From Undibacterium sp. YM2 (lineage in GTDB: Bacteria > Pseudomonadota > Gammaproteobacteria > Burkholderiales > Burkholderiaceae_D), in the NCBI RefSeq assembly GCF_009937975.1, contig NZ_AP018441.1:4154001-4218000 (forward strand): a DNA stretch of 64,000 bases, given 5' to 3'. The stretch's first letter is position 1, and the number at the start of each line of letters is the position of its first letter. Of the stretch, positions 1 through 64,000 are shown piece after piece. A model generated the notes under the pieces. That model saw only the letters and a list, made by a program, of their open reading frames with translations. It searched no databases and was not told where the DNA came from. The position numbers and the translations under genes are program-made.

Positions 1-1783
1 GATAATTCACTTTCTGGTCTTTGTTGCCCAGGCCTATGCCGACATTGATACTCACATCAAACTGGTTGCGCCATTCACGTGGGTCAATATCTACCCAGCC
101 ATTTGATAACCTGACTTGCGTTTTCTTGTCCTGATGCTGGCATATCAATTTCAACACCAGCTTGAACAACTCTGTAAAGCCTTCCGCAAAATTGCGCGAG
201 ATTAAATCCAGACGCATATCTGCCTTGTTGGTGATAATATTCATGCCCTGCGCAGTCTGGTTCAAGCCATCAGAGTCATTTCCCTGGCTATAACGTGTCC
301 AGCCTGTCTTGTTTTCCAGGTCTTGCTGTATATAGTCCAGCAAACCCATGGATTCGCCTGTATTACCCTGCGCCTGGTCCAATCTGCCTACCGCACCAGG
401 CTGTTTGATACGTACCACTCCGCCAGGTCGTGAAGTCAACAAATCATCCAGATTCACCTGACCTTCGACTGCGTAATAGCGGCCATTGACGTTCAAATAG
501 AGATTATCGAGCTGACTGCGCAAGATGCTGGTTTTGGTCTTCTGGCTTTCCATCGCCAGATCGGCAATCGACAAACCAAAGAAGGTATGTGGCAATGGCA
601 CAGGCGTGATATCAACAAAGGGGATAAAATCCACCTCCTCATTGTCAAGCAACTCATTGCCCGCCACCGTCACCTTGCGCAATTCGCTGATGCCATCGCC
701 GTCAAAATCACAACGCACATAAGCTTCTGTAATCCAGATCTTGCGCTGGCTGTCGTCAGCATTCGTCACCTCATCCGACAGATAAGCATTTTCATCATTC
801 CAGCTCAGTCGCTGTATGCGTTCCAGATTCAAGGCTTGCCCCTGATCTTCGCCGCTGATATTGTCAACGTTCTTGTAACCCATGGATTTCAACTCAGACA
901 CTGTCCTTTGCACTCTGTGCCCGACAAACCTGGCTGTCTGTATATCCTTGGCATTGCGTGCAATCAAAAATTCTTCAGGTGACACATTGTCTATCTGTAT
1001 CTTGCCGCCCGTCTTCACGCGCTTGCAGGTAATGTCATACAACAATTCAGGCGGCTGTGACTGGATTTGTTGCAACTGCGCTTGCAACTGCTGTACAACC
1101 GGGTTAACTTGCTGATTTACTGGCAGCATATTCGGCGGGCCAGGTGGCTGTCCGGGTTGCTGAACATTCGCTTGCGGTGCCTGCTGTATTTGCTGACTGA
1201 TTTGCTGGTTGACCTGTTCGATCGCCTGCTGACGCTGCTTGGCATCATCCTCATCCGGATAAGCCTGCTGAGCTATCACCTCAATTTCCGGGTCATCCAG
1301 GATTTGCGCCAACTCTATCTGGTTCAAACCTTTATATTCTTCCTTGGCCTCTTCAAAGCGAGTATCCCACCACACCTTGACAATGCCATTTTTTTGCAGC
1401 AAAGCGTCCTTCATCCACACATAAGCGATCTTGTGACCATTGTTCTTTTTAAAGAACAAGTAATTGATATACTCCGTCGCTGCTTTGGCCCTGGCTTCGT
1501 CGTCCGGGTTTTGCGGTTCGAACTCGACAATCGAATCACCGCCACAAAACGTCAGCATCAATTGCGGCAGCATAGATTCTATGGTGTCACGCACATCGGT
1601 AGAAACTACCGATGAACGGCCATCCACTTCTGGTGGTGATAAATCCCCAACCGCCAGGCCCAGATAATAATATTCCGCCTTTTGCCTCGCTTGTGACAAA
1701 CGCGAAGATGAATAACCCAGGCTCTGGCGCATTTCTGTCTGCACCAGTGCTTTCAATTCGTCTTGAGATAAAGCTTTAGCCAT
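1..1783 (-). CDS. Phage portal protein, P22-like (partial, 3' end outside window)
   Basis: The reading frame opens at an ATG (1783, minus) and stays open to base 1, giving at least 594 residues without the C-terminus. The portal forms the dodecameric ring at the capsid vertex through which DNA is packaged and ejected. The N-terminal part has the look of P22-type portals: an early SSRLSQARQKAEYY segment, then VSTDVRDTIESMLPQL, and later the LRSQLDNLYLNVNGRY and PGGVVRIKQPGAVG segments. A Gln/Pro-rich stretch around residues 180-235 is an insertion-like low-complexity region. It begins 8 bp after the terminase stop, so it is in the same leftward late operon. Family assignment is by recalled resemblance and position, not by search. 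Confidence 0.85.
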   Translation of the reverse strand, partial: MAKALSQDELKALVQTEMRQSLGYSSSRLSQARQKAEYYYLGLAVGDLSPPEVDGRSSVVSTDVRDTIESMLPQLMLTFCGGDSIVEFEPQNPDDEARAKAATEYINYLFFKKNNGHKIAYVWMKDALLQKNGIVKVWWDTRFEEAKEEYKGLNQIELAQILDDPEIEVIAQQAYPDEDDAKQRQQAIEQVNQQISQQIQQAPQANVQQPGQPPGPPNMLPVNQQVNPVVQQLQAQLQQIQSQPPELLYDITCKRVKTGGKIQIDNVSPEEFLIARNAKDIQTARFVGHRVQRTVSELKSMGYKNVDNISGEDQGQALNLERIQRLSWNDENAYLSDEVTNADDSQRKIWITEAYVRCDFDGDGISELRKVTVAGNELLDNEEVDFIPFVDITPVPLPHTFFGLSIADLAMESQKTKTSILRSQLDNLYLNVNGRYYAVEGQVNLDDLLTSRPGGVVRIKQPGAVGRLDQAQGNTGESMGLLDYIQQDLENKTGWTRYSQGNDSDGLNQTAQGMNIITNKADMRLDLISRNFAEGFTELFKLVLKLICQHQDKKTQVRLSNGWVDIDPREWRNQFDVSINVGIGLGNKDQKVNY

Positions 1784-1791
1784 TCCATCCT

Positions 1792-3039
1792 CTATGCATA
1801 AGTAAATTTAGGGTAAGTCAGTTTGCCGCCCCATTCTTCGTTCGACATCGCTTCTGCATTGATACAGATATAGCGCAAGTTGTCTGCACCATGGCTGAAC
1901 TCATCATGCAAAGGCGCGCCAGCTTCATTCGTGCTTTGGTTGATCACGCGGCGATAACGCTTTGCGCATTCAATCAGGCGCGCAGTTTTGTCCGCATCAA
2001 ACCACAGGCGTCCAAATGTCATGCGCGTCAGGCGTATGCCATCTTCGACGCTCATGCTCGGCGTGATCGCCACATCCCAGCCCAGAGCCGTCATGATTTC
2101 TTCTGCGCTCTTGCCAGTCTTGAAGTCCTTGTTGCGGCCATCATGAGGTAAAAATAATTTTCCCCAGTTCATATTTTTTTGCTTCAACAAGGCTGAGTAA
2201 TAATCCAGAGTCTGATGACTGTCTTCCAGGTATTCAATCACCCGCAATTCAGAGCTTTGCCTTTGCACCAGGCTGATAGCCATCGCATCATTCCAGCCCA
2301 GGTCAACCACCACATGCACTTTCAGCATGGGGTCATACGGCACATGACAAATCCTGCCCTGTGCCCCAGCCACTTCGTGGTAATAAATCGCCCCACTGAC
2401 TGCCGGTTTGCATTCACCATCCCAGATATTTTTATAAGCTTCGGGTTCACGCTGCATGCAGGTTTGTCTTTCTCTTTCCAGCACTTCAGGGAACCAGGGA
2501 TTATCACGCCAGTTCATCAAGATCGAAACACAGTCATGCGGTGGTCTTGCGACAAAACGCTGGTGGGTAGGATCAGTTTCCAGCTCCGGGTTATAAGTCA
2601 CCCAGATTTCTGATCCAGCAGTGCGTATCGTCGGTATCAAAATACTCCATGACCTGTCCGACACACTCTGACCTTCTTCTATCCATACCTTGGTGCAACC
2701 TTCAAAAGACTTGATACTATCGGCCGTCTGCTCAGACAAGCCGCTGAAATAAAAACGCGTGCCATTCATGCCGCGAATTTCTGATTCATACACCTGGTAG
2801 AAATAACTCAATCCCAGCGCGGCAATCTGGTCACGCAATAACTGATGCACAGATTGCTTGATCGATTTTTGCAACTCACGTGCGCATAAAATCCGCTCCA
2901 CATTCTGCACACCCAGCAACAACAAGGCGCGGGCAAAACCCCAGGACTTGCCACTGCCGCGCCCACCACGCGCCACCTTGTAACGCGCTGGCTGGAATAG
3001 AAATTCCAGCTTTTCAGGAAACTCACATTCAATCTGCAT
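1792..3039 (-). CDS. terL: Phage terminase large subunit
   Basis: 415 aa, the normal size for the PBSX/P22-like terminase family. This is the packaging motor: an ATPase that pumps DNA into the procapsid plus a nuclease that cuts the concatemer. The Walker A motif GGRGSGKS lies at residues 25-32, a Walker B-like KVWIEE at about 117-122, and a C-terminal RNase H-like nuclease region starts near VVVDLGWNDA with acidic residues, ending in HDEFSHGADNLRY. The start overlaps the end of the small upstream gene by 11 bp and the stop is 8 bp before the portal start, typical of a coupled packaging operon. No frameshift or missing key residue was seen. Confidence 0.93.
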   Translation of the reverse strand: MQIECEFPEKLEFLFQPARYKVARGGRGSGKSWGFARALLLLGVQNVERILCARELQKSIKQSVHQLLRDQIAALGLSYFYQVYESEIRGMNGTRFYFSGLSEQTADSIKSFEGCTKVWIEEGQSVSDRSWSILIPTIRTAGSEIWVTYNPELETDPTHQRFVARPPHDCVSILMNWRDNPWFPEVLERERQTCMQREPEAYKNIWDGECKPAVSGAIYYHEVAGAQGRICHVPYDPMLKVHVVVDLGWNDAMAISLVQRQSSELRVIEYLEDSHQTLDYYSALLKQKNMNWGKLFLPHDGRNKDFKTGKSAEEIMTALGWDVAITPSMSVEDGIRLTRMTFGRLWFDADKTARLIECAKRYRRVINQSTNEAGAPLHDEFSHGADNLRYICINAEAMSNEEWGGKLTYPKFTYA

Positions 3040-3349
3040 TCGGCTTGACCAGTTTTATGGCGATATCGCTAATCAGATGTTCGCCGCTTTCTCCAGCCCC
3101 ATTCACTTGCAGGGGTAAAATCTTCAGATACAACACTGTCCAGAAGGCTTTTTCATTGGTTGGGTCTTCTCTTGCCCATTGTGCCAGGCGCATGGCCCCG
3201 CCCAGTTCTTCGCCAGCTTTGGCAATCGCATCCCTGACCGTCAATGTAGATTGACTGACTGCTTTCTTTGGCCGTCCGCGCGTCTTGGCAGCAGGCTTTG
3301 CTACCATCTCAGATGCAATAGCAGCCTTCACAATTTTGCTTTCACTCAT
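3029..3349 (-). CDS. Small phage protein upstream of terL, possible terminase small subunit
   Basis: 106 aa, directly upstream of and overlapping terL by 11 bp, the usual place of a small terminase subunit, which recognises the packaging site. The N-terminus carries a basic AT-hook-like TRGRPKKA patch (residues about 23-30), followed by a helical middle with TLTVRDAIAKAGEELGG. I do not recognise a classical helix-turn-helix, so the function rests on position and size. It could instead be a phage hypothetical protein of unknown role. Confidence 0.6.
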   Translation of the reverse strand: MSESKIVKAAIASEMVAKPAAKTRGRPKKAVSQSTLTVRDAIAKAGEELGGAMRLAQWAREDPTNEKAFWTVLYLKILPLQVNGAGESGEHLISDIAIKLVKPNAD

Positions 3350-3536
3350 CTATTTTCAGGATGCCTTGCGGCTTGTCCTGCTCCAGGTTGATCGGCATTG
3401 GTCCGCCCGGGAACCATTGGCAGCGCAACTGCACGGTCTGCACAGACCACAATTGCAGGCGCACATTCCCATGATTCCCGTCAACGCCCAAAAAAGATTT
3501 ACCTGTCTGCTGCTTCGCGTTCAGTATGGTCAGCAC
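3342..3536 (-). CDS. Small phage hypothetical protein (start uncertain)
   Basis: 64 aa if begun at the GTG at 3536. The frame stays open further upstream to 3761, but that upstream part runs through a terminator hairpin and a promoter and reads as low-complexity Cys/Phe-rich sequence, so I take only the downstream part as coding. Its stop overlaps the start of the next gene by 8 bp, which suggests translational coupling. The peptide (LNAKQQTGKSFLGVDGNHG, later FPGGPMPINLEQDKPQG) belongs to no family I recognise. No clear Shine-Dalgarno sequence precedes the GTG. Confidence 0.4.
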   Translation of the reverse strand: MLTILNAKQQTGKSFLGVDGNHGNVRLQLWSVQTVQLRCQWFPGGPMPINLEQDKPQGILKIDE

Positions 3537-3631
3537 TATGTGATAGGGTGATACGCTTGCAATCACAAACAGGTAAAAGCATGTGCGCCAGCACGAACAA
3601 ATTGTGTGGCGCGATTCTGTCAATTTTCTGC

Positions 3632-3657
3632 ATTCATGAACAAAATTCGTGAACAAA
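3632..3657. repeat. 13-bp tandem direct repeat between leader terminator and packaging genes
   Basis: ATTCATGAACAAA (3632-3644) is followed immediately by ATTCGTGAACAAA (3645-3657), one mismatch in 13. It lies in the gene-free gap between terminator B and the first packaging gene. Such short iterated sites can be protein-binding sites, for example for a terminase small subunit or a regulator; nothing here shows which. Confidence 0.5.
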
Positions 3658-3663
3658 ACGCAG

Positions 3664-3700
3664 AAAACAAAAAGCCCCGCTGCTTTACAGTAGCGGGGCC
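3664..3700 (-). terminator. Intrinsic terminator B (leftward)
   Basis: On the minus strand, GCCCCGCU (3699-3692) pairs perfectly with AGCGGGGC (3681-3674) around a 10-nt loop, followed at once by UUUUUGUUUU (3673-3664). This is a strong Rho-independent terminator for leftward transcription. No protein gene lies to its right on this strand; the only apparent input is promoter B about 50 nt upstream. Confidence 0.85.
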
Positions 3701-3746
3701 AGATCAACTCTAACAAATCAAATTCTTCAGGACGCAAATCGCCCTG
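3664..3746 (-). ncRNA. Predicted short transcript B (leader RNA or sRNA)
   Basis: About 83 nt from the expected start of promoter B (near 3746) to terminator B. It would begin with a 7-bp stem-loop, CAGGGCG (3746-3740), loop AUUUG, CGUCCUG (3734-3728), with one G-U pair. An A/U-rich unpaired stretch of about 27 nt follows, then the terminator. It is paralogous to transcript A in promoter, operator and 5' stem-loop, while the middle and the terminator sequence differ. Plausible identities are a regulatory sRNA or a phage late leader needing antitermination. Existence is inferred from signals only. Confidence 0.5.
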
Positions 3747-3791
3747 AACAATACTATACACTGATTATTTAATCAGTACAAATTTTTATTA
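3733..3791. repeat. 59-bp direct repeat, copy 1
   Basis: Matches 3967-4025 at a constant offset of 234 bp with two differences in 59 (positions 3738/3972 and 3752/3986). The copy contains the promoter, the palindromic operator and most of the 5' stem-loop of transcript B. Sequence between the copies shows no such match, so this is a duplicated regulatory cassette and not a duplicated gene. Confidence 0.9.
3753..3781 (-). promoter_or_regulatory. Promoter B with overlapping CTG-N10-CAG operator
   Basis: Minus strand: -35 TTGTAC (3781-3776), 17-bp spacer, -10 TATAGT (3758-3753), close to the sigma-70 consensus. The spacer region holds the perfect palindrome ACTGATTATTTAATCAGT (3760-3777), whose 16-bp core has the CTG-N10-CAG form of LexA boxes. 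A repressor bound here would block both promoter elements. LexA control is inferred from motif form; a phage repressor could use the same site. Confidence 0.65.
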
Positions 3792-3889
3792 TTAAATTAG
3801 AGTACGCAGGCGCATCAAGAAAACAACATCTGAATTCAGCCCGGCACACGCATTAACAAAAATAAAATAATCAATAAAAACAATGCCTT

Positions 3890-3924
3890 AAAAACCAAAA
3901 ACCCCACTTTTCACAAAGCAGGGT
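3890..3924 (-). terminator. Intrinsic terminator A (leftward)
   Basis: On the minus strand ACCCUGCUUU (3924-3915) pairs with AAAGUGGGGU (3910-3901) over 10 bp, including two G-U pairs, closed by a GUGA (GNRA-type) tetraloop, and runs into a T-rich tract broken by GG. It would stop transcripts from promoter A after about 90 nt. The sequence differs from terminator B although its position in the cassette is the same. Confidence 0.8.
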
Positions 3925-3980
3925 CCGTGGTTTTTATCTGAGGGATATTACAAAATAGCAATAGGGCGCAACTCGCCCTG
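3890..3980 (-). ncRNA. Predicted short transcript A (leader RNA or sRNA)
   Basis: About 90 nt from the expected start near 3980 to terminator A. The 5' end folds as AGGGCG (3979-3974), loop AGUUG, CGCCCU (3968-3963). Compared with transcript B the stem keeps its pairing although a base differs (a C-G pair here is a U-G pair there), which argues that the RNA structure matters. The single-stranded middle (about 38 nt) is unlike that of B. No convincing start codon with a ribosome site is present, so an encoded peptide is unlikely. Confidence 0.5.
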
Positions 3981-4025
3981 AACAACACTATACACTGATT
4001 ATTTAATCAGTACAAATTTTTATTA
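3967..4025. repeat. 59-bp direct repeat, copy 2
   Basis: Partner of 3733-3791 (57 of 59 identical). The downstream copy in transcription order is copy 1, so a transcript reading through terminator A would traverse cassette B as well. Confidence 0.9.
3987..4015 (-). promoter_or_regulatory. Promoter A with overlapping CTG-N10-CAG operator
   Basis: Minus strand: -35 TTGTAC (4015-4010), 17-bp spacer, -10 TATAGT (3992-3987). The palindrome ACTGATTATTTAATCAGT occupies 3994-4011, identical to that in promoter B. The unchanged operator and promoter in both copies, against diverged flanking sequence, suggests selection on this control region. Confidence 0.65.
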
Positions 4026-4225
4026 AGCTTATTTCTCATGCCTATTTTCTCCATAAAAACAGCTGGCGCAGCAAGGAACCAAGCCTGATTGGGCACACAA
4101 GCAAGCATGCAGACAAAGCGCAAATTCGTTCAGATGAATAAAATCACAATGACTTGCTTTCGGTCATATAATTATTCAAAGCAAATTTTTCGCTTTGAGG
4201 TGTTCACCATGGGGAGCCAGGTATT
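4026..4225. other. Gene-free stretch at the prophage/host junction
   Basis: About 200 bp between cassette A and the histidine kinase with no gene seen. It holds a weak hairpin (AAAGC ... GCTTT near 4178-4196) and the likely ribosome site GGGGAG (4211-4216) of the kinase. The prophage edge and an attachment site may lie here or inside 3537-4025, but the other prophage end is outside the window so no att core can be identified. Confidence 0.4.
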
Positions 4226-7200
4226 TTGCCCACATCGTCCTTGAACAATGTCTCCTCTCTGCTCGCGAGGAATCTGCTACTGGCTTTCGTCTATATCCTG
4301 TTTGGACGCATCGCCCTGTTGCTAGCGATTCCTCCCGGCTATGCCATTGCCGTCTTTCCACCGGCGGGCGTGGCAGTGATTGCCGTGTTAACGGGTGGAT
4401 ACCGTCTGCTACCTGGCGTGGCTCTGGGTTCATGTCTCTTCAATCTGTGGATAGGCTGGGAAAGCCAGGGTCAATTGACGCTCACAAATACCGGCCTGGC
4501 CCTGCTGGTTGCCACTGGCGCCATGCTGCAGGCCATGAGTAGCGCTTATCTGCTGAAACGCTTTGTTGGCTATCCCGCTGCGCTTGATGACGAGCGCCAT
4601 GTTGCGCTTTTCCTGTTGCTCGCTGGGCCGGTTGGCTGTCTCGTCAATGCCAGTGCAGGCATCTTTTCCCTGTTCACCCTGGGCCTGTTGCCAGCAGCAG
4701 ACATGTTTGGCAACTGGCTTACATGGTGGATCGGCGACATTCTTGGTGTCCTCATTGTCGCCCCTCTGGTGATGATACTGATTGGACATCCACGCACGAT
4801 CTGGGCATCGCGCCGCGTTAATGTGGGTGTGCCTCTGCTACTCACACTGTCCGTCGTCGTCTCCGTCTTTCTGTATGTACGTGAATCAGAAACAGACCGG
4901 CAAAAACAGGAATTCGAAGCCGAGGCCAGCCGCATGGTGCAAGCCATACAGCAGCGCTTCGATTTACAGAGTGAATTACTGCGCAATCTGGAACGCTTCT
5001 TTGCCAGCACTGATCATGTCTCCAGATTAGATTTTCAAAGCTTTGTCGGCTCCACCCTGCAAAGAGAAAGCACTATCATCGCCGTCGATTGGGCGCCCCT
5101 GGTCATGCAAAGTGACAGATCAGCATTTGAAGCCAGGCTGAGAAAAGAAGGTGAGGCTTCCTTCATTATCAAACAAGGCAGTACTCAGGGCCTGCTCGTT
5201 CCCGCCACTAGACGTGAATTTTATCTGCCCGTTGAATTTGTCGAGCCTTATCTGGCCAACAAGCCAGCACTTGGTTTTGACCTGCTTTCTGAACCTGGCC
5301 GCAGGGTCGCCATAGAACGAGCACGCGATTATGGTCATTTGAGTACCAGCTCCCCTGTCAGCATCATCAACACAGAAAGGGCAAGAAATGTCACTGGCAG
5401 TCTGATCTTCGCCCCCGTCTATACCCGGCATCTGCCCGTTTCTACCAAGGAAGAGAGACGTACGGCATTTCGAGGCGTTGTACTCAGTGTCTTGCATGTA
5501 GACGACCTGATCCGGCATATATTTGGCGAAGACATACGCAAGCAGATACAGTTCCGCCTGCGTGATCTCAACAGCGCTGCCGACAAGGCAGTTATGTATG
5601 ACACTTTGGAAAAAAGTCAGGCAAATACCGTGTTTCGCAGCACCATCCTGTTTGGTGACCATGAGTTTGAATTCAGTGCCCAGCCTTCCCCCGCCTACTG
5701 GCAATTGCACCGGTCCTGGTCAGCCTGGGCGACCCTGATAGGTGGCCTGTTCTTTACCAGCCTCGTCAGCGTCTATCTGCTGGTAGTCAGCGGCAATGCC
5801 TTTCATATCGAGCACAAAGTGCAGCAGCGCACACTGGAGCTGCAAGCCAGCAAAGAAGAACTGATCCGCAGTGGCCTGCTGTTGCAAACCGTCATGGAGG
5901 GTACGGAATCCTATATCCATGTCCGCGATCTGGAAGGACGCTACCTCTACATCAACAAAAAATATGAAACTGTCTTCCAGATGAAACGCGAACAGTTAAT
6001 AGGTAAAACCATAGAAGACGTATTCCCCTATGAGCTCGCAAGAAAATACCGCAGTGCCGAGCAGACCGTCATCACCACCAAGATAGCCTTGCGTACCGAA
6101 GCCATGGTGCAACAAAAAGATGGCATGCATACTTATCTCGTCGTGCGCTCCCCGCTCATCAATGCCGACGGCGAGGTCTTTGGGGCCTGCGGTGTAGGTA
6201 CCGACATTACCCAGCGCAAACGCGACGAAGTCGCCCAGTATGAAAACCTCATGCTGCTGCAGGCGGTCATGGACAGCACCGCCTCTGCCGTTTGCCTGCG
6301 TGACAAAAACGGCAACTACCTGTATGCCAACAAGGAATACGACAGACTCTTCAAGCCCGCCAATATCCCCAGCCTGATAGGCACCAGCGTCTATTATCTC
6401 TTCTCGCGCGACAAGGCAGAACAATACATGCGCCTGTCAGATGAAGTCATCAGGCAGGGAACCACACACCGTACAGAAGTCGCCGTTACTGCTGGCGGCA
6501 TCAACACTACCCACATCCTCATGCTCACGCCCCTGCGCAATGAATCGGGTGAAATTTATGGTGTCTGCACGGTAGGTACCGACATCAGCCAGCGCAAGCA
6601 ATCAGAAGAAGCCATCCTCGCTCTGAATGCTCAACTGGCTGCCACCACCGCCCTGCAAAACGCCATACTTGATAGCGCCAATTTCTCCATCATCGCCACC
6701 GACACCGCAGGCCTGATACAAGTCTGGAGTAAGGGAGCAGAACTCATGCTGGGTTATAGCGCGGCAGAAATGATAGGCCTGCAAACCCCACTCTGCCTGC
6801 ACGAAAGATCTGAACTGACCAGCCGTGCCGCCAGGCTCAGCCAGGAATTCGATACCCCGGTAGCTGCCGGGTTTGCCGTATTTGCCCTGCGTGCACTGCA
6901 TGGCATGGCCGATGAAAGCGAATGGACTTACAAGCGCAAAGACGGCAGCCGCCTGCCCGTCATGCTATCAGTCACAACCCTCAGAGACAGCGAGGGAGAA
7001 ATATCCGGCTTCCTCAATATTGCCTACGACATCACCGAGCGCAAAAAAGTCGAAGTCATGAAAAACGAATTCATATCCACCGTCTCGCATGAATTGCGAA
7101 CCCCACTAACCTCGATACGCGGTGCCCTGGGTTTGCTCATGGGCGGCGCACTGGGTAAAATGCCAGACAGCGCAGAAAAAATCCTCGACATCGCCACCAA

Positions 7201-7774
7201 AAATTGCCAGCGTCTGGTCAGGATGATCAATGATATTCTCGATGTAGAGAAAATAGAATCAGGCAAGATGGAATTCAACTTCGCCCGGGTACATTTGATC
7301 CCTGTGCTGGAACAAGCCATCGCCGCCACCGTGGCCTATGCAGAACAACACCAGGTCATCCTCAAACTGCAGACGGAAGTCAAAGACGACATCGTCAGGA
7401 TAGACACAGACCGCATTACCCAGGTGCTCATCAACCTGCTCTCAAATGCCGCCAAATTCTCCCCTCAGGGTGCCACTGTCGATGTGCTGCTGACATCTCA
7501 ACCAGGCCAATTGCGGGTTGCCATCATCGACCAGGGCATAGGCATAGCCGACGAGTTTCGTGATCGTATCTTCCAGAAATTTGCCCAGGCAATATCTTCT
7601 GATTTCAACAAAAAAAGCGGCACTGGTCTGGGCCTGAGCATCTCCAAGGCCATTGTGGAACACCATGGAGGGCAAATTGGTTTTACCAGCGTCATCGGCC
7701 AGGGCAGTGAATTTTTCTTTACGCTGCCAGTCAGCGACGTGCTTGATGATACGCAGGATAACCATCAGACCTGA
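4226..7774 (+). CDS. Membrane hybrid-input sensor histidine kinase (MASE1-CHASE-PAS3-HisKA-HATPase)
   Basis: 1182 aa, beginning at a TTG with GGGGAG 9 bp upstream; an in-frame stop at 4196 excludes a longer start. The order is: MASE1-type multi-spanning membrane sensor (about 1-215), periplasmic CHASE domain (about 235-440), a further membrane helix (about 500-520), a short coiled coil, three PAS domains (about 555-670, 680-795, 810-935), HisKA with phospho-acceptor His in STVSHELRTP near residue 955, and HATPase with N box NLLSNAAKFSP, G1 DQGIGIAD and G2 GTGLGLS. All catalytic motifs look intact. No response regulator is adjacent, so it is an orphan kinase whose ligand is unknown. It converges with the AraC gene, overlapping by 10 bp. 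Confidence 0.93.
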   Translation: MPTSSLNNVSSLLARNLLLAFVYILFGRIALLLAIPPGYAIAVFPPAGVAVIAVLTGGYRLLPGVALGSCLFNLWIGWESQGQLTLTNTGLALLVATGAMLQAMSSAYLLKRFVGYPAALDDERHVALFLLLAGPVGCLVNASAGIFSLFTLGLLPAADMFGNWLTWWIGDILGVLIVAPLVMILIGHPRTIWASRRVNVGVPLLLTLSVVVSVFLYVRESETDRQKQEFEAEASRMVQAIQQRFDLQSELLRNLERFFASTDHVSRLDFQSFVGSTLQRESTIIAVDWAPLVMQSDRSAFEARLRKEGEASFIIKQGSTQGLLVPATRREFYLPVEFVEPYLANKPALGFDLLSEPGRRVAIERARDYGHLSTSSPVSIINTERARNVTGSLIFAPVYTRHLPVSTKEERRTAFRGVVLSVLHVDDLIRHIFGEDIRKQIQFRLRDLNSAADKAVMYDTLEKSQANTVFRSTILFGDHEFEFSAQPSPAYWQLHRSWSAWATLIGGLFFTSLVSVYLLVVSGNAFHIEHKVQQRTLELQASKEELIRSGLLLQTVMEGTESYIHVRDLEGRYLYINKKYETVFQMKREQLIGKTIEDVFPYELARKYRSAEQTVITTKIALRTEAMVQQKDGMHTYLVVRSPLINADGEVFGACGVGTDITQRKRDEVAQYENLMLLQAVMDSTASAVCLRDKNGNYLYANKEYDRLFKPANIPSLIGTSVYYLFSRDKAEQYMRLSDEVIRQGTTHRTEVAVTAGGINTTHILMLTPLRNESGEIYGVCTVGTDISQRKQSEEAILALNAQLAATTALQNAILDSANFSIIATDTAGLIQVWSKGAELMLGYSAAEMIGLQTPLCLHERSELTSRAARLSQEFDTPVAAGFAVFALRALHGMADESEWTYKRKDGSRLPVMLSVTTLRDSEGEISGFLNIAYDITERKKVEVMKNEFISTVSHELRTPLTSIRGALGLLMGGALGKMPDSAEKILDIATKNCQRLVRMINDILDVEKIESGKMEFNFARVHLIPVLEQAIAATVAYAEQHQVILKLQTEVKDDIVRIDTDRITQVLINLLSNAAKFSPQGATVDVLLTSQPGQLRVAIIDQGIGIADEFRDRIFQKFAQAISSDFNKKSGTGLGLSISKAIVEHHGGQIGFTSVIGQGSEFFFTLPVSDVLDDTQDNHQT

Positions 7775-8568
7775 GAAAAATATTTACCAGGTGATTGCCC
7801 AAAATAGCGCTTGAACATCGCAATAAAATTGCTTGGCGTTGCATACCCCAGCGCATCGGCAACCGTCGCCACAGCATCCCCCGCAGCCAGTCGCTCCAAG
7901 GCATGCAAAAGCTGCGCCTGCTGGCACCACTGACCTATACTCATCCCCGTCTCTTGCTGAAAGTGACGGCTCAAAGTTCGCCCGGACATGCAAGCCACAC
8001 GCGCCAGCTCAGGCAGGCTCAGGCTGACACCCGGTTGCGCCAAAATCATCGCGGTCAATTCCCGCAAGCGTAGACTGGCAGGCATCGGTAAATGCAAAGC
8101 CTCGTGCGGTGCCTGACGCAATTCATCCAGCAACACTGCCATCACCGCCTTTTGCTCTCTGCCCAGCTCCTCAAGCACAGACCAGGTGGCAGCGCGCACC
8201 ACCAATGCACGCATCAAATCATTGACGGCAACGACACAAGGCTGTGCAGGCAAAGCCGCACTCGCTGCCGCAGTCAGCAAGACACTCCAGCCGCTCATGG
8301 CCCCGCTAATACGCACGCTATGCGCCTGCTCCGGCGGTATCCAGCCCGCCCTATGTGGTGGCAGCAACCATGAGCCATGCCGCGTGCGCACATATATCAG
8401 GCCACTCTCTACACAAAACACCTGCCCACGTGCATGGCTATGCCAGTCATATTCGCGCGTGCCCAGCAAAAACTGGCTATCGGCTTCAGCCTCTCCCTCG
8501 GTACGCAAGGCGATCAAGTCCGGGCCGTTCAGCCAGTCGCTATAGTCAGGAGCAGTTTTTGATGACAT
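7765..8568 (-). CDS. AraC family transcriptional regulator with cupin-like N-terminus
   Basis: 267 aa. The N-terminal half looks like a cupin-type sensing domain (REYDWHSHARGQV, then LPPHRAGWIPPEQAHSV), and the C-terminal 100 residues hold the two helix-turn-helix units, first LPELARVACMSGRTLSRHF, second VADALGYATPSNFIAMFKRYFG. This arrangement is that of the AraC members with an RmlC-like cupin. It is divergent from the FAD monooxygenase at 8663, whose promoter shares the 8569-8662 gap, so that gene is the natural target. The effector is unknown. Confidence 0.9.
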   Translation of the reverse strand: MSSKTAPDYSDWLNGPDLIALRTEGEAEADSQFLLGTREYDWHSHARGQVFCVESGLIYVRTRHGSWLLPPHRAGWIPPEQAHSVRISGAMSGWSVLLTAAASAALPAQPCVVAVNDLMRALVVRAATWSVLEELGREQKAVMAVLLDELRQAPHEALHLPMPASLRLRELTAMILAQPGVSLSLPELARVACMSGRTLSRHFQQETGMSIGQWCQQAQLLHALERLAAGDAVATVADALGYATPSNFIAMFKRYFGQSPGKYFSQV

Positions 8569-8587
8569 GGCAAGAATTCAGTATTTA

Positions 8588-8608
8588 TTGTCAAAATAAG
8601 CTTATCAA
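8588..8608. promoter_or_regulatory. Candidate operator between araC-type gene and monooxygenase
   Basis: The divergent gap contains the perfect 10-bp palindrome ATAAGCTTAT flanked by TTGTCA on the left and CAAGCAA on the right. This is the only symmetrical site I see between the two divergent genes. Binding by the adjacent regulator is a guess from position. Confidence 0.3.
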
Positions 8609-8662
8609 GCAAACTCTTTTTTGTCCAATAATCACTACATGAGCAACCAGACACTATCAATC

Positions 8663-9871
8663 ATGACTACGTCGCTTCATATTTGCATCATAGGTGCAGG
8701 CCCAGGAGGCCTCTGCCTCGCACAAGGCTTGAGAAAACATGGCATCAGTTTTGAAGTTGTCGAGAAAGACGCAGCCCTCGCCAGCCGCAGCCAGGGCTAC
8801 CGCCTGCGCATAGACCACACAGGCCAGACCGCCCTCGCCGCCTGCCTGCCGGCAGATCTATACGATTATTTCCAGCGTACCTGCGCATTACCTTCAGCAC
8901 AGGTCAATACGCTGAATACCCAGCTAGAAACACTTGCAGACAAATGGGTCAAAGACTGGCGGCTCGACAAAACTGGCACAGACGCCGCACCCGACCTCAA
9001 AGCCGACCGCCTGGCTCTACGCGAAGTCCTGCTCACTGGCCTGCAAGAGCATGTGCACTTCAATAAGAACCTGAGTGACTATACAGAACAAGCCAATGGC
9101 AAAATCCTCGCCCGGTTTGAAGACGGCAGCAACTGCCTGGCAGACATACTCGTCGCAGCCGACGGCATCCATTCCCGCGTACGCGCATTGCGCTTCCCTG
9201 ATCTGACACCACAAGATACAGGTAGCATCTGCATCTACGGCAAGACCGCATACAGCACAAAGATCACAGTGCAAGTCGCGGCAGAATTACAAAACGCCAC
9301 CACCATCATCTTTGCAAATGAAATGGCAGCGGTCATTGACGCTATGAAATTTGACAATGCAAAAAGAAGTAACACAAACTCTGGTCTGATTAGCCCGGTC
9401 AGCAACTATCTCTATTGGGCCTTGATAGGCAAGCGCAGCAGCTTTGGCTTGCAAACCGATCAGCCCTTGCCAGCCACCGGCCTGACCATACGCAACTGCC
9501 TGACTCAAACTACCGCATCATGGGCAACCAAACTACAGACACTGTTCCAGCTAACACCAGCAGAAGCCCTGGCCCTGCTACCAGTCAGAACGGCCCGTAC
9601 CATGCCAGTCTGGGACACTCATCGCATCACCGCCTTAGGCGACGCCAGCCACGCCATGAGTCCCGCCAGCGGCCTCGGGGCCAACTCCGCCCTGTATGAT
9701 GCGGCTGCCCTGGCAAACGCCATCCGGCAAATCCATGCGGGTGCCATCACTATAAAAGATGCCATCAGAAACTACGAGAAACAGGTCAGGCAACACAGCT
9801 TCGCCGCCGTATCAGCATCGCAAGAGGGCAGCACGCAATTATTCGGCAGCGAGGATAGGCCTTCAGACTGA
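8663..9871 (+). CDS. FAD-dependent monooxygenase
   Basis: 402 aa from the ATG at 8663; an ATG at 8639 is also in frame but adds residues ahead of the usual N-terminal beta strand. The protein begins LHICIIGAGPGGLCLAQGL, with dinucleotide-binding GxGxxG at residues 11-16, continues with the FAD-family mid-motif region DILVAADGIHSRVRA, and has the GD motif GDASHAMSPASGLGAN near residue 326. These are the three signatures of flavin aromatic/PHBH-type hydroxylases. The substrate cannot be told from the sequence. It is likely controlled by the divergent AraC regulator. Confidence 0.88.
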   Translation: MTTSLHICIIGAGPGGLCLAQGLRKHGISFEVVEKDAALASRSQGYRLRIDHTGQTALAACLPADLYDYFQRTCALPSAQVNTLNTQLETLADKWVKDWRLDKTGTDAAPDLKADRLALREVLLTGLQEHVHFNKNLSDYTEQANGKILARFEDGSNCLADILVAADGIHSRVRALRFPDLTPQDTGSICIYGKTAYSTKITVQVAAELQNATTIIFANEMAAVIDAMKFDNAKRSNTNSGLISPVSNYLYWALIGKRSSFGLQTDQPLPATGLTIRNCLTQTTASWATKLQTLFQLTPAEALALLPVRTARTMPVWDTHRITALGDASHAMSPASGLGANSALYDAAALANAIRQIHAGAITIKDAIRNYEKQVRQHSFAAVSASQEGSTQLFGSEDRPSD

Positions 9872-9962
9872 CATATCCCGACAAACCAACATCAAGGCCA
9901 ATCCAAGTAAGCCAATCATTTCAACTCTTAAAACAGATATTTTTCTGTGAAAACAGTTTTAA

Positions 9963-10020
9963 CCGCGAGCAATCAGCCCGGACAATGGCTCTCTGCTCGC
10001 GGCTAAAAGCCGCTCCTGCA
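9963..10020. repeat. REP-like palindromic element
   Basis: Contains TCGCGGCTAAAAGCCGCTCC (9997-10016), the same core as the paired elements at 19396-19490. CCGCGAGCA (9963-9971) is the reverse complement of TGCTCGCGG (9994-10002), so the whole forms a larger imperfect hairpin. It sits in the gap between the monooxygenase and the heme operon. Confidence 0.65.
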
Positions 10021-10148
10021 GCGCGGTAAAGCTTTCATTAAAAAGCAGTGGTACTAAGCAATAAACTTGATGCTCCGCTCGTAAGCTCATACCCACAAGA
10101 CCCACCACCCTCCCTCAAAGCCCGCTTATAAAAATATTCCGACCGCAC

Positions 10149-10178
10149 TTGCAACTGAGAATGATTCTCATTTATAAT
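10149..10178 (+). promoter_or_regulatory. Fur box and promoter of the heme operon
   Basis: TGAGAATGATTCTCA (10156-10170) is a perfect 15-bp palindrome matching the Fur-box pattern. It lies between a -35 TTGCAA (10149-10154) and a -10 TATAAT (10173-10178) with an 18-bp spacer, so Fur-Fe(II) would block RNA polymerase when iron is sufficient. The receptor gene starts about 160 bp downstream. The rest of 9872-10336 holds only the REP-like element and this promoter. Confidence 0.88.
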
Positions 10179-10336
10179 AAACTCGATTAAAATATATTAG
10201 TCGTAAAAACTCCCCTTTTTACGATGCTCCCAGCCTCAAGCACGATGCAATGAACGTGCGGGCTATGGAGCTGACCATGATACGCACCAGCCAGTCGCCG
10301 CTAGCCAGTGTCCAATTTTTAAAATTAGGAAACACG

Positions 10337-12535
10337 ATGCTAAGCAAGACGCAAATCGCCCTGGCGCTGGGTATGGCATGGGGCATGGCTCCGGCAACTA
10401 CTTTTGCACAAACTCCAGGCCCGGTTCCACCGACAGAAGCAACTACTCTCAAAGACATTACTGTCACCTCTACGCGTACCGCCAGGACAGTCGATAGTGT
10501 GCCAAATACCGTCACCGTCATCCCTGCATCCAGGATAGAGCAAGAAGGTGGCCGCGACATCAAGGACCTGTTCCGCAATGAACTCGATATCAGTGTACGT
10601 GCTGCCCCTACCCGCTTTACAGCGGCTGGCAGCTCCACTGGTCGTGCTGGTAATGAAGGCATCAATATTCGTGGACTGGAAGGTAACCAGGTCTTGATGC
10701 TGGTTGATGGTACGCGTGTACCGGATAGTTTTTCGTTTGGCGCATTTGCGACAGGCCGTGGTGATTTTCTTGAACTCGATGGCATCAAGGCAGTAGAAAT
10801 TTTGCGAGGCCCTACCTCCACACAGTTCGGTAGCGATGGTCTGGCTGGTGCAGTCAGCTTCCGGACGCTGGACCCGTCTGATTTGCTCAAAAAAGGCCAG
10901 TCTTTTGGTGGCTTCGTACGTTCTGGCTATGGCACAGTCGATCGCTCATGGCGCAATACTGCCGCTATCGCTGGCGACAACGGTAGCTGGCAAGGTTTGC
11001 TGCTGGTCAGTGACCGTCGTGGTCATGAAACAGAAAACCGTGCAGACAATGACGCAAAAAACGTCAACCGCACAAAACCAAATCCAGTAGATTTCAATGC
11101 CCAATACCTGCTGGGTAAGGCAATCTTCAAAATCGATGGCAACCAGCAAATCGAAGCCAGCGTAGAAGCACAAAAACGCACGCAGGATACTGATGTTTAT
11201 TCTGCCCGCGCCATCCCGCCACTGGCATCCACCAGTACCCTGGACCTCGATACCCGCGACAAGGTAGAGCGCAATAAACTCAGCCTAGCACACCGCTATA
11301 GAAACCTGAATTCCAGCTGGTTGCACAATGCCGAGACACGCCTGTACTGGCAAGATGCCAAGGTCAGCCAATACTCTGCCGAAGACAGGAACACCGCTGC
11401 TGACCGCACCCGCGACAACCACTACAACACCAGGATCGTCGGCCTGTCCAACATCATGGAAAGCAATTTCTCCGGTGCAGTTGAACAAAAACTCAGCTAC
11501 GGCTTTGACTGGAACCGCACAGAAGTCACCGGCCTGCGCGATGGCACGGTAGCGCCTTTTGGCGAAACTTTCCCGGCCAAGCCTTTCCCTGATACGACTT
11601 ACACAGTCACAGGCGCCTTCATCCAGGATGAAATCGAAGCAGGCAAGCTGAGCATCATCCCCAGCCTGCGTTATGACCACTACAAACTTGCACCATCGAG
11701 TGCAGGTTACACAGGCGGTGCAGTAGCCACCTTGTCCGACAGTGCAGTCACACCACGCCTGGGCCTGGTATGGCAACTCGACGCTGCCTTTGCACCTTAT
11801 GCACAATTCGCCAAGGGCTTCCGTGCACCTACTCCTGACCAGGTCAATAATGGTTTCACCAACCTGGCATCCGGCTACACCAGCATAGGCAATTCACAAC
11901 TGAAAGCAGAACGTGCTGACAGCTTTGAGATTGGCTTTCGTGGCAGAGTGCAGGGTTTGCGTTATTCCTTCGCCGCATTCGACAATAGCTACAAAGACTT
12001 CATCAGTCAGCAGGTAGTGCGCGGCACTGGCACTGCAATCGACCCGCTGGTATTCCAGTACATCAACCTGGCCAAGGCGCAAATCCGTGGTGCAGAAGCC
12101 CGTGCAGAATTGCAAATCGACAGTAACTGGCAAGCCACTGCTGGTGTCTCCTACACCAAGGGCGACAGCGAAGTTGCCGGCGTAAAAACGCCACTCGACA
12201 CCATCAACCCAATGAAATTCCTGGCAGGCCTGCGCTATGAAACAGCAGCCTGGGGCGCACGTGGGCAATTCCAGCATCATCAAGGCAAGCAGCTCGACAG
12301 AATCGCACCTGCAGCAACAACACAGTTTGCACCAGGTTCTTACCACATCGTTGATCTGGGTGTGTACTGGAGGCCCATGCCAAACCTGATAGTCAATGTC
12401 AACCTCAACAATGTCTTTGATACCAAATACTGGGCCTGGTCTGATGTACGCGGCCTGGCTGATAACACCAACGTCAAAGATGCTTACACCGCCCCTGGCC
12501 GGAATGCCCAGGTATCAGTTCGTTACGACTTTTAA
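10337..12535 (+). CDS. hmuR: TonB-dependent heme/hemoglobin receptor
   Basis: 732 aa. I chose the ATG at 10337 because AGGA precedes it and it starts a clean signal peptide (MLSKTQIALALGMAWGMAP, cleavage after FAQ); the frame is open further upstream. A TonB-box-like LKDITVTSTR comes next, then the plug domain (INIRGLEGNQVLMLVDGTRVPD), then a 22-strand-type barrel ending in the aromatic VSVRYDF. The FRAP motif in AKGFRAPTPDQ is the signature of the heme receptor family. Heme binds at the outer membrane and is pulled in using TonB energy. It heads the heme operon, under the Fur box. Confidence 0.92.
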   Translation: MLSKTQIALALGMAWGMAPATTFAQTPGPVPPTEATTLKDITVTSTRTARTVDSVPNTVTVIPASRIEQEGGRDIKDLFRNELDISVRAAPTRFTAAGSSTGRAGNEGINIRGLEGNQVLMLVDGTRVPDSFSFGAFATGRGDFLELDGIKAVEILRGPTSTQFGSDGLAGAVSFRTLDPSDLLKKGQSFGGFVRSGYGTVDRSWRNTAAIAGDNGSWQGLLLVSDRRGHETENRADNDAKNVNRTKPNPVDFNAQYLLGKAIFKIDGNQQIEASVEAQKRTQDTDVYSARAIPPLASTSTLDLDTRDKVERNKLSLAHRYRNLNSSWLHNAETRLYWQDAKVSQYSAEDRNTAADRTRDNHYNTRIVGLSNIMESNFSGAVEQKLSYGFDWNRTEVTGLRDGTVAPFGETFPAKPFPDTTYTVTGAFIQDEIEAGKLSIIPSLRYDHYKLAPSSAGYTGGAVATLSDSAVTPRLGLVWQLDAAFAPYAQFAKGFRAPTPDQVNNGFTNLASGYTSIGNSQLKAERADSFEIGFRGRVQGLRYSFAAFDNSYKDFISQQVVRGTGTAIDPLVFQYINLAKAQIRGAEARAELQIDSNWQATAGVSYTKGDSEVAGVKTPLDTINPMKFLAGLRYETAAWGARGQFQHHQGKQLDRIAPAATTQFAPGSYHIVDLGVYWRPMPNLIVNVNLNNVFDTKYWAWSDVRGLADNTNVKDAYTAPGRNAQVSVRYDF

Positions 12536-12547
12536 GAAGGAATCGTC

Positions 12548-13660
12548 ATGCCAGCCCAACATTTGAACCCGCAGCAAAATGCTAAAGTACGTGAAGAATT
12601 CGCCAGCATGCGCCGCGAGAAAAAAGCCAGACATCGTGACATCGCAGAAACTTTGGAGATCAGCGAAGGCGAGCTGATCGCCGCCCACGCAGGCACAGCA
12701 GCCATAGAAAGCAACTGCCTGCTGCGTGCCACCTGCCTGCGCGCAGAGTGGCCAGAAATTATCGCCGCGGTAGAAAGCCTGGGCGAAGTCATGGCCCTGA
12801 CACGCAATCCTTCCTGCGTCCATGAAAAAACTGGCAGCTACAGCAAAATTAGTAATAATAATCACATTGGCCTGGTGCTGGCAGGTGAAATCGATTTGCG
12901 GATTTTTTATCAACAATGGGCATTTGGCTTTGCCGTGACAGAGCAAACAGGAAGCGGCGAAGAACGCAGCGAGCAAAAAAGCCTGCAATTCTATGATGCT
13001 ACCGGCACTGCCATCCACAAGATTTTCATCAAGCCACAAAGCAATGTAGAAGCGTATGAAGCCCTGGTCGCCAGCTTTGCCGCTGTTGAACAGCAAACCG
13101 GTATCCAAACAAAAGATGCCGCAGAAAAACTGCTGGAACTGGCTGACAAGGACATCGATGTCACCGGCTTCCGTCAGGCCTGGGCATCCTTGCGTGATAC
13201 TCATGAGTTCTTTGGCCTCATGAAAAAATTTGCCGTGACGCGCACCCAGGCCTTGCGCGTGGCTGATGCCCGGTTTGTCCAACAAATTGATGTCAGCAGC
13301 TGCCAGGATTTATTGCAGGCCGCTGCTGCTGAAGCTGTACCCATCATGGTATTTACCGGCAATGTCGGCATGATACAAATCCATTCCGGCCCGGTCAGCA
13401 AGATTGCCAAAATGGGGCCGTGGGTGAATGTGCTCGACCCACGCTTCAACCTGCATCTTCGTGAAGACCATATCGCCAGTGCATGGGTCGTCAAAAAACC
13501 AACCACAGATGGCCTCGTCACATCACTGGAATTGTTTGATGCCGACGGCGAAACCATCGCCATGTTCTTTGGTGAACGCAAACCCGGCAAGCCAGAACTC
13601 TGCGAATGGCGCGCATTGATCGACAACCTCTTGTCAGAAAGCCAGACATGCGCAGCATAA
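12548..13660 (+). CDS. hmuS: Hemin-degrading/heme-trafficking protein HmuS (HemS/ChuS family)
   Basis: 370 aa, the size of the family, with two homologous halves. The N-terminal LNPQQNAKVREEFASMRRE and MALTRNPSCVHEKTGSY, and the C-terminal WVNVLDPRFNLHLREDHIASAWVVKKPT, are typical of HemS/ChuS/HmuS. These cytoplasmic proteins accept heme from the ABC importer and degrade or store it. It starts 12 bp after the receptor stop with AAGAAGGA upstream, and its end overlaps hmuT by 13 bp. Confidence 0.92.
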   Translation: MPAQHLNPQQNAKVREEFASMRREKKARHRDIAETLEISEGELIAAHAGTAAIESNCLLRATCLRAEWPEIIAAVESLGEVMALTRNPSCVHEKTGSYSKISNNNHIGLVLAGEIDLRIFYQQWAFGFAVTEQTGSGEERSEQKSLQFYDATGTAIHKIFIKPQSNVEAYEALVASFAAVEQQTGIQTKDAAEKLLELADKDIDVTGFRQAWASLRDTHEFFGLMKKFAVTRTQALRVADARFVQQIDVSSCQDLLQAAAAEAVPIMVFTGNVGMIQIHSGPVSKIAKMGPWVNVLDPRFNLHLREDHIASAWVVKKPTTDGLVTSLELFDADGETIAMFFGERKPGKPELCEWRALIDNLLSESQTCAA

Positions 13661-14583
13661 GCCCAACAAATCGCTTGCGCAGGCAGGCATTGATGCAACT
13701 TGCTAGCCTGGCGGGTTTGGCTGGCTCCAGCATGCTGGCACCGTGGGCACAAGCCGCAACCGGCAAAGGCAAGCAGCGCATCATCAGCGTAGGCGGAGCA
13801 ATCACCGAGATCATCTTCGCCCTCAATGCCAGCAATGACCTGGTTGCCGTCGATACCACCTCCAACTTCCCTGAGAGCGTGCAAAAACTGCCTAACGTCG
13901 GTTATGCCCGCGCCCTGTCGGCAGAAGGTGTACTGGCCCTGGCCCCTACCCAGATCATCGCCAGCGAAGATGCAGGCCCGCCTGCCGTGATACGCCAGTT
14001 GACATCCTCCGGCATACCACTGGCGGTCTTGCCTGCGCATCACAAGTTTGAAGGCGTGCTCGACCGCATCAAGCAGATTGGTGAACTGACTGGCACACAA
14101 GCCCAGGCAGCTACCCTGATGCAGAGCCTGCAGCAGGAATGGACCAGGGTCCGCATGCCAATAGAGCAGCGCAAGGGCAAAGGCCCCAAAGCCGTATTCA
14201 TTCTCGCTCATGCACCTAACCAGATCATGGTGGCAGGTCGTGAAACCGCTGCCCATGCCGTGCTTGAATATGCAGGTGCCAGCAATGCCTTGACTGCGGC
14301 CAATGGTGGCAATGGCAGCAGCGGTTTCAGTGGCTACAAGCCTTTGACACCAGAAGCCATGATCGCCGCCCAGCCTGACATCATCCTCGTGACTGACCAG
14401 GGCCTGAAAGCCTCAGGCGGCATAGAGTCTGTGTTGAAATTGCAGGGTGTGGAACAAACACCGGCAGGCCGCAAGCGCCGCATACTGTCACAAGAAGCCA
14501 TGCTCATGCTGGGCTTTGGGCCGCGTCTGCCGTCGGCGATCAGCCAGCTTGACAGTGCCATCATCAAGGCCATGCAGGCATGA
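13648..14583 (+). CDS. hmuT: Heme ABC transporter periplasmic binding protein
   Basis: 311 aa from the ATG at 13648, which overlaps the end of hmuS. The N-terminus is a signal peptide with a paired arginine (RLRRQALMQLASLAGLAG), possibly for Tat export, with cleavage near AQA. The mature part has the cluster A-2 binding fold: IISVGGAITEIIFALNASNDLVAVD and VGYARALSAEG, where the Tyr corresponds to the heme-ligand Tyr of ShuT/PhuT. It hands heme to HmuUV. Its last four bases form an ATGA overlap with hmuU. Confidence 0.92.
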   Translation: MRSISPTNRLRRQALMQLASLAGLAGSSMLAPWAQAATGKGKQRIISVGGAITEIIFALNASNDLVAVDTTSNFPESVQKLPNVGYARALSAEGVLALAPTQIIASEDAGPPAVIRQLTSSGIPLAVLPAHHKFEGVLDRIKQIGELTGTQAQAATLMQSLQQEWTRVRMPIEQRKGKGPKAVFILAHAPNQIMVAGRETAAHAVLEYAGASNALTAANGGNGSSGFSGYKPLTPEAMIAAQPDIILVTDQGLKASGGIESVLKLQGVEQTPAGRKRRILSQEAMLMLGFGPRLPSAISQLDSAIIKAMQA

Positions 14584-15665
14584 AAGCCTCGGTAACTGTG
14601 TCTGGTGAATTGCCACCAAGTTTGCAGGCAAAGCTTTTGCAAAGCGGCAGGCCTGGCCTGCTGCTGGTGCTGGGTATCTCCCTGCTTGCCGCTTTGCTAC
14701 TGAGTGTGCAATTCGGTGCCGTGCCTGTCGCATTGCAAGACTGGCTGACCCTGCTAGACTTCAGCGACGACCAGACTTTGACAGGCAGCAGCTATGTCTT
14801 GTGGAATATCCGCCTGCCGCGTGCCCTGTTTGCCGTGCTGGTGGGTGCTGCACTCGGCATGTCAGGTGCATTGACGCAAGGCTTGTTCCGCAACCCGCTG
14901 GCAGATCCCAATTTGCTGGGCATTACTGCCGGTGCGGCTGCGGCTGCGGGTTTGAGTATCGTTGTCCTGTCAGGCATGCACTTGCCTATTCCCATGTCAT
15001 GGCGTATGTGGATCTTGCCGGTCACTGCGTTCAGCGGCGCACTGCTGGTTTGCTTTGCACTTGATCGTGTGGCGCGCTGGATTTCACCTGGTTCCATCGT
15101 TGGCCTGCTATTGACAGGTATTGCTTTGAATGCCCTGAGCGCTGCCGTACTGGGTCTGTGCACTTACCTTGCAACGGACGAACAATTGCGCAACCTGAGT
15201 TTCTGGACCCTGGGTTCCCTGGCAGGTGCGAGTTGGCTGGCTGCTAGCTTGCTATTGATGTTGCTGTTGCCAGCTTGGTGGTGGGTCAGGCGCATGATCA
15301 GCGCCATGAATGCCCTGGCCCTGGGCGAAGCTGCGGCTGCCCATGTCGGCATCGATGTACGCCGCCTGCGCAGCCAGGTCATTGTACTGGTCGCGGTACT
15401 GACCGGGTTTGCGGTAGCCTGGTGTGGCATGATAGGCTTCATCAGCCTGGTTGCACCACATCTGGTGCGCACCATGGGTGGGCCAGATCAAAGACAGGTG
15501 ATACCACGCTCCATGCTCATGGGTGGTTTTCTCTTGCTGCTGGCCGACACCGTGGCACGTTGCATCGCCATCCCGGCTGAAGTGCCAGTGGGTATTTTCA
15601 CGGCCCTGCTGGGCAGCCCTTTCTTCCTGATCCTGCTGCGTAATGCACGTAGTCGTTTAGCCTGA
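14580..15665 (+). CDS. hmuU: Heme ABC transporter permease
   Basis: 361 aa, FecCD/BtuC-type permease with about ten membrane helices. Conserved segments include RLPRALFAVLVGAALGMSGALTQGLFRNPLADPNLLGITAGA near residues 80-120 (split by helices) and the coupling-helix region ALGEAAAAHVGIDVRRLR. It forms the dimeric inner-membrane channel for heme. The start overlaps hmuT by 4 bp, and hmuV follows 14 bp downstream. Confidence 0.93.
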   Translation: MKASVTVSGELPPSLQAKLLQSGRPGLLLVLGISLLAALLLSVQFGAVPVALQDWLTLLDFSDDQTLTGSSYVLWNIRLPRALFAVLVGAALGMSGALTQGLFRNPLADPNLLGITAGAAAAAGLSIVVLSGMHLPIPMSWRMWILPVTAFSGALLVCFALDRVARWISPGSIVGLLLTGIALNALSAAVLGLCTYLATDEQLRNLSFWTLGSLAGASWLAASLLLMLLLPAWWWVRRMISAMNALALGEAAAAHVGIDVRRLRSQVIVLVAVLTGFAVAWCGMIGFISLVAPHLVRTMGGPDQRQVIPRSMLMGGFLLLLADTVARCIAIPAEVPVGIFTALLGSPFFLILLRNARSRLA

Positions 15666-15679
15666 ATAGGCTACATATC

Positions 15680-16495
15680 ATGTTAATGAAAACCACCACA
15701 CAACAGGGTTTGCTTCAGCTTGACGCCGTCTGCGCCAGGCTGGGCAAGAAAGATTTTGGGCCCTTTAATATCAGCATAGGCAAGGCAGAAAAAGTCGCCA
15801 TACTCGGCCCCAGCGGTGCAGGTAAATCCACGCTACTGAAACTGCTGTCCCGTGAATTGAAAACCAGCAGCGGCGACATCACTTTTCAGTCACGCCCGCT
15901 GGCAAGCTGGTCCTTGATGGAACTCAGCCGCCTGCGCGCCGTCCTGCCGCAAAACAGTGATGTGGCCTTTGGTCTGGAGACTGATCTGGTCATCAGCCTG
16001 GGTCGTGTCAGCCGTGCGCATGATCCTGATCTGGCAAACATAGTCAGGCAAGCAGCGGCCATGGCCCATGCAGCCCATTTGCTGGGCCGTCGCTTTGACA
16101 GCCTCTCTGGCGGCGAACAGGCACGCATACAACTGGCGCGCATCTTTGCCCAGTTGTGGGACCAGCGAGACGGCCTGATACTTGTCGATGAACCGCTGGC
16201 AGCACTCGACCCCGGCCTGCAATTTGACCTGCTCGCCAGCCTCGAAGAATATGCGACAGAACGCCAGCATGCCATCGTCGCCATCCTGCATGACATCAAC
16301 CATGCGATGCAGGCGTTCGAACGTCTGCTGTTAGTAAAAAATGGCCAGCTCGTTGCTGATATCGCCAGCAACCGCGAAGCAGTACCAGCGCTGGAAGACT
16401 TATACAATATTGCTCTGACTTGCATGCACAATGAAGAAGGTGATTTGCTGGTCACCCCCTTGCGCGCTTCATCCCGCGCCAGGAAAAGCGCATAG
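15680..16495 (+). CDS. hmuV: Heme ABC transporter ATP-binding protein
   Basis: 271 aa (an ATG two codons later is equally possible). Walker A GPSGAGKST, ABC signature LSGGEQARIQLARI, Walker B LILVDEP and the switch His in ILHDINHAM are all present. The family pattern is that of heme/iron-chelate importers. It powers HmuU from the cytoplasmic face. It ends 37 bp before the glyoxalase-like gene, in the same direction. Confidence 0.93.
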   Translation: MLMKTTTQQGLLQLDAVCARLGKKDFGPFNISIGKAEKVAILGPSGAGKSTLLKLLSRELKTSSGDITFQSRPLASWSLMELSRLRAVLPQNSDVAFGLETDLVISLGRVSRAHDPDLANIVRQAAAMAHAAHLLGRRFDSLSGGEQARIQLARIFAQLWDQRDGLILVDEPLAALDPGLQFDLLASLEEYATERQHAIVAILHDINHAMQAFERLLLVKNGQLVADIASNREAVPALEDLYNIALTCMHNEEGDLLVTPLRASSRARKSA

Positions 16496-16532
16496 CAAAC
16501 CATATTGCCGATTATTGCCGATAAGAGAGATC

Positions 16533-16925
16533 ATGCAAAAACCAAAGATGCAAGAAATCAAGGCCTTTGTGCCTGCTAAAAATTTTGAAACATCCCAGGC
16601 CTTTTATCAAGACCTGGGCTTTGAAGTCGTCTTTAGTGAAGATGGCATTGCCCATCTCAAATATGCACAATGCAGCTTCATGCTGCAAGAGTTCTATGTC
16701 GCTGATCACACCAATAATTTCATGATGCATATCCTGGTAGATGATGTCGGCATCTGGCACGAGTTCATCGTCTCATCCGGCATTGCAGAAAAATACCAGG
16801 TGCGCCTCACCCCAGTCGTTGAACAGCCTTATGGCATGCGCGACTTCACACTCACGGACCCTAGCGGCGTCCTGTGGTTCATAGGCCAGGAAATTGACAC
16901 AAGGGATACATGTAGCAATGCGTAA
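16533..16925 (+). CDS. Glyoxalase/bleomycin-resistance-like (VOC fold) protein
   Basis: 130 aa from the ATG at 16533, preceded by AAGAGAGA. One VOC-type beta-alpha-beta repeat pair can be seen: EIKAFVPAKNFETSQAFYQDLGFEV at the start and MRDFTLTDPSGVLWFIGQ at the end. Members of this fold bind metals or small ligands, with widely varied functions. Its place within the Fur-controlled heme operon, overlapping chaN by 8 bp, suggests a part in heme or iron handling, but that is inference. Confidence 0.75.
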   Translation: MQKPKMQEIKAFVPAKNFETSQAFYQDLGFEVVFSEDGIAHLKYAQCSFMLQEFYVADHTNNFMMHILVDDVGIWHEFIVSSGIAEKYQVRLTPVVEQPYGMRDFTLTDPSGVLWFIGQEIDTRDTCSNA

Positions 16926-17778
16926 ATTAACTCGTTTCACCAGTGCAGCCGCTGCCCTGGCCTTAGCCAGCCTTTTATCAGCATGCGCGACCCAGGCTGA
17001 AAAGCCAGTGAGTGGCAGCAAGATATTGTTATTGGGCGAAGTTCACGACAATCCAGACGGGCATGCACAACGCTATGCCGACCTGCAAAAACTGGTCGTC
17101 GCAGGCTGGCGTCCCGCCATCGCCATGGAACAATTCGACCGCGAAAACCAGGCCGAACTGACCCAGGCACAGGCAACTTGTAATGATGCAGACTGCATCA
17201 TCAGCAAAGTCGGCAACAAACGCTGGGAATGGCCGCATTATCGCCCCGTGATCCAGCTCGCCATTGATTACAAACTGCCGTTGCTGGCAGCCAACCTGTC
17301 CCGTGCCGATGCTGCCCGCGTCATGCGTGAAGGCTATGCCGCAGTACTCGACAAGAACATCATCGCCAGCTACGAGCTCGACCAGCCTTTGCCTACCGTG
17401 GTAGTCGATGGCCAGCGTGCTGCGATGGAAAGCGGCCATTGCGGCAAGATGCCAGACAATATCGTCCCCAGCATGGTCAGGGCACAAGTTGCGCGTGATG
17501 TCGTGATGGCCAAGATCGTCACTGAAAACGCCGACCGCGGTGTCGTCCTGCTGGCTGGCAATGGCCACGTCAGGCGCGACCTGGGTGTGCCGGTATGGCT
17601 GCCTGCCAGCCAGCAAGCCAGCCTGCAAATCCATGGCTATGTAGAAACAGATGACAGCAAATCGGGAGGCGCGTCTATTGCGTCAACTGCATCCATCTAC
17701 GACGTCAGCCACGTCGTCAAGACGCATACCCGACCTGATCCATGCCTGAGTATTCAAGCACCTAAAAACACAAATTAG
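16918..17778 (+). CDS. ChaN family heme-binding lipoprotein
   Basis: 286 aa. The ATG at 16918 opens a lipoprotein signal with lipobox LLSAC (Cys near residue 23), so the mature protein is membrane-anchored in the periplasm. The family core LLLGEVHDNPDGH and later VVLLAGNGHVRRDLGVP matches ChaN/Cj0177-like proteins, which have been reported to bind heme. Being in a heme-uptake operon fits that role. The start overlaps the end of the VOC gene. Confidence 0.85.
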   Translation: MRKLTRFTSAAAALALASLLSACATQAEKPVSGSKILLLGEVHDNPDGHAQRYADLQKLVVAGWRPAIAMEQFDRENQAELTQAQATCNDADCIISKVGNKRWEWPHYRPVIQLAIDYKLPLLAANLSRADAARVMREGYAAVLDKNIIASYELDQPLPTVVVDGQRAAMESGHCGKMPDNIVPSMVRAQVARDVVMAKIVTENADRGVVLLAGNGHVRRDLGVPVWLPASQQASLQIHGYVETDDSKSGGASIASTASIYDVSHVVKTHTRPDPCLSIQAPKNTN

Positions 17779-17809
17779 AACCCAACTTAAGCCTAGCGCA
17801 GAGGAACAC

Positions 17810-18082
17810 ATGAAACATCAGCAATCAGCCAACGCTTGCCAGCACCTCGGTCTGGCCTCAAGCAAAGTCGGCGAAGTCATGATCTGCCCTGAATGCGGGG
17901 TAGTCCACCTGTCTTTGAACCATGTGTCCCTGCGCTTTGATGTCGAGGCTTTCCGCGTGCTCGCCTATATGCTGGCAGAAGCGCAGTTGAACATAGAAAG
18001 TTACGATACACGCCTGTCCAAAACCCCTGAAGCGCCTCACGCCACCGGCTTTGAAATAGCACCGGGTAAAAAAATGCACTAA
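17810..18082 (+). CDS. Small CPEC-motif protein of the heme operon, function unknown
   Basis: 90 aa with GAGGAA just upstream of the ATG. A CxxC pair sits in MICPECGVVHLSLNHVSLRF (residues about 24-43), followed by a helix AFRVLAYMLAEAQLNI. The CPEC segment could bind zinc or iron, and its Cys-Pro dipeptide is also the core of heme regulatory motifs. I do not recognise a named family. It lies 31 bp after chaN and 72 bp before the DUF2325 gene, in the same operon. Confidence 0.7.
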   Translation: MKHQQSANACQHLGLASSKVGEVMICPECGVVHLSLNHVSLRFDVEAFRVLAYMLAEAQLNIESYDTRLSKTPEAPHATGFEIAPGKKMH

Positions 18083-18154
18083 GCAAATCATTAAGCAAAT
18101 CATCAAGCAAGTTTATGCAACATCACTGGTCAGAAGCATCAAGAGGAGTACCGT

Positions 18155-19378
18155 ATGTGTGAACATGACAAACATAGTATTGCATTAACACCAGAAGCCA
18201 CACCGGTAGGTTCACGCCGTCGCCGTATCTGGGATTTGACGCATGAATGCCATTGCCCCGTCATCGGTGTCTGCATACCCCTGACGACCTTGCGACGCAT
18301 CGTTAACAAGGCCATGAATGGCCAGGCCATTGCCGAAGACTATGAAATCCATGTCGGCGCGATTGCAGAATGTGGTCGCCGCAACCGCCTGTCAGAAGCC
18401 ATACAGCAAGAGCTGGAGCAACGCTATGCCCGCACCATACAAGAGTTTCGTGCAGCCAAGACAGTAGAAGCCGTCACCCGCCTGTGGCTGGCCGCAATCG
18501 ACAAAGGCGATGTCGCTGGCGCATTCTGGGCCGCACTGACACACCCGCGTTGCGACGCCGATTTGCAAGACGGCTTATGCCGCGACATGCACATGCTGCA
18601 GCACCAGGCCGGTGCCAGCGTACGCATCGATATCGCCCGCTTCAATGCCCTGCTTGAACAAAACAAATTACTGACCCGCGAACTGGGCCGCGTGCAGGAA
18701 AGACATAATCGCGCCCTGGCAGAAAAGACCCGCGAGATAGAAAAACAAAACACCCAGTTGATACAACTGCGCGCAGAAAGTATAGGCAAGGACAGCAGCA
18801 TCCATTTCCTCAGTTGCGACATCGCCGCGCTGAAAGCAGAAATCCCCGAACTGGAAACCCGCCAGCGCCTGCTCAAGAAAATCGAGCAAATGGCTGAGCG
18901 CCAAACCGAAACAGAAAACCAGGTACGCGAGCTAAAACAAAAACTCGCAGAAGCCAGCAAAGCCGTCGCCGACATACAGGAACAGGCAGCCGAGCAAGGC
19001 AGACAACAGCCAGAAGAAAAAGTCTATCCCATCACCCTGCACCTGAAGCAAAAAACCGTCCTATGCGTAGGTGGCCGCAGCGGTAATGTCCCCACCTATC
19101 GCGACCTCATAGAACGCATAGGCGGCCGCTTCGCCCACCATGATGGTGGTCTCGAAGACAACCAGAGCCTGCTCGACGCCAGCCTGGCCGCCGCCGACCT
19201 CGTCATCTGCCAGACCGGCTGCATCAGCCACACCGCCTACTGGCGGGTCAAGGATTTCTGCAAACGCACTGGCAAGCGCTGCGTCTTCGTAGAAAACCCC
19301 AGCGTCTCATCACTTGCACGCGGGTTGGAAAAATTCTCGGAAGATGAGGTAGCAAATACAGAAATGTCCAGTCAATAA
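18155..19378 (+). CDS. DUF2325 domain protein with Cys/His-rich N-terminus and coiled coil
   Basis: 407 aa, ATG at 18155 after AGAGGAG. The N-terminus is rich in Cys and His (MCEHDKHS, WDLTHECHCPVIGVCIP), the middle (about 165-290) is a long coiled coil, and the C-terminal 100 residues are the DUF2325 domain (TVLCVGGRSGNVPTYRDLIE, then ADLVICQTGCISHTAYWRVK and VFVENPSVSSLARGL). The family role is not established. Its position at the end of the heme operon and the CHCP motif suggest heme or metal sensing; this is inference. Confidence 0.8.
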   Translation: MCEHDKHSIALTPEATPVGSRRRRIWDLTHECHCPVIGVCIPLTTLRRIVNKAMNGQAIAEDYEIHVGAIAECGRRNRLSEAIQQELEQRYARTIQEFRAAKTVEAVTRLWLAAIDKGDVAGAFWAALTHPRCDADLQDGLCRDMHMLQHQAGASVRIDIARFNALLEQNKLLTRELGRVQERHNRALAEKTREIEKQNTQLIQLRAESIGKDSSIHFLSCDIAALKAEIPELETRQRLLKKIEQMAERQTETENQVRELKQKLAEASKAVADIQEQAAEQGRQQPEEKVYPITLHLKQKTVLCVGGRSGNVPTYRDLIERIGGRFAHHDGGLEDNQSLLDASLAAADLVICQTGCISHTAYWRVKDFCKRTGKRCVFVENPSVSSLARGLEKFSEDEVANTEMSSQ

Positions 19379-19395
19379 AACACGCGCAATCCCCT

Positions 19396-19490
19396 GTAGG
19401 AGCGGCTTCAGCCGCGAACAGCAAGTGCAGCAATGCCCGCACTACTTATGGCCAATGCAGCAAAGCATTCGCGGCTAAAGCCGCTCCTAC
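19396..19490. repeat. Paired inverted REP elements (BIME-like)
   Basis: GTAGGAGCGGCTTCAGCCGC (19396-19415, continuing GAA to 19418) and its near-perfect reverse complement at 19468-19490 differ at one base in 23. Each is itself a hairpin. They lie between the convergent DUF2325 and metR genes, the usual site for such elements, and may act as a bidirectional terminator. The core is shared with 9997-10016. Confidence 0.8.
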
Positions 19491-19531
19491 AAAGAACAAA
19501 ACATGCCCGTGCCTGTCCAGCAACAATGCAC

Positions 19532-20452
19532 TCAAATCAACTCTATACTCTGCAAATTCAAATAACTACTCTCCCGTATCGTCGTCACAAAATCACTGAG
19601 ATAAGCCTTGGCCGACAAATCCGGCAGGCAGGCTGCGTACAACCTGCCAGTCAAACCATCCGCAGTAATGCGCTTGGGCAGTACATAATCGCGGTTTACA
19701 TAGTTTTGGGCGGCCCACACCGGCAGGGTAGCAATGCCGCGCTTGCTGGCGACCAGTTGCAGCATGGCGACTGTCAGCTCGGTCGTGCGGCGTGTGGTGT
19801 CTATACCGGCGGGCTTCAAGACCTGGCGTACCACGTCCAGCATTTCATCCGGCACGGGATAGGTAATCAGGGTATCCGTCGCAAAATCCTGCGCCACCAG
19901 ATAATCCCGCGTCGCCAGTGCATGGTCTTTGGCGATCAAGGCAATGATCTCGAAGCGGAACAAGGGGTGATAAGCCACGCTCTCATCCGCATCCATTTCT
20001 GACACAATCGCCACATCCGCCTTGTGGCTGTACAGCAACCCGACCGGGTCCGCCTGGAAGCCGGACACGATATCCAGCTCCACCTCAGGCCAGCGCTGGC
20101 GGAATAAATCCATCGCGGGCATGAGCCAGTCAAAGCAGGTATGGCATTCAACCGCGATACGCAATTGCCCCGCCACACCCTGGGCCATGCGAGCCAGGTC
20201 GCGCTCGCAATTGGCGACTTGCGGCAGGACACTGTCTGCCAGCTGCAGCAGGCGCTCACCCGCGGGCGTGAATCGTATGGGTGTGGTCTTGCGCTCGAAC
20301 AAGGGTGTGCCGTGATGTTCTTCCAGCAACTTGATCTGGTGTGACAGTGCTGATTGCGTGACATTCAACAGAACCGCCGCACGCAATAAATTGCCAGACT
20401 CACGCAGGGCATGCAGGGTTTTCAGGTGGCGTAGCTCTAGTATGGATTGCAT
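19532..20452 (-). CDS. metR: LysR-type regulator MetR
   Basis: 306 aa. The N-terminal winged helix reads LELRHLKTLHALRESGNLLRA with ALSHQIKLLEEH; the rest is the LysR effector domain. Sequence style and divergence from metE mark it as MetR, the homocysteine-responsive activator of methionine genes. A TGAA-N5-TTCA site lies 28 bp from its start, where it would both repress itself and activate metE. There is no conflict in frame or length. Confidence 0.92.
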   Translation of the reverse strand: MQSILELRHLKTLHALRESGNLLRAAVLLNVTQSALSHQIKLLEEHHGTPLFERKTTPIRFTPAGERLLQLADSVLPQVANCERDLARMAQGVAGQLRIAVECHTCFDWLMPAMDLFRQRWPEVELDIVSGFQADPVGLLYSHKADVAIVSEMDADESVAYHPLFRFEIIALIAKDHALATRDYLVAQDFATDTLITYPVPDEMLDVVRQVLKPAGIDTTRRTTELTVAMLQLVASKRGIATLPVWAAQNYVNRDYVLPKRITADGLTGRLYAACLPDLSAKAYLSDFVTTIRESSYLNLQSIELI

Positions 20453-20479
20453 GATCTCTGAGCCTTGCAGGCCTCATTA

Positions 20480-20492
20480 TGAATAAAATTCA
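20480..20492. promoter_or_regulatory. MetR binding site
   Basis: TGAATAAAATTCA fits the MetR consensus TGAA-N5-TTCA exactly. A second, looser site follows near 20498-20522 (GATTC ... GAATC). Both lie in the divergent metR-metE gap, as in enterobacteria. Confidence 0.8.
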
Positions 20493-20556
20493 AGATGATT
20501 CTTAAAATATGTCGTTTGAATCATAGTCAATTCTAACCCATCATGCTAGCACCCAT

Positions 20557-20617
20557 AGGACTTTTGCAAAATTCCCCCAGCCGCCTTATTGCGGCCAGGT
20601 AGTTTTGCAAAAGTCCT
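20557..20617. mobile_element. 61-bp inverted-repeat element (MITE-like) in the metE leader
   Basis: AGGACTTTTGCAAAA (20557-20571) and TTTTGCAAAAGTCCT (20603-20617) are perfect 15-bp inverted repeats, with an inner hairpin GCCGC (20580-20584)/GCGGC (20591-20595). The ends resemble the terminal repeats of IS5-family elements, from memory. It sits between the MetR site and the metE ribosome site, so it would form a long hairpin in the mRNA leader or serve as a terminator/attenuator. Confidence 0.65.
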
Positions 20618-20637
20618 CCCACGATAGGAGAAATGAA

Positions 20638-22938
20638 ATGACAACAGCACACACCCTGGGCTTCCCCCGCATCGGCGCCCAAAGAGAATTGAAATTCGCG
20701 CAAGAATCCTTCTGGCGCGGCGATATCACCGAAGCCACACTGCATGAAACCGGTGCCGATTTGCGCGCCCGCCATTGGGGTTTGCAAAAGCAGGCTGGCC
20801 TCGATTTTGTCAGCGTTGGTGACTTTGCCTGGTATGACCAGGTCTTGAACACCCTGGCCTTGCTGGGCGCCCTGCCTACGCGCTTTGGCTTTGATGCAAA
20901 AAAACTGAACCTGGCAGACTACTACGTCGCCGCCCGTGGTAACCCCCAGCACTTTGCGATGGAAATGACCAAATGGTTTGACACCAACTACCATTACCTC
21001 GTACCAGAGTGGACAGCCGACACCAGCTTTGATGGCGGCACAGACTGGCTATTTGAAGAACTCACACAAGCCCAGTCCCTGGGCCACAAAGCCAAAGCCA
21101 CCCTGGTTGGCCCCCTGACCCTGCTCTACCTCGGCAAGATCAAAAGCGGCCTGGACATCAAACTCGATTTGCTACCCAAAATCATCCCCGCCTACCAGCG
21201 CCTGCTGGCCCGCCTGCAAGAGCAAGGCGTTGAATGGGTGCAGATAGATGAACCTATCCTGGCACTGGACCTCGACAATGCCTGGCTGGATGCCTTTGTG
21301 CTGGCCTACAATGCCCTCGCACAAAACACACCCAAGTTGCTGCTATCGACTTACTTTGAATCAGTGCAGGAACGCGCCGCCCTGTTGCATGCCCTGCCTG
21401 TCGCTGGCATTCACCTGGACCTGGTACGCGCTCCTCAGCAACTGTCTGCTCTGCTGGTCAACTGGCCGCAAGACCGCGTATTGTCCGCAGGTATCATCGA
21501 TGGCCGCAATATCTGGCGGGCAGACCTGACAGGCTTGCTGGCCAGCCTGCAAACCGCCCACGCGCAATTGGGCGACAATTTGTGGCTGGCCGCAAGTTGC
21601 TCTCTGCTGCATGTACCGGTGGATCTCGCAGCAGAGACAGCGCTCGATGCAGAAACCCTGAGCTGGCTGGCTTTTGCCACCCAAAAACTTGATGAAATCG
21701 TCGCCCTCAAGCAAGCCCTGAATGGCAATGCTGCCAGCGTCGCCCAGCAATTCAAGGCTGCAGAGCAGGCTGTCACCAGCCGCCGCACCTCAGTACGCAT
21801 CCACAACCCCATCGTACAAAAACGCCTGGCCTCGGTTACAGAACAGGATGTCACCCGTCACCATGCTTTTGCTGGCCGTATCAGCGAACAGCAAAAGCGT
21901 TTTGCGCTGCCCCTGTTCCCGACCACCAGCATAGGCTCTTTCCCGCAAACCAAGACCATACGCCAGGCCCGCGCGGCGTATAAACGTGGTGACTTGTCGC
22001 ATCTCGAATACCTCGAAGCCATGCGCGCAGAAATCCGCCTGGTCGTTGAGCAACAAGAAAAGCTCGACATCGACGTGCTGGTGCATGGCGAACCAGAGCG
22101 TAATGACATGGTCGAATATTTCGGCGAACAACTCTGGGGCTATGGCTTCACCCTGAATGGCTGGGTACAAAGCTATGGCTCACGCTGCGTCAAACCGCCC
22201 TTCATCTATGGTGATGTCTATCGCCCGGAAGCCATGACCGTCAGTTGGAGCGAATACGCCCAAAGCCTGACCGCTAAAACCATGAAAGGCATGCTGACCG
22301 GCCCCGTCACCATGCTGCAATGGTCCTTCGTGCGCGACGACCAGCCACGCTCCACCACCGCCCTGCAAATCGCCCTGGCCTTGCGTGATGAAGTTGCCGA
22401 CCTCGAAAAAGCTGGCATAGGCATGATACAGATAGACGAACCCGCCTTCCGCGAGGGCCTGCCGCTGAAACAGCAAGACTGGTCCGCCTATCTCGACTGG
22501 GCAGTACGTGCCTTCAAGCTGAGTTCAGCCGTCGTCAGGGACGATACGCAAATCCACACCCACATGTGCTATTCAGAATTCAACGACATCCTGCCCTGGA
22601 TAGCCGCCATGGATGCCGACGTCATCACCATAGAAACCTCGCGCTCGGACATGGAATTGCTCGACGGCTTCGGCGAATTCGCCTACCCGAATGACATAGG
22701 CCCCGGCGTCTACGACATCCATTCACCACGCGTGCCCAAGGTCAGCGAAATGCAAAGGCTGCTACAAAAAGCCCGCAGCGTACTCCCCGACGCCCGTCTC
22801 TGGGTCAACCCCGACTGCGGCCTCAAAACCCGCGACTGGCCAGAGACGATAGCTGCGCTGGAAAACATGGTGCAGGCAGCCAAGTTGTTGAGAGCGACTG
22901 TGGCGGCAAATGATGAGGAGCATCAGGATTGTTGCTAA
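20638..22938 (+). CDS. metE: Cobalamin-independent methionine synthase
   Basis: 766 aa, full length. The start is the ATG at 20638 after ATAGGAGA; the protein opens [17 protein letters not shown], the standard MetE N-terminus. It transfers the methyl of 5-methyltetrahydrofolate (polyglutamate) to homocysteine without vitamin B12. The C-terminal half has [30 protein letters not shown] and the zinc-site [11 protein letters not shown], with a final Cys in NPDCGLKTR. It is regulated by the divergent MetR. No B12 riboswitch is visible ahead of it. Confidence 0.97.
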
Positions 22939-22943
22939 ATCAG

Positions 22944-22968
22944 TGCCAGCCATGCTCATGCTGGCATT
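22944..22968 (+). terminator. Weak hairpin after metE
   Basis: TGCCAGC (22944-22950) pairs with GCTGGCA (22960-22966) just after the metE stop, but is followed only by TTCCTT and not by a solid T run. It may be a weak terminator. Similar GCTGGCA words recur to about 23023. Confidence 0.35.
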
Positions 22969-23031
22969 CCTTGATACAGCTCAATTGACAATGCTGGCAG
23001 CTATGCCATATTGAAAGCTGGCATAGGCGCT

Positions 23032-24528
23032 ATGCCCGTACAGCGTTTCATATTGGCTTATATGGACCACATCCTTGCACGGCTTGCCAGCGACAGCTTT
23101 TATCACTTGTCCCATGCATCCCTGACGGGCAGTCGCTGTCAGGGGCTGGCCTGTTTTGCTGCAAGGCAGCAAGATCCTGCGTGTTGGAAGCAGGCGTGCC
23201 AGAGCAGCCCCACCGTATTTTGCCTGGGCCAGTGTTATCGTGGCCCGGCACGGCAGGGTGAGGATGCACTTCCCCATATCGCCAGCCATGCCCGCGCATC
23301 AGTCCTGCTCGGCAATGTCGCCAATGCTGCTGTGCTTGATCTGGCAGCGTATTGCAAGACAGGCGGCGGACAGGCTTTACACCAGGTCCTGCGCATGGAC
23401 AGCGCCGCAGTCATGCAGCAGATCAGCGCTTCAGGCTTGCGTGGCCGGGGCGGCGCGGCCTTCCCTACGGGTCTGAAATGGCAATTGCTGGCCGAGCAAA
23501 AAGCGGACTGCAAATACCTGGTCGCCAATGCCGATGAGGGCGACCCCGGCAGCTTTAGTGACCGCCTGCTGATGGAGAGAGACCCTTACCGTCTGATAGA
23601 AGCCATGCTCATCGCAGGTATTACCGTCGGTGCCCGTCTGGGCTACATCTACCTGCGCCGTGAATATGAGCAAACAGCCAGTATGCTGCAGGCAGCAATC
23701 GCACAGGCGCGGGCGGCAGGCTGGCTGGGCCAGCATGTACTTGGCAGTGCACATGGCTTTGAAATACATCTCGTCATCGGCAAAGGCAGTTACCTTTGCG
23801 GTGAAGAAACCGCCATGCTCAATGCTATCGAAGACAGGCGGCCAGAAGCCAGGCTGCGCCCACCGCAAATCACCGAACTGGGTTTATACAGCAAACCAAC
23901 GCTGGTCAATAATGTCGAAACCCTGTGCTCCATCCCCTGGATCATCACCCATGGCGCTGCCGCCTACGCAGCCCTGGGCACGCCAGAGAGCCCTGGCACC
24001 AAGCTCTTGTCACTCAATGCTGTCTTCAAGCGGCCTGGCCTGTATGAAGTCGAATTTGGCATCAGCCTGCGTGACATCGTCGACAAGCTCGGCCTGGGTT
24101 TGAAGCAAGGCCAGCTCAAAGGCCTGATGATAGGCGGCCCACTGGCAGGTGTGATACCACCACAATTGCTTGATACCCCGCTCGCTTATCAAAGCCTGCA
24201 GCAAATTGGCGGCGCTGTCGGTCATGGTGGCGTCATCGCTTTTGATGACAGTTGCAGCATTGCCGAACTGGTGGCGCAGGTATTTCGCTTTGGTGCCTTT
24301 GAGTCCTGCGGCAAATGCACGCCCTGCCATCACGGCGCGGCAGAAATCTCTCGCCACTTTGACGACATACTGCAAGGTGGGCACTGGAATGCAAGTCGCT
24401 GGCAGGCCCTGGTAACAGCATTGGCTGATGCCAGCCTGTGCGGCCATGGGCGCGGCCTGGCAGAGTTCGCACAGTCAATTCAACGCCATTACCATGCGGA
24501 GTTGCAGACATGCTTCACATCAGCATAA
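23032..24528 (+). CDS. fdsB: NAD-dependent formate dehydrogenase, beta (NuoF-like) subunit with fused 2Fe-2S domain
   Basis: 498 aa from the ATG at 23032; ATG 23062 is an alternative. The N-terminal 100 residues hold a Cx4C (CQGLAC) and a Cx3C (CLGQC) spaced as in the NuoE-type thioredoxin-like [2Fe-2S] domain. The main part is NuoF-like: GRGGAAFPTGLKW and ANADEGDPGSFSDR bind NADH and FMN, and ESCGKCTPCHHG near the C-terminus binds a 4Fe-4S cluster. It passes electrons from FdsA to NAD+. No separate fdsG precedes it; the fused domain may replace it. The end overlaps fdsA by 19 bp. Confidence 0.88.
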   Translation: MPVQRFILAYMDHILARLASDSFYHLSHASLTGSRCQGLACFAARQQDPACWKQACQSSPTVFCLGQCYRGPARQGEDALPHIASHARASVLLGNVANAAVLDLAAYCKTGGGQALHQVLRMDSAAVMQQISASGLRGRGGAAFPTGLKWQLLAEQKADCKYLVANADEGDPGSFSDRLLMERDPYRLIEAMLIAGITVGARLGYIYLRREYEQTASMLQAAIAQARAAGWLGQHVLGSAHGFEIHLVIGKGSYLCGEETAMLNAIEDRRPEARLRPPQITELGLYSKPTLVNNVETLCSIPWIITHGAAAYAALGTPESPGTKLLSLNAVFKRPGLYEVEFGISLRDIVDKLGLGLKQGQLKGLMIGGPLAGVIPPQLLDTPLAYQSLQQIGGAVGHGGVIAFDDSCSIAELVAQVFRFGAFESCGKCTPCHHGAAEISRHFDDILQGGHWNASRWQALVTALADASLCGHGRGLAEFAQSIQRHYHAELQTCFTSA

Positions 24529-27191
24529 ATGGCCAGGCATGCTCAGTAGCAGAAGGCAGCAGCCTCCTGGAAGCCTTGCGCGATAATGGCTGCCAGCCAC
24601 CTCACCCCTGTCATGATGACAGGCTCAAGCCCATAGGTGCATGCAGACTGTGCCTGGTGGAAGTCGAAGGGCAAGCCCGCCCCGTATCCAGTTGCGCCAC
24701 CGCAGTCATTGATGGCATGGCCATACATACAGCAACACCACGCCTGCAATCACTGCTGCATACCAACCTCTCGCTACTGGCGGATAATTATCCTGCCACG
24801 GCAATGAGTGAGCAGGCTGAGCACCCCTTCCATCAATTGCTGAAACAAAATGGCATAAGCGCTGGTAGCAATCACCAATCACCTATTTTCAAGGATGACA
24901 GCCACCCTTATCTGGGTATAGACATGGACAGGTGCATACACTGCCAGCGCTGCGTACGCATCTGCGACGAAGTACAGGGGCAATTTGTCTGGAAAGTCTG
25001 GGGCAAGGGCGAGCAAACCCATATCGCCCCGGCAGATGGCAAGAGCCTGCTCAGCAGCGGCTGCGTATCATGCGGCGCCTGCGCCGACACCTGCCCGACC
25101 GGCGCAATTTTTGACAAGCGCAGCACAGGGCCGGTTGATCATTTGACCAAAACCACCTGCGTCTATTGCGGTGTCGGATGCCAGATGGAAGTCGACAGCC
25201 ACGACAATAAAGTCGTCGCCATCAAGCCAACGGATAGCCCTGTCAATCACGGCCATCTGTGCGTCAAGGGCCGCTATGCCTACGACTTTACACACGCCCC
25301 GGATCGCATCACCCAGCCCATGCTGCGCAGGGGCAGTGACTGGTATACAGTTTCATGGGAAGAAGCCCTGAGCTTCACTGCCAGCCGCCTGCAAGAACTG
25401 CGCAACAAGTATGGCGCAGACAGCCTGGGCGTATTAGGTTCAGCCCGCGCCACCAATGAAGAAAACTATCTCGCGCAGAAATTTGCCCGCGTAGTGCTGG
25501 GCACCAATAATGTCGATTGCTGCGCCAGGGTTTGCCATCAGCCATCCGCCAAGGCCCTCAAGACCATGCTGGGTACGGGCGCAGCGACCAATTCATTCGA
25601 TGACATAGAACACAGCAGCCTGTTCATGCTATGCGGTTGCAACCCGACAGAAAACCACCCCATCGTCGGCGCCCGCATCAAACAGGCAGTGCGCGCCGGG
25701 GCTGGCCTCATCGTCATCGATCCGCGCCGTACCGAGCTGGCAGCCTGCGCCGATATACACCTGGCCTTGCGCCCCGGCACCAACGTGTCGCTGTTCAATG
25801 CCATGGCCGCCACCCTGCTCGAAGAAGGTTTGCAGGATGACGACTACATCGCCATGCGCGTTGATGGTCTGGCAGGTTTCCACAGTTTCATCACAGCCTA
25901 TGCGCCAGAACAGGTCGCCAGCCAGTGCGGTGTTCAGGCAGGCGACATACGCCGCGCCGCCCGCATGTATGCGCAAGCCAAGCCCGCCATGTGTTTTCAC
26001 GGTCTTGGCATGACCGAACACCTGCAAGGTACGCAAGGCGTCATGAGCCTGATCAACCTCGCCCTGCTGACCGGCAACCTGGGCAAGCGCGGCAGTGGCA
26101 TCAACCCCTTGCGCGGCCAAAACAATGTCCAGGGTTCAGCCCAGATGGGATGCGAGCCCGCCTCGCTGACAGGCGCGCAAAACCTGGCCGATGCCAAGGT
26201 ACGCGCCAGCTTCGAGCAAGCCTGGGGCACGAGCTTGCCAACAAGCGCAGGGCTGGATTTGCCTGCCATGCTGGCAGCCGCCAGTTCGGGTAAATTCAAA
26301 GCCATGTGGGTCATGGGATATGACATCGCCATGTCCATGCCCAATGCCAATCAAACCCTGGCAGCCCTGGCGCAACTGGAACTCGTCGTCGTGCAAGACC
26401 TCTTCCTTAACGAAACTGCCAAGGCAGTGGGCCATGTCTTCTTCCCTGCAGCCAGTGTGTTTGAAAAAGACGGCAGCTTTATGAACGCCGACCGTCGTGT
26501 ACAAAGAGTCAGGCAAGTCGTCAACAGCCCTGGTGAGGCAAAACCAGACTGGCAGATCATCACAGAACTGGCCAGACACATGGGCCATGAGCAGGGCTTC
26601 ATATTCGATGACCCGCAAGCCATCTGGGATGAAATACGCAGCGTCTGGCCAGCCAGCGCCGGTCTCAGTTACCAGCGCCTGCAAAACGAAAGCCTGCAAT
26701 GGCCCTGCCCCGCCACTCTAGACGACAATCATCCCGGCACAGCCGTCCTGCACCAGCAAGGCTTTGGTGTCGCCCCCAAAGCAAGCCTGGCCTGCATCCC
26801 ATATCAGCCCACAGCAGAAGTCTGCGATGATGACTACCCCCTGCTACTGACAACGGGCCGCGAGCTGTATCACTTCAATGCAGGCACCATGACTTACCGT
26901 AGCCCCAATGCTGTGCTCAAACCCACCGACACCCTCGACATCTCACCCTCCGACGCCCGGCAGCTAGGCCTTGCACAGGGCCAGCCAGCCCAGATCAGCA
27001 GCCGCTATGGCACAGCAGTCCTGCCTGTACACATCACAGACAAAATGCAGGTCGGCCAGTTGTTTTGTAGCTTCCACCGCGCAGACTTGAATGTCAATGC
27101 GCTGACCTCGCCTTACTGTGACAATCTGGTGCATGCGCCGGAGTACAAAGTCACGGCGGTGAGAGTGATGGGTTTGGGAGATAAATATTGA
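24510..27191 (+). CDS. fdsA: NAD-dependent formate dehydrogenase, alpha (molybdenum) subunit
   Basis: 893 aa. It starts with a plant-ferredoxin-type 2Fe-2S domain (Cys in HPCHDD, GACRLCLVEV), then two 4Fe-4S ferredoxin motifs (CIHCQRCVRICDE and CVSCGACADTCPTGA), then the molybdopterin oxidoreductase with its own 4Fe-4S site CVYCGVGCQ. The active site reads CCARVCHQPS, so the Mo ligand is Cys and no UGA selenocysteine codon is used. It oxidises formate to CO2 in the cytoplasm. The accessory genes usually following (fdsC sulfurtransferase, fdsD) are absent; the next gene converges. Confidence 0.93.
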   Translation: MLHISINGQACSVAEGSSLLEALRDNGCQPPHPCHDDRLKPIGACRLCLVEVEGQARPVSSCATAVIDGMAIHTATPRLQSLLHTNLSLLADNYPATAMSEQAEHPFHQLLKQNGISAGSNHQSPIFKDDSHPYLGIDMDRCIHCQRCVRICDEVQGQFVWKVWGKGEQTHIAPADGKSLLSSGCVSCGACADTCPTGAIFDKRSTGPVDHLTKTTCVYCGVGCQMEVDSHDNKVVAIKPTDSPVNHGHLCVKGRYAYDFTHAPDRITQPMLRRGSDWYTVSWEEALSFTASRLQELRNKYGADSLGVLGSARATNEENYLAQKFARVVLGTNNVDCCARVCHQPSAKALKTMLGTGAATNSFDDIEHSSLFMLCGCNPTENHPIVGARIKQAVRAGAGLIVIDPRRTELAACADIHLALRPGTNVSLFNAMAATLLEEGLQDDDYIAMRVDGLAGFHSFITAYAPEQVASQCGVQAGDIRRAARMYAQAKPAMCFHGLGMTEHLQGTQGVMSLINLALLTGNLGKRGSGINPLRGQNNVQGSAQMGCEPASLTGAQNLADAKVRASFEQAWGTSLPTSAGLDLPAMLAAASSGKFKAMWVMGYDIAMSMPNANQTLAALAQLELVVVQDLFLNETAKAVGHVFFPAASVFEKDGSFMNADRRVQRVRQVVNSPGEAKPDWQIITELARHMGHEQGFIFDDPQAIWDEIRSVWPASAGLSYQRLQNESLQWPCPATLDDNHPGTAVLHQQGFGVAPKASLACIPYQPTAEVCDDDYPLLLTTGRELYHFNAGTMTYRSPNAVLKPTDTLDISPSDARQLGLAQGQPAQISSRYGTAVLPVHITDKMQVGQLFCSFHRADLNVNALTSPYCDNLVHAPEYKVTAVRVMGLGDKY

Positions 27192-27288
27192 AATTTTTAT
27201 TAGGGAATTTTTTACCCTTTGACGATGTATCTTAAATTATCGCGACTACAGAAAATACCGGATCACGATGCCTGATACGCCGCGCTAA

Positions 27289-28065
27289 CTAGTCCAGCTT
27301 TGCGACTTCGTCTTCACTGTTCAAGCCAAATGACACCAGGCGGTCTATACGGTCAGGGTGATGTTTTTTCAAATAATCAATATTCCCATATCCTTCTGGT
27401 GCAGAGATATTCTGGATATTCATTTTATTCATTACACCGACTGTTGCAACCCATACCCGTTTGTAAAAGACAGGTTCATGCCCTAGCCTGGTTATATACT
27501 CATTGACATTTATTTTCTTGAAAAACTGCCGCTGTTCAGACAATAATTGATTGGAACCCTCGTACCGCAATTTATCACTATCCAAATACGCTATTTGCTC
27601 CGTGGACGCTTTCCCAGCTAAAGAAAGCGCCAAATAGTCCTCATACTTCTTATTCATTTCCCTGATAGTCCATTGCTCCGCACTACCATGCCAGATAACC
27701 AATGCGGAAGGCCTGATTATTTTTGTTTTTGCTGCGGTAAATACATAGTTTGCGCATGCAGACATGCACAAACTAGGCACTTCGACCTCAATCTGATTGT
27801 CGTATACCCAATGTCCAAAAATGATGCCGAAGTGAGCATCTCCTCCCTGGGAATTAATGTATAGACGCTCTATTTTTTTGTCCGCCGCAGCAGAAATAAA
27901 GTCATTGACCGTTTCATCTATGACTCCCAAATAAAGACCTACATTACCTAAAAAATAGAATTTTGCAGGCACCTCGTTTTTTTTCGATTTAGATTCATCA
28001 GCCATTGCACTAAATGATAATGCTGCCATTACCAGCGCAACCGCGACCTGTTTATATACCTTCAT
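27289..28065 (-). CDS. Secreted ClpP/crotonase-fold protein
   Basis: 258 aa from the ATG at 28065. A signal peptide (MKVYKQVAVALVMAALSFSA, then MA) is followed by a ClpP-like core: RLYINSQGGDAHFG with the oxyanion Gly pair, SLCMSACANYVFTAA with the candidate nucleophile Ser, and VIWHGSAEQ with a His. This is the pattern of periplasmic ClpP-like proteins of unknown substrate. It is a lone gene convergent with fdsA; nothing adjacent suggests a partner. Function as a protease is not shown. Confidence 0.7.
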   Translation of the reverse strand: MKVYKQVAVALVMAALSFSAMADESKSKKNEVPAKFYFLGNVGLYLGVIDETVNDFISAAADKKIERLYINSQGGDAHFGIIFGHWVYDNQIEVEVPSLCMSACANYVFTAAKTKIIRPSALVIWHGSAEQWTIREMNKKYEDYLALSLAGKASTEQIAYLDSDKLRYEGSNQLLSEQRQFFKKINVNEYITRLGHEPVFYKRVWVATVGVMNKMNIQNISAPEGYGNIDYLKKHHPDRIDRLVSFGLNSEDEVAKLD

Positions 28066-28203
28066 GCACATGGAATTCAAATTAATTTTGTTTAATAAGT
28101 CTGTTTGGCGTCTCAACACTTCTCTCCTGCAGGAAGGCGATATTTCATCTTAAAGTACAGATTAAAATTATGAGCTCTAGCTATGTTAATACGATCGTCA
28201 AAA

Positions 28204-28512
28204 TCAGGAAGTCTTCACCCACATCGGCGTCAACGCCGTCACCTGCGGCGGGCCAGATAACAAAGGTTCGACATCGACCAGATAAGCAGCATAACTGGCT
28301 GTCTGCAAAAATGCCTGTGAGGCTTCTGCGCTGCTGTATTGCTGAAACGCACAGATCACGTCCGGATCAGCATTGTCAAAGCAATAGAAATAGGCCAGGT
28401 GGCCAGGATTAGCTGCAACAGCCGGGGCCATATGTTTTTCCCAGACAGCGCGCACTTCGTCGCGTTTTCCTGGCTGGGTTTTGTGTTTAATGATGACGGC
28501 AAAAGTGTTCAT
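28204..28512 (-). CDS. Antibiotic biosynthesis monooxygenase (ABM) domain protein
   Basis: 102 aa, a single ABM ferredoxin-like fold: NTFAVIIKHKTQPGKRDEVRAVWEKH, then HLAYFYCFDNADPDVICAFQQYSSAEA. Such small proteins are often dimeric quinone-modifying or heme-related oxygenases, or simple stress proteins. No metal or cofactor site can be read. It stands alone between two minus-strand genes. Confidence 0.8.
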   Translation of the reverse strand: MNTFAVIIKHKTQPGKRDEVRAVWEKHMAPAVAANPGHLAYFYCFDNADPDVICAFQQYSSAEASQAFLQTASYAAYLVDVEPLLSGPPQVTALTPMWVKTS

Positions 28513-28574
28513 AGAGCTTTCAGTCCTGTGTTTGCATTAATTGTTTATATAAGGTACTCGCTAAAACTGTTGTG

Positions 28575-29057
28575 CTAAACCTCAGCAAGGACCACATATT
28601 TTCTAAATTCATTTTTCAGTGCCAATACATGAGCTGCAAATTGCGCTTCAGTATAGTTAACTTCATCCAGCCATTGCCAGTAGCTGACAGTCAACTCTCC
28701 ATCATCAATGCCTATTGCAACATCAGGATTTTCGAGATCAAAGACCTGCACAGCACATAATCTCAACCGGGGCATGCGCCGCTGAAGAGTTAGTAACGAT
28801 GCCTTAGCAATTTTTCTGGCACAGACATCAAACGAGTTGTCTTGCCCATCAATTTCAACTATTTTTTCACTAACGATGACGATTTCCCCACCCTCTTCTT
28901 TTGCTCTTTCAAAGTAGTGCAAGAGCAGGTTTGTTTGTGCTGTTTTCTTGTGTGCCAACGTAAGCGACTTCAGTATCTGGGCAAGCGCGGCAATGATTTT
29001 TTCATGATCATCACTGGCAGCCAAAGTGAGGAGAGTTGCTGTATTTCTCAATCTCAT
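28575..29057 (-). CDS. Hypothetical protein
   Basis: 160 aa from the ATG at 29057, which has AAGGA upstream. It appears soluble, with a helical N-terminal half (DDHEKIIAALAQILKSLTLAHKK) and a beta-rich C-terminal half (IVIVSEKIVEIDGQ, LRLCAVQVFDLEN). No signal peptide or membrane segment is present. I do not recognise the family. Its upstream region is the gap that also holds the promoter of the valine operon, on the other strand. Confidence 0.65.
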   Translation of the reverse strand: MRLRNTATLLTLAASDDHEKIIAALAQILKSLTLAHKKTAQTNLLLHYFERAKEEGGEIVIVSEKIVEIDGQDNSFDVCARKIAKASLLTLQRRMPRLRLCAVQVFDLENPDVAIGIDDGELTVSYWQWLDEVNYTEAQFAAHVLALKNEFRKYVVLAEV

Positions 29058-29230
29058 AAAAAATCCTTTTTTAGTCACAAAGACCTGATCAACCTGATTT
29101 TAAGTAAAATTTTTATTTTGCTTCAGGAGAATCGGGCGCAAGTAAAAAAGCGGCTTTATTCAGGCATCAAAGTAATCAATATCAAAATAGCAAAACCCAT
29201 TTTAACTTCACCCTGAATTTTTTTCACCAA

Positions 29231-29267
29231 TTAACGTTTACGTTAACGTCAATTCTTGTGCTATTCT
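29231..29267 (+). promoter_or_regulatory. LiuR-like operator with 19-bp-spacer promoter
   Basis: TTAACGTTTACGTTAA (29231-29246, arms of 6) overlaps TTTACGTTAACGTCAA (29237-29252), which holds the perfect palindrome ACGTTAACGT. The second resembles the LiuR (MerR family) site of branched-chain amino acid genes, as I recall it. TTTACG (29237-29242) and TATTCT (29262-29267) are 19 bp apart, the long spacer typical of MerR-type promoters. It would drive a transcript starting with the cobalamin riboswitch. Confidence 0.55.
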
Positions 29268-29276
29268 AAAAATAAC

Positions 29277-29480
29277 AGGTGCACGGCCCAATCTCTTGGG
29301 CTGTGTTAAACGGGAAAGTGGTCGTCCTGATCGCTGTCACTAGCAAGTGACAGTAGGTATCAAGACCCAAGCCCCTGCTGCCTCCGCAACGGTAAGCGAG
29401 TGCGGTTACATCATCCACGCCACTGGTCAGGCCTGACTGGGAAGGCGATGTAACAAGACTTGCGAGCCCGGATACCGGCC
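29277..29480 (+). promoter_or_regulatory. Cobalamin riboswitch
   Basis: The conserved blocks occur in order: TTAAACGGGAAAGTGG (about 29305-29320), GCTGCCTCCGCAACGGTAAG (29379-29397 region), GCCACTGGTC (about 29420-29429), GACTGGGAAGGCG (about 29435-29447) and the B12 box GCGAGCCCGGATACCGGCC (29462-29480). This is a complete aptamer on the plus strand. The next clear gene on this strand is mmsA at 29780, 300 bp away. No clear terminator was found in the gap; a hairpin GCGGGC/GCCCGC near 29727-29741 lacks a T run. Confidence 0.9.
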
Positions 29481-29779
29481 TGTTGATCGCTGAGAAAAAC
29501 ATTGCGGAAGGCGGTGTTTGGGATATGGCATGGCACGCCTGATGGTGGGCGGGTGCTTGTCTTCAATACTGTTCTTTCACTGTTTTTCCAAGGTCTGGTC
29601 ACGTACGGAAGGTGCGTGGCGGGTGTGCGTCCACATGGCGTATGCCCATGGTCAGGATGGTTGCTGCGGCAGATTTCTGCAGGTGGCGGCTGTCTTGTTT
29701 TCAGGCATCAGTGCGGCTGTTGTTGCGGGCGTGGCCCGCCGTCTGTCCGTGCGCAATCAGGAAAGTACAGGAAATCATC
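29481..29779 (+). other. Leader between riboswitch and mmsA
   Basis: About 300 bp with open frames but no recognisable protein; the putative peptides are Cys/Trp/Arg-rich and have no clear ribosome sites. A remnant of a lost vitamin B12 gene or a long riboswitch expression platform are both possible. The mmsA ribosome site AGGAAA-type lies at the right end. Confidence 0.4.
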
Positions 29780-31291
29780 ATGGCAACTCTTACCCAGGTT
29801 CCCAACGTCAAACTGCTCATCAACGGCGAACTGATAGACTCCAAATCCACGCAATGGCGCAATGTGATCAACCCGGCCACGCAACAGGTGCTGGCCCATG
29901 TGCCATTTGCCACGCCAGAAGAAATGCAGGCGGCAGTCGATGCTGCCAAGGCCGCTTTCAAGACCTGGCGCAAGACGGCGATAGGCACACGTGCCCGCAT
30001 CTTCCTCAAATACCAGCAACTGATACGTGAAAACATGGCCGAGCTGGCCGCATTGCTGACAGCTGAACAGGGCAAGACCCTGGCTGATGCTGAAGGCGAT
30101 ATCTTCCGTGGCCTGGAAGTGGTTGAACATGCTGCCAATATCGGTAACCTGCAAATGGGCGAAATCGCCAACAACGTCGCCAGCGGCGTTGATACCTATA
30201 CCCTGAACCAGCCGCTCGGTGTGTGTGCTGGCATTACCCCTTTCAACTTCCCGGCCATGATACCGCTGTGGATGTTTCCTATGGCGATTGCCTGTGGCAA
30301 TACCTTCATCCTGAAACCATCTGAGCAAGACCCCATGGTCACCATGCGCCTGGCGGAGTTGGCGATGCAGGCTGGCATACCACCTGGCGTGCTGAATGTG
30401 GTGCATGGTGGTGAAGACGTCGTCAATGCGATTTGCGACCACCCTGATATCAAGGCCGTGTCCTTCGTAGGCTCCACCCGCGTAGGCACACATGTATATA
30501 ACCGTGCGACACTGGCGGGCAAACGTGCACAGTGCATGATGGGTGCCAAGAACCACGCCATCGTCCTGCCAGATGCAAATAAAGAACAAACCCTGAACAA
30601 CCTCGCCGGTGCTGCGTTTGGTGCGGCTGGCCAGCGTTGCATGGCATTGTCCGTGGTGATACTGGTTGGCGAAGCCAATCAATGGGTGCCAGACTTGCTG
30701 GACCGAGCACGCAGCCTCAAGATCAATGCGGGTGCTGAAGCCAATACAGACATAGGCCCGGTCATTTCATGCACCGCCAAAGAACGCGTAGAAAGCCTGA
30801 TCGCCCAGGGTATTGCAGAAGGCGCGACACTGGTGCTGGATGGCCGCGCACCGCAAGTGCCTGGCTATGAGCATGGCAACTTCGTTGGCCCTACGGTCTT
30901 CACCGGTGTGAAGCCCGGCATGCGTGTGTATGAAGAAGAAATCTTTGGACCTGTATTGTGCATCATGCAGGCAGATACTCTGGCTGACGCTATCGCCATC
31001 ATCAATGCCAACCCTAACGGCAATGGCACGGCATTATTCACCCAGTCTGGCGCTGCGGCTCGCACTTTTGAAGAAGATATCGATGTAGGCCAGATCGGCA
31101 TCAACGTGCCTATCCCTGTGCCTGTGCCGCTGTTTTCTTTCACAGGTTCACGCGCATCCAAACTTGGTGACCTGGGACCTTATGGTAAACAGGTCATACA
31201 GTTCTACACCCAGACCAAGACCATTACGGCACGCTGGTTTGATGACAGCGTCAGCGCTGGCAAGGTGAATACGACGATTTCGTTGAAATAG
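29780..31291 (+). CDS. mmsA: Methylmalonate-semialdehyde dehydrogenase (CoA-acylating)
   Basis: 503 aa. The ATG at 29780 follows ACAGGAAATC; upstream in-frame codons lie in the leader. The aldehyde dehydrogenase core has [30 protein letters not shown] and the catalytic Cys in [11 protein letters not shown], the MmsA form. It converts (methyl)malonate semialdehyde to propionyl- or acetyl-CoA, the last step of valine breakdown. It leads an operon with acyl-CoA dehydrogenase, hydratase, hydrolase and mmsB. Confidence 0.95.
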
Positions 31292-31301
31292 GGAAATCGC
31301 C

Positions 31302-32462
31302 ATGGACTTCGATCTTAGTGAAGACCAGCGCGCCTACCAACAATCTGCCCGCAGCTTTGCCGCCCATGAAATGGCGGCACAGGCGGCGCATTGGGATGCC
31401 AATGCCCACTTCCCCCTGGACGTGATTGCTCACGCCGGGGAGTTGGGCTTTTGCGGCCTGTATGTGCCAGAAGAACTGGGCGGGCTGGGTTTAACGCGGC
31501 TGGATGCGGCAATCGTGTTTGAAGAACTGGCACGCGCCTGCCCTTCGACCACGGCTTACATCACTATCCACAACATGGCAAGCTGGATGATTGCCCACTG
31601 GGCCACGCCAGAAGTGCAGCAGGAGTGGGTACCCAGACTGGCGGCGGGCAAAAAGCTGGCCTCTTACTGCCTGACCGAGGCGGGCGCAGGTTCTGACGCG
31701 GCCTCGCTACGCACTACCGCCATACTTGACGGTGACAGCTACGTGCTCAACGGCAGCAAGGCCTTCATCTCTGGTGCAGGCGCCACCAATATGCTGGTGG
31801 TGATGGCACGCAGCGGCGGTGATGGTGCGGGTGGCATATCAGCCTTTGCGGTACCGGCAGACTTGCCGGGCATCAGCTATGGCAAAAAAGAAGACAAGAT
31901 GGGCTGGAACAGCCAGCCCACCCGTACCGTGAATTTTGACCAGGTGCGCGTGCCGCACAATCATTTGCTCGGTGAAGAAGGCATGGGCTTCCGTATTGCC
32001 ATGCGCGGGCTCGATGGCGGCCGCATCAATATCGCCACCTGCTCCATCGGTGCAGCGCAATCTGCCCTGAACAGTGCGCACAACTACATGAATGAACGCA
32101 TGCAGTTCCAGAAAAAACTGGCCGATTTTCAGGTGCTGCAATTCAAGCTCGCTGACATGCAAACCGAGCTGGTCGCCGCCCGCCAGATGGTGCGTCTGGC
32201 TGCCAGCAAGCTCGACAGCAAGGCCGCCAATGCCTCTGTCTATTGCGCCATGGCCAAGCGCCTGGCGACCGACACCGGCTTTACCGTCTGCAATGAGGCG
32301 CTGCAAATCCACGGCGGTTATGGCTATATACGCGAATATCCGCTGGAGCGTTTCCTGCGCGATGTCAGGGTGCACCAGATACTCGAAGGCACGAATGAAA
32401 TCATGCGCGTCATCGTCGCCCGCCACATGCTGAGTCAAGACACTACCGAGGAGTTTTTATGA
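31302..32462 (+). CDS. Isobutyryl-CoA dehydrogenase-type acyl-CoA dehydrogenase
   Basis: 386 aa, ATG 10 bp after mmsA. It has the family motifs SYCLTEAGAGSDAASLRT (substrate/FAD), GMGFRIAMRGLDGGRINIA, QIHGGYGYIREYPLERFLRD and the catalytic-Glu segment ILEGTNEIMR. In this operon it should oxidise isobutyryl-CoA to methacrylyl-CoA. Short-branched acyl-CoAs in general are possible substrates. It overlaps the next gene by 4 bp (ATGA). Confidence 0.9.
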   Translation: MDFDLSEDQRAYQQSARSFAAHEMAAQAAHWDANAHFPLDVIAHAGELGFCGLYVPEELGGLGLTRLDAAIVFEELARACPSTTAYITIHNMASWMIAHWATPEVQQEWVPRLAAGKKLASYCLTEAGAGSDAASLRTTAILDGDSYVLNGSKAFISGAGATNMLVVMARSGGDGAGGISAFAVPADLPGISYGKKEDKMGWNSQPTRTVNFDQVRVPHNHLLGEEGMGFRIAMRGLDGGRINIATCSIGAAQSALNSAHNYMNERMQFQKKLADFQVLQFKLADMQTELVAARQMVRLAASKLDSKAANASVYCAMAKRLATDTGFTVCNEALQIHGGYGYIREYPLERFLRDVRVHQILEGTNEIMRVIVARHMLSQDTTEEFL

Positions 32463-33250
32463 GCAAGTATGCCAACTACACCAACCTGCAATGCGAAATC
32501 ATAGGCCACACCGCCCTGGTCACCATTGCCAATCCGCCCGCCAATACCTGGACATCAGCGGGTTTGCAGGCATTGACGCAACTGGTCAATGACTTGAATG
32601 CCGATGCTGATATCTACAGCCTCGTCATCACAGGCTCAGGCCAGAAGTTCTTTTCAGCAGGCGCAGATTTAAAATTATTTGCCGATGGCGACAAGGCCGT
32701 GGCGCTGGACATGGCGCGCCGCTTTGGTGAAGCCTTTGAAACCCTGAGCCGCTTCCGTGGTGTATCGATTGCTGCCATCAATGGCTATGCCATGGGCGGT
32801 GGTCTTGAATGTGCCTTGGCCTGCGATTTGCGCATTGCCGAGACCCAGGCGCAACTGGCCCTGCCAGAAGCCGCAGTCGGTTTGCTGCCCTGCGCTGGCG
32901 GCACGCAAAATCTGGCCTGGCTGGTCGGTGAAGGCTGGGCCAAGCGCCTGATCTTGTGTGGTGAACGTGTCGATGCTGCTACTGCCCTGCGCATAGGTCT
33001 GGTAGAAGAAGTGGTCGCCACCGGCGGCGCACTGGAACACGCACTTGCGCTGGCCAAACAGGTAGGCAAGCAAAGCCCCAGCAGCGTCAAGGCATGCAAA
33101 CAACTGATACAAGGCGCACGCCAGCAACCAATGAACACCGTGCTGCCACAAGAACGCGAAGCCTTCCTGGCCCTGTTTGATACCGCCGATCAAAAAGAAG
33201 GCGTTACTGCCTTTTTGGAAAAACGTCCACCCGTGTGGAGGAATGCATGA
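32459..33250 (+). CDS. Enoyl-CoA hydratase
   Basis: 263 aa with the crotonase oxyanion regions SAGADLKLFADG and INGYAMGGGLECALACDLRIAE, and LPEAAVGLLPCAGGTQNLAW carrying a likely catalytic Glu. In valine catabolism it hydrates methacrylyl-CoA to 3-hydroxyisobutyryl-CoA. It overlaps both neighbours by an ATGA, showing tight coupling. Confidence 0.9.
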   Translation: MSKYANYTNLQCEIIGHTALVTIANPPANTWTSAGLQALTQLVNDLNADADIYSLVITGSGQKFFSAGADLKLFADGDKAVALDMARRFGEAFETLSRFRGVSIAAINGYAMGGGLECALACDLRIAETQAQLALPEAAVGLLPCAGGTQNLAWLVGEGWAKRLILCGERVDAATALRIGLVEEVVATGGALEHALALAKQVGKQSPSSVKACKQLIQGARQQPMNTVLPQEREAFLALFDTADQKEGVTAFLEKRPPVWRNA

Positions 33251-34434
33251 GCGACGCTCCAGTCCTGTTCCAAACCCTGCCTGCCGCCAATGGCATGCAA
33301 CTAGGCGTGGCCACCCTCAATTCAGAAAAAACCCTGAATGCCCTGTCCAAAGAGATGGTGCATTTACTGGGCAAGCAATTGCATGCCTGGGATGAAGATG
33401 ACAGCATCGCCATGGTGGTCTTGCAGGCCGCTGGCGAGAAAGCATTTTGCGCAGGTGGTGATTTGCAAAACCTGTACGCCAGCATGCGTGAGCATCATGC
33501 CTCCGATAAAAAAGACGACTTGCTGGGCAATGCCTATGCGCTGGATTTTTTTGAGCAGGAATACCGTCTCGACTACCAGATCCATACTTTCCGCAAACCC
33601 ATCTTATGCTGGGGCCATGGCATCGTCATGGGTGGCGGCATAGGCTTGATGGCCGGTGCCAGCCACCGCGTCGTCACAGAAAAATCCCGTCTCGCCATGC
33701 CTGAGATTGCGATTGGTCTCTTCCCCGATGTAGGCGGCACCTGGTTCTTGAACCGCATGCCGGGCAAGCTGGGCTTGTTCCTGGCCCTGACGGGTGCCAA
33801 CATCAATGCCAGCGACGCCGTATTTGTGAAGCTGGCCGACCTGCAATTGCCACATGAGAGCAAGGCAGAACTGCTGGCCCGCCTGCAAGCCTGCGAATGG
33901 AGCAGACAAGCAGAAAACAATCATCTGCGCCTGAGTCATGTCCTGCATGAACAACAACGCAATGCCAATGTGGTCATCAGCGCTGGGCCTTTGCGCCAGC
34001 ATTTCGATCTCATCAATCAACTGTGCAGCGCTGCTGACCTGGGCACTATCATCGGCAATATCTGCCAGCTTGATGCAAGCGTAGTCAACGATGATATTTG
34101 GCTGCAAAAAGCCGTCACCAGCCTGCAAAAAGGCAGCCCGACATCCGCCTGGCTGGCGCATGCTCTGCAAGAACGCGGCAAACATTTGTCGCTGGCAGAA
34201 ATCTTCCGCATGGAACTGGTGGCAGCACTCGCCTGCGCGCAGGGCCATGATTTTGCAGAAGGGATACGGGCCTTGATTGTGGATAAAGATCAAAAGCCGC
34301 AATGGTTGCCGGGTAGTTTGGATGCATTGCAGCCGCGAGATGGCGAGCGATATTTTGCGCGTCTTTGGGCGGCAGAGCAGCATCCATTGCGGGATTTAGG
34401 TGTGGGTGAAAATATGCAAAAAAGAGCTGCGTAA
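33247..34434 (+). CDS. 3-hydroxyisobutyryl-CoA hydrolase
   Basis: 395 aa, longer than plain hydratases as is usual for HIBCH. Diagnostic segments: FCAGGDLQNLYA, GHGIVMGGGIGLMAGASHRVVTE and AMPEIAIGLFPDVGGTWFLNRMPG. It releases free 3-hydroxyisobutyrate, the substrate of MmsB. A GTG four codons upstream (33235) is in frame, but the ATG at 33247 overlaps the previous stop and is preferred. Confidence 0.92.
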   Translation: MSDAPVLFQTLPAANGMQLGVATLNSEKTLNALSKEMVHLLGKQLHAWDEDDSIAMVVLQAAGEKAFCAGGDLQNLYASMREHHASDKKDDLLGNAYALDFFEQEYRLDYQIHTFRKPILCWGHGIVMGGGIGLMAGASHRVVTEKSRLAMPEIAIGLFPDVGGTWFLNRMPGKLGLFLALTGANINASDAVFVKLADLQLPHESKAELLARLQACEWSRQAENNHLRLSHVLHEQQRNANVVISAGPLRQHFDLINQLCSAADLGTIIGNICQLDASVVNDDIWLQKAVTSLQKGSPTSAWLAHALQERGKHLSLAEIFRMELVAALACAQGHDFAEGIRALIVDKDQKPQWLPGSLDALQPRDGERYFARLWAAEQHPLRDLGVGENMQKRAA

Positions 34435-34451
34435 GTATCAAGCCGTATTCC

Positions 34452-34554
34452 GTAGGTTGGGCTACGCTTCATCAGCCCAACACTCGGCCTTGCAATAACG
34501 TACGTCGTTTTTCAACCGCACAGTGTTGGGCTGGTAAACCCTAGCCCAACCTAC
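34452..34554. repeat. Nested inverted repeats, interspersed element
   Basis: Outer arms GTAGGTTGGGCTA (34452-34464) and TAGCCCAACCTAC (34542-34554) are perfect complements; inner arms CAGCCCAACAC (34473-34483) and GTGTTGGGCTG (34523-34533) likewise. The GTAGGTTGGGC word is a known theme of dispersed repeats in many proteobacteria. It splits the 192-bp gap between the hydrolase and mmsB. Confidence 0.8.
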
Positions 34555-34626
34555 GATCGGCCCAACATGCGCGACACGGACGCCCAACACGCTAAACAAA
34601 GAACACGTAAAACCAGGAGATAAACC

Positions 34627-35526
34627 ATGTCAAACCAATCCAAAATCGCTTTCATCGGCCTCGGCAACATGGGCGCGCCCATGGCCCTTAACCTGCTCAA
34701 GGCAGGCTACCCACTCACCGTCTTCGACCTCTCCCCTGTCGCCCTGATAACGCTGACAGATGCCGGCGCACTGGCCGCAAGCAACGCAAAGCAAGCCATA
34801 GAAGGCGCAGACATCGTCATCAGCATGCTGCCCGCCAGCCGCCATGTAGAAAGCCTCTACCTCGGCGATGACGGCATACTCCCCCACATCGCCAGCGGCG
34901 CAATGATCATAGACTGCAGCACCATTGCCCCGCAATCTGCAAAAAAGGTCGCGCAAGCCGCAACCGCGCGTGGGCTGGCAATGGTAGATGCCCCGGTATC
35001 GGGCGGCACAGCAGGCGCAGCGGCAGGCACGCTGACCTTCATAGTCGGTGGCAGCACAGACGACCTCGAACGCGCCCGCCCTGTACTGAACGCCATGGGC
35101 AAAAACATCTTTCACGCTGGTGAACATGGTGCAGGGCAAACCGCCAAAATCTGCAACAACATGCTGCTGGGCATACTCATGGCAGGCACGGCAGAAGCGC
35201 TGGCGCTGGGCGTGGCCAACGGGCTTGATCCCAAGGTGCTGTCCGACATCATGAGCAAAAGCTCAGGCCGCAACTGGGCACTGGAACTCTACAACCCCTA
35301 CCCCGGCGTCATGGAAAATGCACCCGCATCACGAGGCTACACCGGCGGCTTTGGCGTAGACCTGATGCTCAAAGACCTGGGCCTGGCAACCGAAGCCGCG
35401 CTGGGTAGCAATTCCAGTATCCCGCTGGGTGAAGCGGTGCGCAACCTGTATGGTATCCATAGCAAGGCGGGGGCTGGCGGCAAGGATTTTTCCAGCATAC
35501 TTGAGTTGTTGAAGAACCGGGAATAA
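34627..35526 (+). CDS. mmsB: 3-hydroxyisobutyrate dehydrogenase
   Basis: 299 aa. The N-terminal Rossmann motif IAFIGLGNMGAPMALNLLKAGY binds NAD(H), substrate loop VDAPVSGGTAGAAAGTL and the catalytic Lys in GAGQTAKICNNM are present. It oxidises 3-hydroxyisobutyrate to methylmalonate semialdehyde for MmsA, closing the pathway of this operon. A CCAGGAG ribosome site precedes the ATG. The gene follows a 192-bp gap with an inverted repeat. Confidence 0.95.
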   Translation: MSNQSKIAFIGLGNMGAPMALNLLKAGYPLTVFDLSPVALITLTDAGALAASNAKQAIEGADIVISMLPASRHVESLYLGDDGILPHIASGAMIIDCSTIAPQSAKKVAQAATARGLAMVDAPVSGGTAGAAAGTLTFIVGGSTDDLERARPVLNAMGKNIFHAGEHGAGQTAKICNNMLLGILMAGTAEALALGVANGLDPKVLSDIMSKSSGRNWALELYNPYPGVMENAPASRGYTGGFGVDLMLKDLGLATEAALGSNSSIPLGEAVRNLYGIHSKAGAGGKDFSSILELLKNRE

Positions 35527-35537
35527 AAGCGAATGAA

Positions 35538-35592
35538 GGGACAGGCTTCGCCAGCGAGTTGGCGACATGAGTATTCAAGCGAAACCTGTCCC
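35538..35592. repeat. Long inverted repeat between convergent mmsB and GGDEF gene
   Basis: GGGACAGGCTTCGC (35538-35551) and GCGAAACCTGTCCC (35579-35592) pair with one mismatch in 14. Placed between two convergent genes, it may be a bidirectional terminator, though no strong T tract follows on either side. It could also be a dispersed element. Confidence 0.6.
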
Positions 35593-35608
35593 CTGATTTA
35601 AATAGCAC

Positions 35609-38338
35609 TTACTCCAACTGCAAGACCTTGAAATTATTCCGCCCCGCCTTCTTGGCCAGGTACAAAGCTTCATCCGCCTTCTTCAGCATCTCGCCAGCAT
35701 TGGAATTATGTTCTGACGAAATCGCCACGCCTATGCTGGTGGTCACCATCAGGGGTTTGCCTTCTATATCAAAAGGCGTAGTCATGGCTTGCACGATTTT
35801 GCTGGCGACCATGTCGGCTTCGCTGTGCATGTTCAGGCCTTCGAGTACGATGACGAATTCATCGCCTGCGAGGCGGCCTGCAAGATCAGTCTGGCGTATG
35901 CAGTGCTTGAGGCGGCTGGCGAATTCCTGCAAGACCAGGTCGCCGGCATGGTGGCCCAAGGTGTCGTTGATGCTCTTGAATTTATCGACATCCAGGAACA
36001 TCATCGCCATCAGGCGGCCTGTACGTTGTGAACGGGCGCTGGCCTGTTCCATTCTTTCATTGATCTGGTTACGGTTGGGCAAGCCGGTCAGGGTGTCGAA
36101 CCTGGCCAGGGCCAGCAATTGCCGCTCCACGGCCTTGGCGTCACTGATATCGTTGATGAGGCTGTTGACGCCGACCACTTTGCCGTTGCCATCATATTGC
36201 GGCACATAGGTAGCGTGGTAATGACCCGTCTTGCCTGCAACGCTGATCTCGGTTTCAAATTCGGTTTTTTCACCTGCCATGGCGAGTTTGTAATGCTCAT
36301 GATGCTCTTGCTGCATGGCGCCCGACAACAGCGCCAATACCGGCTGGCAGCGTATTTCTGACAAGGGCAGATTGAACCAGGCCTCATACGGGCGGTTCAC
36401 AAACTGATAACGGTTTTCACTATCGATGAGGCTGACAAAGGCGGGAATATTGTCGGCAATGGTGCGCAACAGGCCTTCGCTGGCAGCGAGTTTGAGCTCT
36501 GCCTCTTTGCGCGCGGTGATATCGATGACCATGGAATAATAACCCAGGGTGGCGCCCTCGGCATTGGTGTCGGGCACGTATTCATACTGCAAAAAGCGTT
36601 TGATATTACGCTCAGGCGCATAGCGTTCAAACGAGACTTTTTCGCCATGCAGGGCGCGCTGCATCTTGTCCTTCAATTCAAGATAAGACTGTTCACCAAA
36701 CACTTCGCGCACGGTCTTACCTATCAGATGTACGGGCTCCAGGCCTGGTATCTGGCCATAATTGCGGTTGCAGAACTGGTAGCGCTCGCTGGCATCGACA
36801 TAGGCTATCATCGCAGGCACATTGTCGGTGATGGTGCGTACACGTTTTTCACTGCGGGTCAGATCATCCTGCACACGCTTGAATTCGGTGACGTCTTCTA
36901 CCAGTACAAAAAAACCATCGACCTGGCCGGATTTGTTAAAGTCGGGCACATAGGTCACCCTGTCCCATTCCCAATAACCATAGCGCTCGACGCGGCGCTC
37001 AAAGCAAGTCCATTCACCATTCAAGACCTGAGTCACATAGGGTTTGGTATGACGATAGAATTCCGGTGTAGAAATCTGCTTGATGGTCTTGCCTATTGCC
37101 TGCTGGGCGGTCAGGCCAAACAAGTGTTCTATGCGCTTGTTGACGAAGGTATATTGCTCGCGGTAATCGACATAGGCGATAAAGGCTGACATATTGTCTG
37201 CAATCAGGCGCAGTTTCTTTTCACTGGCACTGAGGGCCGCCTCGGCATCCCTGCGTTTGATCATGGCATCATCAAAAGCCTTGGCCAGGTCGCCTATCTC
37301 ATCCCTGGGGTATTCTTTATTTGCTTGTGCCAGCAAAAAATTGGTGTCGCCATTATTGACCTTGTCGCGCAGTTTTTGCAAAGGTGCGAGCTGCCAGTAC
37401 ATGAACCACCAGACCAGCAACAACAAAGTCAGCAGCAATGCGAGGCTGAGCAAGACTGCTTCACGCCTCACCTTTGCGACGATGCTGAAGGCCTCGTTGG
37501 TGGGAAATACACCGGCAATCAGCCAGCCTACCGACTTCAGACGGCGGTAACTCAGTATGGCTTCATCCTTGGTATTGTCATTGGTGGTCAAGCTGCCTTC
37601 CAGTGCATTGAAGGCACTTTCTGGTATCTGGTTTTTGTCTGGCGATTCGCGGCTGTTTTTTAATATCTGCCTGTGATCAGGATGGGTGACAAAGACACCC
37701 TCGGTGGTCTGCACGTAAAAATAGCCTTGTTCGCCAATTTTGGCTGTCGCCAGGTCAGCCAGGAAGCTGTCCTGCGTCAGTTCTATGGTGCCCACCAGTA
37801 CCAGCAGCATCTTGCCACTGGGGTCAAAGACAGGTACACACACCACTACCAGAGGCCGCCCGGACAGACCGCTTTTCAAAGGCTTAGATATGGTGATCTT
37901 TTTTTGTTTGATCGCCCTATGAAAATAATCGCGGCTGCTGATATTGAGTTGCCCTTTGGTATCAGGATTATCCATGTTGGCCAGGATATCCCCTTGCAGA
38001 TCAAATACAGCCAGATTATCAAACAAGCCATCGAGGCTATGATAGCGCTCCAGAAAACCCTGAATCTTCTGCTCACTGATATCGTCTGACCCCAGGTCAC
38101 TGGCCAGCCGTATCAGGGCGTTTTTCCTGAGTTCTACCTTCTGGTCAATTTCATTGCCTACATTGGCAATCAGGCTGGATTGTCTCGCCACGATGAGCTT
38201 TTCCAGTGCGCTTTCAAATACTGACGAAGCCAGCGCGTACAGCAAACTCAGGGAGAGGACAAAGAAAATCGCCACCGCCACGGTCAGGCGGGTTTTGAGG
38301 GTGATATTACGAAAACGAAATAGTCGGTATGGCGACAT
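35609..38338 (-). CDS. Membrane diguanylate cyclase-type protein (dCache-PAS-GGDEF)
   Basis: 909 aa. The order is: TM helix (about 15-37), periplasmic Cache-type sensor (about 40-280, with YFHRAIKQKKITISKPL), second TM (about 300-320), short HAMP-like linker, three PAS domains (about 375-490, 500-615, 625-740), GGDEF (about 745-905). The active-site loop is RLAGDEF, i.e. AGDEF instead of GGDEF; this variant is active in some cyclases. No EAL domain follows. It would make c-di-GMP in response to an unknown small periplasmic ligand. Confidence 0.92.
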   Translation of the reverse strand: MSPYRLFRFRNITLKTRLTVAVAIFFVLSLSLLYALASSVFESALEKLIVARQSSLIANVGNEIDQKVELRKNALIRLASDLGSDDISEQKIQGFLERYHSLDGLFDNLAVFDLQGDILANMDNPDTKGQLNISSRDYFHRAIKQKKITISKPLKSGLSGRPLVVVCVPVFDPSGKMLLVLVGTIELTQDSFLADLATAKIGEQGYFYVQTTEGVFVTHPDHRQILKNSRESPDKNQIPESAFNALEGSLTTNDNTKDEAILSYRRLKSVGWLIAGVFPTNEAFSIVAKVRREAVLLSLALLLTLLLLVWWFMYWQLAPLQKLRDKVNNGDTNFLLAQANKEYPRDEIGDLAKAFDDAMIKRRDAEAALSASEKKLRLIADNMSAFIAYVDYREQYTFVNKRIEHLFGLTAQQAIGKTIKQISTPEFYRHTKPYVTQVLNGEWTCFERRVERYGYWEWDRVTYVPDFNKSGQVDGFFVLVEDVTEFKRVQDDLTRSEKRVRTITDNVPAMIAYVDASERYQFCNRNYGQIPGLEPVHLIGKTVREVFGEQSYLELKDKMQRALHGEKVSFERYAPERNIKRFLQYEYVPDTNAEGATLGYYSMVIDITARKEAELKLAASEGLLRTIADNIPAFVSLIDSENRYQFVNRPYEAWFNLPLSEIRCQPVLALLSGAMQQEHHEHYKLAMAGEKTEFETEISVAGKTGHYHATYVPQYDGNGKVVGVNSLINDISDAKAVERQLLALARFDTLTGLPNRNQINERMEQASARSQRTGRLMAMMFLDVDKFKSINDTLGHHAGDLVLQEFASRLKHCIRQTDLAGRLAGDEFVIVLEGLNMHSEADMVASKIVQAMTTPFDIEGKPLMVTTSIGVAISSEHNSNAGEMLKKADEALYLAKKAGRNNFKVLQLE

Positions 38339-38475
38339 GTCTTTCGAAATAATGAATGAATCCCAAGGACAATATTAGCATTCGTGTTCTTGATGACAAT
38401 CATAATTTCGGGAAAGCGTGGTATTCCAGTCCCCCACCGTAAGCATTTCAGGTGCTTTTTACCAAATTCTACAAT

Positions 38476-39339
38476 TCAGGAATACGCCCCCAGACTGTCG
38501 TCCGTACGGCAGGCCAGTTGATCTGCCGAGGCAGATGCATTCAATGCATCAGTGACGCAATTAACAGGTACACCAGGCACAGCATGTGTATCTGTATGCT
38601 GTCTGGGATCTTCATGGACACGCGTACTGGTGACGGGCTCATCATAGACATTGTGATTGATCCCCTGGCTGTAATATAGCCAGGGATAGGCGGCGCTATT
38701 GTCCTGGCTGCCGTAATTATTGTTATCGTATTCTGTCGTGCTGGTGTCGGCTGGTCCACCCACTTGCCTGGAAGCGATCTGCCTTGCCCGCTCTGCCAAC
38801 TGGCGGATATAGGCCTGCACCTCCGCCGGTACGGCGTCGCCGCTGGCCTGGTATTTTTCCAGCATCTTGATGGCTGCCTGGACTTCATAGCGCAGTTTTT
38901 CCAGCCTGTGTTTTTCTTCATTGACGCTGGTAATTTGCGCATCCAGGCTACGCAAGTCTGCGCCCTGTTGCGTATCCAGGAAAAAGGCCAGGCGTATTTT
39001 GAGGGTAGTCAGCGCAGTCGCCGCACCGGCGCGACTGAAGATACCGAGTATCTTGCTGTTTTGCCTGAAGGTGTCGCGCACCATGTCATCGACAAACCCG
39101 GGGCAAGCCTGCGCCAGCGCATCAAGTGTCGCACCAGAAAAATCCGGCAGCAAACGGGCGACCTGGCTTTCCAGCCTTTGCCTTCTGCTTGCTTGCAACT
39201 GCTCCAGCGAGCTGGCCTGGCGCGCAATCTCATCCTGTACTGCCTGCTGTGAATTTTTAAGGCCCTGCAAAGCCAGTTGTATGTCTGGCAGTGAACTATC
39301 TATAGAAGTAAAGCCTGAGCTGTTATCTGACTTGCGCAT
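38476..39339 (-). CDS. Hypothetical coiled-coil protein
   Basis: 287 aa, no signal peptide. The N-terminal 60 residues and residues about 130-190 are coiled coil (LQGLKNSQQAVQDEIARQAS; EEKHRLEKLRYEVQAAIKML). The C-terminal third is low-complexity, rich in Asn, Tyr, Ser and Thr (TEYDNNNYGSQDNSA). I recognise no family. Its start overlaps the end of the glycosyltransferase-like gene by 17 bp, so they are probably co-translated. Confidence 0.65.
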   Translation of the reverse strand: MRKSDNSSGFTSIDSSLPDIQLALQGLKNSQQAVQDEIARQASSLEQLQASRRQRLESQVARLLPDFSGATLDALAQACPGFVDDMVRDTFRQNSKILGIFSRAGAATALTTLKIRLAFFLDTQQGADLRSLDAQITSVNEEKHRLEKLRYEVQAAIKMLEKYQASGDAVPAEVQAYIRQLAERARQIASRQVGGPADTSTTEYDNNNYGSQDNSAAYPWLYYSQGINHNVYDEPVTSTRVHEDPRQHTDTHAVPGVPVNCVTDALNASASADQLACRTDDSLGAYS

Positions 39340-40273
39340 GGAGTGCCTTTACAGGAGATTCGCCGTCTTCACGGCGGGATAGAAAATAATCGACAAAATA
39401 CTGACGCAAACCGGGTTTGCGCATGTCCGCATGCCATTCCAGCGGTTGCCCTGCACGCACACTCAAATCTGTCCATGGATTAAAACCCAGGTCGGTAATC
39501 TCATGCATGCGCAAAAAATAGCGTCTGTGCAGGGCTTCACCATGCCACAGGTGGCGTATCTCACCACGCACCACACCCAGCCCGCCTTGTACCTGCGCAT
39601 AAAAACGCTGGCCCCAGGCTTGCAGGTGGGCGATCTGGGCCTGATCATGTTTCAGGGCATTCTGTATGCAAAAGTTATAGTCGCCATAAATCGCATGCGC
39701 CATGAAATGGTCTGCGCTACCTGATATCGCCGCCTCATACAGGCCTACGCTGTCAAACAGGCTGCGTCGCATGGCCCAGCCATAGCCAGTGTGTCCATGG
39801 GTATCATATCGCCCTGCATGCAGGGTAGCAGGTTGCGCCTGCATGACGGCAGCAAAAGAGCGGACGCGGTCAGGCACAGCCCCCTCACCGCCATTCTGCT
39901 CCTGGCGCAGGCAGCTTTCCCACACTTGCGCGACCGGGTATTGCTGCAACACCGCTATCAGTTCGATTGCCCAGTTTTTATTCTCAAATACGATATCGCA
40001 ATCGAGCCAGGCCACATAGCGGCAAGTGGCAGGCAACCAGGATGCCGCCAGATTCAGCAGCCTTTCCTTTTGCCACAGCAAGGTGGCTGAACGCAGTTGC
40101 AAGACATCCAGCACCGCAGGCAATTCAAAGGGCGCATCGCCAAATGCACATTCGACAGTAATACACGTCACCCCGGCCGCCCGCATGCCCCGCATGAAAA
40201 CATCATAATTCTGCCTGCGCGTAGCATAGCGACAGGGGTTGAAGTATGTGGTGAGGATGACGAGTTCGGACAT
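39323..40273 (-). CDS. Glycosyltransferase-like (GT-A fold) protein
   Basis: 316 aa from the ATG at 40273 (MSELVILTTYFNPCRY). It has features of a GT-A glycosyltransferase: LWQKERLLNLAASWLP, then YVAWLDCDIVFEN with a DxD-like DCD, and YGWAMRRSLFD. The substrate is unknown. No polysaccharide genes are nearby apart from the coiled-coil partner, so the pathway cannot be named. An upstream in-frame extension to 40339 is possible but less natural. Confidence 0.7.
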   Translation of the reverse strand: MSELVILTTYFNPCRYATRRQNYDVFMRGMRAAGVTCITVECAFGDAPFELPAVLDVLQLRSATLLWQKERLLNLAASWLPATCRYVAWLDCDIVFENKNWAIELIAVLQQYPVAQVWESCLRQEQNGGEGAVPDRVRSFAAVMQAQPATLHAGRYDTHGHTGYGWAMRRSLFDSVGLYEAAISGSADHFMAHAIYGDYNFCIQNALKHDQAQIAHLQAWGQRFYAQVQGGLGVVRGEIRHLWHGEALHRRYFLRMHEITDLGFNPWTDLSVRAGQPLEWHADMRKPGLRQYFVDYFLSRREDGESPVKALHAQVR

Positions 40274-40430
40274 GATAGACAAGCCAGGATGCATGCATCG
40301 CAGGATCATAACAAGGATTTGTCTTTTGTTCATCAGCAAAAACCAGTGTTACACTCACTTTTCCTAACACTGATTACGCCGTCGCAGCCTGTCATCTGCA
40401 ATAATAAAGCGCACCGCGGCACATGCATAT

Positions 40431-41291
40431 ATGAATAAAATCCCTGTATTTTATAACCCTGCCATGGTCGTTGAGATAGACCTTGAATCACCTTCCCCAA
40501 AAAAACCAAGGGAGGTTGTCACTGAATGGAAGCAAAATTACCCTATTGAAGTCATCGATTTTGTTCCTTTGAGGGAAGAGGATTTTTGCCTTGCACATAC
40601 AACAGAGCATGTGCGAGGTATTATCAGCCTACGAATCGCCAATGGCATGGACACGCGGCATCAGGAAGTTGTTGATTCCTTATACTGGACGACAGCATCT
40701 TTTTACCACGCGGCAGAACATGCATTGCAATATGGTGTGGCTGTCTCACCTACTTCTGGTTTTCATCATGCTGGCCACGATTTTTCATGGGGTTTCTGCA
40801 CCTTCAATGGATTACTGATTGCCGCAGTAAAGATGCTGAACAAGTCTCAGGTGAGGCGCATAGGTATTATCGACTTTGATTACCACCAAGGCGACGGCTC
40901 TGAAGACATCATCGCCAGACTGGCGTTGGGCGACCGTATTTCTCACCGTACCGGAAAGATACATTACACACGCGAAAAGCAGGCTTTTTTCCAGGAGCTG
41001 CCAGCATTGCTGGAATCATTGAAGGATGTTGACATCCTGTTTTACCAGGCAGGTGCTGACCAGCATGAAAACGATCCTCTTGGTGGTTTCCTGAATAATG
41101 CAGAAATGCGCGAACGCGATGTGCAAGTATTCCGCTTCTCCAAAGACCACGGCATTCCTATCGTCTGGAATCTGGCAGGCGGATATCAGGAAGAACGCAC
41201 AGAACAAGGGCGTTGCATACAAAAAGTGCTGGACATCCATAATGCCACGATGGAGGCTTGCATGGGGATCTACCTGAATAATCCTGTCTGA
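40431..41291 (+). CDS. Histone-deacetylase-family amidohydrolase
   Basis: 286 aa. The deacetylase motifs are visible though diverged: SGFHHAGHDFSWGFCTFNGL (active-site His pair), IGIIDFDYHQGDGS (zinc ligands in DYH) and YQAGADQHENDPLGG (zinc Asp). Bacterial members remove acetyl groups from polyamines, acetoin-related or other amides. The substrate here is unknown. It diverges from the glycosyltransferase gene; the metallophosphoesterase follows 67 bp downstream. Confidence 0.85.
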   Translation: MNKIPVFYNPAMVVEIDLESPSPKKPREVVTEWKQNYPIEVIDFVPLREEDFCLAHTTEHVRGIISLRIANGMDTRHQEVVDSLYWTTASFYHAAEHALQYGVAVSPTSGFHHAGHDFSWGFCTFNGLLIAAVKMLNKSQVRRIGIIDFDYHQGDGSEDIIARLALGDRISHRTGKIHYTREKQAFFQELPALLESLKDVDILFYQAGADQHENDPLGGFLNNAEMRERDVQVFRFSKDHGIPIVWNLAGGYQEERTEQGRCIQKVLDIHNATMEACMGIYLNNPV

Positions 41292-41358
41292 ATACGCTCC
41301 TGCGAATTTTTTGAAATTATTGCTACAATCAAATCCTGTTCGTTAAGTGCCATCATCC

Positions 41359-42138
41359 ATGCGCCTACAAATCCTGTCTGACCTGCACCTTGAAGCCTGG
41401 GGTGATACCGCACCTCTTATTGACCCCGCCATCAGCCAGCCTGATGTGGTGGTGCTGGCTGGCGATATCCACAGCGGCAGCCAGGCAGTGAGCTGGGCAG
41501 CGCAACAGTTTGCTGGCATCCCTGTGCTGTATGTGCATGGCAATCATGAAGCCTATGGTAAAAATCTCGAAGACATGCAGGCTGATATTGCCCGTGCCTG
41601 TGAGGCTAGTGACAATGTGCACTTTCTTAATGCCCGTGAATACCAGATAGGTGACATACGCTTTCTGGGTGCAACGCTATGGACAGATTTTTGCCTGTTT
41701 GGCGAAGAGCAACGCCCCTACGCCATGACGGAGGCTGCCGACCTGATGCCCGATTATCAGCGCATCACCCTGGCTGAACAAGGCTACCGCAAACTGGAAA
41801 CGGCGGACACAGCAATCATCCATGCACGACAAAAATCCTGGCTCAATCAACGGCTCAATACCAGCTTTGAGGGCCGCACTGTCGTTGTCAGCCACATGGC
41901 ACCATCAATACAATCGGTAGCGCCGCGCTATGCGGATGATTTGCTGTCCGCCGCCTTTGCTTCTGAACTCGACATGCTGGCGCAAAAAGCTGATCTTTGG
42001 ATACATGGCCACATGCATGATAGCTTTGATTATCACCTGGGGAAATGCCGCGTCATCTGCAACCCTTGCGGCTATCCCCTGCACAATGGCAGGATGGAGA
42101 ATGCGCAATTTGATCAGCACCTGGTTGTGAACATATGA
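41359..42138 (+). CDS. Calcineurin-like metallophosphoesterase
   Basis: 259 aa from the ATG at 41359. Metal-binding motifs appear in order: LSDLHLE (DxH), VLAGDIHSG (GDxH), HGNHEAY (GNHE), VVSHMAPS and WIHGHMHDS (GHxH). This is a complete two-metal site. Substrate could be a phosphodiester or nucleotide; not determinable. It ends 1 bp before the next small membrane gene. Confidence 0.92.
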   Translation: MRLQILSDLHLEAWGDTAPLIDPAISQPDVVVLAGDIHSGSQAVSWAAQQFAGIPVLYVHGNHEAYGKNLEDMQADIARACEASDNVHFLNAREYQIGDIRFLGATLWTDFCLFGEEQRPYAMTEAADLMPDYQRITLAEQGYRKLETADTAIIHARQKSWLNQRLNTSFEGRTVVVSHMAPSIQSVAPRYADDLLSAAFASELDMLAQKADLWIHGHMHDSFDYHLGKCRVICNPCGYPLHNGRMENAQFDQHLVVNI

Positions 42139-42139
42139 C

Positions 42140-42439
42140 ATGTCTGCGCAAATGAAAAAAAACAGCATTCCCCTGGTCGCCCTATTGCTTTATGTGTCAG
42201 GTCTGTGCTGTTTCATACTGCCGGTGGTTTTTCCCGCTTTGCAGATTGATGGCGGCTTTGGATATATGTTCGTGCTGTACTACCTGTGCGGCATCATTTT
42301 TTTGCTTGCAGGTTTCATTTTTCACTCCTGGGTAAAGTCGCGTAATGCCGCAGCTCATGCACGGTTACTTGAAGGTATAGAAAAGAATGTGGTTCCACAC
42401 CGGCTGGGAGAAGGCCATGAGTGGAATCAACAGGATTGA
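42140..42439 (+). CDS. Small membrane protein, function unknown
   Basis: 99 aa with two membrane helices (about residues 12-34 and 43-66) and a charged cytoplasmic-type tail (SWVKSRNAAAHARLLEGIEK). ATG at 42140 or 42152 could both serve. It directly follows the phosphoesterase with 1 bp between, so they are likely co-transcribed. No family recognised. Confidence 0.65.
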   Translation: MSAQMKKNSIPLVALLLYVSGLCCFILPVVFPALQIDGGFGYMFVLYYLCGIIFLLAGFIFHSWVKSRNAAAHARLLEGIEKNVVPHRLGEGHEWNQQD

Positions 42440-42474
42440 TGAGTATTTGAATACTACGCAGAAGGGAATAAGAC

Positions 42475-42699
42475 ATGAAAACAGACTGGCACAGCCTCGA
42501 CATCTCACGCACCACTGTCGTCGATAAAGACTACAAGAACACGCAAAACGTCAGGCGCTTTTTAAGTGCTGAATGCGGTGCTGACTGCAAGCTTGACCGC
42601 AACTTCATGGCCTGGATCATCAATGGCGAACACAAGACCATGGGGGATGTGGCGGATGAATGGAAACGACTTTACGCTGGCAGCGTAAAGCCCGTTTGA
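42475..42699 (+). CDS. DUF6434-type small protein
   Basis: 74 aa, ribosome site GAAGGG. The sequence (TDWHSLDISRTTVVDKDYKN, NVRRFL, DRNFMAWI) matches my memory of the small DUF6434 domain, which often occurs fused to SAP domains and has unknown function. No partner is obvious. Confidence 0.65.
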   Translation: MKTDWHSLDISRTTVVDKDYKNTQNVRRFLSAECGADCKLDRNFMAWIINGEHKTMGDVADEWKRLYAGSVKPV

Positions 42700-42786
42700 T
42701 CATTTTCCAGCCTGTCTTGCCGTGACAGGCGTACAAGACAGGCATACAAAACAGGCCGAAAAATCAATCATCTCAGAGCAAACAAC

Positions 42787-44286
42787 TCAACCCAGCCACA
42801 GTTTGAATTCTATGCCGTTTTGTATCGTGCCTATGACCTGCGCCTGGTTCTCGGTACTCTCACAGAAGCTGGCGAGTGCACCGGCAGCGGTGATCTGGCC
42901 TTTGCTTAACTGGTTGTTCCAGTAATCAAAACCCGCCTGGTCTGGCGCACGGTGCAAGACGTTCTGGTAGAAATTCGTGATCAGTGTCGTGGTCGATGGG
43001 TTGGCACCATACAGCTTCTGGAATTCAGCCGACTGGAAAAAGCCTGCTGCCACCGTTGTCAGGCTGGAGCCCTTGTCCATGTCCTTGATCCAGTAACCCA
43101 GTCCTTCAAGATCAGGCTTGCGGCCAAATGCAGCCTGGTACAGGCGATATGCCTGGCCTGCCGTGCCATTGATGTCGAGCGCTATGCTCTTGTCAGAAAA
43201 CTGCAGGCGTTCGACATTGAACAGGCTGTCGATATCACCATTCGATTTGACGCGCAGCTGAAAAGCCGAACCAACCGGGGTAATTGCAAAATTGCTGGCA
43301 TTGCCAGCCATGATGACGGTGTCCATGCCGGTGCCGCCATCGATATTATGGTTGCCTGTGCCAACATTGATGGCATCATTACCGCTGCCAGCATTGACGT
43401 GCAAACGGCCACCGCCACCATTAATGGTGATCAGGTCGGCACCTGCACCTGAGGCGATCAGGTAATCCGAATACATGACGCCAGGCAAATCGACACTGAT
43501 GACATCTGCACCGGCAAACGAAGACTCATCAGCCAGCAGTTTTTCATCGATCTGCTGATTGGCGGACAAAGACACGGAAACGCCAGTGATGCGGTTGTAG
43601 CTGCCGTCATAGTATTCAGTGACTGAAGAACTCATCACACCGCTGACGCTGGACTTGCTCAAGCCCTGTGCCACGGTGTTGCTGTTGGATGAAAGATTGA
43701 AATTGCCTTCCACAATAGTCGATGCGACGTACTTGTCGGCAGTTGCCGTCACCTTGCTGATGCTACCTACATTATTACCATTGATGTCGCCACGGATAGC
43801 GCCCTTGACGGTGATATAGACATTCCCTGTCACCGGATCATAGCTGGGACTATAGGCGGGCAATAAGGTAGAAAACGACAAATCATTCAGCAGAACGCTG
43901 GTCGGTGTAATGGAGACAGAATTGGCACCATTGATCGTGGTATTGGCGTAGTTGAAATTGAACTGACCACCTTCAACAATCGACATTACCCCGCTGTAAT
44001 ACAAGCTCAACTTTGTCGCCGAGGCCTTGCCTGCTGCGGCATAGGGGTCTTCGAGCACCAGTCCTGTATAAGTCATGCTGGCACCGTCAGGGAAGGAAAA
44101 TCTCGCCTGATTGCCACCAAAATCGAGTGCAGAATAATACGCATGATCCCTGGCCCAAAGCGCACCCAGTTTAGGGAAAACATCAAACAAAGTCCCCAGG
44201 CTGCCATTGGTAGGAGGCGATTTGATCAATTGCTGATAATTAGCGTTAACAATGTTTTGGGACAGCTTTATATTGATGTTTGCCAT
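42787..44286 (-). CDS. DUF4214 protein with RTX-like repeats
   Basis: 499 aa without a signal peptide. The N-terminal half is a beta-rich, Asn/Ser/Thr-rich stretch; residues about 280-325 contain degenerate glycine-rich nonapeptide-like repeats (VNAGSGNDAINVGTGNHNID), and the C-terminal half carries DUF4214 units (YRLYQAAFGRKPDLEGLGYW and FYQNVLHRAPDQAGFDYWNN). Proteins of this build are usually exported by type I systems and may act at the cell surface. No secretion genes lie nearby. It has a paralog at 60424. Confidence 0.85.
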   Translation of the reverse strand: MANINIKLSQNIVNANYQQLIKSPPTNGSLGTLFDVFPKLGALWARDHAYYSALDFGGNQARFSFPDGASMTYTGLVLEDPYAAAGKASATKLSLYYSGVMSIVEGGQFNFNYANTTINGANSVSITPTSVLLNDLSFSTLLPAYSPSYDPVTGNVYITVKGAIRGDINGNNVGSISKVTATADKYVASTIVEGNFNLSSNSNTVAQGLSKSSVSGVMSSSVTEYYDGSYNRITGVSVSLSANQQIDEKLLADESSFAGADVISVDLPGVMYSDYLIASGAGADLITINGGGGRLHVNAGSGNDAINVGTGNHNIDGGTGMDTVIMAGNASNFAITPVGSAFQLRVKSNGDIDSLFNVERLQFSDKSIALDINGTAGQAYRLYQAAFGRKPDLEGLGYWIKDMDKGSSLTTVAAGFFQSAEFQKLYGANPSTTTLITNFYQNVLHRAPDQAGFDYWNNQLSKGQITAAGALASFCESTENQAQVIGTIQNGIEFKLWLG

Positions 44287-44654
44287 GAATAAACTTTATC
44301 TGAATAAGGGAACTGGGTAACAGCCTCAAACTGCGGCACGAATATCGCAACCAGGCAGATGAAACGGATGTCTTGCTTGAATGCATCAATGAAATGCAAA
44401 GAATTTCACGGCAATTGTAACATTTTGTCTCAATTTAAATATGACAATGCTATTTTCTTAATCTTGTTCATGGACAATACCCCTACCCCACGCAGGGCAT
44501 ATATTTTTCTTATGACTGTCACATGGATATTCATAGCAAAATTAATTGCAATTTAAATAATGATCATTTATATTTTCAGAATAACAATTTAGAAAATATA
44601 TTTTCAATCTTCATTTGGTCTTGAAGCCCTGACTGACAATTTCCTGGAGTAGGC
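44287..44654. other. AT-rich gene-free region
   Basis: 368 bp between the divergent DUF4214 and lipoprotein genes, notably AT-rich from about 44400 to 44620 compared with its flanks. It should hold both promoters. I see no repeat, RNA or operator that I could defend. Confidence 0.4.
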
Positions 44655-44963
44655 ATGAAACAACTGCGCATACTGTCGATCATACTGGTGATATTCAACC
44701 TGTCTGCCTGCGATAGAGGCTGGTCCAGCCAGCGCTATGAGCTGGTGGCGGCATCCGACGGCAAGGTCTATAGAATAGACTCGCAATCCGGCACCGTTCA
44801 CTATGTCACGTCCGAGAAAATGCAGGCCCTCAACGACGGCCTGCCGACTTTGCATGTCGGTGAGTATTACCAGATGGCCGATGCCGATGGCAACAGCAAA
44901 TACCTGAAGTATCTGGGTAACGGACAATTTGAAAAAAGCCCGGCGTCCAGCCAGGTAAAGTGA
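44655..44963 (+). CDS. Small lipoprotein, function unknown
   Basis: 102 aa with CTGGAGTAGGC before the ATG. Signal peptide and lipobox NLSAC give a lipid-anchored Cys near residue 19. The mature part alternates short strands (YELVAASDGKVYRIDSQSG). No family recognised. It converges with the chromate-operon end, 34 bp apart. Confidence 0.7.
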   Translation: MKQLRILSIILVIFNLSACDRGWSSQRYELVAASDGKVYRIDSQSGTVHYVTSEKMQALNDGLPTLHVGEYYQMADADGNSKYLKYLGNGQFEKSPASSQVK

Positions 44964-44997
44964 TTGCCAGCAAAGGCAGCCGCAGCCGCCTTATGCT

Positions 44998-45453
44998 TCA
45001 GTTCATTAGCGGTGGCCATTGATGCGCTTCTGCCTGACAGTGCTGGCACCACGCATACAGCGCGTCATACATGACCATGCCATGCCTTAGCATGATGTGG
45101 TCATCTGCAAAGGTTTTTGACAAGCCCAGCGACAAGGCATACAGGCCTGCCGATTGCGCCGTCAAATCCAGCTTGCCTGTGTCTGCGCCACGGACGATGG
45201 TTGCCAGGGTTTGCAAGGCAGGCTCAGCCAGTGCATATTTCTTCAGGAAAGCATCAAAACTGCACAAGTCACCGACATGGCTCAATTCCACGCCAGGAAT
45301 GTCATACGGTATGGCAGCGGTCTCTCTGGCGATGCGCAAGACGTCGGAATTAGGCACATATAAGAATTCTGCTTCACTGTCGATGAAATTCACGATCAGC
45401 CAGGGGCAGGCAATGCGGTCTATCTTGGGTCGTTCACGGGTAATCCATTGCAT
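44998..45453 (-). CDS. ChrB C-terminal domain protein
   Basis: 151 aa from the ATG at 45453. It matches only the C-terminal domain of ChrB: RIACPWLIVNFIDSEAEFLYV, GVELSHVGDLCSFDAFL and ALYALSLGLSK correspond to VACAWLIRRFIDRQARFVW and AAFTHVGDRVSFEVLL in the full-length gene at 47088. The DNA-binding N-terminus is absent. It is the last gene of the chromate operon. Probably a chromate-resistance accessory (reduction or sensing), by family. Confidence 0.85.
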   Translation of the reverse strand: MQWITRERPKIDRIACPWLIVNFIDSEAEFLYVPNSDVLRIARETAAIPYDIPGVELSHVGDLCSFDAFLKKYALAEPALQTLATIVRGADTGKLDLTAQSAGLYALSLGLSKTFADDHIMLRHGMVMYDALYAWCQHCQAEAHQWPPLMN

Positions 45454-45481
45454 GATTGTTCTCCCACGATGATGACAGGAC

Positions 45482-45847
45482 TTAGCCTGCCCTTCTGGCC
45501 AGCATGCCGCCAGCCTGTTTGTAGGCTTCCAGCCCACCTTCGAGGTATCGTGCTGCGATACCCGCTTCATTAAGAGCGCTGGCGCAATTAATACCGACTT
45601 CATGTCCCTTGATGCAATACACAACGACATTCTGTTGTTGTGTCAGCGCCGGCGCCCAGTTAGTCACCTGCTCAGGGTCCAGCCAGACTGCCCCGACAAC
45701 CTGCAAGCTGTCAGCTTCAAAGGCCGGACGCCTGCGTACATCAATCACGGCTGGCGGGTTGGCACTGCTTAATTCACGCATGAATTCTGCAACACTGACG
45801 ATTTGCTTTGTTTGTTCTGTTTGCTCAGTTTGATTCATATGTTCCAT
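45482..45847 (-). CDS. Rhodanese-like protein
   Basis: 121 aa from the ATG at 45847, with GAGGAG upstream. One rhodanese domain: AVIDVRRRPAFEADSLQVVGAVWLDP and the catalytic Cys in VVYCIKGHEVGINCA. It starts 11 bp after chrA and ends 28 bp before the ChrB-domain gene, so it is part of the chromate operon, perhaps giving sulfane sulfur during Cr(VI) stress. Confidence 0.88.
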   Translation of the reverse strand: MEHMNQTEQTEQTKQIVSVAEFMRELSSANPPAVIDVRRRPAFEADSLQVVGAVWLDPEQVTNWAPALTQQQNVVVYCIKGHEVGINCASALNEAGIAARYLEGGLEAYKQAGGMLARRAG

Positions 45848-45858
45848 TTGAGACTCCT

Positions 45859-47075
45859 CTAAGGGTGAAGCAGTGGGTAAATGAGCAGACCCAGAACCGC
45901 TGCGGCAGCAACGATGACGGGTTCCTGTAACTTCTTGAACTTCCACAACAGGAAGATACTGACCAGGGCAATCACTGCCGTCGGTACATCCAGTATTGAG
46001 CGCCTGGCAATGACCAGCACAGAACCGGCAATCGCGCCTATCGCTGCCGCCGTGATGCCATCGACAAAAGCAATCACACCGGGCAATTTTCCATATTTTT
46101 TAAAGTAAGGTGCCGGGATGACAGTGAACAGATAGCAGGGCAAAAAGGTAGCCAGCGCAGCCACTGTTGCCCCCGGCAAGCCCGCCACCAGATAGCCGAT
46201 AAAACCCACCGTGATGACTACCGGCCCAGGCGTGATCATGGCAACTGCCACGGCATCGACAAACTGCTTGTCCGTCAGCCAGTGATGTTCAGTCACGACA
46301 CCGCCATACAGGAAAGGAACAATCGCCAGGCCAGAACCAAATACAAAGGCCCCGGCCTTGGCAAAGAAGATGGCGATCTGTGTTAACAGCGAGGCGTCCT
46401 GCGTAGCCAGCATGCTGCCTATAACGGGCAATTGCAGCAGCGTCAGGCCTGGCAGTTTGCTGCCACCCAGCCATGCTGGTGGTGCACGCAACAGCCAGAC
46501 CAGTACGCCAGCCGCGATAAACAGCCAGGCAATTTCTGTCTCGGTGATAAAGGTCAGTGCTGCCAGCAAAAGATAAATAGCCCATAGCAGCTTGTCCTTG
46601 CCTATACTTTTTTGCGTGAGCTTCTTGGTGCTCATGACGATGATGCCAACCACCGCAGCACCGACACCATAAAACACAGCCTGCATCCAGGCCAGGCCGC
46701 CATAACTGACATAAGCCCAGCCCAGCAACACCACCATCATGAAGGAGGGCAGCACAAAGGCAATGCCAGCCAGCGTCGCGCCCAGATGCGGTAATGCACA
46801 TAGCCCATATAGATGCCAAGCTGAGCCGCCAGCGGTCCCGGGGCCAGTTGCGCCAGTGCCAGGCCTTCCTTGTAGTCTGCTGGCGAAATCCAGCCGCGCT
46901 GCTCAACCAGGTCACGTTGCATATAGCCGACCAGCGCCACCGGCCCACCAAAGCCCAGTGCCCCCAGACGCAGCATGTAGAGCACCATTTGCCACAGCGT
47001 ATAAGCGGGGGCGGAATCTGGTACATCTGGTACATCTGGCACAGTTTGATTTGAATCAGGCAGGCTCTGGCTCAT
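45859..47075 (-). pseudogene. chrA: Chromate transporter ChrA, frameshifted
   Basis: Two adjacent frames make one ChrA. The N-terminal part (ATG 47075) reads LRLGALGFGGPVALVGYMQRD and then continues out of frame to a stop at 46737 after GIYMGYVHYRI; the C-terminal part carries the rest to 45859. Adding one C in the ATCTGGGC context near 46787 restores LGATLAGIAFVLPSFMM, so one base is missing. ChrA is a chromate/sulfate antiporter-type efflux pump with inverted halves, about 400 aa. It is either a recent mutation or an assembly error; the downstream genes remain intact. Confidence 0.88.
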
Positions 47076-47087
47076 CGCAGTGACCTC

Positions 47088-48074
47088 TTATGTTGTACTT
47101 GGCTGCACTACAGAAAAATGCTGGTAAAGCGCATCCAGTACCACGCTTATTTTGTCCAGCAAGTCATCATCGTCACGGGCGTTTTTCCGTGCACCAGCCA
47201 GCATGGCTTCAAAACCACTGGCCTCAGGCACATAGCCATTGCCAATATCGAGTACATGCACCATGGCCCCCAATCTTTGCAAGCCACGGTCAGCTTCCAG
47301 ACCAAAACTGGCCAGCAAGACCTCAAAGCTGACACGGTCACCGACATGGGTAAACGCTGCGCCCTCAAAGTCAAAACCCAGCGCACCTGGTGGGCAATCC
47401 TTGACCGACTCCAACCAGACAAAGCGCGCCTGCCTGTCGATGAAGCGGCGTATCAGCCAGGCGCAAGCCACCCTGTCCACCCACAGGTGCTGGCGGGTAG
47501 CCCAGCTGCGTCCCTGATAATCTTCGATGACCAGCGTCTTGATCGCCGCCTGCACTGCCTGCGGCTCACCGACCGATAGCAGGCCCTCTGCCGCCTGCAT
47601 GAAATCCATCCAGGCAGCTTCGACCGTATTGCTGCCATCACCGGGGAAGTAATCTATGCTTTTGAAAGCTTCATATTCACGCCGCATCTTGCGCAAAAGC
47701 TTGGTAATTTCCTGTGGTTTCAAATTGCCCAGGCCGGGACGTGCATCCGCCAGAGTCTGCAGCCAGGTGGCATATTCACCACTGCGGTCAAACAAGGCCT
47801 GGAAGGCCAGATTCTCGTCTTCGGTCTGAGCCCAGACATGCAATAGCCAGGCACTGCCACCTTCACGCAAGGTTTCTTCCGACAAATCCTGCAGTGCCTG
47901 TTGCTGCACCTCACCAAAAGGTAAAAGATAAGCCCCATCGCGCAAGGAGCCACAACCCAGGGCCTTGAGATTGCGCCAGATACGCATGCGCCCCGTTGCA
48001 CTATTCGTGGGCAAGCTCAGCACCAGCAATAGCCAGCGGGCAGTTGGATCAGCATTGATAGTTTGCGTTTTCAT
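47088..48074 (-). CDS. chrB: Chromate resistance regulator ChrB
   Basis: 328 aa from the ATG at 48074 (MKTQTINADPTARWLLLVLSL). N-terminal region (RWLLLVLSLPTNSATGRMRIWRNLK) is the winged-helix-like regulatory part; the C-terminal part has DRVACAWLIRRFIDRQARFV and FTHVGDRVSFEVLLASFGL. ChrB is a chromate-sensing repressor of its own operon. A -35/-10 pair lies just upstream. Confidence 0.9.
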   Translation of the reverse strand: MKTQTINADPTARWLLLVLSLPTNSATGRMRIWRNLKALGCGSLRDGAYLLPFGEVQQQALQDLSEETLREGGSAWLLHVWAQTEDENLAFQALFDRSGEYATWLQTLADARPGLGNLKPQEITKLLRKMRREYEAFKSIDYFPGDGSNTVEAAWMDFMQAAEGLLSVGEPQAVQAAIKTLVIEDYQGRSWATRQHLWVDRVACAWLIRRFIDRQARFVWLESVKDCPPGALGFDFEGAAFTHVGDRVSFEVLLASFGLEADRGLQRLGAMVHVLDIGNGYVPEASGFEAMLAGARKNARDDDDLLDKISVVLDALYQHFSVVQPSTT

Positions 48075-48081
48075 GAAACAC

Positions 48082-48110
48082 ATACTACACAATAATATGA
48101 GTTATTACAA
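48082..48110 (-). promoter_or_regulatory. Promoter of the chromate operon
   Basis: Minus strand: -35 TTGTAA (48110-48105), 17-bp spacer, -10 TAGTAT (48087-48082). The expected start would be only about 1-2 bases from the chrB ATG at 48074, implying a very short leader or a downstream start. The spacer and flanks are AT-rich, as for ChrB-regulated promoters. Confidence 0.5.
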
Positions 48111-48243
48111 ATTTTGTAGATATAACTACTTATTTAATTATTCCTGGATGATCAAAGCATATTGTTAGGAGAACTCATAGTATAAAAAAACAATAGGCCA
48201 GGTTTTCCACCGCTGCTTTGTGACTCCAAAGACGTAACTCACC

Positions 48244-49176
48244 TTATGGATGGGCAGAATTATCGTCTTCGTCGGGTAGCCTGGAAGCCATTTTCGATAC
48301 GTGTAACTGGCTGCGTAGCCATGCTAATGCAGATTCAACATGCGGCCCGGGGATATGACCCGCGCTACGAACGAGATGATAGGTATGCCCGGGTATGACT
48401 GGGCCAAATGCTTGCACCAGACGCCCGGCCGCGATGTCGTCAGCCAACAGATCAAGGCTCAATAAGGCGATACCCTGACCAGCCAGTGCAGCCTGGATTG
48501 CATGGCCCTCGTCCGAAAAAACAAGCTGGCCGCGACGTGCCTTCCAGGGCAGGCCTGCTGCAGCAAACCAGTTCTTCCAGGTAGGGTTAAGTGGATGATC
48601 GTGGGTCCATTTGAAATCAATCAGCGGTAGCTGGTTCAGGTCTGCCTGCCTTATTGGTCCAAGCAAGGGGCTGCAAACCGGGGCGAAACTATCGGTCAAC
48701 AGCGGCTCAGCGACCATGCCTGGATATGGCCCCCGCCCATAGCGTATCGCTATATCGGCAAGCTCCGTTCCAAGGTCGATTGCCTGGTCGGACGCGTGCA
48801 GCTCAAGGTCTATTTCCGGATACAGCTTTTGGAAACCCGTCACCCGCGGCGCTAACCAGTGCGCCATGAATGCATTAGTCGTAGAAATGATGACGCGGCG
48901 GCGCGTCTGCGGCTTCCCCAGGTGCTGCAGAGTCATCTCGAAAGCATTGAAACCATCACGCAGCACTGGATACAACTCCAAGCCAGCATCCGTCAAGACC
49001 ACTTTGCGTACCTGCCGGTCGAACAGGCACAGACCAGTGTACTCCTCAAGAAGTCGAATCTGATGGCTGATTGCAGTCGCTGTAACAGCCAATTCATTGG
49101 CAGCCAGCTTGAAGCTGCCGTGGCGGGCTGCCGCTTCAAACGCCCGAAGTGCTGAGAGAGATGGGAGTCGCCGCAT
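48244..49176 (-). CDS. LysR family regulator (GcvA-like)
   Basis: 310 aa from the ATG at 49176. HTH segment: LPSLSALRAFEAAARHGSFKLAANELAVT with AISHQIRLLEEY, followed by a substrate-binding effector domain. The style is that of the GcvA group. It is divergent from ridA and an Old Yellow Enzyme gene, its likely targets; a TGACAA-N8-TTGTCA site lies in the gap. Confidence 0.9.
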   Translation of the reverse strand: MRRLPSLSALRAFEAAARHGSFKLAANELAVTATAISHQIRLLEEYTGLCLFDRQVRKVVLTDAGLELYPVLRDGFNAFEMTLQHLGKPQTRRRVIISTTNAFMAHWLAPRVTGFQKLYPEIDLELHASDQAIDLGTELADIAIRYGRGPYPGMVAEPLLTDSFAPVCSPLLGPIRQADLNQLPLIDFKWTHDHPLNPTWKNWFAAAGLPWKARRGQLVFSDEGHAIQAALAGQGIALLSLDLLADDIAAGRLVQAFGPVIPGHTYHLVRSAGHIPGPHVESALAWLRSQLHVSKMASRLPDEDDNSAHP

Positions 49177-49200
49177 TGTGACTATAGAAATAAATAACAG

Positions 49201-49243
49201 ATGAGAATAACTCATGTTATGACTGACAACATAGCGTTTGTCA
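49201..49243. promoter_or_regulatory. Candidate LysR operators in the divergent gap
   Basis: ATGAG-N4-CTCAT type repeat at 49201-49214 and TGACAACATAGCGTTTGTCA (49224-49243, arms TGACAA/TTGTCA). Both lie between the LysR start (49176) and ridA (49326). Dyads of this size are usual for LysR regulators, but which is bound is not known. Confidence 0.5.
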
Positions 49244-49325
49244 ATGCAAAGGCGCAGGTCTATCTTCTCGCTGCGGCCCTGACAAGCCGGAAATTTTTTC
49301 ACTAACTCCATGAAAGGAGCACATC

Positions 49326-49721
49326 ATGCTCGAACGCGTCATGACCCAACCCGACAACTACGAACCCTACCTGATTTCTCAGGCGATCAAATTTGGCAAC
49401 CTGCTCTTCGTCTCTGGCCAGGCTGGTGCGGCCGATGATGGCAAGATCGTCGCTGGCGGTTTTCGTGCCCAGGGCGAGCAGGCGTTCGTCAATCTCAGGC
49501 GCGCGCTGGAAGCTGGTGGTTCTGGCCTGACAGACGTCATCAAGGTCACCATCTTCGTAACTGATATGGGTAACTTCAAAGATGTCGTGGAACTGCGTCG
49601 TCAATTTTTCACAGCCCCCTATTCCGCAGATACCATCGCTGAAATAAAGGCCCTGTACGATCCCGCGGCCATGATAGAGATTGAGGCCATCGCCGCGATA
49701 CGTCCTCATGCAGGGAGCTGA
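49326..49721 (+). CDS. RidA family protein
   Basis: 131 aa, ribosome site AAAGGAG. The YjgF/RidA core is clear: QAIKFGNLLFVSGQAGAADDG, VNLRRALEAGGSGLTDVIKVTIFVTDMGNF and IEIEAIAAIR. These trimeric enzymes hydrolyse reactive enamines or imines. It is co-transcribed with the next gene (1 bp apart) and divergent from the LysR gene. Confidence 0.88.
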   Translation: MLERVMTQPDNYEPYLISQAIKFGNLLFVSGQAGAADDGKIVAGGFRAQGEQAFVNLRRALEAGGSGLTDVIKVTIFVTDMGNFKDVVELRRQFFTAPYSADTIAEIKALYDPAAMIEIEAIAAIRPHAGS

Positions 49722-49722
49722 T

Positions 49723-50865
49723 ATGAATGCCACCACGACACCTGATACTCATCAGCACGACTGTCTTTTCCAGCCGTTTTCCATAGGCCGCATGACGCTT
49801 AAAAATCGCCTGGCAGTAGCACCCATGACGCGCATCAGCGCAAGCGATGACGGCTGCGCGACTGAGCAGATGGCAAGCTATTACAGCGCCTTCGCGAAGG
49901 GAGGTTTTGGGCTGCTCATCACTGAGGGTATTTATACGGACAAGGCTCACTCGCAAGGCTACTGGAATCAGCCAGGGCTGTCTGACCATCAGCAGCGCGA
50001 TGCCTGGGCCAAAGTAGTTGAAGCTGTCAATCAAGATGGGGGGCGCATGGTTGCACAGTTGATGCATGCGGGCGCACTCTCACAGGGCAACCCTTACCGC
50101 AGCGATACCTTGGGCCCGTCTGCGGTGAGGCCCAAAGGGCAGCAGATGACGTTCTACCGGGGCAAGGGCGAGTACCCAATACCACGTGCAATGGCTGACC
50201 ACGAAATCACGGAAGCGATCAATGGTTTCGCCACTGCGGCGGTGTGCGCAAAACAAGCTGGCTTCCACGGTGTAGAAATCCACGGGGCAAACGGATACCT
50301 GCTTGACCAATTCCTTAGCGAAGGCACAAACCTGCGCAACGACCGCTATGGTGGAGACGTAGCGCGCCGCCTGCGCCTGATCGTTGAGGTCGTGCAGGCA
50401 GTTCGTACGGCTGTTGGTCCTGAGTTCACGCTAGGCCTGCGCATATCCCAGGGCAAGGTCAACGATTTCACACACAAGTGGCGCAATGCAGAAACCGATG
50501 CTGCACTCATCTTCAGTGCACTGGCCGATCTGCCAATTGATTATGTCCACACGACTGAATTTGAAGCATGGCAAAGTGCCTTCGGGAACGGCCCCAGTCT
50601 GGCCGCACTTGCCAGACAATATGCAGGCTTACCCGTGATCGCCAATGGATCACTGCATGATCCCACGCGCGCGGCCGATTTGATTGTAAGCGGTCAGGCT
50701 GATGTAGTGTCGCTTGGACGTGGTGCGTTGACCCATGCTGACTGGCCAACGCGTGTACATAACGGCGCATCATTCGATGAATTCGACCCTGGGATATTGT
50801 CGCCGATAGCCAACCTGGCGAATGAACATCGACATCGTAAGGAACGCGCGTGCACCTTGCATTAA
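49723..50865 (+). CDS. Old Yellow Enzyme-type NADH:flavin oxidoreductase
   Basis: 380 aa from the ATG at 49723, one base after the ridA stop. FMN barrel features: FQPFSIGRMTLKNRLAVAPMTR, LMHAGALS, FHGVEIHGANGYLLDQFLS with the His-Asn-type pair, GLRISQG and a C-terminal ADVVSLGRGALTHADWP. It reduces activated alkenes or similar. The pairing with RidA under a LysR regulator suggests an amino-acid or xenobiotic catabolic role, unproven. Confidence 0.9.
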   Translation: MNATTTPDTHQHDCLFQPFSIGRMTLKNRLAVAPMTRISASDDGCATEQMASYYSAFAKGGFGLLITEGIYTDKAHSQGYWNQPGLSDHQQRDAWAKVVEAVNQDGGRMVAQLMHAGALSQGNPYRSDTLGPSAVRPKGQQMTFYRGKGEYPIPRAMADHEITEAINGFATAAVCAKQAGFHGVEIHGANGYLLDQFLSEGTNLRNDRYGGDVARRLRLIVEVVQAVRTAVGPEFTLGLRISQGKVNDFTHKWRNAETDAALIFSALADLPIDYVHTTEFEAWQSAFGNGPSLAALARQYAGLPVIANGSLHDPTRAADLIVSGQADVVSLGRGALTHADWPTRVHNGASFDEFDPGILSPIANLANEHRHRKERACTLH

Positions 50866-51095
50866 TTTGCACAATACCTCGTTACTCAAACGAGCTTAAA
50901 ATACCTGCAATACCTGTTTCGTTTGAGATTTATTTCAGTTAAAAGCACAGTGGGTCAGAATGCTCTTTTTTAACTCTGATCCACTTTTCTGTGAAGGTAG
51001 AAATACACAAAGCAAAGCCACCAACTATCATGGTGTGGCACTTGCCATAGGTAACGGATGGTCGCAGCATCTGCAAAAGGCAGCATAAGATAAAT

Positions 51096-51605
51096 ATGAA
51101 TTCGAATAAACAACGCCAGCTTATTGTCTTCGATCTTGATGAAACATTGGTCCATGCAAGCATGACTGATTTGGGTCAGCCTATGGCTTTTGCATTTCCA
51201 CCCTACTTTGTTTATCAACGTCCCTTTTTGGCAGAAATGCTGGAAGAACTGGCGCCACATTACGACCTGGCAGTATGGTCATCGTCATCAAGGGAATATG
51301 TGGATGCTGTGGTCGCGCAGATCTTTGGTACTCGCTACCCTGTCAAGTTTGCGTGGTCGGTCGAGCGCTGTGTGCAGCGGGTGGACATCAAAAGCAATAG
51401 CTATGTTTACATCAAGGATTTGAGAAAAATTCAGGGTCAGGGATATACGCTGGACCAGATTACCATAGTCGATGATTCGCCAGAAAAAATTGCCAGACAG
51501 CCGAGAAACCATATTCTGATTACGCCTTATCTTGGTAACCAGAAAGACAGGGCCCTGCTGGACATCGTCGGGAAATTCACATTGAGAAGCGCAATTTGCG
51601 ACTAA
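51096..51605 (+). CDS. HAD-superfamily NIF/FCP1-like phosphatase
   Basis: 169 aa. The DxDxT signature is FDLDETLVHAS, followed by RPFLAEMLEELAPHYDLAVWSSSSREYVD and YIKDLRKIQGQGYTLDQITIVDDSPEK. This is the FCP1/NIF-type phosphatase domain known mostly from eukaryotes; bacterial copies exist with unknown substrate. Lone gene, convergent with the binding-protein gene. Confidence 0.88.
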   Translation: MNSNKQRQLIVFDLDETLVHASMTDLGQPMAFAFPPYFVYQRPFLAEMLEELAPHYDLAVWSSSSREYVDAVVAQIFGTRYPVKFAWSVERCVQRVDIKSNSYVYIKDLRKIQGQGYTLDQITIVDDSPEKIARQPRNHILITPYLGNQKDRALLDIVGKFTLRSAICD

Positions 51606-51640
51606 TTGACTTACTTTTCTGCTTGAAGAGCCGGTGAACA

Positions 51641-52441
51641 CTACTCTTGATAGCGCTCAAATATTCTTTTCAATTCCCCATTTCTCTCCAGCAAAACCAG
51701 GCTTGCGCCTATCTTCCTGACCAGCTCAGGAGACATGGTTTTTGCCATGCCCATGTAGAATTTTTCTGTCAGTTGGGGTTTGCTCAAAAGCCGTATCTTG
51801 TCTTCCAGGCCGGCCTGCCTGATCGCCAGGCCTATGCCGGGCGAACGGTGACAATAAAACCGCCCGCGTCCAGCCAGCAGTTTTTTCAAGTTGGAGATGG
51901 ATGAAGTAGCAGTGTCATCTATCTTCAAGCCGCCCATTTGTGTAAGGATATCGACTATGCCAAAGCCGCGCAGGGCCAGGATGATGCCCTCATTACCGAG
52001 CTTGCGTATGTCGTCCCAATCCCCAACAGCGACGGTATCATCCGCCCTCACGGCCAGCAGGTAATCGACAGAAAACAGCGGCGTCGCGGCGAACTGGTAT
52101 TGCGAGGTATTACGCGCTATACGTTGCACCCCACAGATAACATCAATATTGCCCGTCTTCAAAGCGGCATCAATGCGGGCACGCGGTTGCCAGACCTGGT
52201 CACCAATAAAGCGCAACTCCGGGTCAACCTTCTCGATGGCGCGCAAGATATCCACACACATGCCGCCTATCGCAATCTTGCCTTGCGGATTAAGGGTAGC
52301 AATATACTTGGGTTCGGATGCTTCCTGGGCAGCAGTACGAATCTCTGTAACAGCACAAGCGGGCAGCATGAGCATCAGGAACAGCAGTATCAGTACGCCT
52401 TGCAATGCCCATAAAGGACGAACTTGCCCGGACTTGCTCAT
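51641..52441 (-). CDS. Periplasmic solute-binding protein (family 3)
   Basis: 266 aa with an N-terminal hydrophobic signal ending near LPAC. The SBP family 3 pattern shows [34 protein letters not shown] and [20 protein letters not shown]. No ABC permease or ATPase is adjacent. It overlaps the upstream chemoreceptor by 4 bp (ATGA), so it more likely presents a ligand to that receptor than to a transporter. Confidence 0.82.
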
Positions 52442-54066
52442 TGCCTATATGCCAGCCTCTTGTCAGATTTAACAGCACCGCCAGATGCAGCTGCATAAGT
52501 GCCAGAACTTGCATGCGTGAACTGTTGTTGCAACTTGAAGATACTGACCACATTCGACAAATTGCCCGCCTGGTCCTGCAAGCTTTTTGCGGCAGCGGCA
52601 GCTTCCTCGACCAAGGCTGCATTTTGCTGAGTCACGCCATCCATTTGTATGATGGCATTGTTGATCTGGTCTATGCCAGCAGACTGTTCTTTGCTGGCAT
52701 CATTGATTTCATTCATGATGCTCGTCACTTTTGCCACGCGCTCGACTATCTCGGCCATAGTCGCACCAGCCTGATCAACCAGGCGCGCACCTTCGCCCAC
52801 TTTATCGACTGAATCAGAAATCAGGGTTTTGATTTCTTTCGCCGCACTGGCCGATCTTTGTGCCAGGTTGCGTACCTCTGACGCAACCACCGCAAAGCCC
52901 CTGCCCTGCTCACCGGCACGGGCTGCTTCCACTGCCGCATTCAGGGCCAGGATATTGGTTTGAAATGCAATGCCATCAATGACGGCAATGATATCGACGA
53001 TTTTATTCGAAGAATCACTGATCGCCCCCATCGTGGCCACAACCTGCGACACTACCGTGCCACCCTTGACGGCAGCATCAGATGCCGCGTGTGCCAGTTG
53101 GTTCGCGTCACGCGCATTTTGTGAGTTCTGCTTCATGGTGCTGGTCAGTTCTTCCATGGAAGAAGCAGTCTCTTCCAGTGAACCTGCCTGGCTTTCGGTA
53201 CGGGCAGACAAGTCCATATTGCCATTGGCGATATCAGTCGATGCACCGACGATGGTATCGGTGCTGGTGCGCACCTCACTGACGATATTCACCAGTCCAT
53301 TGTTCATGTCTTTCAAAGCCTGCATGAGCTGGCCGGTTTCATCGCTGGATTTCACTTCGATATTGGTCGTCAGGTCTCCATCTGCCACGCTGCGTGCGAG
53401 GCTCAGCGCATGGTGCATGGGCCGGGTGATTCCTATGGTCAGGAACCAGGCGCAGGCACTACCAAAAATAATGAACAGAATGATCAGCGAGCTGATCAGC
53501 ATCAGGCTGTTTTTGGCGATGGCATCGACTTCCTTGCTCAGATCGTCCACATCTTTTTTTTGAAACTCAAGGAAATCAAGTTCGCTCTTTTGGTATGCAT
53601 CCGACACCGGCATAAATTGATCAAACAACTTTGCGGCGGCTTCCGCCTGACCTTCTTTTTTTAACTTACTAAGCTGGTCACGCATTGCAATGTATTGCTT
53701 GCGCACAGCAATGATGTTGTCGAGCAGTTTTTTCTCTTCTGGAGAGCTGATATGCTCTTCCATGTATTTTTGTATTTCATTATTCCGTGCAGTAGATGCC
53801 TTGGCGTCACTGGCAAAATACTCTGCCAGCGACTCATCACTGCTCTTCACTATCGCCAGTGTGCGCTTGAGCCCGGCCACGGTAATCCGGTACCATTCTT
53901 CGGTCATGCGCTCTTTTTTCAGCGGCTCCTGCATCATTGCACGGGTGCTGTCTGCAACCTCATTCAAGCGCCATAAGCCTATCCCGGAAGAAACCGTCGC
54001 CAGCAGCATAACCAGGCCAAAGCCCATGGCGAGACGTATCCCTATGTTCAGATTCTGAATTTTCAT
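52438..54066 (-). CDS. Methyl-accepting chemotaxis protein (4HB sensor)
   Basis: 542 aa from the ATG at 54066. TM1 about 11-31, four-helix-bundle sensor (about 35-190, with [18 protein letters not shown]), TM2 about 193-213, HAMP, then a signalling hairpin with the hallmark tip region [17 protein letters not shown] and [21 protein letters not shown] (within). The C-terminus ends [12 protein letters not shown] with no CheR tether. It is translationally coupled to the binding protein at 51641. Confidence 0.93.
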
Positions 54067-54226
54067 TGCCTGTCTCCTGGGTATTTTTTTATAGGGCACT
54101 GCAGAGCTGGAGTTGGCACCGGATATGGCCCGGAACAAACCCCGTCTTGCTTTTCACCTTTTAAAACTATTTCTGGCGAAGCAAGAATTTAGTGTTTTGA
54201 TGCTTTCAATCATATAAGGCTATTGC

Positions 54227-54254
54227 TATTTTGCAAGTCAACGATTGCAAAATA
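54227..54254. promoter_or_regulatory. Perfect 10-bp inverted repeat upstream of macrodomain gene
   Basis: TATTTTGCAA (54227-54236) and TTGCAAAATA (54245-54254) with an 8-bp loop, in the 294-bp divergent gap between the chemoreceptor (start 54066) and the macrodomain gene (54361). No T tract on either side makes a terminator less likely than an operator. A GC-poor surrounding supports a promoter region. Confidence 0.5.
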
Positions 54255-54360
54255 CCATGAAAACGATATAGCCCCCCCTCACTCATAGGGAAAAAGCTTG
54301 AGACCGACAAAGCACTTTCATGCTATCTTGATACTTATTTTTGATTTCATCATTACTTCC

Positions 54361-54903
54361 ATGCCACACATCCGCGCCATTCGTGCAGACATCACCAAGC
54401 TGCAAGTCGATGCCATCGTCAATGCCGCCAATTCGTCCCTGCTGGGCGGTGGTGGCGTTGATGGGGCAATACATAGAGCTGCCGGGCCTGAACTGGTACA
54501 TGAATGCCGCCTGCTCGGTGGTTGCAAGACCGGAGAAGCAAAACTCACCAAGGGCTATCGTTTGCCCGCCAGTTTCATCATCCACACCGTGGGCCCGGTG
54601 TGGCGCAACGGCACCAACGATGAAGCTGGCCTGCTGGCCTCTTGTTATTACAACGCCATGCGCATTGCGGCAGAAAAACAGCTCACCAGTATAGCTTTCC
54701 CCAGCATCAGCACCGGTATTTACGGCTACCCCATAGAACAGGCTGCCCGTATAGCGGTAAGCTATGTGCGCTCAGCGCTGACAGACTACCCCGTGCTACA
54801 GGAAGTGATTTTCTGCTGCTTCTCGGATAGTGACCTCAAGATTTATGAGGCCGTATTGGCTGAATCGGCTGGATCGGCTGAAACAGCAAACAAGGCACCA
54901 TGA
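54361..54903 (+). CDS. Macrodomain protein, O-acetyl-ADP-ribose deacetylase type
   Basis: 180 aa from the ATG at 54361. The ADP-ribose site reads [26 protein letters not shown], with [11 protein letters not shown] and [14 protein letters not shown] further on, as in YmdB-type macrodomains. It should hydrolyse O-acetyl-ADP-ribose or remove ADP-ribose from targets. The extreme C-terminus is an Ala/Glu/Ser tail. The LprI-like gene follows in the same direction. Confidence 0.93.
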
Positions 54904-54937
54904 AAATATACTGCCCACAACAAACAAGGCTGAACCC

Positions 54938-55321
54938 ATGCGACATTTCATCTGCTTGATTACCCTGGCCTGTGCCAGCCAGTTGGCCCTGGCACTGGAT
55001 TGCAGCAAGGCATCCAACACGCTTGAAATCAATGAATGCGCATCCATAGAACAAAAGAAAGTGGAAGCAAAACTCAACGCCGTCTATCAGCGCGTGATGA
55101 AGTTTCTCGACAAACAGATTGCTGACGGTGATCTTGACAAGGCATCCAAGACCACGCTCATAGAAGCCCAACGCGCCTGGATCAAGTTCCGTGAAGCAGA
55201 CTGCAGTGCCGTCTATCAGTACCACATTGCAGGCACCATACGCGGTGTGATGTCCATCAGTTGCATGCAAACCCATACTGAGCGGCGCATCAAGGATCTG
55301 GAAGAGTATGAAAAGAATTAA
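54938..55321 (+). CDS. LprI-like secreted protein (DUF1311)
   Basis: 127 aa with a signal peptide (MRHFICLITLACASQLALAL). The mature form has four Cys in the family pattern: LDCSKASNTLEINECA, then ADCSAVYQYH and SISCMQTHTERR, and an AQRAWIKFRE helix. These are LprI/YbfA-like lysozyme-inhibitor-type periplasmic proteins. Lysozyme inhibition itself is only known for some members. Confidence 0.88.
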   Translation: MRHFICLITLACASQLALALDCSKASNTLEINECASIEQKKVEAKLNAVYQRVMKFLDKQIADGDLDKASKTTLIEAQRAWIKFREADCSAVYQYHIAGTIRGVMSISCMQTHTERRIKDLEEYEKN

Positions 55322-55379
55322 AACCTCTGCGCGCCAGTGTCGCCCTGCAGCTCAGTGATGATTCGGTGATGATACAGTG

Positions 55380-55865
55380 ATGAACAAGATTGACACGCCC
55401 ATCGATATTATTCGCTTAAGCAAAAAGAGACAACGTAATGTCCAGGAGCAAAACAGATTAAGCGAATATGGTTTGAGAACAACAGCCACTTATTGGCGCG
55501 CACACGCACTTCCCAAGGCCTTGCATGATGCCGGGCTTGCCCGCGGCATAGACTGGGGCAATAGCATCATCATTGATCTTGTCGCTGATTTGCCGTGGAT
55601 GCGAGACACAGTGATGGGCACAATATTGAGCCAGGAAGAAAAATTCATCGAGTTTGAAATTGAAACCAGCCAGCAACACCAGCTAATCAGTTCCATAGAA
55701 GCCTGGCTCGATGTGACTGCGCAAACCAATATTTGCGAACATAATCGCGGGACAGGCAGGGGCGCTGGTGCAATGGCCCTGGAGATACGCAGGCAGCTAT
55801 GCGCGCCTAGAGGGTCGCCACCGGCCGATAGCAGCACAACTGAAGGTGCTATTCCTGCTTTTTAG
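55380..55865 (+). CDS. Hypothetical protein
   Basis: 161 aa from the ATG at 55380 (a GTG one codon earlier is also open). Soluble, mixed alpha/beta with RATYWRAH-like and WMRDTVMGTILSQEEKFIEFEIE segments; the C-terminal 35 residues are Pro/Ser/Arg-rich. No family recognised. It converges with the next minus-strand gene, overlapping 17 bp. Confidence 0.55.
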   Translation: MNKIDTPIDIIRLSKKRQRNVQEQNRLSEYGLRTTATYWRAHALPKALHDAGLARGIDWGNSIIIDLVADLPWMRDTVMGTILSQEEKFIEFEIETSQQHQLISSIEAWLDVTAQTNICEHNRGTGRGAGAMALEIRRQLCAPRGSPPADSSTTEGAIPAF

Positions 55866-56157
55866 CGAGTACGTACACAGAGCAAAGACACCCTGCAATC
55901 AACCTGAGGCCAAAAGCCAATACGACCACCAGCAATAAAGGTTTGCCAGGCCCCCACAAAGCACCAGCCATGCCCAGGGACAATGCCGAAGCAAAACCCA
56001 TATCTAAATCATTGAAGCGACGCTCAAGCACGGCTTGGCAAAACGGGCAGTCATAGCTCACCCGCCGGACCAGTTTATACCAGCGATGTCTGCTCAACAT
56101 GGGCGGGGTCAACTGCAAATCAGTACGGCATTGCGGGCAAAGATGGCGTTTGAGCAT
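55849..56157 (-). CDS. Zinc-ribbon-like small membrane protein
   Basis: 102 aa from the ATG at 56157. A longer start at TTG 56229 is unlikely because a TATAAT at 56235-56230 would place the transcript start inside it. Two Cys pairs (HLCPQCRTD and YDCPFCQAV) form a zinc-ribbon-like knuckle, followed by two membrane helices. Function unknown. Confidence 0.6.
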   Translation of the reverse strand: MLKRHLCPQCRTDLQLTPPMLSRHRWYKLVRRVSYDCPFCQAVLERRFNDLDMGFASALSLGMAGALWGPGKPLLLVVVLAFGLRLIAGCLCSVYVLAKKQE

Positions 56158-56350
56158 ATTTGAATTGGCTAAATGGCGCGTAGCATTTGTTCGCGGTTTG
56201 GCAAGATCAATTTTCTTGAGTGCCAACAATTATACATTCCCACTTTGCCCGCCTGCCCTTGCTGCTATCATCCAGACAGCAGGCTGAGCAATTCGATCAC
56301 TAGCCCGGTCGATTGTGTGGCAACGTCTGAGACATGAAAGATCACCAATA

Positions 56351-57157
56351 ATGAGAAATGAAAAAATAAGATCAACTGAGCACCGTATAAAAACCGAAGC
56401 AGGCCACCTGTATGCATGTAGCTGGCAGCCGACAAATCATCAAGGCCATGATAACCAGCCACCAATTTTGCTACTGCATGATTCCCTCGGCTGCGTAGCT
56501 TTATGGCGTAGCTTTCCCGCCCTGCTGGCTGAGCATAGCGGCAGACAAGTTATCGCTTACGACAGGCTGGGCTTTGGACAATCTGATGCGCGTGACGATG
56601 TGCTGAGCCTGGATTTTATTGCGCAGGAAGCGGCAACTTCTTTGCCCCTCTTGCAAAGCCACTTTGGCTTTGAGCGCTTTGTAGTCATGGGGCATAGCGT
56701 AGGCGGTGGCATGGCGGTGCACTTTGCAGCTCTTTACGCTGACATCTGCGATGCCCTGATCACCGAGTCTGCACAGGCTCTGGTCGAAGACAAAACACGG
56801 GCTGGCCTTATCGAAGCGCAACAGCAGTTCCAGCAGCCAGGTGCATTAGAGCGCCTGCGCCGCTACCACGGTGACAAGGCAGCATGGGTACTCAATGCCT
56901 GGATCAATACCTGGCTGTCGCCCGCCTTCGCCAACTGGTCACTGCGCGATGTGCTGCCACAAGTAAGATGCCCCGCCCTGGTGCTGCATGGGGAGCATGA
57001 CGAATATGGCTCAAACCTGCACCCTGAACAGATCGCAGGGCTCACAACTGGCCCTGCACAACTGGAGATCATCGCTGGCGCGCACCATGTGCCGCACAGG
57101 GAACAGGAAGACTGGGTGATAAACAGAGTCTGCCCGTTCCTTGCCAGCTTAAAGTAA
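56351..57157 (+). CDS. Alpha/beta hydrolase
   Basis: 268 aa from the ATG at 56351. Oxyanion and nucleophile regions: LLLHDSLGCVALWRSFP, VIAYDRLGFGQSDA and VVMGHSVGGGMAVHFAA with Ser in GHSVGG; a later LVLHGEHDEYG holds the acid and AGAHHVPHRE the His. The substrate is unknown. It converges with the second chemoreceptor. Confidence 0.93.
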   Translation: MRNEKIRSTEHRIKTEAGHLYACSWQPTNHQGHDNQPPILLLHDSLGCVALWRSFPALLAEHSGRQVIAYDRLGFGQSDARDDVLSLDFIAQEAATSLPLLQSHFGFERFVVMGHSVGGGMAVHFAALYADICDALITESAQALVEDKTRAGLIEAQQQFQQPGALERLRRYHGDKAAWVLNAWINTWLSPAFANWSLRDVLPQVRCPALVLHGEHDEYGSNLHPEQIAGLTTGPAQLEIIAGAHHVPHREQEDWVINRVCPFLASLK

Positions 57158-57191
57158 GTTCTGCAGCATGGCTGCAACTCAATACCGCCGT

Positions 57192-59153
57192 CTAAAACTC
57201 ATCCCACTCATCGTCTGGCTTGCTGGCTGCCTTGGGTGCACCCACCCTTGGTGCTGGCCTGGTGACAGCAGTGACAGACCTGTTGACGGGTTTTGATCCA
57301 GTTGCGCCCCTAGGTGAACTGGCCTGTGGCTTGCTGGCAGTTGCCTGGGCATCGTCGAGCTTGAACATGCTGATGATTTGCGACAGGTGTTCTGCCTGTT
57401 CTTGCAGGCTCTCAGCCGCAGCCGCTGCCTCTTCGACGAGAGCAGCATTTTGCTGTGTCATTTCATCCATCTGGGTCACGGCACGGTTGACCTCTTCTAT
57501 GCCTGAGCTTTGTTCCTGGCTGGCGGCGGTGATTTCACTCATGATGTCGGCGACCTGCTTGACCGAGGTGACAATCTCGCCCATGGTCTGGCCCGCTTCA
57601 TCCACCAGGCGCGCACCGGAATCAACCTTGCCTACCGAGTCATCAATGAGGGATTTGATTTCCTTCGCGGCAGTGGCTGAGCGTTGCGCCAGGTTGCGCA
57701 CCTCGGATGCGACCACCGCAAAACCACGCCCCTGCTCGCCAGCGCGCGCAGCTTCTACGGCTGCATTCAAAGCCAGGATATTGGTCTGAAAGGCGATGCC
57801 GTCAATGACGCTGATGATATCGACGATCTTGCTGGAGCTGCCCTTGATCGACACCATGGTAGAGACGACTTGCGAAACCACTTCACCGCCCTTGCCTGCC
57901 ACGTTGGCAGCAGACGCAGCCAGTTGATTGGCCTGGCGCGCATTGTCGGCATTTTGCCTGACGGTAGAAGTCAATTCTTCCATCGATGAGGCGGTTTCTT
58001 CGAGCGAGCTGGCCTGGCTTTCAGTGCGGGCAGACAGGTCGGCATTGCCCGCAGCAATCTCGCCGGAGGCCAGCCTGACCGAGCCGCTGGTGGCGCGTAT
58101 GTCTATCAGCACCGCCGCGATCTTGTCGACAAAGCGGTTGAAGGCCTCGCTGATCTGCGCCAGTTCGTCCTTGCCATCGGCAGCCAGACGACGGGTCAGG
58201 TCACCTTCGCCAGTCGCAATGTCTGCCATGGCATCGCGTACCAGCTCCAGTTTTTTCAGGGCCTGGGCTACCAGTGCCGTCAATATCAGGGCGGCGAGGG
58301 CCACCACGATGATGGCGGTGACGGCAGAGGCCGTCAGCATGGCGGTCAGTGCCTGGGTGGCCTCTGCCCTGTCCAGCACGGTTGCCAGTAGCCAGTCAGT
58401 GCCAGCGATTTTGGTGACGAACAGCATGCCCTCACGCCCGTTCAGGTGCACGGTGCTGCTGGTTTTGGATGCTTCAGTCGCATTCAGCACCTGGGTGGTC
58501 AGGCTGGCATCGAGATCGCTGAGCGGTTTCAGCGTCAGTTTCTCGTTCGGGTGGGCAATGATCTTACCGCTGCCGTCGAGCAAAAACGCAAAGCTGGCTG
58601 GCGTAGGTTTGATCGAGCCTACATTGCTGGTCACTACGTCCAACATGACATCGGCGGCGGCCACGGCGGTGACACTGCCCTTAGCGCCTATGGGGTCGGC
58701 AAAGGTCACCACCAGTTTGCCCGTGCTGGCACCGATATAGGGCGCGGTGATGATGGGGCCACCAGCTTCGCTGGCCTTGATATACCAGGGGCGTGCGGTA
58801 GGGTCATAGTCGGCTGCGCGTTTGCGGTCTTGCGAGAACACCGCATGCTTGTCGGCAAAGCCTATATAGGCCATGTCAAACACACCGGCCTGCTCACCCG
58901 CCTTGAGTGCTCCCAGGGGCTCGGGCAATTCTGCCGCCAGCTTCAGCGAGGCGACTGCTGCCTGCTTGGACTTGACCCATTCGGTAATGGCTGTTGCATG
59001 GCTTTCAGACAGTTGCAGTAACTGGCTGTTGAGTGCATCCATGGTACGCGAGCGCGTGGTAAAGAAATTTGCCACTACCATGGCCAGCATGGCAATCACA
59101 ACGATGGACACACAAATACTGATGAGCTTCCTGCGTAGCGACGAAAAAAACAT
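57192..59153 (-). CDS. Methyl-accepting chemotaxis protein (Cache sensor) with C-terminal pentapeptide
   Basis: 653 aa from the ATG at 59153 (GGAGAACC upstream). TM1 about 9-30, dCache sensor (about 35-280, with [19 protein letters not shown], the motif common to dCache amino-acid/amine sensors), TM2 about 290-313, HAMP, signalling hairpin ([40 protein letters not shown]). It ends in DDEWDEF; EWDEF fits the xWxxF tether for CheR/CheB. The linker before it is Ala/Pro/Lys-rich. Confidence 0.93.
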
Positions 59154-59771
59154 ACCGGTTCTCCATTGATGACAAAAGGCGGAATATTCTGTAGCAACAG
59201 CTTTTGCAGCATAGCACTGATTTTGTCGCGCGGTCATCTGGCAAACCTGGCCCTGCGTTTCAAGCAGGTGCAAGACATTTTTTACAGGAATCGTGTTGAC
59301 TAATTGCAACGCGCACTGAGAACAAGGAGTCATACGGCATTCTCTGCCGGGTGCAATTTACATTATTTGGTTGCAAATTAGTTGCAAATTGACGACGTTG
59401 CCGCCAGTTAATATCAAGAAGCCACCTATCGCTCATGAATACTCACGTGCATGCGATTTCCCTCTATGGGTGCAGGAATTTTCTCGTGAGGTGAAGCACG
59501 ACCGCAAAGCAACAAGTAACAATCTCTATCAATTGGCAGACAGCATTCGCATGCCAGATTTTGATTTTCGGCAGCGTGACTGGTATCTTAGCTACCTTGC
59601 TTGCTGCAATGCGCCCGCATTGCATACTGGCCCGCATGCCTGTATTGCTGGTGCTACAAAGGATGTTCCATGCAGCCCGGTAATATGTTGCAACAATTTT
59701 GGGCAAAACTTGTCTGATTAATACGCTATGCTTAAGCATGGCAGCCCTATCTTTGACTTTGAATTGCAAAA
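59154..59771. other. Gene-free region with GTTGCAAATT repeats
   Basis: About 618 bp between the chemoreceptor and the RDD gene. ACTAATTGCAAC (59299-59310) is nearly the reverse complement of GTTGCAAATTAGT (59370-59382), and GTTGCAAATT occurs twice 11 bp apart (59370-59379, 59381-59390). These may be operators. The open frame at 59371-59721 does not look coding. Nothing else was seen. Confidence 0.4.
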
Positions 59772-60353
59772 ATGAATGCGCTCGTTACACCCTTGCAAGA
59801 CAATTATGCGTCAAGAGAGACGGGGGATTTGCTCGCACTGGGTATCAAGCCTGATCTGGCTGAGCATGAATATGCTGCGGTGGAATCTATACTGTCGGTA
59901 CGTGGTGTGGATATCCATGCGTTCAGGGAACACCGCCAGCAATACCTGAAAAGTGCCGAGCAGCAAAAACCTGCTGATGACAAGCTGGCCTATATGTCAC
60001 ATCGCCTGGCCGCCCAACTTATTGATGTGATAGGCATCGCCCTGTTGTTGGCGCTACTGGGTTTGCTGATCACCGTCGCCATGCCCAATCTGTTCAAGCA
60101 GACCAACCGCGCCATCCTGATATTGTGGACGCTTTACCTCTTGTTCAAGGATGGCTTTGATGGGCAAAGCCTGGGCAAGCGCATCATGGGCATACGTGTG
60201 CTACAGCGTGACACTGAGCAGCCCTGCAACCTGACGCAATCCTTTGTGCGCAATATCCTGGCACTGACAGTGGTCGATTGGTTGTTCGCACTGGGCAGCA
60301 AGCGCCTGCGCCTGGGTGACATGCTGGCGGGTACCAGGGTAGTCAGGGAATAA
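59772..60353 (+). CDS. RDD family membrane protein
   Basis: 193 aa. After an N-terminal soluble segment, the RDD domain begins at SHRLAAQLIDVIGIALLLALLG with later GQSLGKRIMGIRVLQRD, and about three membrane helices follow. Some RDD proteins act in ion or small-molecule transport, but no function can be assigned. It is convergent with the DUF4214 gene. Confidence 0.85.
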   Translation: MNALVTPLQDNYASRETGDLLALGIKPDLAEHEYAAVESILSVRGVDIHAFREHRQQYLKSAEQQKPADDKLAYMSHRLAAQLIDVIGIALLLALLGLLITVAMPNLFKQTNRAILILWTLYLLFKDGFDGQSLGKRIMGIRVLQRDTEQPCNLTQSFVRNILALTVVDWLFALGSKRLRLGDMLAGTRVVRE

Positions 60354-60423
60354 GCGGCTGCCTGACTGGCCGCCCTTTTTGTCACATCCCGCCGTCACAT
60401 CTCCCTTCACATCCATCCGCGCA

Positions 60424-62172
60424 TCACAAAAAGTTTGTCGCATCAAAGCCGACCAGGCTCAGGTTATTGACATTCTTCAATACCCCCACCAGCACGATCT
60501 CATCCGGCGTGATGTTGTTGACATCAAGCTGGTTGATCACATACCAGATGCTGGCATCACCTATGATGTCGGCGGTAATGATGACCATCTTGCTGGCAAC
60601 AGTGGGAGCGGTGAAGGCCTTGCCGGTACCAAACAAGGCGGCGATCTTTGTTGTGTCGAGCGCATTGCCCTGTACCGTCAGCACATCGCCATTGGCCCAG
60701 GCTTTTGGGGTCGTGGCCGCTGCATTGACTGCAGCAATTTTGGTGGTGCCAGTCTTGTTCAGGAAGGCAGAGAAATTCAATACATCGCCACCCTTGCCTA
60801 TGGTGAAATTGGTGATGGTATCCACACCATTGGCAACCGGGGTAATGCCAAAAGCATAGGTATCAACCCCGATACCACCCTGCATGGTGTCGATGCCGCC
60901 GCCGCCATTGAAAAAATTAGGGTAATTCGAGCCAACCAGCAGATTATTCGCTTCATCACCCTTGATGGTGGTGGTCACCGTCACCTTGCCTGCGGATGAA
61001 CCGGTAGTAGTGCCGGTACTGCTGGCAGGCGCTGCAATCAGGCTAAAATCGACATAATCGACCTTCTTGATGTCACCACTAAGCAAGGCCAGCGGTTTGC
61101 CGTCCAGCGTCAGCAAATCCTGGCCCAGATCCACCACCAGCGGCGTGGTCAGCGCGCCCTTGCCGCTGAGCAGGTGATTGGTTTCATTGAGTGGGATATC
61201 GATGTAATTGATCTGTAGATCAGACTTGACTGCATTGATGATATTGACAACCTTGCCGCCGGTGAATGAGGTATTGTCCAGCGTCACCGTCAGGTTCGTG
61301 ACATTGTTGATACTGGCATTGGCCGTGGCCTTGCCGCTCAGGGTCAGGGTAGCCGTGGTATCGGTGGTCTTGACCAGGGTGCCGGTCAGGCCTGTGGGTA
61401 CATTGGTGATCTTGCCCAGGGATGTGCCAACATTGCCCTTGAAGGTGTCGCCAGTCAGCGTGAGGATAATACTGCTGCTGATGCTGCCATCATTGAGCTG
61501 CTGCTCGACAAAGGCCGGGGCTGAATAACTGATACTGCCTATGGTGGGCGTCACTTCAGACGCCTGCGCCACTTTCAAGACCAGTTGCTCGACATTGGTA
61601 GGGGCAGCAGCAGCCTCGGCTGCCGTTGGCATGCGCCCTATCAGCGTGGTATACACCACGCTGGCATACACCTTGGTCGAGGCAGCTATCTTGAATTCTT
61701 GCGACTGGGCAAACTGGTTGACGATTTCACCACGAGCCATGCCATTGTTCATTTGCCCAACCCAGTAATCGCGGCCTGCCGCATCGGCGCTGCGGCCAAG
61801 CACGTTCTGGTAAATCAGGTCGAGAAACTGGCTATTTGACAAGTTTGCACCGTATTTGCTGACAAACTCTTCTGATTGTGCAAACACCTGGGCAATCTGG
61901 CTATTGCTGCCGCCATTCCTGTGTACGCCCATCCAGAAGGTAAAGCCATCGGTATCCGGTATGCGGTTGAAGGCAGCGAGGTAGAGCCGCACGATCTGCT
62001 CAGCAACCGGGCTATACTCAGGCGCAATCAAAAAACTGTATTCCACCCCGGCGCGGGTGAGCAAACCAGAGTCAAGACGGGACGCATACAAATCCACGGT
62101 CTGTTGATCGGGTTGCTTGTCCCAGAGTATCTGGAACAAACCTGTGACGAATTCTTTATTGGTTTTGGCCAT
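60424..62172 (-). CDS. DUF4214 protein with C-terminal RTX-like repeat
   Basis: 582 aa without signal peptide. DUF4214 units occupy the N-terminal 200 residues (VRLYLAAFNRIPDTDGFTFW, LIYQNVLGRSADAAGRDYWV), the middle is a Thr/Ser/Asn-rich beta stretch, and residues about 410-450 show RTX-like glycine/aspartate turns (NFFNGGGGIDTMQGGIGVD). Compared with 42787, the DUF4214 block is N-terminal instead of C-terminal. Export by a type I system and surface display are likely but unproven. Confidence 0.85.
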   Translation of the reverse strand: MAKTNKEFVTGLFQILWDKQPDQQTVDLYASRLDSGLLTRAGVEYSFLIAPEYSPVAEQIVRLYLAAFNRIPDTDGFTFWMGVHRNGGSNSQIAQVFAQSEEFVSKYGANLSNSQFLDLIYQNVLGRSADAAGRDYWVGQMNNGMARGEIVNQFAQSQEFKIAASTKVYASVVYTTLIGRMPTAAEAAAAPTNVEQLVLKVAQASEVTPTIGSISYSAPAFVEQQLNDGSISSSIILTLTGDTFKGNVGTSLGKITNVPTGLTGTLVKTTDTTATLTLSGKATANASINNVTNLTVTLDNTSFTGGKVVNIINAVKSDLQINYIDIPLNETNHLLSGKGALTTPLVVDLGQDLLTLDGKPLALLSGDIKKVDYVDFSLIAAPASSTGTTTGSSAGKVTVTTTIKGDEANNLLVGSNYPNFFNGGGGIDTMQGGIGVDTYAFGITPVANGVDTITNFTIGKGGDVLNFSAFLNKTGTTKIAAVNAAATTPKAWANGDVLTVQGNALDTTKIAALFGTGKAFTAPTVASKMVIITADIIGDASIWYVINQLDVNNITPDEIVLVGVLKNVNNLSLVGFDATNFL

Positions 62173-62514
62173 CGTTGCACCTGCATTTATTGCAGAAAAT
62201 AATCACGAAAGAAACAGCAAGCATGCCCTGTCGGGGGTAGCAGTTCACTACTTTACGGCAAACTTTCTCAAAGTTTCAGTGTCTATCCCATGTCCGAGCT
62301 AGCGGATAAGCGAAACTCAGGCTTCTTGCCAGACGGAAAAATCCCTATTTATGCAGTATATGCCAAAAAATTTCGCAGCAATTCATGCAACAGGCATTAA
62401 AAAACCCGCCAGTTCCCATTTTCCGCGTCTTTAATTGATAAAATACAAAACATCCTGCAAGTCATTCACTAGTCAGCCCAGGCCCGGTAGCAAAAGAGCA
62501 GAAAGCCAGACATC
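62173..62514. other. Divergent gap, no gene
   Basis: 342 bp between the DUF4214 gene and the nucleosidase gene. It should carry promoters for both; a GTAG/CTAC mini-hairpin near 62230-62250 is the only structure I see. Nothing further can be supported. Confidence 0.4.
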
Positions 62515-63108
62515 ATGAAAATCGCCGTCCTCTTCCCCACCCAGACAGAAGCCAGCCTGTTCCAGCGCGAAGGCATCATCACCATCGTCTCTGGCGTAGG
62601 ACTCACTGCGACTGCCCACGCAACCCTGCGTGCAATCTATGAATACGAACCCGACATGCTCATCATGGCAGGCATCGCCGGGGCTTATCCCCATTCCAGC
62701 TTCAAGGTCGGTGACGTGGCGCTGGTGGAAAGCGAAGTCGAAGGCGACCTCGGCTTTTTCACGCCCGATGGTTTTACCCATCTCGCCCACCTGCCCATAG
62801 ACATGGAATTTGAACGCCGCCATACTCTGAGCTGCCCCTTCATCCCGGCAGGCACAGAGTTCGCCCGGGCACGCAGCATGTCCCTGAATGCCGCGATGGC
62901 CCACTATGTCGATACAGAATTTGTCGATCTTGAAAACATGGAAGGTGCAGCCTTCTTCTATACCTGTTTGCAGGAAGAACAGCCCTTCCTGGAGTTGCGG
63001 GCGATATCCAACTTCGTCAATGTTGATAATGATGAATGGGACATGCAGGGTTCGATCAAGGCCATGACTGCGGCCCTGCATCGCTTGCTGGATGACATAC
63101 AGCACTGA
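62515..63108 (+). CDS. Nucleoside phosphorylase-family protein (MTA/SAH nucleosidase or futalosine hydrolase type)
   Basis: 197 aa, shorter than MTA/SAH nucleosidase. The fold motifs are IVSGVGLTATAHATLRAI, LIMAGIAGAYPHSSFKVGDVALV and VDLENMEGAAFFYTC, with a Glu of the nucleoside site and ISNFVNVDNDEW. The length and MEGAAF pattern fit futalosine hydrolase-like enzymes. Whether it acts in menaquinone or nucleoside salvage is unclear; no mqn gene is nearby. Confidence 0.82.
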   Translation: MKIAVLFPTQTEASLFQREGIITIVSGVGLTATAHATLRAIYEYEPDMLIMAGIAGAYPHSSFKVGDVALVESEVEGDLGFFTPDGFTHLAHLPIDMEFERRHTLSCPFIPAGTEFARARSMSLNAAMAHYVDTEFVDLENMEGAAFFYTCLQEEQPFLELRAISNFVNVDNDEWDMQGSIKAMTAALHRLLDDIQH

Positions 63109-63167
63109 AATAGCATTGAGCCACACTGAACCAGCACCAAGCTGACACAGAATCTACACTGAATTTT

Positions 63168-63809
63168 ATGCACGGACCCGACCCCAAAAACCCTCACCCC
63201 ATGCAGGGCTTCCCACAGGTTTGCTATATCCAGAATACCGTCAGCAATCCCCATATCATCATCGGTGACTACACCTACTATGATGACCCGGAAGATGCTG
63301 AAAACTTCGAGCGCAATGTGCTCTACCATTTCCCCTTCATCGGCGACAAACTCATCATCGGCAAATTCTGTGCGCTGGCACGGGGTGTCAAGTTCATCAT
63401 GAACGGGGCCAACCACAATATGGCAGGCATCTCCACCTACCCTTTCCAGATTTTTGGCAATGGCTGGGAGAAAACACCGATGGATCTTGAGTCCCTCCCC
63501 TACAAGGGCGACACCATCATCGGCAACGATGTCTGGATCGGGTATGAAGCACTCATCATGCCGGGTGTGAAGATAGGTAATGGTGCCATCATTTCTTCAC
63601 GCTCCGTCGTGGTCGCCGATGTACCCGCCTATACCATCGTCGGCGGCAACCCGGCTAAACCCATACGCCAGCGCTTTACGCCGGATGTCATCGATACCCT
63701 GGAGCAGATCGCCTGGTGGGACTGGCCAGTAGAAAAAATCAGCCGCTACATCAGCGTGATTATTGCGGGCGACATCGGCGCACTCAAAGCCAGCGCACTG
63801 GCTGAATAG
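63168..63809 (+). CDS. CatB/Vat-type hexapeptide O-acetyltransferase
   Basis: 213 aa, left-handed beta-helix acetyltransferase. Signature segments: IIGDYTYYDDPEDAENF, LIIGKFCALARGVKFIMNGANHNM with catalytic His, and GNDVWIGYEALIMPGVKIGNGAIISSRSVV, followed by PAYTIVGGNPAKPIRQRF. This is the xenobiotic acetyltransferase group (CatB, Vat). Substrate could be streptogramin, chloramphenicol or an unrelated sugar; resistance is not shown. Confidence 0.9.
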   Translation: MHGPDPKNPHPMQGFPQVCYIQNTVSNPHIIIGDYTYYDDPEDAENFERNVLYHFPFIGDKLIIGKFCALARGVKFIMNGANHNMAGISTYPFQIFGNGWEKTPMDLESLPYKGDTIIGNDVWIGYEALIMPGVKIGNGAIISSRSVVVADVPAYTIVGGNPAKPIRQRFTPDVIDTLEQIAWWDWPVEKISRYISVIIAGDIGALKASALAE

Positions 63810-63842
63810 CCGCATCCATTTCAATTTACTTCTTAGCCATAC

Positions 63843-64000
63843 ATGAAAATTACTGACATCCCTTTTGGCACGACAGACTGGTCTGCCATAGAAAAAACCG
63901 AGCATCCTGGCATCACAGGCAAGGCCTATTGGCGTACCTGCAAGTTTGGCGATATCCGCGTACGCATGATCGAATACACAGCCGGCTACCTGGCTGACCA
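63843..64000 (+). CDS. DHCW-motif cupin family protein (partial)
   Basis: 52 codons visible; the gene runs past the right edge. MKITDIPFGTTDWSAIEKTE and GKAYWRTCKFGDIRVRMIEY match my memory of the DHCW-motif cupin family; the visible part ends at LAD just before the expected DHCW. Function unknown. Confidence 0.75.
   Translation, partial: MKITDIPFGTTDWSAIEKTEHPGITGKAYWRTCKFGDIRVRMIEYTAGYLAD

Follow-up and report, generated by a model that had tools for sequence, protein, structure and literature searches.

The late-gene locus and its array

The window, the whole stretch of 64,000 nucleotides of Undibacterium sp. YM2 analysed here, carries two leftward cassettes on its minus strand at 3669-4025, each composed of a promoter, a palindrome within the promoter spacer, a 5′ hairpin and an intrinsic terminator (Table 1). 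Tandem promoter-hairpin-terminator cassettes had been proposed here in the initial annotation, and a 63-nt direct repeat (3729-3791 and 3963-4025; 95% identity, spacing 234), the palindromes and the RNA folds bear this out. In each cassette the minus strand reads TTGTAC-N17-TATAGT, and the spacer holds ACTGATTA-NN-TAATCAGT. Palindromes of this 8-2-8 form number five in the whole window against about one expected, and two of the five are those of the array. When the two predicted RNAs were compared with dinucleotide shuffles, none of 200 shuffles equalled the fold of either RNA.

Table 1. Coordinates of the array, its leader and the adjoining genes in the window
Feature	Position	Strand	Description
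Portal protein	1..1783	-	PF23899 SU10_portal, E 1.6e-213; extends beyond the window (L005:13420-15783)
Terminase large subunit (terL)	1792..3039	-	PF04466 Terminase_3, E 4.1e-34
Probable terminase small subunit (terS)	3029..3349	-	Named by position; phrog_11043 (unknown function), E 2.9e-07
18-codon mini-ORF	3342..3398	-	Stop overlaps the terS start (ATGAGTGA), by eye
88-nt leader element	3491..3578	-	Between the last terminator and terS; 13-pair basal stem TTTACCTGTTTG...CAGACAGGTAAA
Cassette B predicted RNA	3669..3746	-	About 78 nt; fold z -4.97; 5′ hairpin 3728-3746, conserved middle, terminator stem 3674-3700 and U-tract
Cassette B promoter	3753..3781	-	TTGTAC 3776-3781, 17-nt spacer, TATAGT 3753-3758
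Cassette B spacer palindrome	3760..3777		
Cassette A predicted RNA	3891..3980	-	About 90 nt; fold z -5.15; pair counts from 10 cassettes; 5′ hairpin 3962-3980, middle, extended terminator 3899-3926 with flanking AAAAACC/GGTTTTT stem
Cassette A promoter	3987..4015	-	TTGTAC 4010-4015, 17-nt spacer, TATAGT 3987-3992
Cassette A spacer palindrome	3994..4011		ACTGATTA-NN-TAATCAGT; proposed site of a dedicated regulator or antiterminator
MASE1-CHASE-PAS histidine kinase	4226..7774	+	Divergent host gene; right flank of the array

The cassette promoters match the sigma-70 consensus at 8 of 12 positions (TTGTAC against TTGACA, 3 of 6; TATAGT against TATAAT, 5 of 6), and neither was picked up by a promoter scan that required at least 9 of 12; to call them near-consensus, as had been done, was an overclaim. 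A pattern scan of 2.4 kb of the array strand gave six terminator-like sites against 3.3 expected and picked up the hairpins of both cassettes and the terminator of cassette A, while the terminator of cassette B was identified from sequence and fold. By these signals a predicted intrinsic terminator lies between the promoter and the first gene. At the gathering threshold of Rfam 15 the array has no RNA family match, the single match in the window being a cobalamin riboswitch far to the right (29265-29497, 86.6 bits), and a BLAST search of the array block against 50,697 phage records returned one weak 46-nt match (E 0.4). We also considered whether the RNA of cassette B might be coding, as part of a 139-codon ORF (3342-3761), and rejected this: the ORF has no Pfam or PHROG family, and changes and indels between species ignore its frame (by eye).

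At all six loci described below the array precedes the terminase genes. The leftward order is terS, terL, an SU10-type portal, scaffold, capsid, adaptor, tail genes and endolysin; the capsid and adaptor match SU10_MCP (E 6.6e-100) and SU10_adaptor (E 4.6e-31), scaffold, tail and endolysin were assigned by PHROG families, and the terS candidate has no Pfam family. The terL protein is 94-99% identical to that of the window's own genome, G000. With G000 as the reference, the ranges of dN/dS are 0.007-0.030 (capsid), 0.012-0.039 (terL) and 0.039-0.047 (portal), and the late head genes are under purifying selection. Constraint is looser on the scaffold (0.08-0.13) and on p313, a tail gene (up to 0.41). 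Among the tail genes, some are saturated or strongly diverged, or have no match in some relatives. Stops occur in four alignments, near protein ends or ahead of the likely start.

The 88-nt leader element has stem arms that are identical across five aligned genomes. A leader pattern requiring the stem arms found six copies at five of the six loci, two of them in one genome (TS12, see below), and the G019 copy was missed by the pattern because it differs just past the stem. The end of the mini-ORF that overlaps terS is likewise conserved across five aligned genomes (by eye), and the overlap may allow translational coupling.

Past the endolysin we observed a variable row of paralogous proteins, mostly of 380-580 aa, with small ORFs between them (L004:16146-18278 and L005:1-1723; L071:1418-11284; L070:598-10586; L068:11664-16584). 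Some members have signal-peptide-like starts (by eye), one carries Pfam Phage_lysozyme2 and SLT, three others that were scanned have no Pfam match, and copy number varies between species. Our guess is that this row is a changing effector-and-immunity array.

Distribution and copy number of the cassettes

This large terminase occurs in five of 43 Undibacterium genomes, and the array accompanies it in all five: the window's own genome (G000, 6.66 Mb), G328, G034 (Undibacterium pigrum DSM 19792), G019 (U. umbellatum NL8W) and G303 (Undibacterium sp. TS12, here TS12). The carriers are several related freshwater bacteria. A metagenome contig, L132, adds a sixth locus, with three cassettes, the kinase flank and the same late genes. 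Together the six loci provide a set of 17 cassettes, found mostly via the palindrome itself, so that palindrome-free cassettes may be missed. Intact palindromes number two in G000, three each in G328, U. pigrum and U. umbellatum, and one in TS12.

We found the array at no other locus in the genomes searched. With up to three mismatches allowed, promoter and palindrome together gave 12 matches in the five genomes, every one of them an array cassette, and across the family the promoter-palindrome pattern occurs in four of 294 genomes, all Undibacterium (G019 lies outside this sample). The bare palindrome without mismatches was restricted to the array in U. pigrum, G328 and G000, among the matches listed; with up to three mismatches it matched 19-28 times in each genome, and the reversed pattern 10-26 times. 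When 60 relatives were searched by BLAST with the block, G000, G019 and G034 alone matched strongly, with E values of 5.7e-66 or better, and the next match stood at 4.1e-8. When one strand of 93 terminase relatives was scanned, the palindrome appeared in four: the loci of U. pigrum DSM 19792, U. umbellatum NL8W and TS12, and L132.

Two cassettes, the number given initially, is right for the window but not for its relatives, where three is the commoner state: four loci have three clear cassettes, TS12 has one intact and two diverged, and the window has two after a 203-bp deletion. The flank upstream of the cassette B promoter corresponds to the middle cassette of G328 and its RNA to the last one, and we therefore conclude that a third cassette was lost by a deletion between repeats. 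Recombination of this kind would be the route by which cassette copy number changes.

Conservation within the cassettes

TTG and TATA are invariant in all 17 cassettes. Of these, 15 also have both arms of the palindrome intact, a fraction that is biased upward because the cassettes were mostly found by the palindrome. The centre of the palindrome is AA, TA or TT while the arms are unchanged, which is as for the site of a putative dimeric protein. In TS12 the two cassettes nearest terS lack the palindrome and retain TTG, TATA and terminator, and the most upstream cassette is intact. In this genome a cassette and the leader element have been duplicated together (L045:9117-9743); both copies are without the palindrome, one of them reading CTGTCTGTGTGGGCAG.

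The position of the array just upstream of terS, together with the invariant leader stem, could suggest a packaging-site (pac or cos) or terminase-binding array. The architecture, however, is one of promoters and terminators, and TTG and TATA are kept where the palindrome is gone; we give this explanation almost no credence. A second possibility is that the promoters and terminators are an inert remnant of an ordinary prophage, now decaying. The loss of the palindrome in two of three TS12 cassettes, the missing cassette of the window and the diverged or unmatched tail genes of some relatives would agree with decay. Against this stand the 15 intact palindromes, the low dN/dS of capsid, terminase and portal and the positions of the stops, near protein ends or before the likely start, and we regard a remnant as very improbable.

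The RNA bodies are better conserved than the spacers that follow them, with mean identities of 0.87 against 0.74 for A1, 0.94 against 0.77 for A2 and 0.97 against 0.68 for B (TS12 left out; B from five copies). In the A type 97.3% of cells are paired, and one pair is changed on both sides, a count reached by 150 of 500 shuffles. The B type has two compensated terminator pairs, a two-sided count reached by 184 of 500 shuffles; four cells are changed on both sides (one of 500 shuffles as high) with a score of 0.228 (one of 500), and since this covariation rests on six distinct rows we treat it as modest evidence. For the 5′ hairpin, a MAFFT alignment of the 17 cassettes gave no compensatory change and pairing not above shuffles; among standard pairs the only changes are between G-C and G-U. 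The earlier statement that the stem-loop keeps its pairing is thus correct in that G-C passes to G-U, but no two-sided change is seen in the 17 cassettes. In the two diverged TS12 copies a hairpin still folds at this position, which we did not count as support. Decay of the block without covariation, the outcome against which the initial annotation had staked its reading, is seen in part: two of the three TS12 cassettes have decayed to the extent that the palindrome is gone, and covariation is modest.

Conserved bodies and strong folds (Table 1) would also be properties of sibling trans-acting sRNAs, RNAs of about 80-90 nt with a terminator tail that act on host or phage mRNAs, and A1 and A2 of one genome have short variants in the RNA middle in common. 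Cassettes A and B have bodies of different sequence, however, Rfam offers no match at the gathering threshold, and the array is confined to the late-gene locus in the genomes searched. In a duplex test against 25 local gene starts, the lowest fractions were 0.025 and 0.035, which do not stand out once multiple testing is allowed for. We consider sRNA function doubtful. The shared variants suggest concerted evolution of A1 and A2, but we do not claim it, as over the whole body the two are no more alike within a genome (0.87-0.92) than copies from different genomes are (A1 0.82-0.96, A2 0.91-1.00).

A probably domesticated cluster beside hmuR

The kinase gene that flanks the array is present in U. 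pigrum, U. umbellatum and L132, with its first part only in G328, and is absent there in TS12. To the right, all five array genomes have hmuR on the contig of the array, at a distance of about 0.3 to 16 kb. On the left, an EAL gene was seen in G000, G328 and U. pigrum, and the stretches of TS12 and U. umbellatum ended short of it. In G004, a congener that has no terL, the EAL orthologue ends about 500 bp from hmuR with no match to element sequence between them, giving an empty site. In G031 (hmuR 96%, no terL) the contig ends about 100 bp upstream of hmuR and is uninformative in this respect. The right-hand neighbour of the insertion site is a heme/iron uptake locus (window 10100-16495) with a TonB receptor (10250-12535) and hmu-like genes, named by reading, and a Fur-box-like sequence upstream (by eye).

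Between the flanking host genes of G000 lie 25 ORFs of at least 90 aa. A PHROG scan of 24 of them matched no integrase, repressor or replication family; the scan covered ORFs at the element locus, and 87% of PHROGs are without known function. Prophages of the same kind in other genera (G384 and G353) have early-type genes upstream of terS (by eye). From G000 to G328, G034, G019 and G303, dS is 0.30, 0.34, 0.53 and 0.99 for terL and 0.19, 0.31, 0.54 and 1.02 for hmuR. The kinase (0.94 to G034, 0.93 to G019) and the EAL gene (1.30 to G034) have higher values from G000 than terL and hmuR, and in the tail gene p518 G000 is closer to G303 than to G034 or G019. Because terL and hmuR agree while kinase, EAL gene and p518 deviate, inheritance of the element looks mostly vertical with exchange of modules.

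The array had first been placed upstream of the packaging genes of a prophage. Its place before the terminase genes holds at all six loci, and the word prophage needs changing in view of the conserved late genes, the scanned ORFs free of integrase, repressor and replication families, and hmuR alongside in five species. To judge by gene content and neighbourhood, the cluster looks like a domesticated, gene transfer agent (GTA)-like element rather than an ordinary prophage. GTAs are defined by particle proteins derived from Caudoviricetes, a fully endogenized genome and mostly vertical inheritance or co-diversification, and further by the packaging of random host DNA, an own genome that cannot be packaged whole and the delivery of DNA, as set out in the part of the source used here (PMC9662315). 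Particle proteins derived from Caudoviricetes are present in the Undibacterium cluster, namely SU10_portal, SU10_MCP, SU10_adaptor and Terminase_3 together with the PHROG scaffold, tail and endolysin families.

LexA as a candidate repressor

We then weighed what might bind the palindrome. A LexA box has the consensus CTGT-N8-ACAG, and the array palindrome resembles LexA-box promoters in placing CTG-N10-CAG spacing over the promoter. If it were a repressor operator, with LexA as the best candidate, the late genes would be SOS-induced at initiation and the terminators would only cut leak. A matrix was built from 11 distinct boxes, taken from the own lexA, the genes we take to be recA and ruvA, and lexA loci of five of 12 congeners (the other seven had no box in the stretch searched). 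It ranked the array sites as the top two of 117,980 own positions, with 12.7, the runner-up scoring 11.0. The array is thus barely above background, and each training box scored higher when it was itself left out (14.5-27.0); the training boxes had been chosen by CTG-N10-CAG or the consensus. Both palindrome arms read CTGA rather than CTGT, so with this lower score the array palindrome differs from a CTGT-N8-ACAG operator that scores with the boxes of the genus.

A site upstream of a gene that we read as imuA-like shares one identical half-site, TAATCAGT, in G000 and U. pigrum, and the site also matches in G328. Each array genome has one LexA above the cut-off, and 39 of 43 congeners were matched. 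In TS12, by contrast, promoters are kept though the palindrome is gone, those sites scoring 0.4 and -9.5. Loss of a repressor site would leave the palindrome-free promoters of TS12 open, so this genome counts against repression. We think control by LexA unlikely, though it is the strongest competitor of the reading favoured below, and a weak LexA input would fit SOS induction. An additional LexA paralogue as the regulator was rejected, given the one LexA above the cut-off per array genome; a second match in G000 falls below it. As a separate observation, L099, L100 and L092 contain two imuA-like genes (named by reading) with LexA-like boxes in which one half is CTGA and not CTGT, and for the L100 gene this box has matches in three species.

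Antitermination as the favoured reading

Among the three options first put forward for the array, a late leader needing antitermination fits best, because the block precedes the terminase genes, because of where the palindrome sits and because terminators upstream of terL are frequent; the sRNA option is kept alive by the conserved RNA bodies, and nothing was found for a packaging array. Among the 74 relatives that extend 1000 nt or more beyond terL on its upstream side (the other 19 of 93 were too short to be used), 26 have a terminator upstream of terL; once the array loci are taken out the figure is 22 of 70, compared with 20 of 345 downstream control segments. This contrast is overstated, since most of the control sequence is coding and the relatives include near duplicates. 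In L134 and L121 a promoter-like site is followed by two tandem terminators before a terS-like ORF.

By analogy with known late-gene control, we suggest that the array is the late-operon control region of a domesticated, GTA-like podovirus cluster and acts through antiterminator-loading promoters, a reading that we favour tentatively and put at somewhat below an even chance. Each cassette would be a complete start-then-stop unit, in which a promoter with a palindromic site is followed by an initial transcript that is structured and then by a strong intrinsic terminator. In the default state, only short RNAs of about 80-90 nt would be made. A dedicated antiterminator would load onto polymerase at the spacer palindrome, a candidate site between -35 and -10 where AlpA, GafZ and lambda Q bind, and the modified polymerase would read past every terminator ahead of it and past the leader, and so transcribe terS, terL and the portal, capsid, tail and lysis genes. 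Particle production would be a further part of this reading. With two or three copies in tandem there would be more sites for loading and more terminators, so that the off-state would be tighter and the on-state stronger. TS12 speaks for loading rather than repression, as one intact upstream site would suffice for read-through, although this is one genome only. The four two-sided cells of the B type were counted for antitermination.

Several results run the other way. The RNA bodies are conserved beyond the apparent needs of promoter and terminator, the covariation of A and B is modest, and of all sites in 118 kb none is more LexA-like than the array palindrome. The repetition of the promoters, unlike those of CcGTA and AlpA discussed below, also counts against this reading. 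The background of the bare palindrome at up to three mismatches was likewise counted against antitermination, as was a palindrome outside the array, one mismatch from it, which lies in another G000 prophage near lysis-like genes (by eye; L103, G000:C1:1854547-1854566). No Q family was found beside terS; PF03589 was seen in none of ten genomes searched, and PF06530 in one of the ten, G000, where it belongs to another prophage, with four of the five array genomes having no match to it. Q-like ORFs seen by eye beside terS in related phages were rejected as candidates, having no Pfam support and, in one of five, a PHROG of unknown function (phrog_19609).

A more specific version would make the cluster an undescribed GTA-like viriform of Undibacterium derived from an SU10-type podovirus, whose switch consists of tandem antiterminator-loading promoters, each locked by a terminator, with the number of locks tuned by recombination and an antiterminator of unknown family. 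We advance it as a speculative possibility, on the unlikely side.

Comparison with known systems

At lambda pR′ the 6S RNA is a short terminated leader before the late genes, with a single promoter and terminator and the Q gene adjacent. The array resembles this system in having a short terminated leader RNA, here predicted, ahead of late genes and a site in the promoter spacer; it differs in its repeated units and in its neighbour, no Q family having been found beside terS. In binding position, lambda Q has been likened to GafZ and AlpA (PMC11150451, PMC7969949). The AlpA element of Pseudomonas aeruginosa targets lies between -35 and -10 and is followed by one or two intrinsic terminators and then the first gene, an arrangement similar to that of Undibacterium; the element itself is different (GGGACGN5GGTA), and tandem units are not among the AlpA features described in the portion of the account used (PMC7969949).

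The Caulobacter GTA (CcGTA) offers a close parallel. It has a near-perfect palindrome between -10 and -35 that is needed for GafZ binding at the only target of GafZ, its terminator consists of three direct repeats, and GafY-dependent promoters have a degenerate -35 (PMC11150451). Shared with the array are the palindrome between -35 and -10, a single genomic target, a terminator to pass and a phage-derived cluster of similar size (14 kb in CcGTA). In contrast, CcGTA has one promoter and a terminator after the first gene, whereas in Undibacterium the unit is repeated two or three times before the first gene (PMC11150451). By these likenesses the array may work in the manner of Q, AlpA or GafZ, and its tandem promoter-site-terminator units would be a variation not met in the portions of the CcGTA and AlpA accounts used here (PMC11150451, PMC7969949).

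If the antitermination reading is true, the layout of lambda Q, AlpA and the Caulobacter GTA recurs, multiplied, in a domesticated phage of betaproteobacteria. Nature would then have provided a way to test how the repetition of promoter-terminator units determines the threshold of what is probably a lethal decision. Repeated two or three times, the start-then-stop signals resemble a built-in lock, which a factor allowing transcription past the stops may open. The GTA groups named in the part of PMC9662315 used here are in alphaproteobacteria, a deltaproteobacterium, an archaeon and a spirochete, and the cluster could be a GTA-like element outside them. In the literature searched, no paper links Undibacterium with gene transfer agents; work on Undibacterium prophages concerns other topics, judging by titles, and GTA literature with Betaproteobacteria or Burkholderiales held nothing of this kind among the matches listed.

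Finally, the Q-like antiterminator gene in the other G000 prophage (PF06530, phrog_79; L213, G000:C1:1830784-1831125), which we counted in favour of antitermination, is itself followed by a promoter-like site and two tandem terminators (by eye).
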